Positions 1-64,000 of a stretch of DNA of 64,000 bases are shown piece after piece. The DNA lies in NCBI RefSeq assembly GCF_021917145.1, contig NC_061065.1, forward strand, positions 5,669,337-5,733,336, written 5' to 3'. Source of the DNA: Hypomesus transpacificus (Eukaryota > Chordata > Actinopteri > Osmeriformes > Osmeridae). Both the position numbers and the translations under genes were made by a program. Each line of letters begins with the position of its first letter. The first letter of the stretch is position 1. The notes beneath the pieces are model-generated. The model was not told the DNA's origin, did no database searches, and worked only from the letters and a program-made list of their open reading frames with translations.

Positions 1-594
1 TCCTTACTTCTATCTTCAAGCTGAGACCAAAGTGCAATTATAATTGTCAGGTATTCCTGGTGGGAGGGCTGGTTATCGATAATATTTCAGAACCTGTTTC
101 CTCAACAAAATGAACGAACCCACAGATAGGAACTGTAAACTCTCTGGTGGGTGGTGGTGTATTGGGAATCGGATGTGATGCCGACTGGTGGCGAGCCACT
201 TGTTTCCTATGGAGATGTGGACGGAGGTGACAGATGAGCACTGAGGCAGACAGGGGGGCACACTGGAGCAGGACCCAGGAAAATGCAGTCAATCTGAGCG
301 CAGCCGAGGTGTCAGCCTTGATGAGGCTGGAGCCGTCACGCCATCGGGCCTTCAAACCAGTCTTAAGTTGACTTGGCCAATGGGCAGCCTGGGTCTAGTG
401 AGCAGGAAGACAACTCTCTGGAGCTCTGTGAGGAGAGGTGAGATGGGGACGACAGCACTGTTTCAGAACAACATTCATTAAGTGTTCAGACCTCTCTCCA
501 GACCCTCTCGTTTTATTTTTCTCACTGTAGGGCTGTGTGTCTACGCATTCTCTAATTCTTGTAGTTCTTTTAAAGCTACATTCACTGGAAGCTG
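1..594. other. Intergenic, nothing recognised
   Basis: I see no convincing exon here. The short open frames on the minus strand lack splice context and resemble no family I know. The right end borders a candidate DNA transposon. Confidence 0.5.
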
Positions 595-1322
595 AGGCCC
601 CGTTTACACGGAAGAAAAACGCATATATTTTCATGAGGTTTGGCCTTTCATTTACACGAAAACGGAGGTTTTATCACGGAAAACGATCATTTCTAAAAAC
701 TCCGGCCAAAGTGGAGATTTCTGAAAACTCTGTTTTTGTGTTTGCGTGTGCACTAGCTTAAATGGGGTTTTAGGTTCTCAAACCTCACAGTATGGGACTA
801 AAAAAGCATCACGTCCTGTGAGTGTCCTGTTTATAGTAACAGGTGCATTCGACTTGATGCAGCGCCGGCGTCGCCTGCAGCCCGGCTGACTTGAAGCAGC
901 CAATGGCTTTCTCAGCTTCAACGCAGCCGGCTGTCGGCACCGCCGGTGGTGCATGAAGTCAAACACAGAGCATAATGGGGTCATTTGTTTGTGAATTGCG
1001 TTACATTTATGAATCACGAAAAAACATGTGTGCATCGCATCACATTCAAACAAATGAACCTCGCGCCTGAAAGGTAAAGGAAGTCGGTCGTGTTTGTTGA
1101 TTTTGGAAAATTCTGATTGGTTTGCATGGCTTTATCCTTCACATTACACTGCCGCCTACAGGTTTGGCATAGTTATGATGGCGCTCGGAGGCGTGTATGC
1201 GAGTTCATGTAAACAGAAACATTTTTGAAAACGTACTTGTGTGTACGACGTTATTTTTGAAAACGGAGAGGCAGAAATATTTGTTTCTGTAAATACCCGG
1301 CTATGTGTAAACGTGGCTTGAG
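595..1322. mobile_element. Candidate non-autonomous DNA transposon with imperfect terminal inverted repeats
   Basis: The left end reads GGCCCCGTTTACAC. The right end, GTGTAAACGTGGC, is its imperfect reverse complement. Subterminal stretches at both ends are rich in GAAAACG/CGTTTTC-type words, as in several teleost MITE-like elements. There is no long open frame inside, so the copy would be non-autonomous. I could not define a target-site duplication, and the family is not assigned. Confidence 0.5.
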
Positions 1323-2860
1323 ATGAGAACTAATTGTTTGAAATGAGGAAATGAGTAAGATGGTGAAATTAACACCACAGTATAGCTACTAGTTGTCAGT
1401 GGTGTTGATGGCTGAATGAAATGTTCATGACAGGTGGTCAGTTGTATGCAGGATGTTTTGATGCATTTTAGTTTTTTGTTTTATATCGTTTTTTTATGTT
1501 ATATAGTTGTTTGATTGTTATTTAGTAGTAACATAACTATAGTTTTACAGTTAAATGGTTGTTTAGTTTTCAGAGGACCCAAGACTGAGCTACAGCTCGA
1601 CTCAGAAGTGAGTTCAGGGAGGTGAGTGTAACAAAGTTTAATTAGTTTAACGCGGTATAAACCATTTCATCAAATTGCTGGTTGTCCAGTGATATTGCTG
1701 GCTGAAGGCAGTGTTGACGAGAGGACCCCATTGACAGTTGAACATCATTTTTAAAATTCTGACTAGAGAAAAGGTCGCCTTCCTAGAAAAAGTACCATAA
1801 GCTTGGTACAAAGTGTACCCTCCCTCTCCACTACGACCCTCGTGTGATGAGTTGTCACTCAACAGATCCCCACATCAAACACAGGAGGAATTATATCCTT
1901 GATTAATTGCCACAATTACAGGCGTCTGGAGATGGATGGGTCCTCTGTAGAATTTACTTTGGCTGCCAAGCGCTTCAAAGATTCATGAAGAAGCAGGAAA
2001 CGGGATCAGAGGGGTGATCCAGATGCTAGGGGCTGTCTCATTGAAGCCACCTCTTGGTATTCCTGCCACATCCAGGCAGAGAAGGAAGCCAGCACCAGCC
2101 TCCACCTAACAGGGTAGAAAAGCTACACTGAGGAGCTCAAACACGTCTCTGAACCCAGAAATCTGGGCTAAATCTCCTGCCCTCCCCCTTGGGGCAGATG
2201 CAGGCCTGTATCAGGGATGGACACAGTGGGAGGAAAACGTCTGAAGGCTACCTTTTGCTTTGAAGGGGAGAGAAAATCATGGATGAGGATATTGCTTTTA
2301 GCAGCTGGTAAAATGGAAAGGAAGGATTCAGGGATTGGAAGGTTTTTGGTTTCTCCTAAACTACCGTATCCTTTTGCCCTTGCCTATTGGTCTCCATTAA
2401 ACCCAGTCATGATAAATTAACCTTTGAACTGTCCTACAAGAAAGGAAAAACTCTGATAAAGCATTCTTGTTGTGAGTCATATTTGAAAACAAAATTTCCC
2501 TATCAGTCCAATTTATTCAGTGATTTATTTTTGTGTTTGTGCCTTTTTCAATCTGTAATTATGTGTCATGTTATTGCTTGCAAAAATACCTGCACATACC
2601 TTCTGGGGAATGAGACAGTGAAGCTAAACATAGAGATACATTAGCATAAACACATTCTTTGTTAAAGTGGATATTCACCATCTCCACCTGGCAAAAAAAT
2701 TAAATAAACATAAAAACCTTCTGGTGTGTATCTCTGTTTGTAGGATTGAATTGTGGACCCATGGCCAACATCACAAGGAGAGATGCGAGATCTAATAAGC
2801 GGAGCGTCTGTGAATTAGGCAGCACTGGTGTGAGTGGCTATCTGTGTGCTTCAGGCCCGC
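1323..2860. other. Intergenic, nothing recognised
   Basis: AT-rich stretches and short open frames without splice context or family resemblance. I see no gene or clear repeat. Confidence 0.45.
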
Positions 2861-3020
2861 CTGGAAGGGAGGGAGGGAGGGAGGGAGGGAGGGAGGGAGG
2901 GAGGGGGAGGGAGGGAGGGAGGGAGGGAGGGAGGGAGGGGGGAGGGAGGGAGGGGGAGGGGGGGAGGGAGGGAGGGAGGGAGGGAGGGAGGGAGGGAGGG
3001 AGGGGGAGGGGGAGGGAGGC
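2861..3020 (+). repeat. GGGA/GGAGG simple repeat, G-rich
   Basis: About 160 bp of nearly pure GGGAGGGAGG on the + strand with a few runs of four or more G. The long Gly/Arg/Glu frames on + and Pro/Ser/Leu frames on - that cross it follow from the repeat and are not genes. Runs of three Gs at 4-bp spacing meet the simple pattern for G-quadruplex formation. Confidence 0.95.
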
Positions 3021-5340
3021 TTTGATTGCGGGGCTTTTTTGATGGCTGTGTCCATCCCTCTCCAGCTGGACTCGTCCTAAAAATCATCCTGTGAGCAGCA
3101 GTCACCAGAGAACTCCTCTATCAACCCAGATTGAGAGCTGCTCGTTGGATGGGGATGTCCGTTTGTGTGTGTGTCTGTGTCAGTCTGATGGAGAGACAGA
3201 TTCTGGAAGATTGATCAGGACTGGCCATCTTGTTTGCGTTGCTTGTTGCTTGTTCAGCATTGTTGACCAAATCAGGTACCCTGTTTTCTCGTTATTCAAT
3301 TCTTCCTACATGTCACAGATGCGTGCGTTTGCTAGTAGTGAATGTGTTTTGTTCAGTGTTGTACGCTCACCTGTTCTTGTAGATCAGGGGAGAAGGGTCA
3401 AGGAGAGGAGACTGGATTTTCAACTATGCAAACTTTGTGTCCCCAGAGTGTAGGAATGTTGAATGATGCAGAATGATGAGTGCTGTAATTGTTTCCAACT
3501 TGACTTCAGTGACATTGCAGCACTTACTCCCCAGATTAAAATACATCAATATTCTACACACAGAAGAGGCTGACACACAATGTCCCGGCTTCAAGCATAC
3601 CTCTTTCTCCTAATCTTTCCTTTAAATGCACTTTTAACAGCCCCCTCAGTCTGGAACAAGTGATGTGCCTTTTCAATCATTTTAAAACTCTCTCCACTGG
3701 TACTTAGACTGTCAGGGACAGTGACCCGGAGGTTAGGATGGACACCATTACTGCCCTGTATGAGAGATTCAGACAGGGAATAGTGAACTCCCAACTCCAA
3801 TAATGATATGCATGGACCTAGAGAAAATCACATTTATCTTCTCTTTCAGGAAATGAGGTAAGGCTCTATCTGATACAGTTTCAGTCAACATGAAATGAAA
3901 TGACGCCCCCAGAAATCATATTAACTTGTGGGATAGCTCATAAATAAAGACACTGGTATCGATATTCAGTTTTGTATGTTTTACTCGGATATCTCCATAC
4001 GTTTTTAGTTTGCCGATTCTTTTTTAGCTCATTTTTCCTCATTTGTGTTTGCTAATAAAGTCATATATCAGAGTAATATCTGTGTGTAGAATCTCAGTGA
4101 TGCATGCTACAAGGATTCCTGTGGCACTAAACATGGCAGGTGCACAGGGCACACGCAGACACCCACCCAGCACTGTTCTATGACAACATAAACACTCCCA
4201 AAAATACAGATTTTGATAGCCTTAATATTGACCAATATACAAAAATTCTGAAGTTGGCTGTTGCGTTAGGGATCAAGTGCACCGACCTAAGTAGAAGCTC
4301 AACAGTCAACATCTCAACTAACCAAGATATATAGCTAGTTACCCTAGAAACAAAAAGCTAGCTATCAAACAATGTGAATCATAAATGTGAATGTGAATGT
4401 CTTGCAATGGCTCGAACATATAATAGCTACCAAGGGTAGCTAGGCATTGAGTTTCATCATAATGTCGATTTCTTTTCAGACGCATTTTAATTAGACCATT
4501 AGAAACCCTCAACAAATGAATCCCTCCTGTGTAAGAAATGATTTAATGTGTGTTTAAGCCATTCTCCTGTTTTGTGCTTTGTGTCATTCGTATTTCCTGA
4601 ACTTTCCCTGGATGGCAACATCTGACCATTTAAATGTAAGTGTCCAAAATCTGCAGAATGATAGCAACATGCTGTATGTAATTGGTTAGCCCGTGCTAGC
4701 CCGTGCTAGCCCATGCTAGCCCATGCTTGCCCATATTGTTGCCTTTGAACTAGCTTAACTAAGCTAATTTACTATCCATATGATTATTTTCCTTGTTTAT
4801 GGTTGATCTGATCAATATTGGTGGTCATAACATTAACAACACAAGTATCCCAGTTTAGTTTGGTGGCTACCATCTCACTGTTTACCATTTAACTATAAAT
4901 TATTTTACAAGTTTTATTTAGTGTCACATTTAGCCTTCTGGAGAATATATATTCCCTAATATTTCTCTAAAATGCTTTTCATGGATGTTTAAATTTGTCT
5001 ATATCATTAATTCCTCTCAGCAAATCAGAGTAGGCTATAGAGAAGGTCACCACCATTTGGCATTTTAGATTTAATTGCAGAAGAAACCTATTTTCCTCAA
5101 TCTATTGTGCTAAGACCATGTGTAGAGACAAGCTCAGCTCAGGTACCCTTATAGAGCCTGTGTTTTCTCAACCTTCATTTATGGTGTGCGCCTGAAAGCA
5201 TATACTGGGAATCAAATAGCATGCGTCCCTTTGAAATACTTTATTTTTCTCTCTCTCAACTCCAGTTTCAATCTCACACCTCCTCCAGCTATCATCTCTG
5301 ATGACCTCAGAATACTGTCCCTCCTCCTTTCTTCCCTCTC
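3021..5340. other. Intergenic, one small direct repeat
   Basis: No gene recognised. At about 4688-4735 a 10-bp unit (CCCGTGCTAG and one-base variants) is repeated four to five times. The rest is AT-rich with short frames that have no supporting splice sites. Confidence 0.45.
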
Positions 5341-5382
5341 CCGTCTGATGGCATCTGTTCATTGCCCTTCTATCCAACAAGC

Positions 5383-5622
5383 TTTATCACAGAGGAACAG
5401 AGTCTCAGTAGTAATGATGAAAGTCGCCCATTTCAACCCTCCGGTTTCAAGGACCTGCCCATCTCATCAGCCCATGTTGGGGTGGAGCAGGCCTGCTCAC
5501 TCCAGCAGACGGAGGTCCCCCTCACACAGTTCTACACCAGCATCTCTGAACGTCCTCCTGTTTCCTGCTCCTGGTCTGGTTGCTCGGAGACGAAGTTCAC
5601 GATAACGAGTAGCGTGTGCTGA
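5383..5622 (+). CDS. Unrecognised coding-like terminal exon (about 80 residues)
   Basis: An open frame ends at TGA 5620-5622. A possible acceptor (pyrimidine-rich CCCTTCTATCCAACAAG) lies at about 5361-5382. Codons mostly end in G or C and the peptide is of mixed composition, rich in Ser, Gln and Glu, with the motif PLTQFYTSIS and the C-terminus TITSSVC. This looks more like real coding sequence than the frames around it. I do not recognise the protein and found no partner exons upstream, so it could be a last exon, an exon of a lineage-specific gene, or a decayed fragment. No function is proposed. Confidence 0.3.
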   Translation, partial: FITEEQSLSSNDESRPFQPSGFKDLPISSAHVGVEQACSLQQTEVPLTQFYTSISERPPVSCSWSGCSETKFTITSSVC

Positions 5623-5747
5623 TGAGAGCTGCTCAGAGATCATTAGTGGTCATGTTGCCCCTGTGTTCCTGACAGGGTCCATCAGACCACCTCATCCAAC
5701 CTTATCCTTAGCATTCTTGTAGTGTACATTTACATTAAATAAATGAT

Positions 5748-6300
5748 TAAATTTTAATTTTAATTTTTTACCTTTCTTTAACCAGGCAAAGATCATTAAG
5801 AACAAATTCTTATTTCCAGTGATGGCCTGACAAAAAGCAGAAGCTTTTAGAGGGAGAGGGGAAAGGGGCTAAGGAAGAAAAATCTGGTTAAAAAGCACAA
5901 CGTTACACAATCACAGCAGCACAGCATACAGAAGAAAAAACAACAAGCAGGTTAAACAAAGCAGGACATTAGTAACATAGGGAGTCAGTGGGGATAAAAA
6001 AAAATTAAAGCACAAAGCAAGACAGAGATTATTTACAACAACCACAATCAAGACATAGACTGACACTGGCAGGTATGAACAAAGGATACAGGCAGGGGGC
6101 AAAACAAAGCAGGCACCATAAGTACAACAGGAGGACAAACTAGGCAGTTGGCAACAGACTCAAAAGACAAATCATGGGGATGAATAGATAACAAGATACT
6201 CAGGGGGGGGGGCTAAAAGGTGAGAAAGCATTTTCAGAATTCAGTGAGGATGAGTGAAATGGCTTTCTTTGAAGGCAGGGATGGAAATGAATGTGTCCAG
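5748..6300 (-). mobile_element. Dispersed repeat with LINE-like 3' tail, copy 1
   Basis: Read on the minus strand, this copy ends in GCCTGGTTAAAGAAAGG followed by an A/T-rich tail. It aligns by eye over about 500 bp with the sequence at 7860-8395, which lies in the opposite orientation. Shared blocks include TCATCCCCATG, TGCCAGTGTCA, TGTCTTGATTGTGGTTGTTGT and GTAACGTTG. The tail resembles the 3' ends of non-LTR retroelements common in fish. There is no intact reverse transcriptase frame. A tRNA-like SINE head lies just upstream in the same orientation. Confidence 0.75.
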
Positions 6301-6390
6301 TTTGAGGTGTTTTTGCAGAGGCGGCAGGGGTCTGAAGTGATGGGAGACCAGGGTGATTTAAGGTTGGGAATTTTTAACTGGATATGGAGA

Positions 6391-6505
6391 GAGTAAGGTG
6401 AAGTGCCTTGCCCAATGACACACCGTCATTTTTGACGGCCGGAAATCGAACCGGCAACCTTCTGATTAATAGCCCGACTCCCTAACCGCTCAGCCATCTG
6501 TTAGA
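6391..6505 (-). mobile_element. tRNA-derived SINE head
   Basis: On the minus strand the sequence starts GATGGCTGAGCGGTTAGGG (box A-like) and continues to GGTTCGATTTCC (box B-like), then GGGCAAGGCACTTCACC. The same head occurs at 29305 and 31302. After the CACTTCACC block it diverges from the other copies and runs toward the repeat at 5748-6300. Head plus tail may therefore be one composite element of about 760 bp. Confidence 0.75.
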
Positions 6506-7859
6506 TACAGTGCTGCTGTTGCTTGGTCACAGGATACAAGGTTTTTATTGTGTCTGCATCAGCTTTAATGACACTTAGGTCAAACGTATTGTGACTTGTG
6601 TTTCTTTATTCATTATGTTTTTATGGGGCAAGGATTCTCGCCAGGTTTCAAACACACACATGCATTGCCATTTATTTATTTCGAGAGTTTCACACATCAC
6701 AAGCCATCAGCTACCTTGTACATTCCATAACAGGAATTACTACTGAACACAACCTTCACTAATTGTCTATTTATTGTCTTGTCCATGTGTAATTAAAGGA
6801 CCTTAATGCAACAAATGGGTCATTAAATAATGAGCTTCCACTGTGATGCTGCAGGGTCTTCATTCCTTACCATCTACTGCCCCCTTGTGGGTCAAAATAT
6901 ATTTGCGTAATTCCAGTCATCACCAACTTCAGATTCCATTGCATTTTAACAAAAATGTTCCTTATTTTTTATAATTGTCAGTCATGGGGTGGGTATAGGC
7001 CTATTCACAGTCCCTACACATGAGTTGTTAAGAAAATGTTTAAATGCACGATTGTTGGGGATGTTTATTCACATATAACAAAGCTTTGATTTATTTGGAT
7101 GCTTTGCATAATACTTCTCAGCCATAAAACAGCTTAAAGAAAAGATCATCCCCGATGACCATCCATAAGTTTTAACAGGTGTCTCACCTAGTAAATACAA
7201 GTTTAATCAAACTGAAATGTCAAAATGTCAGAGAGCTTTCAGAAAATGTTGGAAACATACTGAAGCTGATGTCTCTGTCGAGGCAACATCCTGGGTTCCT
7301 CTTATAAGAAGCTCTGTAGCAGTAAATCTCACTCATACCAAAACAGAAAGGAAGCTACTTGAGTAAAATCACAGTATAATTATCTATATTACATGTCTGG
7401 GGTGGCAGCTAGATTCATGGTTATAATGTATAACCATGACTAACCTCTTCCTCTTGTGATGATTAACCAATGACTTTATAACACACCCAGTGTTTAACCT
7501 CTCTCTCTCTCTCTTGCTCCAAGGGGAAGGTTGGTGATCTGTGGATCCCAGTGTAAACTACTGTTACACAATTCAGTAGGAAGTTGTCTTCACAATAGGT
7601 GTGTTTTACATGTTTCACTACTGAAATCGCGTCCTTTGTAGTGTCTAAATTAATTCACAACTGTACCTGTGCTTGATGAATGCAGTTTAGAGTCAGAGAA
7701 GCAGGAACACCCTATTGTACTGTTTAAAAGAAAGTAAAGGTCTTGGTTTTGATCAAAAACACTCTCAAGAAGTGTGTAATCCTTTGGAGGATTACAAGCA
7801 TCTATTTAGAGCAGGGACATGTTTGTCACACATCACTACCTTGATATGTAGTATCAATG
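6506..7859. other. Intergenic, nothing recognised
   Basis: No exon, RNA gene or clear repeat is apparent beyond a short CT run at about 7500-7514. Confidence 0.45.
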
Positions 7860-8395
7860 TATTCATTTCTATCCCTGGCTTCAACCCTAACCCTAACCCT
7901 AAGCCCTTTCACTCATCCTCACCGATTCCTGTAAACCTTCTAACCCCTCCCCTCAGTCTTTGTTGTCCTATTCATCCCCATGGTTTGTGATTATGATCTG
8001 TTGCCAACTGTCTAGTTTTGTCACCCGCCTGTATCCTCTGTTCATTCCTGCCAGTGTCAAGCCAAGTCATGTCTTGATTGTGGTTGTTGTTTGGTGTAAG
8101 TAGTCTCTGTGTCTTGCTTTGTGTTCTTGCTTTTAACATTTGTATTCTCTCTGATATGTACTAATACCCTGCTTAGTTTAACCTGCTTATTTTTGTAGCT
8201 TTTGTTGTTGTTTTTTTCTTCTGTATGTTGTGCTGCTGTGGTTGTGTAACGTTGGGCTTTTAACCTGATTTTTCTTCCATAGCCCCCTTCACCTCTCCTT
8301 CTGCTTTTTGCTAGGCCATCTTTGTGAATAAGAATGTTGTTCTTAATGATTCTGTCTGGTTAAATAAAGGTTAAATAAAATAAAATACAAAATGT
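7860..8395 (+). mobile_element. Dispersed repeat with LINE-like 3' tail, copy 2 (inverted relative to copy 1)
   Basis: This is the second copy of the repeat at 5748-6300, here on the + strand. It ends in CTGGTTAAATAAAGG and then TTAAATAAAATAAAATA, a characteristic retroelement tail. Near its left end (about 7885-7902) it carries three CCCTAA units that copy 1 lacks. No tRNA-like head is present, so the copy is truncated at the 5' end. The left boundary is approximate. Confidence 0.75.
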
Positions 8396-8689
8396 GTGTT
8401 TCATGGCTGATGTGCTTGTCTAATTATAAATTAAAACTCAATGTTGCAAATTTTGTATTATTACAGAGAGCAATTTATCACTGCAGAAGAGTAGTAGCAG
8501 TGTGTTTTAGCTCAGCATAGTTCTTCATTCTCAGAATATTTCTTGATGAACGATGGTGTGGGTGTATTAGAAAGAAGAAGGGAGGACTGGGTTGAGAAAT
8601 GATCGCATGAACCTGGAACGTGTGTCTGTCTGTAGCTTGATAGGCCTATCTAGAGATCCACGCTTTTTATTAAGTTGAAATTTGCCTGA

Positions 8690-8880
8690 TGTATTGCTCA
8701 GGAATCAGGGAATTTCCCTGCTGCAACACATCTGATTCCAATGAATGGGTCGTCATCTAGTTATGCAGAAACCTGCTAACGATCCATTCATTTGAATCAG
8801 GTGTGTTGGAGTAGGGAAACATCTAAAACATGCAGGGCAGGGAGGCCCGAGGATCAGGGTTTGGAACCCCTGCTCTAGTG
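8690..8880. mobile_element. Palindromic non-autonomous DNA transposon (Angel-like)
   Basis: The two halves are near-perfect reverse complements. CCCTGCTGCAACACATCTGATTC pairs with GAATCAGGTGTGTTGGAGTAGGG (shown here only as the arm pattern), around a central spacer that also contains ATGAATGGGTCG and CCATTCATT. This matches my recollection of fold-back elements common in fish and called Angel-like. There is no coding capacity. Confidence 0.7.
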
Positions 8881-9372
8881 GGTTTTAGGAAGAGACATTA
8901 ACAAATGTAGATTAAAAAAATAAAAATAAAAAACATTTTAATTTTTTAAAATGTTTTTTTTTGGGGGGGCTAATTAAACTTTTGGGGGGACTCCAGCTAG
9001 ACTTTAGCTTGCTTTAGCATTTTCACTACACTGCTCTAGCATTCACCGCCAACGTGGCTGCCTACTGGCACTGTAGCGTGCGCCGTCAATGCGCTATGCA
9101 ATGGGATAATAAATATCCTGTCAGGGAATTTGAATTTTTGTCCACTGGGCCATCCATAAAATTGTGCAATAGCTGCCAAAGGGCACTGCCTTCGCGTACT
9201 CCGCCTACGGGCACTTCACGTAAACACACCGCATCAGTTTTTTCTACTAGGTCGACGTAGTATGCGTGGCCAATAAATAGGCTACTCTACTGTGAACAAT
9301 TGTCCATGAGATAATGCGCTGACATTTAAATTTTGCGAGAGACAGGAGGAAGCTTACGCTCACGCCGTATCT

Positions 9373-9380
9373 TGACGTCA
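9373..9380. promoter_or_regulatory. Consensus cAMP response element upstream of nt5e
   Basis: A perfect TGACGTCA palindrome lies 55 bp upstream of the nt5e start codon, within the likely core promoter. Mammalian NT5E is known to respond to cAMP and to carry a CRE-like promoter site, so the position fits. Two GCGTG cores (about 9075 and 9264) could be hypoxia-response candidates but are too short to call. Confidence 0.6.
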
Positions 9381-9434
9381 GTTTTGAGGCAAAGAACTAA
9401 CAAAAAGACAGTAAAATTTCTCTGAAACAAGAAG

Positions 9435-12400
9435 ATGAAAGAACTTCGTTGCTTGGTCTACTTTTGCATCTATGTTTCGGTAACAGCATGGGATCTCACT
9501 TTGCTCCACACCAACGATGTGCATGCCAGAGTTGAAGAAACAAACATCGATTCGGGAAAATGCACTAAGGGGTCGTGTTTTGCTGGTGTGGCCAGAAGAT
9601 TTTCTAAAATAAAAGAAATCCGTAGCAGAGAGCGCAACGTGATGCTTCTAGACGCTGGTGATCAGTTTCAGGGAACCGTTTGGTTTAATTTTTACAAGGG
9701 TGCGGAGGCTGCACATTTTATGAATAAACTCGGATACGATGCAATGGTAAACAATTTATGTCCGTTAGACACGTGATTTTTGTGTAGTCTTTAAGATTTA
9801 ATAGGCCACGTTTTAAGAGAATTACCATCAGTTAAAACATGTAACATTTAAGAAAATATTGAAGTGTACTAGCTAGCTTAACCTACAATTCATAGAATAA
9901 TAGGCACTACCGTTTGAATGTAGGTTAAAAAAAATTTTGTTTGTTTAAATGTTTGCGTCTGAAATAAATGACAGCATCGGGGGATCTGTCTCTGTGGGTG
10001 CCATTGTTTTACTATTTAGAATATTGAAAGGACGGTTTGTTTTCTTAGTAATTCCCAGGGAATTCCGCATGGAATCTTTGACGTGCGATGGGAGGTACCT
10101 GCGGTTAAAGACTAGTCTAGACAGATGCTCAAATCCCCATGTTCCATAGATGGAACACATTTTGGCGAGTTGGGCATCATTTGTTTTTGTTTTTTAGGCT
10201 CTTGGGAATCATGAGTTTGACAACGGAGTGGAAGGACTGATCAAGCCGTTCTTGCAACAAGTGCAGTGCACTGTTCTCAGTGCGAACATCAAGCCAGATG
10301 ACAAACTAGCCCCGCAAATGAGTGGTAATTTCTTCCCGTTTAAGATATTTGATGTAGACTCTCAAAAGGTCGGTGTGGTGGGCTACACGTCACAGGAAAC
10401 CCCTGCTCTGTCACAGCCAGGTACAGTAGATATCAATCACTTGTTTCTCTTTGTCAGTGTGCTTCTGAAAAACTAGTTCGGACTTTGATCTGTTCATTAC
10501 TCTCTCCTTGCTTCTGTGTGGGTGTTTCTTTACATGGAGGCATTTTAGTGATGCAGTAGTGTCGTTTATTTTTGCTACAGGTCCAAATGTACAGTTTCAG
10601 GAGGAGGTAAGTGCCATGCAGAATCAGGTGAACAAACTACTGTCTCTCGGAGTGAACAAGATCATTGCCCTTGGCCACTCTGGTTTTGTTATGGACCAAA
10701 AGATTGCCAGAAGGGTGAGGGGTGTGGATGTGGTGATCGGAGGACACAGCAATACTTTCTTATATACGGGTAGGCCTTGCTTCACCACAGTCTGTTTTTC
10801 CTCATAACAAATGTTACCCCACTGAAGAACCTAAAAAACCTGAAAACAGTTGTGATGTCAAATCTCACTTTTGGATCTGACTGTTTAAAAAGTAGAAATG
10901 GCTAATAAAAAAGATCATGTTCACAAGTATAAACAATTTTGCCTTTTTCATCTGTTGCTAAAGTTACAGTTTTCTTTGTATTTGTTTCAACCAAGATACA
11001 TTTTTTGAAATATTTGTGAAGAACCAGGAATCCTCAACAGTATTTAAAAAAAACAAAACCCCAGTTTGTTATGACAGGGCAGGCGCCTTCCTCCGAGGTC
11101 CCAGCTGGGCTCTACCCTTTCATGGTGAAATCTGAAGATGGACGAGATGTCCCTGTTGTGCAAGCCTACGCTTTCGGAAAATATCTGGGTTACCTCAAGG
11201 TGACCTTTAGCGATACTGGCGACGTCCTCAAGGCCACAGGCAACCCTATCCTGCTGGACAGCACAGTACCAGAAGGTTGGAAAGGAACTCCTCATTTCCA
11301 TATTCATCTGAACGTGTGTGTATGTGGTCTTGTAGATAACCTGACCTTAGTTTGAATTCCTCTTAAGATCCTGATATTCTTGCTGATGTCCAGGAGTGGA
11401 AGAAGAACCTGGCTAACTATTCCTCCCAGTATGTGGGTCAAACCCTAGTCTACCTCAACGGCACATTTCAAGAATGTCGATTTCGCGAATGCAACCTGGG
11501 TAATCTGATCTGTGATGCCATGGTATGTGCTAGAAATGCATCTCACGAAAACAACCAGGAACCTTTGCATATACTTCTGTATTCTTATCATCATGAAACC
11601 TTGGTGAAACCATCCTTTCCCACCGTAGGTACACCACAACATCAAATATGCAGATGAGCTCCAGTGGAATCATGTTAGCTCCTGCATCTTCAATGGTGGA
11701 GGCATCCGAACATCTATTGATGAACGCAGTCGAAATGGTGCATTCGCAACTTCACGTGTGTGTGTGTGTGTGTGTGAGAGAGAGAACAAGAGAGAAAGAG
11801 AGGGAGGAAGAAACTGTGACCAAAAGAAGGAGAGAGAGTGTTAAAACAATCCAAATTGTTTGTCTTTCAGGTTCCATCACAATGGAGGACCTCATCTCTG
11901 TCTTGCCGTTCGGAGGCACCTTTGACATGGTGCAGATGAAGGGCACCACGCTGCTGAAGGTTTTTGAGCACTCGGTCAGAAGATACGGAGGCAGCACGGG
12001 AGAATTCCTCCAGGTGTCAGGTAGCCCACTGAGCTCCAGCTCCTCATTTAGACAAACATTATCCTCAAAATACAACAGTCAGACAAAACTGTACAGAGTG
12101 GACTGTCGTCGGTTTCGACTTTGAACAGATTGATTATAAAAGCAGACATTACAACGCGATCGACACAAACAAATGAATCATTTAACGTGCATTCCTCATG
12201 AGCGCGACTGCATACTTTAATGTTCATAGATGGAAATGCTGCAACAGTGTTTTAAAAGGTTTCACTCATTTCTACCCATAAGGTTTCCATGTGGAATACG
12301 ACATATCAAGGGTTCCAGGCGAGCGTGTGCAGAGCGTCAGTGTCCTGTGTACCAGCTGTCGCGTGCCCATCTTTGAACCCCTGGAGCCCAACCGGCTGTA

Positions 12401-12872
12401 TAAGATGGTCCTGCCTTCATACCTGGTGGAAGGAGGAGATGGCTTTTCTATGATTAAGGAGGAGAGGCTGAAACATGACAGTGGTAATTACTTGTTGTGA
12501 CTCAAAGTTCCTCATACAAACTTAAGTGTCGAATCATAACTGTTGTATTAGTTTTAACAGGCAGAGGTATTTTATAAACCAGTGTTTTTGTGTCACACCA
12601 AAAAATATTTAACAGTTTTATTTGTTGCATATTTTCTGTGCTTTTTAATAATATGTTGACAGGACAGTTTAGTAAACTGTTAAATCTAGACGGTGTGTAA
12701 CTCTGCTTTAGGTGATCTGGACATTGCTGTTCTGGCTAGCTACATCTCAGAAAGGAAGAAGGTGCACCCTGCAGTGGAGGGAAGAATCAGGATGTTCAGC
12801 TCGTCCAGTGGAAGATCTGGGTCCATGTTCCTGCTGATTCTGGTAGGACTGCTCCTGACTCAAAGCCTCTAA
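9435..12872 (+). CDS. nt5e: Ecto-5'-nucleotidase (CD73), 9 coding exons, about 565 aa
   Basis: GPI-anchored cell-surface enzyme that hydrolyses extracellular AMP to adenosine. Coding exons: 9435-9746, 10198-10420, 10581-10769, 11078-11275, 11368-11522, 11629-11737, 11871-12020, 12283-12483 and 12712-12872. All join in frame to 566 codons including the stop (human 574 aa). The N-terminus is a signal peptide ending near Ala18. Metallophosphatase motifs are HTNDVH (25-30), DAGDQ (73-77), GNHEF (107-111), GHSG (210-213) and GGHSN (232-236), which hold the two-metal site. The C-terminal substrate domain has VLPFGGTF, with Phe409 equivalent to human Phe417; the other adenine-clamp position, human Phe500 by my count, is Tyr492 here. 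The C-terminus, Ser/Gly-rich followed by FLLILVGLLL, is a GPI-attachment signal. The exon 4/5 join relies on acceptor CCTCTTAAG at 11367, which restores a DP...AD..W block shared with human; the nearer CAG would cause a stop. The start ATG has no in-frame competitor upstream. Confidence 0.97.
11757..11810 (+). repeat. GT/GA microsatellite in nt5e intron 6
   Basis: A (GT)n run is followed by (GA)n-rich sequence, starting about 20 bp after the exon 6 donor. The open frames across it are artefacts of the repeat and the flanking exons. Confidence 0.85.
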
Positions 12873-14165
12873 CGTTTTATCTCAGCAGAATTCGTTTACA
12901 AAGCTCACTTTTAAATAGTTTCATAGCATCTGTGTAGAATGTCATAACTATGACCATGTCTGCGTCGTTAGGATATGAGCAATAGGAGCAGAATGTATCC
13001 AAGCTCTGTCCCACTAAATATTTATGGACATAAGAGGTAGGCATGTCTCTTGAAGCTAAATGTTAATAAACATTTAGAGAGCTATACCTATTTGTTTCAG
13101 CTTTACTATTAAAAGGTAACAATTTTACAGCAAGAAATCATAAATTATTTGTCCAATTTCTTTTGCTTGAAATGTAAAAACACGCAGAAAGTTTATCGCA
13201 AGACCAATGTATGTGTGTTACCTGTGAATACCATGCATGTGAACATTTTAGTTTTCTGCATAAAAATAAATAAATGATATGTTCCCATCTGTGACGGTTT
13301 AAGCATGACCTGGTGATATGTTCACAGACATGGTTACAAAGTTATTAAGTAACTAAACAACTTTGATAAGACTGTTTGGAAACAAATGTTTTTCAGGAAA
13401 CAATAAGAAAGGCAGACTTAAAGTCCAGGAGACAAAGTGTATTTTATGGCACTAAATTTCATAATCACATTTTACAATGAAGTACAGGACAAAATAACCA
13501 TTGTCAAACCCGAATTAAATTATTAAATCAAATGTATTTTGGACAGACTATGTACTGTGTGGTGTACTGTACTGTAGTGCATCTGTAAATAATGGAATTA
13601 AAGTCCCTCTCTAACATGTGTTTGAGATTGTGTCTCACAGGGCGTTATGGGAAACTTTTCAGAGGACAACGTCTCCTATGTAGCCTGATCTCACACACAA
13701 CAGACTTTCATTCTCAGGGGGAGGTAATTACTCTCCTGAAGGCTCTCATGGCTCCAGTAGATCTGTTGTGCTGCTGCTTTACCAAATAATTGACATCATT
13801 AGAGAAAAACTGGATTGACTAAGATTTTATTGACTGGAATAAGAACAGAGATGGAAATTGTAGCAGGACATAGTCAGGGTACTGACTGTAGCAGGTCATA
13901 GTCAGGGTACTGACTGTAGCAGGTCATAGTCAGGGTACTGACTGTAGCAGGTCATAGTCAGGGTACTGACTGTAGCAGGTCATAGTCAGGGTACTGACTG
14001 TAGCAGGTCAGTTATCTGGAAGTCTGAAAGGGACAGCATTCGCTATGAGGGAAACATTACCAGTTTACTTCTGTAAAACGTTTTCCTCTAATCAATGTCA
14101 CTCAATACGAGAAGTTTAACATATCACAAGTGCAGACGTGACACCAATCAAATCAATAAATATAC
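12873..14165. other. nt5e 3' UTR and convergent intergenic region
   Basis: After the nt5e stop, AATAAA-type polyadenylation signals occur at about 13071-13076 and 13265-13274 on the + strand. On the - strand an AATAAA at 14171-14166 could end snx14. The two genes are convergent with about 1.3 kb between coding ends. A 28-bp tandem repeat lies inside (separate entry). Confidence 0.6.
13859..14010 (+). repeat. 28-bp tandem repeat, about 5.4 copies
   Basis: The unit TAGCAGGTCATAGTCAGGG plus TACTGACTG is repeated with almost no variation; the first copy differs by one base. It lies between the convergent 3' ends of nt5e and snx14. Confidence 0.95.
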
Positions 14166-14308
14166 TTTATTAGTGGATTACTTTACATTGGAATGTTGAT
14201 ATGGTCCCAGGGACATTAGCATTTGTTAGTGTACTGCAACTCTTTTTAGCTGACGAACATAGGGGGGCAGCTGTGCTTTAGATCCATTCACTCCTGTGAC
14301 CGGAGTCA

Positions 14309-14358
14309 CTCTGTCCACCAGTCTGTGGATTCACTCTGTCCACCAGTCTGTGGAAAAA
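14309..14358 (-). repeat. 25-bp tandem duplication carrying the snx14 terminal splice acceptor
   Basis: On the minus strand CCACAGACTGGTGGACAGAG and the next five bases occur twice in a row. Each copy begins with a CCACAG acceptor. Copy 1 follows a strong T-run and copy 2 lies 25 bp downstream. The acceptors enter the same reading phase but differ by 25 nt, so they give different C-terminal peptides: ending DWWTE with stop at 14331, or ending SEWI with stop at 14278. Confidence 0.85.
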
Positions 14359-17300
14359 AGAGACAGCCGTGTCAGTCCACAGCTAGTCCAGTAACATCTA
14401 TTGAAGCTGAGAATCCTTTCAGCTTGGTTATCCTTCCATAAAAGATCAATAATAGAATTATACGATAATACAATTAGACGTATGCATTTAGCGATGTCTT
14501 GAAAATAAAATAACACAGACCAATATTGTTAAAAGATTTTCACCTTGTTGAGCTCTGGGAAGAGCTCCTGAATAGCAATATCCAGCAGAACGTAAGTCAT
14601 CTAATGAGACCACACAGAAACACAAAACATTAGTTTGGGTTTTTATACAATTAGATGCTGGTGACATCCTCTTCAAAGTGCTCCCATCTTACCTGCTTGT
14701 TGAGCATTGGCTGCTGAAAGCCTTCAAACAGAAGCTTAATGCCTTCAAACTTGGCCTCCTCGCCAATGCACTTAACCACAATGTCTGCAGAAGGTTAACA
14801 GACAAGATTAAAAAGAAAATCCAAGTTAGAACTTTACAGATCTACTCTCTGATTTACCCAGTTCAATTGACAGATATGCAAGTGAGAGAGGGGTACTTTA
14901 AACAAAGGCATGTTTACTAGTATAATTTTTTAAACAGGGATTAGGAGCTATTAATGACATCCAAAATGGCGTCTGAGCAAATTAATCCATCGCCCACATC
15001 AACCATGGCAAAGCTCAGAACATCCACATATTACATGACACACAATGGAAGAACGGAGTGGAGAAAGGAACATTTAAAGTTTAATTTGAACCTGGCAAGT
15101 ATCTCATCATCTCTTCAAAGGTCTGTTTGGCTCTCCTCTGCTTGTCTTCTGTGTAGCGTTCTTCACTGTTCTCACAGAACACGGCATCTGAGACAAAACC
15201 TCACCATTAGTCTGAGGCACTGGGGAGGGGCTGACAGGGGAGAGTGCTACAAGGAGTCATTAGGACCAAACAGAGTGAGGAGTCACAGTAAAACACTTCT
15301 ATTGTCTGGGCCTCGGGCTGGATGGAAGGGAACAAGAATAATATTAACACCGACACTCTGAAGTGTTTGAGTGGGCCAGTTCAATTCCCGGCTGTGCCAA
15401 ATGACATAGTGTCCTTGGGCAAGGCACTTCACCCTACATGCCTCGGGGGGAATGTCCCTGTACTTACTGTAAGTCGCTCTGGATAAGAGCGTCTGCTAAA
15501 AGACTACATGTAAATGTAATGCCCCCATTCAAACACGCACATTAACCTTTGCTCTTTCACCGGATGATATTCAAACCGCTTTACCAGAGTTCACCACACA
15601 GGAACTCTGATGTCCCTGGTGTTTGAGAGGGATGCTCAGACCACCCACCTCTGAGCTGGGTGATGAGAGACACCAAGCGGTGCTCCTGGAGAATCCTTTC
15701 CAGCTTCATCTGCATGTACTGGTCCATGTACGCCTCAAATGTGTTCTTAAACAGGATCCGTGCTCCTGACAGGATGTGATGCAACCATTCCGGCATGTGG
15801 AACACTATGCGACCTGTCAGGCGACACAACTGTAGTGAAAGGCAGGTTCACCAACACAACTGTAGTGAGAGGCAGGTTCACCAACACAACTGTAGTGAGA
15901 GGCAGGTTCACCAACACAACTGTAGTGAGAGGCAGGTTCACCAACACAACTGTAGTGAGAGGCAGGTTCACCAACACAACTGTGGTGAGAGGCAGGTTCA
16001 CCAACACAACTGTAGTGAGAGGCAGGTTCACCAACACAACTGTAGTGAGAGGCAAGTTCACCAACACAACTGTAGTGAGAGGCAGGTTCACCAACACAAC
16101 TGTAGTGAGAGGCAAGTTCACCAACACAACTGTAGTGAGAGGCAGGTTCACCAACACAACTGTAGTGAGAGGCAAGTTCACCAACACAACTGTAGGGAGA
16201 GGCAAGTTCACCAACACAACTGTAGTGAGAGGCAGGTTCACCAACACAACTGTAGTAAGAGGCAGGTTCACCAACACAACTGTAGTGAGAGGCAGGTTCA
16301 CCAACATATCTCCCCACATTGATTACATGATTAAAGTTGTGATCTACTCCGGTGGAGGTGAACGATTTAGACCCTTTATGACTTGGATCTTATTAAAGTT
16401 AACTCTCACGGTCAAATCCAACCACAAAACGTTTGAAAAAGTGTTTGGATCACTTACCCACATACATCATGTAATCATACATTCCCTCAACTGTGGTCAT
16501 TTCCATAAAGTAGTTCTGGTTTTGCTTCCTCTCCACACTCTCAGACAGATTTGCATTGTTCCTGAACAGGTCGTTGAAGAGCTATAAATGAGGATAGCAG
16601 TACCAGTCATACAAACTCCTTCTCAATCATCTACTGTACTTTCTGAATGCGCTATTTGTATGTCAATTTGGGTCAAAGCGTTTGCCAAAAGGACAAAATG
16701 TAAATGTTGAGCCAGATGTAGTCAAGACAGATGATCAGTTTGTGAACAGGGAGTGGGATAAGATGGTGGTTGAAGACTCACCTTCTTATCATACTCGGTT
16801 GTGGGGCTGAGGATGGTCAGTTCTGGTCTGCTGGGTTTGGGCTTGGGTGACTCGCAAGAGTTGAAAAAAGACTGGATGAATGGTTCCAAATTCTGCCCTT
16901 TCTGGAACGAAGCATAGAGCAAATAGACCATGTGGAATAGAGTTGTGTTTCAAATCAAGACTCAAATTCATGTTTTTCATGCCAAACAGAGATACTGTAC
17001 TTGTTTTCCTACCTCTTTCATAAGCTTTCCAGGAACAGACTTGAAAATTTTACCTGCAGTTTAACAATTAGAGATAAAAAAAAAGATTACAGAAGAAAAG
17101 ACACAAATCAATTGTTCTCAAATGAATTGTCTTGGTGTTGTGCTGAACTGTACAGAGTTTTACCCAGATTAACATCAGGCAGCATCTTGTCCAGGAACTG
17201 AGATTCCATACTGTGTGGGGACAGGAAGTCAGCAAGAAGCTGGCTGTTACTCAGCTCTGGGTGCAGCAGAAGCCTCTGGATAAACACACAAGCATGGAAA

Positions 17301-20300
17301 CGCCTCCAAAAATAAGCACGTACAGTACATCAACATTCACACAAACATAGCCATGATTACTGTGCTTTGGTGGGAATATACCTGCAAATACTCCTCAAAC
17401 TCCTCCCTCTTAGAAGATAAGAACTCAACATTCTTTGGTCCAATTATTCTTTTGGAAGGAAGCTGTGCGTCTGCAAACGACCCTGTGTAAACAAATGACA
17501 GTTCTAATTCAATTCAGATCCACACCCAGGGTTTCCCGCAGCACTTTTCAGTCAAGGCGGCCGCCTAAGCAACACACGCCTGCTGGTTTTTGATAGCGAT
17601 ATCTGCCGTTGTCCTGTTTTCTCCCTTCCATTCCAAATAGTGACCAACGGCAGTCTCACTCTTCAGAACGCACCCCCCCTCCCCTCCCCTCGGCAAACCC
17701 AAAACACATTTTTGGCGGGGAAACCCTGCACATCTGTTAGAGAAAACAGATTGTGTGAAATGGAGTTGTGTTTCAAATCAAGACTCAAGATGAATGATTT
17801 TCATAAAAATTCAGTCAAAACTGAATTTGGTTCCTGGGTTAGATAAAAGGGATTATAAACACTTACCATGGAATTCAGTGAGTTTTGATTCTAGCACGTA
17901 GAATTCTAGATATCTCCTATAGATGGACCACTTTTCAGTTTCATGCCCCACTGAATGAGAAGAAAACAGTCACTCAGCCTCACACAGCCCACTCAGTATT
18001 TTCCCTCCATTATTTTACACAGCTTCTTTTTGGCTTCTCTCACCTTCCTTCCTGTCTTTGCGCTCCACGTCGATGCAGAACACAGGGACCCTCTCTCTCC
18101 TGGTCTCGTCGTCGTACAGGTCCACATAGGGGATGGAGATGCTCCAGGCAGACAGGTTCCTCAGGACCCCCGGGGTGCCGGCTGCTTCAGCAGGAGACTC
18201 ATCCTCCACAACCACTGTGGCCTCCTCCACCTGCAACACAGCAGGAGACACCAGGAGGGCTCAAGATGGACTTCAACTGTCATGTCCTCTGAGAGGCCAT
18301 TTGTTTTACAGTACGGAACATACAGACACATATTATACACAAAGTAAAAAAAAAACTATAATTTTAAGATTGTTTATGGCAGCCATCATAATATACAATA
18401 CATACATATAAAATACTTTGTTAGTGTTCTTAGGTAGAACACAAATTAGATTACAAAATACATGTACAAATTGGGATTTTTCATTTTTTTTTAAGCATTG
18501 AAAGGTTGAAAAAAACATTTCTACCAAAAAGTTTTGGGAAAAACTTTTCTATAAAATTATTTCGATTTTATTTTTATATTAAAAAGTTGAAAGAATATTT
18601 TGTGAGGAAGCACTCACCAGGTCTTCCTCTGCGTCGACCATAGCATAAGAGGGCAGCATCGCTCCTTCCAAGGTGTTGCTCTTGAACACTCCTTTGATTT
18701 TACTTCCAATCCTGCTGATTCCAAATGTCTCCCCCCGCTTTGATATGTTTCTGTACAAACACACAGTGACATTGAACATGTAACCTTCAGAGTTAGAGTT
18801 ACAACAAATAAACCAGAATTCTACTCTGATACCTTTACATCGTGTGCTGTATACAAATATATTTTGCATACTGAATTGAGTCTACTTTTATATTTTGGCT
18901 AGGGAGAGCAAACATGCCCAGCTGAGACAGAAATACAAAGATTGACACATTCTACCAATGCAAGCAGCAACTAGAACAGAAACACACAGGCAATGACTGG
19001 TACAGCTGCATATCATACAAGCCCATGCTTATGGAATGAGACAGGTCTAAACAGAAAACTGTTCAAGAAGTCTTGGGTTTCAATGTTGAGTGCAGGAGTT
19101 GAGTGCAGGAGTACAAGACGTCTTGTACTCGCTGTGAAATATTTTACTATTGATTGTTCTTCTACAGGTACAGTCCTGCACTTTTTTTTGTGGTTCATGT
19201 TGTTTGAATTTGTAACTTGTATAACTGCATGCTCTTATGGGTCTTCCCTTTTGGCACTTGTTTAGTTTTTTCACAATATATGCTTCATGTTTTGGCTGCT
19301 TGCAATGTTTGGGACTACCTCGTTGTTATGATCAGTGACCTATACTCTTTTGTAAAGCTCTCTCTTGGAAGTCGCTTTGGATGAAAGCGTCTGCTAAATG
19401 CATAAATGTAAATGTAGGAGTGCATGTTGATGTTGCCTTGTCCTTACGCAAGGCACTTCACCCTACTTGCCTCGGGGGGGAATATCCCTGTACTTACTGT
19501 AAGTTGCTCTGCTAAATGACTAAATGTAAATGTAGGAATAGGAGACCATGTCCCGCAGCAGGTAACTGGTGCTCATTATACACAAGACAACTATGGTACA
19601 AAGTACGACACACAAGGACAGACCACTGATAGACACAGAACATCAAGGGACGAGGAGAATTTCACAGTATGTGCATGACAGCCAGGTCCAAGGTCATCTT
19701 TCTCCCCTGTACACAGAACCTTCTGCGGCTGAAGCTTACAGTAAAGGGCCCTAGCATAAATATATTGTATGTTAGCTGGAATTAAAACTACTGTAAAAAA
19801 AAAAAAAGTAGATTCTAAGTCTAACGTGTTTTTGACTGTGTTTCGGGGGTTAAGATGTTTAAGGATGTCAGGATAAGGGCTTAGTCAGCACATAGTAAAC
19901 ATTCAAAACCCAAGCACTGACTCGCAAAAGCCCAACAGTTTAAGTAACTAGCACCAAATTGTCAAAAACAGCAGTTTGTTTCCTTTACTGCCATCCAGGC
20001 AATAACAGGTGCATGCAGCAAACCGGGCAGCCGGGAGACATTGACCTGCATCATGCCAAAACATACTTACCTCATATCATCGAAACTCAGGCTATTCCTG
20101 GAACAACAGGCACAGTAAATCATACAGTAGGTTGCCATGGCAAACACTGACAAAGGCTACAAATTGGCTGTTTTTTTACTTGGGGGGAACTTAGGGAATG
20201 CAGTGGCCATGAAATGTTACTTATTCCAACACACACAAAACAAGCTCCATTCTAACTTTGACAGAAATAATTAAATATTTCTGTACTTCATGGGGGAATG

Positions 20301-22980
20301 TGGAGGCCCTCCAGTGTCCTGTGGTTACCAACCTGCTCATTCTGGAGTTCCTGGTCGGAGACTCCACCCCTCTGAGGAGGTGCCTGAAGTACTGCACACA
20401 AACAAACACACACAGAGCTGTGGTCAACTTGAGAGCCTCTGCATTCACCCTGTGGTGATGTAGGCGGTCGCTACATCCCAGTTTTTGCCCTGGATGATGT
20501 TAACTTTGTGGCTTGGGCCTGTGTGGGTGTGGCCTGGGCCTGTGTGGGTGTGGCCTGGGCCTGTGTGGGTGTGGCCTGGGCCTGTGTGGGTGTGGCCTGG
20601 GCCTGTGTGGGTGTAGCCTGGGCCTGTGTGGGTGTGGCCTGGGCCGGTGTGGGTGTGGCCTGGGCCGGTGTGGGTGTGGCCTGTGTTGGTGTGGCCTGGG
20701 CCTGTGTGGGTATGGCCTGTGTGGGTGTGGCCTGGGCGGGTGTGGCCTGGGCCTGTGTGGGTGTGGCCTGGGTCTGTGTGGGTGTGGCCTGGGCCTGTGT
20801 GGGTATGGCCTGTGTGGGTGTGGCCTGGGCGGGTGTGGCCTGGGCCTGTGTGGGTGTGGCCTGGGTCTGTGTGGGTGTGGCCTGGGCCTGTGTGGGTGGG
20901 CCTGGGCCTGTGTGGGTGTGGCCTGTGTGGTTGTGGCCTGCGCCTGTGTGGGTGTGGCCTGCGCCTGTGTGGGTGTGGCCTGCGCCTGTGTGGGTGTGGC
21001 CTGCGCGTGTGTGGGTGTGGTCTGGGCCTGTGTGGGTGTGGCCTGGGCCTGTGTGGGTGTGGCCTGTGTGGGTGTGGCCTGTGTGGGTGTGGCCTGTGTG
21101 GGTGTGGCCTGGGCATGTGTGGGTGTGGCCTGGGCCTGTGTGGGTGTGGCCTGGGCCTGTGTGGGTGTGGCCGGGGCCTGTGTGGGTGTGGCCGGCGCTC
21201 ACCTCATCACTGTGGCAGAAAAGAGGGGTGAAGACTCCCTCCAGTAGAGACAGGACATGCTCGTAAGCTTCAAACAGGCAGCGCATGGTCTGCAACTGGA
21301 CCACGCCCATGTATGGACCCTGAGCAACTGGGAGGACAGGGATTATCACCGGGACGTCGTCCTGAGGGATTGGGACTTGTGATTGTGCTCAGTGTAGGTT
21401 GCTTACTGTTGCGTATTTCCTCTACGATGAAGGTGTCAAAGCTGATCTTGTCAATGCTCTCTTCCAAGCAATAGGTCTCATAGATGTGCTGCACCTCCCC
21501 ATGCAACCTCTGCAGCTCAGCATCACTCAGATCAGGAGACAGGATCTTGTCGTTGAATTCCTCTGGATGAAGTGATGCAACAGTTAACCACCGAACCAAA
21601 TGTTTCTTTCAGCATCATGTTGACGCATTTTTAAACGGTGTGACTCTTCAGCCCTTTCCTCACTATTGTTACGGAAGTCGTTAAAAAAATAGCATAGTAG
21701 CACGTGACAGCTGAGCCGTCGTGAGTTGAAAGGGAGTCCTGCTTAGTGAGGCAGAACTGCAGCACATGCACTTACCCACAGTGAGGCAGAACTGCAGCAC
21801 ATGCACTTACCCACAGTGAGGCAGAACTGCAGCACATGCACTTACCCACAGTAAGGCAGAACTGCAGCACATGTACTTACCCACAGTGAGGCAGAACTGC
21901 AGCACATGCACTTACCCACAGTAAGGCAGAACTGCAGCACATGCACTTACCCACAGTGAGGCAGAACTGCAGCACATGCACGGCCCCTTCGTGCTTCAGG
22001 AAGTTCATGAAGCGGAACAGTAGATCCTGCTGCTCTCTGATCTCCTTAAGCTCCAGCTTCAGAACCTAGACAACCATGGGGGGACGAGCAAGACAGGCCC
22101 GACTGCAAGTTAGTTGCTGAGACTAAACGACCAAAACATTAAAATGCCAATGTAATAATGATATATAATAAATATATATATAATATAATAATGATATATA
22201 ATATAATAATGATATATAATATAATATTGATATATAATATAATAATGCCATTCTTCCTGTGTGCTTGAAGCGAGGCGCGAGGCACGAGGCCTGCTCTTAC
22301 AGATGCCTTCTTGTTCCGTGGGTCAGCGTACTTCTGCAGGAAGGGGACCAGGGCAGAGGAAGGCTCACTGGCTGCTTCATGCTGAGAACACAGTAAAGAT
22401 GAGTTCCCATCCCACACCATCTCCACACGCCTGCCATGACATGACTGGAAAGTTCAACCTTTACTCACTGGACTGTCATCAATGAATATCAGCACCATGT
22501 GGTTCACGGTATCCTAAAAGGAAATGAATGCAATGTTTGTAAACATGACCTGCATTGGTTGACTGTCGAGACTGAGTTTGTACATCATTATTGTTACTTC
22601 CATATACAGTATATTAGATGGGTTCTGCTTACTGGGTCGGCCATGAAGTCCATAGTGGGGAGTATCACAGAGCCTGTCATAACCTCTCGCAGTAATAAAG
22701 ACAGAGACCTGGAAAAACGTGCAACAAGATGTTCTGTTATCCATTCAGGGACACTTGTCAATAAAACCCCAGCAGGAGTTTATTTCTCATCCAGGTCTCA
22801 TGTGTCGCCTACCTGCAGTCAGTGGCTTTAGGGGGCATGACATAGTTAAACAGCATCTCTGTCAGCTTCCTCAAATAGAGAAGCTCATCTCTCCTGCTGT
22901 GGAGAGCCACATGCAGGTCTGGGCCATACTCCTCCAGAGCAGCCTGCTGCAGACTCTCTGAGCTCCTCACTGGTGTGTGG

Positions 22981-23069
<89 letters not shown>

Positions 23070-24882
23070 CGAGAGAGAGAGATAAAGGTAAATACATTCA
23101 TATTTATATTGCATACCCTACTAATGTTTTGTAAAGATTGAAGAAAAGAAAAAAGAAAACCTTTTCCCCAGGCTTTTGATATTATTTCTATATGCTTCAT
23201 GGTCGCCTTCATCATTTTACCAGCAACAACCGAGGGGACATCCACCTACAGAACACAAATTCAATGTTCATTTTTACATTCATCTACACACCTCATGTGT
23301 AAATATTGTTGTTACATCTGGATGAAATGAAATGGGAAATGAAAGGCTGGTTCATCTGAGAGAGCAGGTTGCTCACCTTCTGAGCTCGTCGAATCATAAC
23401 GGCCGCAAAGAAACGTAAGGTCATTCTAAGTTCATCCACGCAGGCCTCATCATCTGTTATGTCCCTGAGAAGTGGAGAGAAGCAGAGTTCACTTCACGTT
23501 GATGCTCATCATCATCCCAAAAATATATAAATCAAGCTGTATTATTCATCTCACCGATACCAAGGATACACAAAGTTTTCCAAAACCAACTCAAGCACCT
23601 GGAAGGGACATAACAAATAAAAATTAATCAGAGAATCAGAATCAGAATCAGAATGGGATTTATTTGCCATGAAAGTTTGCACAGACAAGGAATTTGCTTT
23701 GGCAGGAAGGTGCATACAGTAAACATATAGGAATCTTAAATTTAAATATGTGGTCTAACTATACTAAGGATACATAAACTAGCAATACTAAGTGGAATAC
23801 AATTAAAATAAAATATACAATAATAAAATATAAGTTGCCAAATCTGTGCATACATTCAGTTATTGACTGGTTACTGGTGAGCTAAATAGTATCTCATAAT
23901 CTGCTGTTGTACCTCAGATATGGAAGAGTCCACTTTTGAGCATACTTTTAAGCCCAACCATGGTTGATAATTTTCAAGAAGTAACGTAGGTCTGCAAAAG
24001 TGCAATGCATTTCCAAAATTAGAGCACATCACTGTCCGCAGTGATGCATCATGACCACTAGAGCGAAATTAATGCAAAATACCATCCGTATCTGGTCAGA
24101 ACTGTACACATTCCTACCTGTGCCGTTTGCACTTGACTTTCCCACACACTGCACAGCTGTGCCCCGATGGAAATAGCTCCTGTAGTTCCTCTTTCTGCAG
24201 AATTAAAGATACATTCTTAAAATTAAGACGGCTGAATCCTAGAACAAGCTCATTAGAAGCTGTTTTACATTGGCCATGACTACAGGCAGTGGCTGCCACT
24301 GTTATTTATATCAAGCTTTCTGAAGCTTAACCCCAATCCACACCAACATCTTTACACCGATGTGCATTTTAGGACTTAATTACTCCTGTTATGCCCCGAA
24401 TTCATGTGTTTTTCCAGTGTATTATTAAAATTGTCTTACAACAAATGTCTTACTTTGTGTCTAGGCTTTATAGTGAGGAGGATGTTTGGCAGCAGGGATT
24501 CGGGGCCAAGGGAGCAATAGAATGTAATCAGCCCAGCCAGGAAGGACCAGAACACCATCAGAATGTGTAGATACCTAATAAAACATTAGAACCGGAGCAA
24601 GATCAGACACAGCCACTGTTATAACATCCAGGATCTAAATAATCAGCCACTTTTTGTACGTAAAGGCATTGTAACTGTATTGTATTTCTATCTATCTCGG
24701 GTAAGAAGCGCATAAAAAAAGATAATATTCTGAAGAAGAGCTCACCGGTTGAGAAGTATAGTTGACGAAAGCATAAACATCAGAAGAAAACAAAAAACTG
24801 GATATTGACGGAGAACTTCTCTCAGGAGGTCAATCTTCAGTGTTTTTTCCAGATTCTCCATATTTGTTCGTATATTGGCCAT
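14331..24882 (-). CDS. snx14: Sorting nexin 14, 29 coding exons, about 941 aa
   Basis: ER-anchored sorting nexin that works at ER-lipid droplet contacts; human loss causes a recessive cerebellar ataxia. Coding exons, high to low: 24882-24746, 24574-24454, 24194-24118, 23991-23913, 23598-23555, 23464-23377, 23245-23161, 22969-22813, 22708-22633, 22513-22469, 22381-22301, 22065-21951, 21562-21407, 21327-21203, 20391-20333, 20097-20071, 18750-18618, 18230-18044, 17950-17867, 17482-17382, 17275-17164, 17053-17013, 16901-16782, 16581-16458, 15813-15649, 15187-15092, 14784-14693, 14600-14544 and 14347-14331. The first 28 give 928 codons in frame; human is about 946 aa. Two hydrophobic segments (about 28-43 and 47-68) form the membrane anchor. 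Next come a Cys motif (CAVCGKVKC), a PXA domain (about 120-290), an RGS-like domain (about 330-462), a PX domain (about 555-680, with YRRYLEFY) and a C-terminal nexin domain (about 790-915). The last residues are uncertain because the terminal acceptor is duplicated; using 14322 instead moves the stop to 14278. Several exon ends touch tandem repeats. Confidence 0.96.
15374..15522 (+). mobile_element. SINE fragment in snx14 intron
   Basis: It starts within the box B region (CCAGTTCAATTCCCGG), then has TTGGGCAAGGCACTTCACCC, a GGGGGGAATGTCCCTGTAC block and the tail AAGTCGCTCTGGATAAGAGC followed by TAAATG-type repeats. The same body and tail occur at 29305-29499. The 5' tRNA head is mostly lost. 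Confidence 0.8.
15824..16306 (+). repeat. 30-bp minisatellite, 16 copies, abutting an snx14 exon
   Basis: The unit CACAACTGTAGTGAGAGGCA plus GGTTCACCAA is repeated 16 times with few substitutions (A for G in GGCAAG, one GTGGTG, one GTAGGG). It begins within about 10 bp of the snx14 acceptor at 15814. Because 30 is divisible by three and the unit lacks stops in several frames, it creates long repetitive open frames on both strands; these are not genes. Confidence 0.97.
16307..17000. other. snx14 introns with a weak SINE-tail remnant
   Basis: Besides the two snx14 exons listed for that gene, a degenerate SINE tail (GGTCAAAGCGTTTGCCAAAA, then AAATGTAAATG) is seen at about 16671-16705. Nothing else is recognised. 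Confidence 0.4.
17529..17735. mobile_element. Short hAT-like non-autonomous element in snx14 intron
   Basis: The ends CAGGGTTTCCCGC and GCGGGGAAACCCTG are near-perfect inverted repeats about 200 bp apart, a pattern typical of hAT-type MITEs in fish. The interior is GC-rich without coding capacity. I could not confirm an 8-bp target duplication. Confidence 0.6.
19109..19130. repeat. 22-bp perfect palindrome
   Basis: GAGTACAAGAC is followed directly by its reverse complement GTCTTGTACTC, with no spacer. It lies in an snx14 intron near a T-rich stretch and upstream of two SINE tails, so it is probably part of an older mobile element. Confidence 0.8.
19352..19535 (+). mobile_element. Two SINE tails in tandem, snx14 intron
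   Basis: The first piece (19352-19419) has GGAAGTCGCTTTGGATGAAA, then GCGTCTGCTAAATG. The second (19436-19535) has GCAAGGCACTTCACCCTAC, the GGGGGGGAATATCCC block and CTGCTAAATGACTAAATG. Both match the SINE family at 29305-29499, each truncated at the 5' end. Confidence 0.75.
20505..21196 (+). repeat. GGCCTG-TGTGGGTGT minisatellite, about 690 bp
   Basis: Units of about 12-18 bp built from TGTGGGTGTGGCCTGGGCC vary in length and sequence. A higher-order block of about 93 bp is duplicated (about 20695-20787 and 20788-20880). The array ends a few bases from the snx14 donor at 21202. Long Gly/Val/Cys or His/Pro/Thr open frames across it are repeat artefacts. Confidence 0.95.
21744..21985 (-). repeat. 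35-bp minisatellite made of an snx14 exon end plus its splice donor, 7 copies
   Basis: On the minus strand the unit GTAAGTGCATGTGCTGCAGT plus TCTGCCTCACTGTGG is repeated in tandem. The copy farthest upstream in transcription is the real 3' end of the exon 22065-21951; the others lie in the following intron. Each copy keeps the GG|GTAAGTG donor (one or two have a base change). 35 is not a multiple of 3, so using a later donor would shift the frame. Confidence 0.9.
22141..22250. repeat. AT-rich tandem repeat
   Basis: Units of ATAATGATATATAATAT are repeated about five times in an snx14 intron. Confidence 0.85.
22983..23083 (+). repeat. (GA)n microsatellite
   Basis: About 100 bp of GA dinucleotides with a few GC interruptions near the right end. 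On the snx14 strand it is a CT tract that ends about 14 bp before the exon acceptor at 22970, so it forms an unusually long polypyrimidine tract. The Ser-Leu frames across it are artefacts. Confidence 0.95.
23626..23860 (-). mobile_element. LINE-like 3' end with ATTCTG tail, snx14 intron
   Basis: Read on the minus strand, the piece ends in CAAATAAATCCCATTCTGAT and then ATTCTG repeats, a common 3' terminus of fish non-LTR elements. It contains the typical block AAATTCCTTGTCTGTGCAAA. It is 5'-truncated with no coding frame left, and the family is not assigned. Confidence 0.65.
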
Positions 24883-25950
24883 TATTTAATAGACTCTGTT
24901 GAAGGGGCACACAGTGAGACCAACGGCATACTTCACAAACTGGTTTATGCCCACTGCGGGACAGTAGTATACTAGCCATAGCTAGAACTTGGATATCAAG
25001 TCGTGAGCTGGGATGTTTGGAAGTTTAGCGTTACATTACAAACCGATATAGCGGTTTACTTACCCTGCAAGATTGCTCTTCACGTAAAAAACTACTTGTT
25101 AAACATATACAGTGTCATTATTCACTATTATGAATAATGTTTTTATTTTTATTTTCATGAAAGCAAGCTTGTTATTTCCTATTTCAACCGTACATTTTTC
25201 CTGACAGCTGAGCCTTTCCCTAATCCAGTTGACGTCATTTCCGTTAAAGGTTACGACGCTTCCTGTTAAAGTAGAACTACCCATAGATTTCTATGGAACT
25301 ACCTCTCAGTTTGTCTATGGTTTGAGCAAAGAGTATAGAAGCAATATAAATTCTTTGGTTTGAGTTCAATTCAAAATGTTACATATTCCGTTCAATCTCA
25401 ATAAGTGTGCAAATTACATAACGTTTGAGATACAATATAAAAAGTCGCATGCTCAGATCCAATACAATAATGTAGTGGTCTGAATTTGTAATCCACACTC
25501 ACTAAAGGGTTTATACTCTTGTATAATCCTGAAGATTTGCGCAATCCCGGCGGTAAAACATTCCCCGGTATCTGAACGAAAGTCTTTTTTTTTTTTTATT
25601 TAAACATGACACGTGCCTTTGTTGTTTGTGCTCTGTTGTCCATCAGTTGGGAGTCTGGTGAGAAAGTCTAATTCTGCCGTTAGTGGATTTCATTGCTTAT
25701 CACATTTGAAATTAAATTAAAATGTAAGCCTACTTCTTGTGACATAGCAGAATTCGTAGACCCTTCATTTCATCATTTGACGTTAACTGAACTTCGACTT
25801 AAGACCCTAAATCCCAGTTTCAATTTGCTTTTCAGATTTGAAGCCATTGCAATTTGAATCAACAGGTTCATATTCAACTAAAACATTTTCTTTCTTTTTG
25901 CCTTTACAGACAGTTCAGTTACGGCAACAAATTTAACACAAGACAGAGGA
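24883..25950. other. snx14 promoter side and intergenic region
   Basis: Region between the snx14 start codon (24882) and the probable end of syncrip. No TATA box is obvious just upstream of snx14. No gene is recognised; a T-run lies at about 25587-25600. Confidence 0.45.
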
Positions 25951-25951
25951 A

Positions 25952-26485
25952 AGTCAAGAACTTTATTAAAAAAATAAGTTACACTCGCCTCACTATACAG
26001 TATAAAACAATTTGCAAGTATGCAAAAACACTTGTTAGCATACCAACAGTTTTTTCATAACTGGTAACATCTTTTCAAAGTAGTCTGTGGTGATATAGAC
26101 TTAGAGGGAGTCTGCTGTGTACAAAACCTGATTGACTTTATCAGTCTACTGTACTTCCACAATCCATAGAGGAAGATACAAGAATCCCTTTTGTACTGGA
26201 CAATCCCAGTCATCTCCAGCTAGTAATCATATACTCAACATGATGCAGATTCAAGACACTTGTCACATATGTCAAATGTGACAAAAAGGCAGCTTGGATG
26301 TCATTGATCCTTCATGTTGTGCATGATTAGGCAAATGTTCTTTCAGTTGTACACAATTGGCAGATGGCTTTCAAACGTTTTTGTGTATGCAATCAGTCCA
26401 AGGGGGATTTTACCACATACAAAAGTTACGCCTCATCCCTCCCTGTTAAGGAAAGTGTTCACACTGCAAAGCTTCTAAATGACAT

Positions 26486-26524
<39 letters not shown>

Positions 26525-28624
26525 AACTGGTGTTTCCTGGTGTTCAAGCATTTACAAAAGTAACATGTTCCTAAACTTATCATCCAACCACTACATAATC
26601 TAAAGACATGTAGCTAACTCATTTAAAACTGGACGACAAAAAGGCTTGTTCGGGCTCATTTTGAGAGAAGTTAACATGCCCAGTTTGCCTGTTGCTGTGC
26701 CAGACAAACGGCAGGCACAACTAAAATAAGCTCTGAGAAGACTGCCGTTTCTCTTGTGCATATTTGTTTGAAAGCCCCGCTATCATCAGTTTCCTTATTT
26801 ATGTACAGTACAGACAGAGCAGTTGAATCCTCTGTACTGAGGTAGATAACCAACCGCTTCCAGGAATGCCTGACCCTCTATGACAGGTGGTTAAACCAGT
26901 CATAAACAATGTTTAAACCAAGTCATGACCACAATGCTAACACTGCAGTTAGAACAAAAACATACATTAGCATCAAGCTCCTTGGAGCCACTCCAAACTT
27001 AGACAAAGTGCAAAATACATTTACATTTACTTTCAGGGTGGGTTCACCTTTAACCTTTTTCACATTATTCCATCGTCTCAAAATGGCATTATCTTTGGGG
27101 AGGTGGCAAGCTTATAAAAACATATGTTCAACCAAACAATTTAATTTTTCTTACTTGATTATCTTTATGTGGCAGTTTGGGAAATATGCTTTTGTAAGGC
27201 TGGTGATACAGTTAGATCATTGGGTTGACCTTACCATGGCATCCATTGGCAGCTTGCAGTGTAACCCCATAGAGCAGGCCAGTCTTCATAGGGACAGTTC
27301 AGGACCATCTTCGACCCCTTTTCCCTGCTAGTCAGGTAACAGAAGGATGCAATTAGAGAGGATAGAGCACAGACATCACAGAACATAAACACACACTGAT
27401 AAAACAATGTATTCACATGAAAAGCCAGTTAACGGAAAACGGACAAGCATTCACTATAACTTTACACCCTCGCATGCACAAGGCTACACTTTTATGACAA
27501 GGTCCAGTAGGACCTTTAAAAGGTACAACAATGAAGACGCATGAGTGAACACAAATTAGGGGTTATGGCAGGGGAATGGCTGATCTAGAAGCAAAAAGCA
27601 GAACAAGCGGTTAACACAAATGCCAAACATTTCCCATGATTGATTCATCTTGTGAATTTTATGTGCAAAATAAGTATTGAGGCCTCTATGGAAGATCTTT
27701 CTGGGGCAAAAGCTTTACTTATCAAATTGTGCTTTCTCAGTAGCCACAAGAAGTTGATTGGTTAGAGATGGGTTTGGAATCTGTCTCGACAGTCACCATA
27801 ACCATGTTTTCCCAGAGTATATATGTAGATATAAACAATATGCAAGTATTTGGACATACAATATAATTTAGAAATAACCAGAACAATGGAGTATGCCACT
27901 ATACATACATAACACTTAATTTGAGGAAAGATGCCTGTTAAAACTCAGCTGGTTTAGAATTTAATGGCATGCAAAGTGACATTGCACCATGTGGCTACCA
28001 CAGGCAAACCTTTGGTCCATTCCTTCCACAAGGAGCCTTAAATTTGAAGGGAATTTGAAAAGAGAATTTGCCGAAACAGGAATTGGCAACACAATTTGAG
28101 GTTTTGTACACTTGTGTGTGTATGTTTATTAAAGCAGACAAACAGCAAAAAATACAAGCCAAAATGTTTTGCCAAAAATAGGATTATGATCCTTTTTCTT
28201 CTTCCAAAAACAAGACACGCCATAATCTAGCATAATCCTTGTGACATACAAATTGTTGTTTCATTTTGTTTTAAATACATGTTTAGGGAGACATAAGCTT
28301 TGTTTTGCTGTTAGCTACTTAAGACATGGAGACCATAAAAACATACATAAAACTATAGCCAAATAGACAAGTGGAGCACATGATTGCAAATCTAAAATTT
28401 CAAACCTGATTATGTGAATCGCATCAATCAACTTGAAAACTTTAAACCAGTTCGCCAGAAGCAGGTGGGAGTGTGACTACTGTTCAAGTCCAAGCGGATT
28501 ATTAAAATATATACAAGAGCAACTTGCCAGATGTCACCAATTTGAAAAAGTAGCAACGGTATGGATTTTGGGGCCAATCAGATCAAGTCTCTAAAAAAGG
28601 ATTTGTTATGAAAGCCTTACTGTT
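25952..28624 (-). other. Probable long syncrip 3' UTR
   Basis: There is no coding exon between the syncrip stop and 25.9 kb. On the minus strand an AATAAAG signal at 25967-25962 is a plausible end of the transcript, and another AATAAA is at about 28131-28126. Vertebrate SYNCRIP messages are known for long 3' UTRs. A 34-bp poly(A) run on + (26489-26522) lies inside. The extent is inferred, not proved. Confidence 0.45.
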
Positions 28625-31600
28625 CTACTTCCACTGTTGCCCAAAAGAATCCTGATAAAACTCCTGGTTGTCAGATTTGTAACCATAGTTACCAGTATGA
28701 TCACCACCTTGTAGCGGTTGCTGAGCAATGGGTTGAGAGCCCCAGTTCTGATTATTGGTCTGGCGTCGTTTGGAATCTGGCTGGTTGTACCCATCAGCTT
28801 TGCGCTTTCCTCCTACATTTCCACCGCGGCCACCCCTTGCACCACGTACCCCGCGGCCTCTGGGCTGCACGCCTCCTCTGGCACCTCGCACGCCTCTGCC
28901 TGCTCCTGGACCCCCTCCGCCTCCTCGCTGGGAGAAGCTGGCCCTGCCACGGGGAGCACCCACGCCCCGACCCCGGCCTGAGGAGCCCCCCCGGGACACT
29001 CTGCCCCCTCTCCCTCTGCTGGGGGCCTGAAAGTCATCGTAGCTGTAGTAGGGATCCTCGTATCCACCGCGGTAGTTGTGATAATCATACCCATAGTAGT
29101 CATGGTAATCCTCATAGCCGTAGTAGTCGGGGGGGTAAGAGTACCCGCCCCTCCCACCACCTCTACCACGCCCCCTGGAGGGAGGAGGCATGTGAGGAGG
29201 ACCATAGTAATAGTAATCTTCATATCTGTGGGAGACAAGCAGAGGAGAGACAACGCCACAAGCGAGATCAAGATACTGGACGTGGTTTGCACTAACACAG
29301 AATGGGAGTCAGATGGCTGAGTGGTGAGGGAGTCAGGCTAGTAAATCAGAAGGTTGCCGGATAGATTCCCCGCCGTGCTAAAATGACGTTGTGTCCTTGG
29401 GCAAGGCACTTCACCCTACATGCCTCGGGGGGAATGTCCCTCTACTTACTGTAAGTCGCTCTGGATAAGAGCGTCTGCTAAATGACTAAATGTAAATGGC
29501 AAGTTGGAAGTTGAACCCATTTCTTACGTTGGTGCTTTGGCTGCTTGTCTCTGGGCTTTACGTTCCTTCCTTTTCTGATCAGGGGGCTTGGCAAACACTA
29601 TTTCTATGTGTTCTCCCTCCAGATCTTTACCATTCATTTCATCTAATGCCTGTGGAGAGAGGGCAACAAGAGAAACGTAATGCGTCACACATTCCATGTC
29701 TTGCAGGCTTTGAAAGTGTGTTGTATTTCCCCACCAAAGCAGAATATCAGGGTATGCTTAATACCTTGACTGCACCATCCCTTTCCTCAAAGTGAATAAA
29801 GGCATAATCTTTCAGTTTCTTCACTCGCTCCAGCTTCCCAAACTGGCTGAAGGTTTGTTCAAGTATTTCTTCAGTAACACTGTTCGCGAGGTTGCGGACA
29901 AACAAAACTTTGACCTGTTGGTTTGAAACAAGACAGGAAAACAAAAAAAACAAAAACTGTAATCAAAGATTAAGAGTTAAGGCATTTCACACTGTATAAC
30001 TATTCCCTGAGCTTCAATTTTAGATGAAGCTTACACAGAATACAACGTGAAGCAACTGTTGAACAAGTCAAAATACATATTCCGTGTCCCTACACAATGG
30101 GGCCCTTTGATTTAAGGAAAGCAGCTAAATGAACACCATGTTATGGTTCCTCCTGCTCCTCACCACATTTTAATCAACAGCCGGCTCTGGTTTACCTTGG
30201 CCATGACGTCTGGATCTGGGTCCTCTATGGGGTCAGCCCATTCCACCGTGACCACGTTCCCCCACACCTTCACTTTGCCACTCATGAGCCTACGGCGGGC
30301 CTGGGCAGCAGTTTTATGGTCTTCGTATTCCAGAAAGCAAAAACCTCTGTTCTTTTTCTTGTCGTCGGGTTGATGGTACAGTATGACATCATTAAGTCCC
30401 TCTGCGTAGAAGGGTTAGGAAAGGGGTGAGTCTGTTTCATGTTCATTACTAATATGAACTAGAGATCTTGAAATAGGGAGTCTTCAAAAGACAGCTCTAA
30501 AATGGTATGGGTTCCTTACCTGTAACTTTAGCAAATTCCTCCACAATCTGCTCTTTTGTTTTACTCTTCGGGATGGAGCCGACAAATAGCCTGTTATTGG
30601 CTACTGAAATACAAACTCCAATGTGCTTTCCAGGTCGAATTTCGTTATTATTACACTGTTGACAAAAGCAAATACATGACTGTGTGACTTCCTGAACTTC
30701 AAAAGGAAGTGAAATGTGACCAAGAGCACAGAAGACGTGAAAAGGAACCAGCCAAACACCATGTCTAAATTAGGCATTGAGCTTGCATCTTAACGATCTA
30801 CCGAACAAACCAGAACTGGAAGATTAAGGCTTGTTGAGACACTCACAAGTTTCACCGCCTCCTGTGCAGCCTCTTTAGTGCAGAAAGTGACAAAAGCGTA
30901 GCCTCTGTTGAGGCCGCTGAGGGGGTCCATCATCAGCCTCAGATCCCAGATAGGCCCCGCCTTCTCAAAGAGAGGCACCAGCTCATCCTCAAACAGGTCT
31001 CGTGGAATCTTCCCTACAAATATCTGGAAAGAAAGAGCAATTCATAAGAAACCGTCAGCTGATCGTGAAGTGGTCTAGGATTACGTAAAGGAGACTGAAG
31101 TGATTTGGTGAGAGCACTTCAAAAGTATTTCAAGTAAGGAGTTCAAAGTTAGGAAGGTTTCATTTGATCCAAAGAACACTGCATCCTCTTTATAACTAAC
31201 TGTTCATGACAAGTTGTTATCTGCACAGGCAGATTTCGTCCACCTTAAAACCAGTCAGATCTAGGCAGCAACCTCTCAACGTAGCGAGTGTTTCACTCAA
31301 GGGGGTCAGATGGCTGAGAAGTTAGGGACTCGAGCTATTAAATCAAAAGGTTGCCTGCTTGCCTCTGAGAGAATGTCCCTGTACTCACTGGAAGTCGCTC
31401 TGGATAAGAGCGTCTGCTAAATGACTAAATGTAAGTGTTTTTCCAGGAGAACAAGAAAGTCACCATAAAGCAGAGGAGGTCGGCAATCAACTGTCGTTTT
31501 CATCACAACGTCTGTGCAGAACCATACCTCTGTTCCAACAGTGGGCTGCGCCCCTGAATACACCGACTCTGGTGGTGGGTCACCGTATTTCCTCTGACCT

Positions 31601-32851
31601 GTTGTTACGTCAAGCGTGTAGCTGGTTCTATCAAGCAGAGCCTGCAGTCGACAGATTAAAAAAAAAAAAAAAATCATGTAAAGATCACAATTGGTCAGCC
31701 CTCTAGTATGTACAGACACAAACAGGGGGCACACACACTCCATGAAAGCGACCTTCCAAATGTTTACATACTTTGATTTTAGCTTCATCTGGTCCTTTTG
31801 TGGCATCTGAAACTTTGGCCCCTTGCTTCTCCCTCTGTCTGTAAGTCTTCATAACTCCACAGAGAAAGGCACTTTTGTTCTGAAAGGGCAAGGATCAGGA
31901 TTTAGATCCAAACCACTCTTGATCAAAAGATGTGCGTGTAGGGCTATACTTACCTGAACATGTGACAGATCACTTTCCCTAAACTGCAGCAGGACTTGCA
32001 AGGCGCCATCTTCGTTAAATTCTTTCAACGCTTCAATTGCTCTTTCATCTAGGTCACTGTGCGCTACCAGTCCTGGAGAAAGAGAGCAATATTTCAAAAC
32101 ACAAAGCAAACATCTTTTAAAATGTTTCAACCAACATGGAGTTTCTTCAGGCCATAATATAGATTTTATGAGGAGATTTCATCTGTTGGAGCTGTTGCTA
32201 AGAGTTATATTAAAAGTTTAAGAACATCATTATCTTCAGTTATGGTAGAAAAACTTTCAAGAATTGTGCTGGGGGCAAAGAAAAACACAATTTAAAATAG
32301 TCTCGTAAAAATAAAAAGTATGAAAAACCACCTTCATATATTATTCGGGCACCCGATAGTAATTTACATGTAAACATTGTACTTGGGAAGGTTGGCGTCA
32401 CCTGTCCTTCGTGCCCCTAGACAGCTGCTGCTATTGTTCTGCAGGAGCCCAGCAGGCTTCCTCTTTCCCCTGAGACCATACCGAGGCCCGCCCCCTCGTC
32501 AACCCAGCTCGTCTAATAAGGAAGAGCATAGGCTAATCCTTCTACAGTAAGTAATTTATTGTTGAGCTACAGCATTTTTAAGAGCATGTTATAGGTTGTG
32601 CTTGCTTTGATATGGGACGTTTGTTCTGTCTGGTCAACTTGAGTCAAAAGAAATCCTGAAGGGGAAAATATTTGTGGTGAACGTTGCTTACCTTCTATGT
32701 AAATGTCATCTAGTTTTTCAGCAACTTGTTGTGGTAAACCTGCATCTAATAAAGTCTGGAAGTGTTCAGAGCGGGTGACTGCTGCAGTCGTATCCATCGG
32801 TTCTTCTGTACCATTCCCATTAACATGATCCGATGCCATGTCTTCAGACAT
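28625..32851 (-). CDS. syncrip: Heterogeneous nuclear ribonucleoprotein Q (SYNCRIP), 10 coding exons, about 630 aa
   Basis: RNA-binding hnRNP that acts in splicing, mRNA stability and translation, in nucleus and cytoplasm. Coding exons, high to low: 32851-32692, 32072-31954, 31879-31772, 31641-31528, 31023-30847, 30655-30520, 30401-30196, 29914-29765, 29649-29528 and 29225-28625. They join to 631 codons including the stop (human isoform 623 aa). After an acidic N-terminal domain come three RRMs at about 168-246, 247-330 and 341-410; RNP motifs include [30 protein letters not shown] and LFVRNL. Then come a Tyr/Gly-rich segment ([20 protein letters not shown]) and an RGG-rich tail, with a [15 protein letters not shown] basic signal and the conserved C-terminus FGQQWK. 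Two in-frame ATGs exist: the exon opens on ATG 32851 ([10 protein letters not shown]) and a second at 32839 matches the usual human start. I annotate the first; translation may use either. A SINE sits in the last intron. Confidence 0.97.
29305..29499 (+). mobile_element. Near full-length tRNA-headed SINE in syncrip intron 9
   Basis: The head GATGGCTGAGTGGTGAGGGA is box A-like and GGTTGCCGGATAGATTCC is a box B-like remnant. The body has TTGGGCAAGGCACTTCACCC and GGGGGGAATGTCCC; the tail has AAGTCGCTCTGGATAAGAGC then TAAATGACTAAATGTAAATG. It lies antisense to syncrip, 80 bp from an exon. It is the most complete copy in the window and the reference for the others. Confidence 0.85.
31302..31436 (+). 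mobile_element. Internally deleted SINE in syncrip intron
   Basis: Same family as 29305-29499. The head (GATGGCTGAGAAGTTAGGG) joins almost directly to GAGAATGTCCCTGTACTCAC and the tail, so the middle block with GGCAAGGCACTTCACC is missing. Confidence 0.8.
32150..32691. other. syncrip intron, nothing recognised
   Basis: Intron between the first two coding exons. I see no repeat or RNA gene in it. Confidence 0.4.
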
Positions 32852-33789
32852 CTGTGAAATGTAATAACCCATAATTAATCAACAGTAGAGTGTCATGTTG
32901 AAAAATGAAACGGCAATGCCTCATGAAAACAAGTGGCACGTGCAACAAACTCGTCGTACATGGATACATACATAAACACGCGCGGAAAGCACACAAAAGT
33001 AGGAATGGATGACGAATAGGAAAACTAACCGTGTAAGGTAGCAAAATGTTACCCTGACATACATGTTGGAGACTTAATCAAGGCAGGTAAACTCAAAAGT
33101 GCAGGCTAGACAACGAAGAAGTGATACTACATCAGCTAGTTAGGTGCACAAGAATATAATGGCCACATGACATAGATTAGGCCGGCCTAAGCAGTTTGCG
33201 GCTAGGAGGCTGCATGATACAACCACATGTTCCTGGACGGAAACGTCTGAAACTAACGTTACAGTAGCCAAACTAATGTAAGGAAGCCACATGATATGCT
33301 GTTTGGGAGTCAACTTAAATGCCCATGCACAGTAGTTTGCCAAGATTCATGTCACGATCAGCAATAGTAAGCACTGCTTAGCAATCGGTAGGCACATTTC
33401 AGAGTCTCAATGCACTTGAGCCACGCCTCTCAAACTAGCTTGCTTGCTTAGCTAACGCCACCTCTACATTTCAAAACAGACAAATAAACAAGTTAAGCGA
33501 CTAACACTGGTAATTTGGGCTAACAGACGACGGCAAACATGCTCAGCTGTTGACTTGACGTTCCACATGTATCACTCGTTTAACTAATGGAGTTAAGCCA
33601 ACCAATGAAGGCAAGCTAACTGGAATAATTTGCTAGCCATACCCAGGCACACTAGCTACCTAGACCGGCTGGCTAACATCAATTGGATAGCTAGCTAAGC
33701 CACTTTCCACATAGACTGTTTGCAAACATTGGTTACGTAATTTAAGGATTATGTCCTTATTCCATCCGTGCTCACTAAATAACACGTAC

Positions 33790-33940
33790 CTTGCGTCGTT
33801 TCACTAAGGTGCACGGTGCTGATTGTGTGTCGTTTCAGGATTGTGGAAATAAAAAAAGAAAAATATCTAGCAAGCTACAATTCCCCGGCGTTCATTCGAT
33901 TCTGTTCTTTCCCTCCCCCGTAAAACTAAAATGGCGTCTA
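33790..33940 (-). other. syncrip 5' UTR exon and promoter
   Basis: On the minus strand an ACGCAAG|GTACGTG donor at 33790 would splice to the exon beginning at 32851. The exon upstream of it has no ATG-led long frame. GC-rich sequence with GGGGGAGGGAAAG and GCCATTTTAG at about 33910-33935 suggests a TATA-less promoter; the exact start site is inferred. Confidence 0.55.
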
Positions 33941-34425
33941 CGTTAACGCCGCAAGCCCTCCTGCATCTATGGGGTTTCTGCAAGAGCTATACACGGGCTT
34001 ATCCATTTTCGTTTTTTTTCGGCCAGGTTATGTAAGGGCAGAGCCCCCGACATCTTACTGAACAGGGTATTGGACCTCAAACGTATTGGGCAATGTCCGA
34101 GCAACTCTATAAAAACCACTGTAATGCTGCATTAGCTCTACAACATTTGTAGTCAATTGGGCCCCACCAATTAGTCCCTTTATTAAACATATGTCTATGT
34201 CCCACGATATGGTCATATTTCAACCAACATTATTCATTAATTGTGTCTGTATGAACGATCTCTACATTGGGTAAGTTATGTTTTATTGCAAAATTTGAGA
34301 AGACAAAAGTATAATATATGCTCAATTTAATTAAAAGTATCAGTTACAGTACGACGCTGGCCTTGACGTCACCAACTAATTCAATCCAGCACTTGAGTTC
34401 GCCAATGGCAAATTAATTTCAATCT

Positions 34426-34761
34426 GTGTCAGAAGAGGATGATGAAGACTCTGATGATGATAAAGACTCTGATGATGATGAAGACGAGGACAAAGAAGAC
34501 TCTGATGATGATGAAGACGAGGACAAAGAAGACTCTGATGATGAGTCTGATGATGAAGAATCTGATAAATCCCGATCGTTTTCCGACAACATTATCTCCA
34601 GAGCTCTTTGGAGAGTCCAGGCACCATCAGAGACTTCCAAGTCCTCCAGAACCCCTCTCAGAGCAAGGGTGAAAGCAGAGGCTCTGTCACCGGGATTCAC
34701 TGTGGTGAATCCCGGTGGTGCAGCAACAGACACCTGTCATTTAAAAATAAATACTATGTAA
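34426..34761 (+). CDS. Uncertain acidic repeat ORF (about 111 residues), strand unresolved
   Basis: The frame begins after a possible acceptor (TTTCAATCTGTGTCAG) with no ATG, is very rich in Asp/Glu/Ser with a duplicated 33-bp unit (about 34468-34533), then has a mixed tail ending CHLKINTM and a stop at 34761. AATAAA sequences follow at about 34744 and 34791. The minus strand of the same DNA is also open (34733-34419): an acceptor-like AAATGACAG precedes a segment with PPGFTTVNPGD and LRGVLEDLEV, then a poly-Ser tail. Either could be a terminal exon. I recognise neither protein, and the low-complexity block alone could keep both frames open. Confidence 0.3.
   Translation: MSEEDDEDSDDDKDSDDDEDEDKEDSDDDEDEDKEDSDDESDDEESDKSRSFSDNIISRALWRVQAPSETSKSSRTPLRARVKAEALSPGFTVVNPGGAATDTCHLKINTM
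34688..34717. repeat. Perfect 13-bp inverted repeat with 4-nt loop
   Basis: CACCGGGATTCAC, a TGTG loop, then GTGAATCCCGGTG. It lies inside the ambiguous ORF and is GC-rich enough to form a stable hairpin in RNA from either strand. It also explains why both strands encode a similar PGFT.VNPG peptide there. Confidence 0.9.
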
Positions 34762-35745
34762 CTGTGTCACAGAATGTGAATGGAATGTGAATAAAATGAA
34801 TATCAAATTATATAAGAATTCAGAAACAGAAGACTTGCCCGACTCTGTTGTGAAGATAAGTAAGGTTCCACATGTGAGAGATTGTTCAGTCTTTGGGTGA
34901 TGTCAGTAACCCCATCACCTCTCGGTGTAGGCCTACTCATAAAGGGCCTGACTACAGCAACCTAAATAATTCGCTTGAATTTAATGCTAAGTAATATCAT
35001 CAGTGCGAAAATAAATCAAGTGGAATTTAAACACCACCTTTCTGTTTACGTTGCCCTGCCGACTCCATGTGGTCTTAGTGTGGCAAACCTGGTTCCTGGA
35101 ATAACCAACTGTGCCAGTCTCCATGGATGGTTCTTCCTGCTCCAAACGCAACATCGTGACATGTAAAGACAGCATTTCCTAAGAATATCTCCATTATAGT
35201 GGTGCTTATAAGTCTACAGCAATTAAGAGTTACTTTATGCCTTTACTAGTTGGCAGTGAATCATCCTTTACCTGAGGGTCATTAGTCTCCATCTATGGAG
35301 CTCTGAGTTGTGGAATTATACAGTTAAGTAATTAATATTAACAATTAGGCTACCGTGAAATGTGCTGCAAGTTAAAACCCAATCGTGTAGACTGCACTGC
35401 ATTCTTGACATTCGGGTAGTAAAATGGTTACTATGATGTCACAATGCTTTCCATCAAACATTGAACACACCACCCACAAAATGAAAACAAGCAGATAACT
35501 TAAAATATATTTATTCAGGGGAATAATTTACAGAAACAAGAACCACTTACAGTTCCATCGTTGTTGCATTAAATACATCTAGAGGCTTGTGTAAAGTATC
35601 ATGAGACCACTGGCTCATTTTCTTTTGAAAGACTGACGACATCCTGAGTTGAATCAAGTCACCACCTGTTAAAATATACATAGTTGGCATTAATTTAACA
35701 CCGACACAACTTTCATAAGAGGTCAGGAAATGTACTGCACATCAG

Positions 35746-35812
35746 AAATCAGATCCTTATAAACCATTTCATTCACATGAAATCAGGTTCGGGATAAAGT
35801 CATCACATCAGT
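35746..35812 (-). ncRNA. snord50: C/D-box snoRNA SNORD50 (U50), copy 1
   Basis: Box C GTGATGA at 35806-35800, guide plus D' TATCCCGAACCTGA (D' CTGA at 35786-35783), a C'-like GTGAATGA at about 35776-35769, and box D CTGA at 35752-35749. Flanking GTATACT and AGTACAT can pair as an external stem. The guide core TCCCGAACCTGA is the U50 family signature, complementary to 28S rRNA, where it directs 2'-O-methylation. It lies in the last intron of the SNHG5-like gene. Confidence 0.9.
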
Positions 35813-36219
35813 ATACCTCGGGTGTGCAAGAAACTTGGTAAACTTACTTGAATTTCGACGGGGCATCTAAGCTTCCATCCTGGCTGGAGATAATTAAAAA
35901 CAATTCATTAGATTTCCTCCAACCAAAATCATGATTATGGTTTTGACCATGATCCTGGTAGATCTGACAATTATCAATCCCTAGGCTGATTAGTCTGGGT
36001 ACATCACAGGAACCAGTTTTTTTTTGTAATTCTTGAATTTAACTGTACAAAAAGGTGGAGATCTGTCACGGTACTGACTACTTTGCTGTGACCCTTAATT
36101 GGTTAGTAGATCGACGACATAAAGGCTACATGGAACATATGTAGGAATCAAGACTTCAGTCAACGCTAGGAAATATAAAGTAGAACACCAGGATATGTTG
36201 TTGCAAAATTGTATTTCAG

Positions 36220-36282
36220 AAATCAGATCCGATAATGTTTTCAGTCACAGTTATCAGGTTCGGGATTTTGTCATCCTCAATA
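36220..36282 (-). ncRNA. snord50: C/D-box snoRNA SNORD50 (U50), copy 2
   Basis: The guide plus D' is AATCCCGAACCTGA (D' at 36257-36254) and box D CTGA is at 36226-36223. Box C reads AGGATGA, one base away from consensus RTGATGA. The 3' part (GGATCTGATTTCTG) is shared with copy 1. Two copies in one host gene match the human arrangement SNORD50A and SNORD50B. The variant box C may weaken this copy. Confidence 0.85.
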
Positions 36283-36741
36283 CAATTGTAGCAACCGGAA
36301 ATGTATTGGATAGGCACAAGGAAGATTTAAATCTGCATACGAACCTTTTCGTTGTAGCACGGCTTCATCTTGCCACCATGATCAACATTTGGTAGCTGGC
36401 TTTTAGTCACTTAAATATAAGTAATGCAACCATGTCGATTTAACTACGTAAAACTATATCAACAATCTATCAAATTTGGAATTTATTCAATTCAGGTACA
36501 GCCATTTCAAAAAAGTCTGCTTCTAGCACGTGGACACTGGATACACGTCGTCCAACTTCACAAGTTTTCATTTACATCTAAAATTACATCAACCATTAGC
36601 ACACCGCCTTCCAAAACTAATTTAGCTCGTTCAACAGACTTTAGCATCTAGGTATCAAACTAGTGTGATTAAGACAAGTCATTAACTATATTCTTACACC
36701 TACACATGTTCTGTCCTACTGCCAACTACATCTCAAGAGGG

Positions 36742-37481
36742 AATTTCCAGAGAAGTTGCGTTGTATTTATAGGCAATGAAATTCATCCATTCAGAAACAC
36801 AGATTCAACAGAAAGTAATACCCAAACGATTTAGTTCACCAGATTCAAACATTGCCTAGGAAAGAAATTCTCCATCATACCATCCACATTTGACCAGTCC
36901 ATTCATTTATGCATTTTAATGTCTGTGTAAAGGCAATATCGTAAATTACAATTGAACATAGTTTTAACGTTATAAACTGGCATCAGCTGAGCTTTAAAAC
37001 AGGGTTAGCTTCAAATTAAATGCTCTGATTGGTTGCAGTTTTACCAATCCCAACACGATTGACGATTCTGTCCAATGGCAAACAACATACGTATAAGAAC
37101 TCTAGTTTAAATGTAATACGCTGCCCTGTTGTGCAACCTCGCTTTCAGCACACCAATTTCAAGGTACAACCAGTATAGTTAGTCAGTGTCGTAATTAAAC
37201 CTATTCCTTCCTAGTATATCAGCATTTTTTTCAATCTCTAGAAAACAATATTAAAGGACACTTCCACCGTTCGATAAACAAATTCGCGACTCCGTCTATT
37301 AGAGTGCTCCACCCTTCTGGTGCGTCACTGTTTCCCTAAACGAGTGACTTTGATGTGTACGCTTGTTTTTGTTCGACTATGTAGCGCGGATTTTGAAAAT
37401 TACCAACTCGCTAGCCAGAAAATTTAGCAGGGTTTGGAAAATCTTTTGTGCTCAGTAGAACTGTTTACTTATGAGCACACC
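36742..37481. promoter_or_regulatory. Divergent promoter region between snhg5 and bub1
   Basis: About 740 bp separate the inferred snhg5 start (-) from the bub1 ATG (+). CCAAT boxes are readable in both orientations (for example GACCAATCAGAG-type context near 37030 on the minus strand, and TCCAATGGC near 37071). A shared bidirectional promoter is an inference from the geometry. Confidence 0.45.
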
Positions 37482-45041
<7,560 letters not shown>

Positions 45042-45054
45042 ACCTGCCAGAGCC

Positions 45055-45240
45055 CAGCCAGCCTCCCTCCACCACCCTCCCTCCACCAGCCTCCCTCCAC
45101 CAGCCTCCCTCCACCAGCCTGCCTCCACCACCCACCCTCCACCACCCACCCTCCACCACCCTCCCTCCACCACCCTCCCTCCACCACCCACCCTCCACCA
45201 CCCTACCTCCACCAGCCTCCCTCCACCACCCACCCTCCCA
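45055..45240 (+). repeat. CCTCCCTCCACCA repeat in bub1 3' UTR
   Basis: Starting about 14 nt after the bub1 stop, 10- to 13-bp units such as CCTCCACCAC and CCTCCCTCCACCAG repeat for about 185 bp. On the opposite strand this is a GGTGGAGG array giving Gly/Trp/Glu frames, which are artefacts. Confidence 0.95.
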
Positions 45241-45625
45241 CTACGCTACTTCCATGTTTGAAAGTGGACCTTATGTAAATACATACAAATGAATTTAATC
45301 GTCTCCTGTGTATTTCTTTATTTTTCTTCATTCTTTTTTTTTTATCAATGTTTGTACCATTTGAAATGTTGCTTGTGCTTGGTTCCGATGCATAAGTTTG
45401 AAATGTAGGGAGCTTGTGAGATTGATGAGATCTTCTATTGAGAAAAGAAATTTCCTACCACAAGACACTAGATGTCCCTCTTGTTAAAGGTGCGAGTTTG
45501 GGAGTTTTCTTTCCTGTTAGATTGCAAGTATTCAGTTGGCAATGTCATTTTTTTCATTGTAAAATGTCCTGCATCTGATGTATTCATGTTGGAAAAGGTA
45601 ACATTAAACCACAGTAGGGAAGAAT

Positions 45626-45631
45626 AATAAA
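45626..45631 (+). terminator. Candidate bub1 polyadenylation signal
   Basis: AATAAA lies 585 bp past the stop codon. No earlier perfect signal is obvious, so the 3' UTR would include the CCTCCACCA array. Confidence 0.5.
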
Positions 45632-45649
45632 CAGAACGGTAAACTAATT

Positions 45650-48600
45650 TCTCCGTCCAACATATGACAGCTTTTTCTCGTGAAGCATCTTCAAGTCTAC
45701 GTGCATAACACAGTTTGCCTCTACACAAACTCACGGTCGAATACTGAATATAGTCCACTGGTCTAATATAAATCCTCAACCTTATTCTGCAACAGACCCA
45801 GATAATTTACTGAGATCATCTACAAAACAGTGAGAGATGTGAAACGTGTGACAGCAAAAATAGCCGGTATACAGTGCCCTGTGTATGACCGCATCTTGTC
45901 TCCTACTCCAGTCTCCATCCTCTCTGCATGGTTAATGAACTCCTTTGTTGGGAGCTCCCCTGTCGCTATCACTACCTCGAGCTCTGGAGATGAAAAGGCA
46001 GAGGTGCTCTTAGCACAGCTGTTAATGTGATCTCCAGGAAACTGGAACTATGGCTCTCAGACAGAGATGCCTTTTAAGGATGGATGCTGGGATAGATCTG
46101 TCGGACGTAAGGCGTGAGGAGTAACAGCCCTCTCGCATTGACATCAGACGGCATCTAAATATGGGATGGTTTCTGTACCTGGAGAAAGCTCTTTGATAGT
46201 AATTCTGTTCATGGATCTTTGCTTCCTTCTATGGAGTGTGTCTGCATGGTGTGTTTTACATATTCTTCTCGTTTATTTTTGCATAATGTTTTCAGTCTGA
46301 CAAAACAGTGGATGAGCATCTCATTCCAGCTTCATTTGTTTGTCGAAGAAGCTTGATCAAGTGGAGGGGAGGGGTCATTTGAAGACTAGCCCAAATCATT
46401 GCAAAAGGATAATTTGTCACTGATTTTGGCCCCTATGCTGGCACATTGTAATGAGAACCTGGCCATCCATACAAATAGGGAAGATTTGACTTAGCCCTCC
46501 TGAAGTTTAACATTTATCATGTAAATTAATTTTGGATTTGCTTGTGCATATCATCAACGCCTAATTGAAATGCCATAGTTTACCCTATTCATTATAGAAT
46601 GAGTTTGTGTTGCTTTTTCTTTCTTGGGATACCAGCCCATGTAAAGCAAGACGAGAATCCAAATAATCTTATTTAAAGATGAGTGTAGTCAAGTCTGCAA
46701 GGCTGTATATCTGCATTTCATACCTAAAGATTATTATTTGTATTTGCTAGGTCATTAGAGAGTTGACACCTCTCGTATCATTCTGACTAGCGCCCCGAAC
46801 AATGTTCTATAACAGCAGTGACTGGCACTTCACAGGGAGCTAGAAACAGCAGTGAAAGCCCAAACTTCACCACCAGCTGGGCACCCAGCAGTGATCCAAA
46901 CACCTATTTAACCCTGCAGAGCTGTGAGCCTGCCTGCCTGCCAGTCTGTGTGACAGGATCTTCTGTCAGAGAGGATCAGTAATGAATGAAGACCTGCAGA
47001 GGTGCAGCTGAGAAGGACACAGGTGGCAGGAGGGGGAGGGACCATCTGTCTCACTGTCTTATAAGAATATTAGATCACAAAAAAGGTTATTACAAAGAAC
47101 CGCAACTGTGTGATGAATGTAGGATTTTATCTGAAGTGACAAACGACTCTTCTTCAAAGACAGCAATGGGGGGCAACGGCTTCACTGCTTGTGGTACTTT
47201 CCTGTCACCTAAGAAAATCTCATATTTTGTGATAATTCAAGGTACATCAAAGTAATGCTGCTCAGGGAGACGGCTAACCCGCTGTTGTACGTCCATGAGG
47301 CTTGTGTCCTGGTTATGATCAGCAGTATCATTCCCCACCCAGGACGCCACCTCCAGCTACAAGTTAGAAAGTGTTCATATTACATATCTCATTAGCTCTG
47401 TAATGAGGCCAGAACTGGATCTATTTAATGCCACTAGGCTTTCTGGCTACATTCCTCCTGTAACAGTCTGATGAGACTCTTTACAGACGGCTCACTGTGT
47501 CCTTGTCCTCTGGAGCCCAGCTCAGCTATCACTGTCTTAACAGCTGCTAGAACCCAAAATCTGCCTCCAGATATATTTTTAAGGTAAATGTGTTTTATCA
47601 GGTACTTGATAATGTGAGGATAACATGTACATTTGTATTACATAATGTCAATGGGAATTAAAGGCCAAAGGCAAAGCTGGTTCAATATTGGCCCTTGTGA
47701 AGGTTTATATGTTCCTACAAACCTTTTAGAGAGGCACTTCTCTGTGACTCTTATCATTAGCATAAACAGGAGGACAAACGGAGAGAATGTAAACACAAAC
47801 TGTTGGCAGATGTTGCTGCTTACAGCCAACGTGAACAAGATGTCAGCCCCCCAGCCCTCCGCCTTTCCTGTCTCATTCTCATTCTGCAGGAACATGCTGA
47901 AGGACTCAACGCATAGCGACAAGGGAAGGACACAACACGTGAGCCTCAGCTAGACAATCAAGTCCAAAATATTCTTGGTTATCTTAGCTGGACATGAAAT
48001 GGTGTATGTATCTCTTTTTGCTATGGAGATAATCTGTTTAAAGTAACACCTCAGCTATAGGTCAGGAATAATTGTCCTTGTTCAGGGATAATTTATTAGG
48101 TACAGCATTAATCTGGTTTCTTTCTGGTATACGTGAGCATGACTGTGTGTGGGAGTGAGGCTCTGCCCGCTCCCTCTGCCTCGGAGGTATTGAAGCTTTG
48201 TTGTGACATCAGAGGAAATTTGCAAGCACAGAGTGGCGAATGGCACAGGAAAATGAACTGGTCTGTTTGAATAGCTCCAAATGCTTCTGTCATTCCCACA
48301 GGCGTATGACCTGGCCTCCTTGTGCGTTTCATATTAAAAAAACTGAGATTGGCAGTTGATCTTCAAGGGGTGCCACCCCAAACTAAGATAACTGAAACCG
48401 ATTTTGCCTGGCTCTTCTTAAAATATTTCTACTTTAAGAAACCTGTTAGTTTATACCAATTACAACTTGTTTTATAAGGCTGTAGATGAACCGACAATAC
48501 CTCTAGAGGTTACTTAGTTGCATCTCCACATGTGGGCTGTTCACGGCAGGAAGTAGGAGCGCCCCTGGTTTCAGCCAAACATAAATACATCAAATAAAAT

Positions 48601-51600
48601 GTATGAAGACTAAGACAACTTTATTTGAATGAGTTTTTTGTATCACCACGGACAGCATACCAGCACTCTGTATAGAAGCTGTACATCAAGCCGCAGCAGT
48701 ATGTTTGATCAATGTTGTAAAGGGTCTGATATGTTCACTCATTCCTGCCAGTGTGCCGGTCCTCAGTCAGGCAAATGGCTGCCCTTCCAGCATTCCATGA
48801 TCAGAATATGTTCTCCTGGCCACAGTTGTTCACAAACATCTTTAATAATGTTTAATGGAAATGGTTTCAGCTCAGTTTATTGTGCTGATGCTCTCGGGTC
48901 ATTGTGAAAAATATGGCTGCTTACGCTTTTCACTGCTTTGTTTGCACAACTGTCTGTTCTTCGAAAAGCCAATTAAAAACAATATCACATTTGCTATGGA
49001 GGCTTCAAGATACAATCTGTGATGAGAGCAGTCTAGTGTTTTGTACTAAGTAGCCTACTGCATGTATAAAAACATTACAATAAAAGAAAACAGGGGACCA
49101 AATGAGCACCAGTGATGGTGTATACAAGCTAATGAGGTACCATGAGACATACTTTCATAACAAAGGATGTGTTTTGAAAAGTGAGGATTTTATTAATGCA
49201 GCATTGCATTTATTGTTTTGTCCCCATGTCCTAAAATCACAGGAAAACATCAGCCACAACCCTGAAGTTTATGCCTTCTCGCTTTTGTACAGCTGTAATA
49301 AGTGCTAGACTGCAACGTTTACATACAAAGTACACATTCTTTACCTCTTATCTATTTTACATAAAAGAGTTTTTGTAAAAGTAATGAATTAAATCAACAT
49401 CAGTCCATTGATTTTGGTTAAGCCGTTGCTCAAGAAAGTCAATTTTGTGGTATTTTCTGTCATCGAGGCATGTTGCTAGGTTACATTATTTTACTACTGA
49501 AATCTCAGAGTCTTCAAGCCCACTCTCTCTCTTGCAGTCTCCTGCGGCTAATTTGCACCATCTTCACATCAAATGCATTGTCAAAATCCTTGTGTCAATT
49601 TGAACTACCAATCAACTGAGCTGATGAAATGGTGCCAAACATGGAAAAATGCCCTGAGACCATTTCCTTTGGTGTAGGCTGCTGGATGCAAAGCTTTTGC
49701 ATGTGGCAAATCTATCTTCAATTGTACAGTGGAATAAATAACTGGACTGTTGGTTTTCTGAAATGTGAGTTCATTCACTCACTTGATTTCCTTCGGGTCA
49801 AGCCACAACTTTTCCGCCTGCCAGTATTCCTCACATTTTGAGAATGTTTGGCCTGAGGCAAGAGGGTATTTCCCAGGGCATATCTTAACAGATCTTACCA
49901 AACCTAGCATCTGTAGGCAATCTCTGTACAGCACTTGGGTAAAGGGTACCTTGAGATAGGACATGGCCCTTGAGTAAGGCCACCATAACATACATAAGAG
50001 GTGGATAAACTGAAGTTATAAATGCTTCTGTTTTGTTCAGAGCCAAAGAATGTCAAGACAACAAAGTACTGCGTCAACACTTGTTTGTTTTTCTAAAGGT
50101 TGAAGAATTAAAGAACACACACATTAACTGATCTTTTAAATCTAAAAACTTAATTTGTTTTAACAGACAAAAATGAATGAACAGTGAATAATAAAAAAAA
50201 AAAGGTTAAATATTTTATGAGGGCTGCTTCAATTATTAAATATATCCCACTGAGGGATTGCATGCAGGTAATAAGATAACTGGAAAATAATGTTACTTTA
50301 TTATCAACGTAAAGATGATGGATCTGGATCTGACCTTCAAAGCAGGAAAGTCGATTGATGTGAAAAGCGTTTTCCATCCCTGATTATCAAACTCATCAAA
50401 ATGGCCTGATTATCACAGAATGTAGACAGTGTTTTTGATTTAGTGAAGGATTCATTATGTCTATAATCCCTGGTCCCTTTCTGTGCTACCCAGTTTGAAT
50501 TTACAGTTCATGGTACCACAAATCGGAACGATTATGAATAATAGACAATAAAGACGCTTTTGTAAACCATTTCAAATTTCACTTCAGAAAAGATTTCAAG
50601 AGTATACTGTGAAATTTGTATCAGTATCAAGACTGTACTTCAAACATTCTGATCCAGAATGTAACATATTTACAGTTATGTAAAAAGAGTCAGTATAGTT
50701 TCCATGCAGGGACGTTAAGTGTAAAGTGAGTGAGACCATATGCTTGTGAACCACCATCCATATTCATCCTTTTATTTTTTTTGCTCTGAACTCATTATTA
50801 TCACGATCACCCTGTGATATCTCATCAGGCTTGTTGGTCTCAATCCTGTGACAGCTATTGAATATATTGTCAAAATGCAAAATGTGTGTTTGAGGTTGTT
50901 TGCTGCGGAGAAAAAAGCCATTCCATTCTAAGATTGCTATGGATACACCATGCATCTGGAAAATATGTTATCCTCTTTATTTCAATTCGTTTTTTCCTTC
51001 ATTGCATATGCAGCATACCGAAGTATGTGCTTTGGAGATATTTGACTCACATCTTATATGGGAATGTATAAGTCACTTTCATTGTCAAGACCTTGGATGA
51101 TGACACGTTGTGTAGGAATGCATATATTAATATTCTATGCAGTGAATATACATGCCTGTATGTTTGTACTGTACATGTGCATTTCTGGTTGGCGTTTGTA
51201 TTTTAAGTATGAAATGTGAATGTTAAAGTTACGTCCATCTGTTGGAAAGAAAAACAAATGAATGACTTTAGATTCTCTTTGCCTCTGAGTCTACATCAAC
51301 ATTCTCAGAATCGATTCCGCCGACGCCATTGCTCATTAGCTCCAAGACACAACAATGAGAGAACGTGCATCTCTAAAATCACTCATGTCAACTACACTGG
51401 GTTTACAGTGCCATGAGCTTCAAACAGTAGCAGAGCCACAGGATCTAGAAACCACGTGTGATTTGTGACACCAACACTTATTTGCTTTGGGAGATCTGTC
51501 TTCTTCAGAATAACTATCTTCTGTGCCTCTTTGATCTTTTATGAAATACCTAATTTCTGGAATAAGGACTCGGAATCTGTGAAGACATCATGCAAGTTTA

Positions 51601-51860
51601 CAGTTTCAAGGGCGACAGAGAAGTAGATATTTCCCATGGCCCATTAATGCATGTGCACAGTTAACCCCTCTTTTAAGTCAGTCAGCCAGTGTACAATACA
51701 CAAGGTGCTGTTTAAACATAATTGTGACGCTCTGTCAAAGTTGTCACTTATCGTGACAAGTGTCAGGGCAGTGTATTTAAACATAGCAAGATTTACGTCT
51801 TTAACAACCTGTTTAAACAGGAATGAACCATCGATTCAGTATTTGTCTCTCTCTGACTGC
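45650..51860. other. Gene-free region, nothing recognised
   Basis: No exon pair, RNA gene or clear mobile element is seen. Open frames are short, AT-rich and unsupported by splice sites. Apparently single-copy AT-rich DNA. Confidence 0.45.
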
Positions 51861-51863
51861 CAA

Positions 51864-51946
51864 ACTGTCCACAGGAGGTTTCTGTAGAGGATGAGGGAGG
51901 CAGTCTAACTGTCCACAGGAGGTTTCTGTAGAGGATGAGGGAGGAT
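51864..51946 (+). repeat. Two-copy direct repeat of about 43 bp
   Basis: AACTGTCCACAGGAGGTTTC, with the following GTAGAGGATGAGGGAGG, occurs twice in a row, the copies almost identical. Confidence 0.9.
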
Positions 51947-51949
51947 TAC

Positions 51950-54900
51950 AGGACAATTCCTGAACACTGGCTGCTAAAAATATGTTAATATAATTGATCC
52001 ATAAGGAGAACTCTTAATTCTGAGTGGATTTACAGGCTAATTCTATTTTGGACAGAACGCCACATCTGTCAGATTTACTATCCACTATTGTTCACTCCAG
52101 GATTCTGCAGTCATTTGGCCTCAAAAACACATTTTATTGCATGAATCTAAAACCTTTGTCTCATTTTGACAAGAAAAAATTAAACACATTTGATGCATCT
52201 CCTCTTCGCATCAGTCAGAAGGACAACACAATATTGGAAACCCAGATAAAGGACACTTGAATCAGAATGACAGAAGTATTCATCAGAAATGCAGTCCAGA
52301 AAGACTTGCCTGGATTGCGAAAGAACATGCAAAATACCTGCAAACTTCCACAAAATAACTTTTCACCTGTTTCACAGTAATCACAAAACTATCTTACTTC
52401 ACTTTTTTATAAAAAAAACAAGCTATTTAGAAGCTCCATCAGATTTAGTTGAAACCTACAGTGTATCAGAATGACAAGGTGATTGGCACTCATCAGTATC
52501 AAACGATGATTTCCTCTCCTCTTTGCCCTGCCTTTCAGCTAGCTGTCTATATTTAGCAGGATGTTGCTTTCCCCCTGTCTCCAGAGATGGAGAAGGTAAT
52601 CAAACAGTTGGTGCTCCCTCCCGAAGCACTCACTTCACTCTCTGCACCCAGGATGGGTAACCCAGCATGTCGAACGTGTGAAAACTCCACAAACATGACA
52701 GATTATGCTATCTAATTACCGTCCTGGGCCAGTAACCACAGACACAGCGGGTGTGATCATTTTGAGCTGGGCTAGCCCCCCCCTCCCCCTCGATCCTCTT
52801 CGCTGGGCCCCGCAGGCACACTCACAGAGGTTCAGACATGGCCGCTATGTGACACAAGGTCAACGTCTCGAGTCCCCCTCGGGTTGCTCTGTCTCCCGGC
52901 TGCAGAGACGGAGCTGTGAGCAGAGATAGCTCTTGTCAGAGGGCTCGGTGCCAGTGTGAAGTGTCGTTGCTCCAGACATTTACCCAACACTCTCAGTAAA
53001 CCAGGGTTTCTAGTGTTCCTCGACTCCACTGCTGTCGTAGGCGGTTTTTGTTTGCACATTCTCACAGCTGTCAACATTTTTTCTCAACTGTGAAGTTAAA
53101 GTAGGCTACCATCTGAATGACAAATGTGTCAGATAGGATCTCCAGCAGGTTCCAAAGCCTAAATGCCTGTGTCATTTTCTTCCAGATAGTGTGCTACCAA
53201 AAGTATATGCACAAATATTTCACTTTCATCTTAGGCTCATCCTTGTGTAATTGTTAAATGGTATGGAATGTTTTGAGAAGGCGTGAGGATTCAGTCCATT
53301 TATTGTCTTTTGCCTTGTGACCTTGAAGTCGAAGGTCCTGCACAGATCATCTGTTGGGGATGAAGTGAGCTGGAGTGCTGGGGAGGCTGGACAAGCCCCT
53401 GCAGTGACACACGTGCAGCATCACCACAAAACACAACTTGTTCTGTCATACACCATTTGCTAACAATCTACTAACAAGGACAGAAAGACTGCACATCTTA
53501 AGCTGTTCTGTTGGCATCTTTTTCAGCTTTGTGTGAACAAATAAAGTCTTGAGGTGAATCTCACTCTGCAAAATGCATTTCTTGTTTTTACTAGGTTTAA
53601 AGAGACCAGAATTTGGTCTCCTAGCATGCAAGCAATTATGATTTGCTCAAATTTTGTTCCTCAAATGTACGCTGGACTGCCAAAACACAACAATTACAAT
53701 AATCATTTAGAAGAGCAGGGAAAGAAACAAGTATTTAGAGCTTGTGAACATTAAGATGTGTTTTTTAGTTATTTCATGGAACATACAAACTACTAATAAA
53801 AAGAAAACCTGCTAGTATGGTCAGCCAACCAAATGTCTCCCAGAAGCTCATCACAGCAAGCAGAGCACAGTGCTCAAGTGAACTAAGCTTACAATCACAT
53901 CGGGACACAAGAAACATTTAACCTCATAAATGTAATTTCTAAAGAATCAATACTTCATCAGATTATTTTGAGAGGAAGCATCCCTTCTCGAGGGAATCCA
54001 ATGAGACTGAAACGACAAACTGTCTGAGGATGTTTTACAGGCAAAGCGAAAGACACTGTCCAAACTCCTTCCAAGGTCAACTGATATTCCCTGCTGTAAA
54101 CTGTTAGCTCTGAGGGGACCGTTTCCATGGCGCTGTGTCTTGTTCATGCTCTGCTGTCTCTCACAGCAGAAAGAAGGTTTCTGGTGGCACAATGTGAGAT
54201 GAGTCAGCTTTATACCTTCGCTGTGAACTCTCAATTAAAGATGTTGTGAGGTGCGTTGCCTAAATTTTACCTCAGGGTGAAGGTTTCTGTTTCTGGTGAG
54301 TCCTATAATTGTGCAATGCAAACAGTCGTTATGAGAGTGGATATATGGATACGTTCTATTCTAGGTCCAGTCCCAATTTACTGTACACCTTTCCTTCTAA
54401 ATTTATAATGACATGTTGTAAACAAGTTTTAGTTTGATGTCAATGTCTCCAGCCTCTGGTTATTGCCACTGAGTTATGGAAAGAGAATGACTTATTTTAC
54501 CTTGTAGCAGGCATAACTCTTGCACTGCATTTTATGAACAAAAGAGTTATCCGAAACCACATTCCTAAAGAACATTATTTTCAGAAGACCATTTAATGCT
54601 TTCAGTACAATGGATTACAGAGATTCTGACTTGTTGATTGCTAGTTTTTTTCTGTGTATTTCATGTGTTCATCTAGTGAAGGCATAAGAGTACCATTTGT
54701 TTGGAATAGATCTCCCTGCATGAACCTGCTACTCATTAAACGCGTCTCAAAAATGTTCCTGTGCGTCATACACTGCTCCTGTTGTACGCTAATTTCTATC
54801 ACTGACCCATATCCAAGTTTTTTCTTGAGAAATGACCAGGCTTGTCAGAATCAGCTCTCAAAAGTATCCGAATGTCGTGCCAATATGTGAAAGGTGCAGA

Positions 54901-54990
54901 TATTCGGTTGAATCTCAGCCAGCCTCCCCATTTATATACAGTATTAATTCAGATCTGGAAAACACAGTGCTGAGTCACTGTTCATTCATG
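51950..54990. other. Gene-free region with one GC-rich block
   Basis: No gene recognised. The part at about 52720-52960 is clearly more GC- and CpG-rich than its surroundings and might be a promoter or regulatory island; no exon was found next to it. Confidence 0.35.
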
Positions 54991-55029
54991 CGGAGAAGTT
55001 TGAATCATCAGTTGCCCTGAAGAAGTTAT

Positions 55030-55240
55030 AGGAGGACCAGTGGTAATGGAATATGCAAATTAGCACCCTAATTACCTGCTCTGCCTCCCTGTTTATTTAT
55101 GATGTCAAACGATCAAAGTTATTAGGGTGGCCACTTTTGTAATGGTCTATCCTGTTCCTTGATCCGTTCACCTGTGAGGAAGTGCAGTGGTTTGTGGGTA
55201 ATTAATGGGAGAGAGAAGTGAGGCAACCGGCAAACATTGC
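55030..55240. promoter_or_regulatory. Candidate enhancer-like block
   Basis: A cluster of developmental factor-type motifs lies within 150 bp: the POU octamer ATGCAAAT, CTAATTAC homeodomain cores, TGTTTATTTA (forkhead-like) and GATCAAAG (TCF/LEF-like). It sits in gene-free DNA. Motif clusters can arise by chance in AT-rich DNA, so this is only a candidate. Confidence 0.3.
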
Positions 55241-58200
55241 TGCCTGATGAAATCATTTTCAAGGACAGTGTCTCCGGCGTGCCAGCGGCTTACCAGTGAT
55301 TTTGTACCGGCCACATCCTCCCATGGACAGTACATTTCTGTTTTTTAATCCCCACTGAAGCCACGATCTCCTGATGAGTCCTCAACAACTCCACCAGCCA
55401 ATCTCACACTCTTTGATCAGAGAAAAATACAGTATCTTTTGTTGTTTTTGTTGTTGTAGAACAGTAGTTTGCTAGTCTGATAATTGTCCATTTGTCTCCT
55501 TCCTCCCTTGGACATCCTGTTCTGTATAATGAGATAGCCATAGATTGGTGCAGCATTATAATTGTTTACAATGATAAGTAGTGGACCAAAGGAAAACAGT
55601 TGCAATGCAATTACACTCTTTCCTTTCCTTATCAGTTCTGACATCCATTTTTTACATATGTTTCAGCACATAAACAGTACATTGTATTTCATTCGCTCAT
55701 GTGTTGTTTGCTTGGTTACTATTTTGTTTTGGTTAGTTGTTGGTAATCAGTATAGTCTCTACTTCAATTATGTATCTTGTGTTGAACCTCCATGGAAACA
55801 TGTTGCATAGCAGCAGTAGTAATTTCAAAACCAAAAACTGGTTGCATGAATCATAATGTGAAAACACAACATCTCTCAGTTTATATTTACACAATCCCCA
55901 TCCATCCTATATATGTTATCACAACAGATATCAAAATCAGATCAAAGGCTCTTGGGATGAAAAACAGAACAAACAGACATCAGAATATAAATTACTTAAT
56001 CATTATTTTGCATAATATTATACATTCTCGTGCAGCTTCTTCCCCATAATGGTAAAGTCATTTGAGCTCAATCAGCCTCACGCAGCGTGTGTGGCATGGT
56101 TTCCCGGGGCGACGGTGGGCTGATTTATAAATGTACAGCATCCTTGTGATGTCTGATCTGAGGACCCTGCTGTCTGCAGGTGATGTCATTAGTCCCAGAA
56201 TCACACGCCTTCAACCGGGCCCTCTCTTCACCCCAAGAAACCGCCTTCTCTCACAGTAGCAACCACTTGAACATAATCAGTGAGGGTGTACACGATGCAT
56301 GGCATGCTGCTTTGTCTCAGCAGTAAGTTCAGTTTAGCTTCTGTTAATTGAACTATCATTTTGAATGCCTAGAGATTTGCATAAGGGTGCAACACATGAT
56401 CCCATCCCTGTTCTATGACTTCCATCGATTTAATGATTTACATTGTATTGGTGTGTATTGTGTTTTGTTGGTTATTGGTTATATAATTTAATATTAAGAC
56501 ATTTGAATACCATGGATGCTAGGTAATTGTTCTAATTTAATCAAGTAAAAACCTCCCACATATGGGGTTTTGTTATCCTGCTCAAGAAACCTTACCAACA
56601 TAGCTAATATATGCAAATGCTGACATTTCATCCTTCCAATATTGTTGCACTTGGAAACACAGTAAGATCTTGAAGGTCCTCCAAGATGTGCTTCAATAAA
56701 CTTAATTGGACTGAAGCAATTTCTGCATGAGCCAGCTGGATCGCTTTGATGCTTTTAAAAGTTTCAGGAAATATTTATAATCCAGGGAACTTGTGTCATA
56801 ATAAATCTATTAACAGGATGTAACTAATACTCATTAGCTTTAACCACAACATATCAGAAAACAATAAAGAAATGACAATAAGAATTTTCAGGCGAGCAAT
56901 TAACTCAGCTATGATGGCCACTACTGCTCTCTTATCTGGGTTCATCCTCGTCATACGTTGAGATGATGCACCTTAAACACGTTTGACTAACCATTTGTAA
57001 TTTCAAACATCCCATTTAATGTTGAACATGTTTATTTCACTACAGTACCTATCAATTTCCAAACATGTATCTCATTTACACAAACTACTCAACACTATCA
57101 CAGGCCGCCCCTCTGTGACAGAAACTCATCAGTCATTGAAGATCATCCAGGCTGAAGGTTTGCCATAGTGGAGCATGAGTAACTGTCATCTTCTCGTGGT
57201 CAATTTGACCATCTGCCTTCAGGTCAGGATCAATCAATAAAAATGCTCTCTTCTTGAAATGGTTTGAGGAAAGAGGCATTTCTATAATGACAAAGATTCT
57301 TCACTTATGTGGGGTTTTTTTTGTTTGAAGGAAGCAAAATTGGTTCACAGACTGCAATTTGTTGAAACATCTTGAGCGTCAGAAGTGATCCACTGAGGCA
57401 AGGAATTCGTTAACACTGGAGGAGGGATACATAGTATTGGCAAGTCCCTGTACTAAATAGCTGCAAAACTAAGAAATGGTGAGACAGCCAAACCACCAAA
57501 TGACACTAACATGTATGTATGCAGGGAAATATTTTTACCTCCCTAATCATCGGAATTAAGCAGGTGTTTTCTTAAGCCATCCGCACAGTAGAGCCAGTAT
57601 GGGCCACGCCATGGCAATGCAGAGTTTGCAGGTGAAGAGGTGGGCTAAGAGCTGGAACATAAAAGGCCTTTAAACCAATTCCAATTATGCAGCATATCCT
57701 CAGTGCCCCAGCCAGGATTCTGAATTCACACTTCAGCTAAGTTCCAGATGGCTTCATTAACTTGGACAGAGGCTTGTTTGGAACACTACCCGGCACATGA
57801 GGATGACTCTGAGCGGAGCGGGGGTATTGATGACTGGTCCCCAGCTGGATGGTACAGAAACAGGCTCCGTTTCTCAATTCATGAGCAGTGGTTAGAAGCT
57901 CTTTATTTGTAAATGTCCCTCTGCTGTTGTTCTGGTCCTGACTCTTTGCAACTAACGCTCCTTTGAAATTTCTAAAGCATACCTTGTAAAAACAAACAAA
58001 TAAATACTATAAAAAATGTAGCTGCAAGCAGCAATGTTGGATTCCTCCTTCAAAATGGCAAAATGTTGTAAAATTGACATAATAGATAGTTACACTGGGA
58101 TTAACCAGAAGACTTGAAACTGTAATTTCTATAATAAAATGTAATTAAAAAATTAATAAAAAAAAAAAGACTAAACACACTCATTGTCTTGCTTTGTACT

Positions 58201-61200
58201 GCATAGACCAATCAACAGTCTCAAATCACTGGAGGTTTTCGTGAAGAAACGCCTAAATCTCAGGGTCTCTCTAACCTTATTTGAGGCACCCTGGAGAGTT
58301 ACCTCAGTCTGTAAGTCATCCTGACCCGTTAGTTTTGTGAAATGGATATTCCACTGACACCATGCAAAGACTACCCCAAATTACATAACATTATCCAATG
58401 ACACATTATGTATATCAGTGCTGACAGGTCTCCTGCTACACATGCCATGGCTGGAGGATAGTCCTTGTTTCTAGCACTCAGCACTTAGCTGATCTGCCAC
58501 TGGGTTAAAACACCAAGGTGTGATTTATGGTTTCAGGTCTAAACCGTGGCCCTGAACCTCTCCATGCCGTGCTGGATCGCAGTCCCACTTGTCTCCCATA
58601 GCTTCCTGGTGGACTCCATCAGATAACCTGTTTGGAGACATTGATCCATCGCCGGAACAGCATAAATCAGGATTAGGCTGTGTCTTCTTTTAGTTTACAA
58701 ATCAGATTGTATGGCTGCCATCAGAGCGTGAAAGAGTAGGTATGGATTCCTTTACCGGATTCCGTTCGGTAAAGTGAGTGGATGGAAAGTCTGTGCACTG
58801 ACATCTGCATAAGATATAAACGACAGGCTCCAATAAGTATAAGCTAAACAGAAACAGATGTTCGGGGACTTTCATATGCCATGGCACAGAAGTAACAGAC
58901 TGAGCTGAAGAAAGAGGTTTTCTGGAGAAAATTGTGCCTTGGTATCAGATCTGAAATCTTATAGAGTACACAGAACACTTTAATCCACTCAAAATAAAGT
59001 AAAGTTAAAGTAGTTTAATTGCAATGATTAATTAATAATTGATATCCAAATTAATAAAACAGACTTTTCATACGTTGCTGACCACTGCATTTCACTCATT
59101 GTATCTATTTTGAATGAAACTATTCATTCATTTATTCTTGAATAGCAGATGCCTAGGCTCTAATTAATACTTTTTGGCTCTCTTGGGTGAAGATTCATTA
59201 GCCTCGATCTGCATTTGATGTTTTTTATTTTTTTTATCGCCTTTATCGGAAGCACTCATTTATTCGGACATGGAATCATTTCACATATCTACACCTCTCA
59301 ACCAGGCTCTTTCACCAGGAACACCTGTTCTGTTACACCAGTTTTAGCCCACTGTCAGGTCTACAAAAGATCACAGGGTGGCTATTTCAGCACTTTTGTG
59401 CTGCACTTGATTCAGAGCGAAGCGACAAGCTCTGTGTTGGAAAGCTGTGGGGTCACGATGAGCAGCTCCCAGCAAGAACTGTCTGTCTAGAAAGACTTTT
59501 CCAAAATAGAAAAAGCCATAGAGTGAAGAGACATTTATACTGTATGTCAGCTGAGCCTGGTCCAAAGTTCTCCATCCTGTCAGAAATGTTACCGTCTGAA
59601 ATTATCAGTAAATACAGTAGAATACTTTCTTTTTTTTTGTGTCGTTGAAGAAATAGCAGACTTTCACACTCCCCAGTGTCTCTGTCAAAGACTTGTAAAG
59701 ACATGTTGTTTTGATATGAGCTGAATATTGTAAATGGGCCAATATTTGTGTGTCTGTGTTTGTATGTGGGTACAGCTATGCATGTTATGACAGAGCTTGA
59801 TCAGTTACTAAAGACATACTTTGAGATAATTTTGCTATTTGGATTTTTCAGTTGTACGAATAGGGCATGGTGTTTTTCTTATGCAATCGCTTGCCATCCT
59901 CTTTAAAGATCAGAAGGGATATGTGGGTTACAATGATTATATACACATATGATCATATTTGATGTAGCATATTGACTTGCAATTCTCTCTTAATCAAAAC
60001 CTAATCATTGTCCATTTTGGTTCTTGCACATGGGACAATTAGGGATGACACGTGTCCTGATCAAAATGCGATTCACATAGTTAATTGCTTATGATCTACC
60101 CGTTTTTATCCTGTTTTACAAGCTTGTTATACATGTTGTGCCTTAAATGTGTATTTAAATAGTTTTGGCCCAATATATTCATTATATCTTGATGCACCAA
60201 GTTTTAACAACATATCATACGTGTGTAGGCCTATGGAGGCGAGTAGAGCGTGCCCACTGCCCAGTAATTGCTCGTGCCTGTTATACACGGAGGCTTTTAA
60301 CATGCAGGTTGGTTTAAATGTTTAGTATCAGAACTTCTGAGAAAGAGACGCGCTGAACCTTCATCAATTTTTGTAATTTCACCACTTTCAATTGACCTCT
60401 AGTACATTTTCTTCATTGATACCTTAAACATAACTGTTTTTAATAGGCCTACACGAAGTCTAGGTTAGCGTCGTCACGCGTTATAATTGCTGACACCTGA
60501 CTTTTGGGTTTCGTCAATGTAGAAAGTGCCCCCTAGTGTTAGAATATACAGGTCCATTGGTGAAGCTGTGACAACCTCGGTAGGCTACAGAGAACAGGCA
60601 GAAAGATGGGCTAAGTGGCTGCATAGCTGGAAATGTTTAAACGGGTTCGCCGATCCTAAATTAGTAGTTTATACAATCAGTGGATTTAAATTTTCCTCGG
60701 TTATGGAGTGGATTACCGTTTTAGTGTTTGGATCCTCAGCTATTGTACGCAAATGTGAGCACACCTGATGAACTGTTCCAGCGCATGCACCCAAGACCAG
60801 CGCGCAAAAATGTATCGGGCACCTTGATCGTATAGGTAATATACCGATTTTAAAATCGATTTTAAGAAAAAAGGATTTCAGTATTTTTGTCCAACAGCGT
60901 CATTTAGAAATAATGATAGGCTATTCCAAGTGAGTTGGAAATGAATAAACGGTAAGTCAATTGCTTGCGCATATAACTTGGCAATTTGTTATTGAGTGAC
61001 AGTATATTTGAACAGGCTGTGTACTTGTCGACATTTTTCATTTGCATGATACTTTTACTCTTATAGATATCTGCTTTTGTAGTTACACAGCTAACGGATC
61101 TGCCTAAAGTTAATAAAAAATAAGACAAAGATAAAGCTGCTCATATTTTCATCCCTTCTTAATTTATTAATCGCTAGTGTGCATAGTCTTCGTCCATGGT

Positions 61201-61690
61201 CTTCGTCGATAAGTGCTATTTACATTACATTTATTCATTTCATTTCATGCTATGAAATTTCAGATGTACTGAGTAGGCCTAATTGGGCAGATTTCAAAAC
61301 ACATTTAATATTTGCTTAATGAAATGCCCATTTGAAATTAACCGTAGCCTAATAGCTATACGAGATCGTCCTCATGGGATAGGTAACTTTTTGGATAATG
61401 GGCTGTAGGCTGCCTAGGTCAACTATATACTTTTTGCCATGCAGACCAGTATGACGTAGATTTAATGCAGGGAACATTTTTCCCCACCCATGTATGTGTG
61501 TTTGAGAGAGCATTTAGTAAGCAAGTCACTTGAAGTGTGCTTCCACACTTCAAACCCGCTAAAGCTCTCAAATCTCTCAACATTCCCTTTAGATGCAAGC
61601 AATGTGATATTATGTCGGATATCTCTTTCAGCCCGTTCCATTACTGGGGCATGTTAAAGCAATGACTGTGTGTGATTGCCCTACATATAA
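55241..61690. other. Gene-free region, nothing recognised
   Basis: No gene, RNA or clear repeat is recognised. Short A-rich runs occur at about 58144-58170. Confidence 0.4.
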
Positions 61691-61704
61691 GGAGCTCAAT
61701 TCTG

Positions 61705-61782
61705 ATGGCCAGCACCATGGTCTATTACAACAGAAGCATAACAGATTACGACTATACTTCCAATGTAACAATAGAAATTGCG
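61705..61782 (+). CDS. Possible short first coding exon (26 residues)
   Basis: ATG at 61705 opens MASTMVYYNRSITDYDYTSN and continues to a GCG|GTAGGC possible donor after 61782; unspliced it stops at 61795-61797. The peptide has two N-glycosylation sequons (NRS, NVT) and a DYDYT tyrosine cluster of the kind seen in extracellular N-termini of some chemokine-type receptors. A TATA-like ACATATAAGG lies about 20 bp upstream, rather too close for a 5' UTR. No partner exon was found in the window. Weak call. Confidence 0.2.
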
Positions 61783-61797
61783 GTAGGCCCTACATAA

Positions 61798-63730
61798 AAT
61801 ATCTGTCTACATTTGAGAGCAAACATTGAATTACATAAATTGAGTTAATCAGGGTTGGATGTTGTAATGCCACTCTTAACTGAGTCACCGTTGACTGATC
61901 CATTTTGAATGTCCCTCAGGAATCCATATCTACCATCTTCATCACAATACTTCTGGAACAGAGTACGTAATGCGGCCCATCTATTAGAACAGTAACAAGC
62001 CTCTTCTTTACATCATCAATTATGCATTTACAACTGCAGGTGATTCTGAGATTCTGAAATTCAATCTGAAAGGCTTCATCTGAACTGAGCAATCCTTATC
62101 CTTTATTAGACAGTCACAAAGAAATTATTGATTTTAAGTATGTGAATCAAAGTACACTTGATACATTTCATTAAATGTTACCACAAACCACGATTATTCA
62201 TTATTCTGTTTCAAGTGGTTGTCTTCTCAAGGTACAGAAACACCTTTCCCTACATGGCATGTTCTTCACCACAGTTGAGGTGGACTCAGAGGAGCTGGGT
62301 TACTCTGCCAGCTTGCCCAAGCAATCAAGGAAAAATCTATAGTCTCTGGCGTTTTGGTCCCAAGGCACCCATGATTGCAGTTGACATCCTTATGGGCACG
62401 ACATCCTTATGGGCTTCCATAAACTTTAGCTCCAGATTTACTCCCCAGGACCTCACACTGCCTGTCTTCCACACCCTCTCTGTATTCTCCCTCTGGACAG
62501 ACGGGTCCACTCTGTGTTAGGTGTTTGTGAGTGCACAGCACACACAACCAAGTGACAAAGTAGCAAAAACAATCTCAAGACGTTCCAATAATTGGATTTC
62601 AAGCTTCCACTGTCACAATCAATTTGTGGTATTGACGAGAAAACATAACTGAAAACAGGGTTTTATAGTGTACTCATGACTGTGAATATGTTGCAGTGAG
62701 GTTTGGGTGCACCTTTCCTGCAGGGTTGTATTACAATCAAGGCGAATGTATCTGCGACGGGGAAGAACAAGAACAGATAAGCTGTATCAGATCTGTTATA
62801 TCCTGATGCAGCTGACGTTGATTTACCGTAATGATAACATCTTAATACAATTTACTTCAGGGCCGTCTTTACATCCGCCAAATGTATAAAGTAACAGATA
62901 AGCAGAAGCTTAGTACAACAGGAAAGAGTGTGCAAAAACCTTGCCATATTGCAGCTATTCTTTGTCAGTAATATTATTAATCCCAATTACCAAAGTTATA
63001 GAACATCTTTATATGTAACTGACATATACAACAGTAGTGTTTTTGCCAGTCATTTAAAGAGTTCAAAAAGTAAACAATATTATGTTGGAAGCCAACCACA
63101 CAAGTTTTCACAGTAAGTCAAGTCAGGTTCTTGGACAGGACTAGACACAACTCCCAGCCAGAGATCTGTCCGCTCTCTAGCTCCCCATGATTTAGATCCT
63201 GAAAGCAACTGTCCATCAATTTCTGGGTGACAAAAGTGAGTGTGTTACAGACTTCTCTGCTGCGAAGCATCAGTCAATGTCCTTTCTCTTTAATGTTGGC
63301 CTGGCTTCAGTTTAGGCTGTCACAGCAGTGTTACTCATCTTAGTCCCATAAAATGTGTTCCATATTTAAAATGAAAAGGAGTACTCTGTCATAACTAAGT
63401 GTTATACTAATAAACTGATGCCTTCAATTACATGTATTAATATTGTCAGTAACTGTAGGCCGAGTGACTGTAGGTTCTTCAGTCAAGCATCTCTAGTCAA
63501 GCTAGTCCTACTAAATGTGCTCCATCTTTTCTCTGCGATAGGTACAGTGTCATCCAACTAATCTAATGCATTCAATTACATTTATTAATATTACTGTAAG
63601 GTCATTGATATCTTCTTTGACCTGTGTCGAGCAGAGACTTCAGGCATAATGACCGAAAACCTTGTGGGAGTTTCAGTCAAGCGTAGGTTGAGAAGTCAGA
63701 TATTGTTGAGTCATGTGTCTGGAGCCTACA
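61798..63730. other. Gene-free region, nothing recognised
   Basis: AT-rich. ATTCAATTACATTTATTAAT and a variant (CTTCAATTACATGTATTAAT) occur at about 63569 and 63422, suggesting a small local duplication. Confidence 0.4.
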
Positions 63731-63733
63731 GTG

Positions 63734-63806
63734 GTTGTGTAAGAGTTGTGTAGGAGTTGTGTAGGAGTTGTGTAGGAGTTGTGTAGGAGTTGTGTAGGAG
63801 TTGTGC
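63734..63806 (+). repeat. 12-bp tandem repeat, about 6 copies
   Basis: The unit GTTGTGTAGGAG is repeated about six times; the first copy has TAAGAG and the last degenerates to GTTGTGCGC. Confidence 0.95.
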
Positions 63807-64000
63807 GCTTGACCAACAACACTCCTGCCTGTCTCAAGTGTCCCAGAGTGCCATCATACTGTATCCTCTTCCATCAGGGCCCAGAATAGGTGCCCCTCTA
63901 TTCAACATCTGACGAAAAGAGTTCTCCCCTCTTCCTGTTCCATCACCCTTGGATCTGTCTCTGAACTGGCTAAAGAAGACACGGCTGCCTTTGTGATCAG

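Follow-up and report, generated by a model that had tools for sequence, protein, structure and literature searches.

As Turri reportedly described in 1995, the human IFI6 (6-16) minisatellite provides multiple splice donors. Its downstream units serve as donors (PMC4526556), and two further human repeats lie at a donor. The ABCA7 variable number tandem repeat (VNTR), a 25-bp repeat in intron 18, starts at the exon 18 donor, with its first two bases forming the canonical GT, and use of the donor in its second unit shifts the frame and leads to an early stop; retention of one unit amounts to 2 ± 1% across tissues, independent of VNTR length, and longer VNTRs are associated with lower expression and increased skipping of exon 19 (PMC5954066). 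The CBS VNTR, a 31-bp repeat designated c.1444_1467+7(16_21), comprises, by its name, 24 coding and 7 intron bases, so that each unit takes in the exon end along with its donor (PMC2630376).

How a choice falls between equal donors has been addressed in minigenes by Carranza, Shenasa and Hertel. When exon-defined minigenes offered the same donor twice, splicing used the upstream copy exclusively (PMC9225289). The upstream donor is also preferred when a short upstream intron is combined with a long downstream intron, and exons flanked by introns shorter than about 250 nt favour the downstream donor (PMC9225289). The array described here, at the end of exon 12 of snx14 in the smelt Hypomesus transpacificus, is a candidate splice-donor VNTR of the kind known from human ABCA7, CBS and IFI6; a literature search, with most subscription journals outside its coverage, retrieved no report of this fish array.

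A 35-bp minisatellite across the exon 12 donor of snx14

The window, meaning the whole 64,000-nucleotide stretch of H. transpacificus DNA that was analysed, carries snx14 on the minus strand, with the following features at and around the array.

14241..24882, minus strand: snx14 coding region, 29 modelled, phase-consistent exons (14241 is the cut of the last exon, not a demonstrated end)
21951..22065, minus strand: exon 12, 115 nt, RGS domain, its final 31 nt forming repeat copy 0
21745..21981, minus strand: 35-bp minisatellite of 6.8 units, exon 12 end and intron 12 start (TRF score 453, 97% matches)
21563..21950, minus strand: intron 12, with a length of 388 nt if spliced from donor 1, 182 nt of them beyond the array
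21407..21562, minus strand: exon 13

Exon borders were picked by eye, with consistent phases. A model without exon 16 and with the last-exon acceptor at 14347 equals, letter for letter, the 932-aa record P0001 of the same species, titled 'sorting nexin-14 isoform X2 [Hypomesus transpacificus]'. Pfam recognised PXA, RGS, PX and Nexin_C in the model protein, whose best PDB matches are SNX14 PX structures, presumably those of human SNX14, as the match list omits the species. Exon 12 begins after residue 330, the Pfam RGS domain covers residues 336–463, and the preceding intron 11 is 235 nt long. The original prediction, which had placed the repeat at the exon end and donor of an RGS-domain exon of snx14, was correct in its gene, domain, exon boundary and donor. 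Exon 16, with a length of 27 nt (20071–20097), is skipped in P0001, P0005 and P0006 and present in the remaining smelt records.

Read on the minus strand, the array opens inside the final 31 coding bases of exon 12 and then repeats the exon end and donor, overlapping the donor of a coding exon. Identity at a lag of 35 reaches 0.970 within the array, compared to a maximum of 0.459 in 2000 mononucleotide shuffles of the array, taking the highest identity over lags 5–119. No second place in the window was found for the exon unit at up to 9 mismatches. Copies 0, 2, 4 and 5 are identical across 35 bp, and copies 1 and 3 have a C-to-T change in common, with one further change in copy 3, a pattern that hints at array growth by two-unit steps. 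The near-identity of the units suggests that the array is young. Copy-number variation is plausible, and the number of units may differ between fish. Growth of the array would have come about through repeated copying of the exon edge in tandem, in a lineage of fishes in which tandem repeats are abundant. Such repeats make up 14.61% of sequence in H. nipponensis, compared to 3.26% and 5.83% in two other fishes (PMC12083275), a richness that makes repeats at exon edges less surprising in smelt.

Tandem repeats are prone to assembly error, and the true allele could have a different copy number or a single donor; we nevertheless regard an assembly artefact as very unlikely here, since the units are not all alike and the array edges are defined in unique sequence on both sides.

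Six near-equal donors and the choice among them

The sevenfold amplification stated in the original prediction holds for the exon end, of which there are seven copies, but not for the GTAAGT donor, of which there are six; the seventh exon-end copy breaks off before its donor, so that the count of extra donors is five rather than the six extra modules of exon end and donor that had been claimed.

21945..21950, minus strand: donor 1, GTAAGT, keeps the frame, used in 7/7 smelt records
21910..21915, minus strand: donor 2, +35 nt, frameshift, 391 aa
21875..21880, minus strand: donor 3, +70 nt, frameshift, 401 aa, heptamer GTAAGTA
21840..21845, minus strand: donor 4, +105 nt, in frame but with an internal TAA, 392 aa
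21805..21810, minus strand: donor 5, +140 nt, internal TAA, 392 aa
21770..21775, minus strand: donor 6, +175 nt, internal TAA, 392 aa, the final array donor
21745..21770, minus strand: remainder of the last unit, a seventh, donorless exon-end copy ending CTCACT/AAGCAGG

With the G of their GT at 21950, 21915, 21880, 21845, 21810 and 21775, respectively, the donors read GTAAGTG in five cases out of six, and GTAAGTA in donor 3, to which the heptamer proposed for every donor does not extend. They have the core TGG/GTAAGT in common and score 7.63 each, close to a leave-one-out median of 7.88, in a matrix for which the remaining 27 donors of snx14 were used. Pairing energy with U1 is −11.4 kcal/mol for the array donors and −11.7 kcal/mol for donor 3, ranking second among the gene's 28 donors after that of exon 16. 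Matrix score and U1 energy thus disagree on the absolute strength of these donors and agree on their near-equality.

Successive donor steps shift the frame by 2, 1, 0, 2 and 1. A frameshift had been claimed for each step, which stands for the four steps shifting by 2, 1, 2 and 1, but not for the step of +105 nt, where the frame is restored and a TAA is nevertheless met, being the donor's own gTAA read in a shifted frame. Stops from donors 2–6 fall at 391–401 aa, 1,643–1,780 nt ahead of the last junction, so that truncated transcripts of the NMD type would result from every downstream donor, in line with the truncation and NMD that the original prediction had named as possible effects; judged from the translated sequence, the products would lose most of RGS and all of PX and Nexin_C. 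Donor 1 combined with the upstream last-exon acceptor gives 941 aa. Stops upstream of junctions usually trigger nonsense-mediated decay (NMD), and, since the stops from donors 2–6 fall in such positions, NMD would be expected to remove these transcripts. In scripted model arrays with 1 to 12 added consensus units, a stop was met at 391–401 aa every time. Because all of these modelled extra units end in a frameshift or stop, less snx14 product could result from the array, but no new variety of working protein would be gained.

Next to these predictions stand the protein records. The donor 1 junction, LTV/EEFND, is present in 7/7 smelt SNX14 records (one from H. transpacificus, three from Osmerus eperlanus and three from O. 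mordax), all of them annotated gene models, which favour open frames. The peptide encoded by the array occurs in 0/234 listed proteins, a set in which truncated transcripts would hardly be represented, and which combines the best 120 of 1,654 relatives with all 114 proteins retrieved by the tail sequence predicted for the donor 3 product. Among the best 120 of 1,654, the junction reads EEFN in 118 and EELN in one, and is unreadable in one. The tail search, made for truncated SNX14 records with a downstream donor, yielded no protein with the array peptide among its 114: EEFN is found in 101, the junction is unreadable in nine, and other peptides follow it in four (P0121, P0122, P0226 and P0230). 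Two Mastacembelus proteins, P0222 and P0224, at first appeared to match at 95%; both have the ordinary EEFN junction.

Taken at face value, donor 1 in every smelt record and the missing array peptide in the 234 listed proteins are what would be expected if the array were a pure passenger, with donor 1 alone in use and the remainder neutral intron sequence from which nothing leaks, and the exclusive use of the upstream donor in minigenes agrees with this (PMC9225289). Human VNTRs of like anatomy do leak, however, at 2 ± 1% in ABCA7 (PMC5954066) and also in IFI6 (PMC4526556), which leaves a leak-free array, in our judgement, rather unlikely.

The opposite outcome would be that the donor nearest the acceptor, with only a short intron between them, is preferred, that much snx14 RNA carries an early stop and that carriers have a partly silenced gene. 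Intron 12 measures 388, 353, 318, 283, 248 and 213 nt when spliced from donors 1–6, respectively. Donors 5 and 6, at 248 and 213 nt from the acceptor, are inside the class below about 250 nt, which counts against donor 1; with the 213-nt intron of donor 6 and an intron 11 of 235 nt, the intron-definition rule would point to downstream use (PMC9225289). Zebrafish lacking snx14 are viable (PMC7427099), so such a loss could be tolerated. Against this, the smelt records keep donor 1, donor 6 would produce a 290-nt exon, and the 388-nt intron from donor 1 assigns the exon to the short-upstream, long-downstream class, in which the upstream donor is preferred (PMC9225289). Overall, the published rule favours donor 1, albeit with this conflict and with a human cut-off of about 250 nt that may not hold in fish, and we consider dominance of the downstream donors improbable.

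The reading to which we incline, with somewhat better than even confidence, is that the 35-bp minisatellite presents six donors of one core motif, of which the first is used almost always, with a small leak to the other five giving early-stop transcripts. Dominance of donor 1 together with a small leak is predicted from the identical-donor minigenes and from the human ABCA7, CBS and IFI6 VNTRs. Donor 1 would win because it lies closest to exon 12's own acceptor and produces the shortest exon. Several points speak against this reading: the downstream preference with short introns, as they arise from donors 5 and 6, the predicted foldings of growing transcripts (see below), the records being gene models that favour open frames, an acceptor-like AG at 21738 (see below) that outscores the true acceptor, and a possible assembly error. 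Strong competition between the splice sites, as originally envisaged, is not favoured, given donor 1 in 7/7 records, the upstream choice in minigenes (PMC9225289) and the 2 ± 1% retention in ABCA7 (PMC5954066).

RNA folding was considered as a reason for donor 1 winning, with a divided outcome. In favour of donor 1, it was the most open donor in 24/24 predicted foldings of the full-length RNA, often by a small margin, whereas in predicted foldings of the growing transcript with more than one donor it was the most open in 3/10. The predicted openness of donor 1 without the array is 0.43.

With one productive and five unproductive outcomes, the array could also be imagined as a regulated poison switch, in which donor choice tunes snx14 output, or in which the cluster of six U1 sites alters splicing or 3'-end choice; longer ABCA7 VNTRs are accompanied by reduced expression and by a higher rate at which the following exon is skipped (PMC5954066). 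Here, however, there is no sign of regulation or conservation, and the near-identical units suggest a young array, so that we attach only slight probability to such a switch.

Loss of SNX14 causes ataxia in people and dogs and the death of mouse embryos (PMC7427099, PMC5002145). In dogs, cerebellar degeneration has been associated with a mutated splice donor of SNX14 (PMC5002145). Zebrafish, unlike mice, are viable when they lack snx14 (PMC7427099). Given the viable zebrafish, fish may be tolerant of an array of this kind, and the leak that we propose from donors 2–6 could persist in them. The six donors, with one core motif and a spacing of 35 nt, and with the frame kept by the first alone, form a natural series for studying how the spliceosome chooses among equals.

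Acceptor-like sequences, further arrays and neighbouring genes

An AG that resembles an acceptor is formed by the sequence CTCACTAAGCAG, where the array ends on its far side.

21738..21739, minus strand: acceptor-like AG at the far array edge, first base after the AG at 21738, score 7.59

This AG scores 7.59, compared to 4.89 for the true exon 13 acceptor, in a matrix that excludes exon 13 and rests on 26 sites. The smelt records join at the true exon 13 acceptor and not at 21738. Splicing from donor 1 to this AG is predicted to remove a 212-nt intron and to give a 419-aa product; we treat the AG as a lead to a second route by which the array could spoil transcripts. Additionally, every unit contains CTGCAG/T, and together with the strong edge AG this might suggest a step towards intron gain, in which the units supply acceptors as well as donors and small introns are spliced out from within the array. 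The CAGs of the intronic units, however, score 1.36–1.90 against 4.89 for the true acceptor, and the array occupies the margin of an intron that already exists; we find this idea extremely unlikely.

Two amplified acceptors were found in the same gene.

15824..16306, minus strand: 30-bp repeat with 16 acceptor-like units, stopping 11 nt short of the exon 25 acceptor (first exon base 15813)
14302..14354, minus strand: duplicated last-exon acceptor, 25 bp, first exon bases 14347 and 14322

The unit of the first reads CCTCTCACTACAG/TTG, and 15/16 units outscore the true exon 25 acceptor (0.18–3.49 vs 0.2, in a gene-specific matrix without exon 25); the true acceptor is used in 7/7 smelt records (YVG/RIVF). 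The two last-exon acceptors lead to two C-termini, of which the second style ends TGGQSDSGHRSEWI. This second style is found in 2/3 O. eperlanus records, and the first style in the third of these, in 3/3 O. mordax records and in the Hypomesus record. Because both styles occur among O. eperlanus records, the duplication likely predates the split of Hypomesus and Osmerus, dated to about 24 million years ago (PMC12083275).

Two other repeats were noted in and beside the gene: a 687-bp low-complexity minisatellite of TGTGGCC/GGGCC units at 20507–21193, filling most of intron 14 from about 9 nt after the exon 14 donor, and a 28-bp tandem array of 5.4 units with 99% matches at 13859–14010, just downstream of the snx14 stop codon.

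All four snx14 arrays with units of at least 20 bp (4/4) are found no more than 11 nt from a splice site, a result reached by random placement in 0/20,000 trials when exon overlap was disallowed and in 1.1% when up to 35 nt of overlap was allowed. For all TRF arrays in the gene, 5/8 lie within 17 nt of a splice site, as against 0.1% and 11% under random placement. As the proximity limits were chosen with the data already in view, and the array at 13859–14010 was left out, the enrichment of arrays at splice sites within snx14 is suggestive only.

A bolder reading would be that smelt minisatellites nucleate on splice sites, and that the array in exon 12 acts as an inherited dial for the output of snx14, its copy number deciding between the first and the last donor; the array takes intron 12 from 182 to 388 nt, its growth would have crossed the line between intron and exon definition at about 250 nt, and copy number would in that way set the winning donor. 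If this were true, each added unit would mean one more poison donor and a longer intron 12. We give this dial little credence and return to the dominance of donor 1 with a small leak as the preferred reading. Given that snx14 also has two amplified acceptors, smelts may suit the study of repeats meeting splice sites.

The neighbouring genes we take to be syncrip and nt5e; Pfam recognised RRM_1 in one of the two syncrip pieces and no family in the two nt5e pieces. Two SNORD50 snoRNA matches lie on the minus strand at 35739–35813 and 36213–36282, upstream of the gene read as syncrip; SNHG5 and SYNCRIP form a neighbourhood in human. A plus-strand frame at 38418–38747 matches Mad3/BUB1 homology region 1 and is likely part of a bub1-like gene. 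Two UnaL2 LINE 3' element matches were observed on the plus strand, at 15456–15509 and 29438–29491, the first of them in snx14 intron 25.

Comparison with known splice-donor VNTRs

The donors in the units of the snx14 array are near-equal in strength, with the exception of the seventh copy, which lacks one. Its likeness to ABCA7 lies in the placement of the repeat at an exon's splice donor and in a second-unit donor that shifts the frame towards an early stop (PMC5954066). The ABCA7 repeat differs in being intronic, with 12 to about 427 units, and in having been genotyped (PMC5954066), while the snx14 unit includes 28–31 coding bases, offers six donors and is known from one sequence. IFI6 differs in outcome, since its downstream donors give described isoforms (PMC4526556), whereas those of snx14 lead to an early stop. 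CBS has the joint repetition of exon end and donor in common with snx14, in units of similar length, 31 bp compared to 35 bp; the CBS repeat is present in 16–21 units, is polymorphic in people and belongs to a different gene, and we claim no sequence kinship between the two (PMC2630376).
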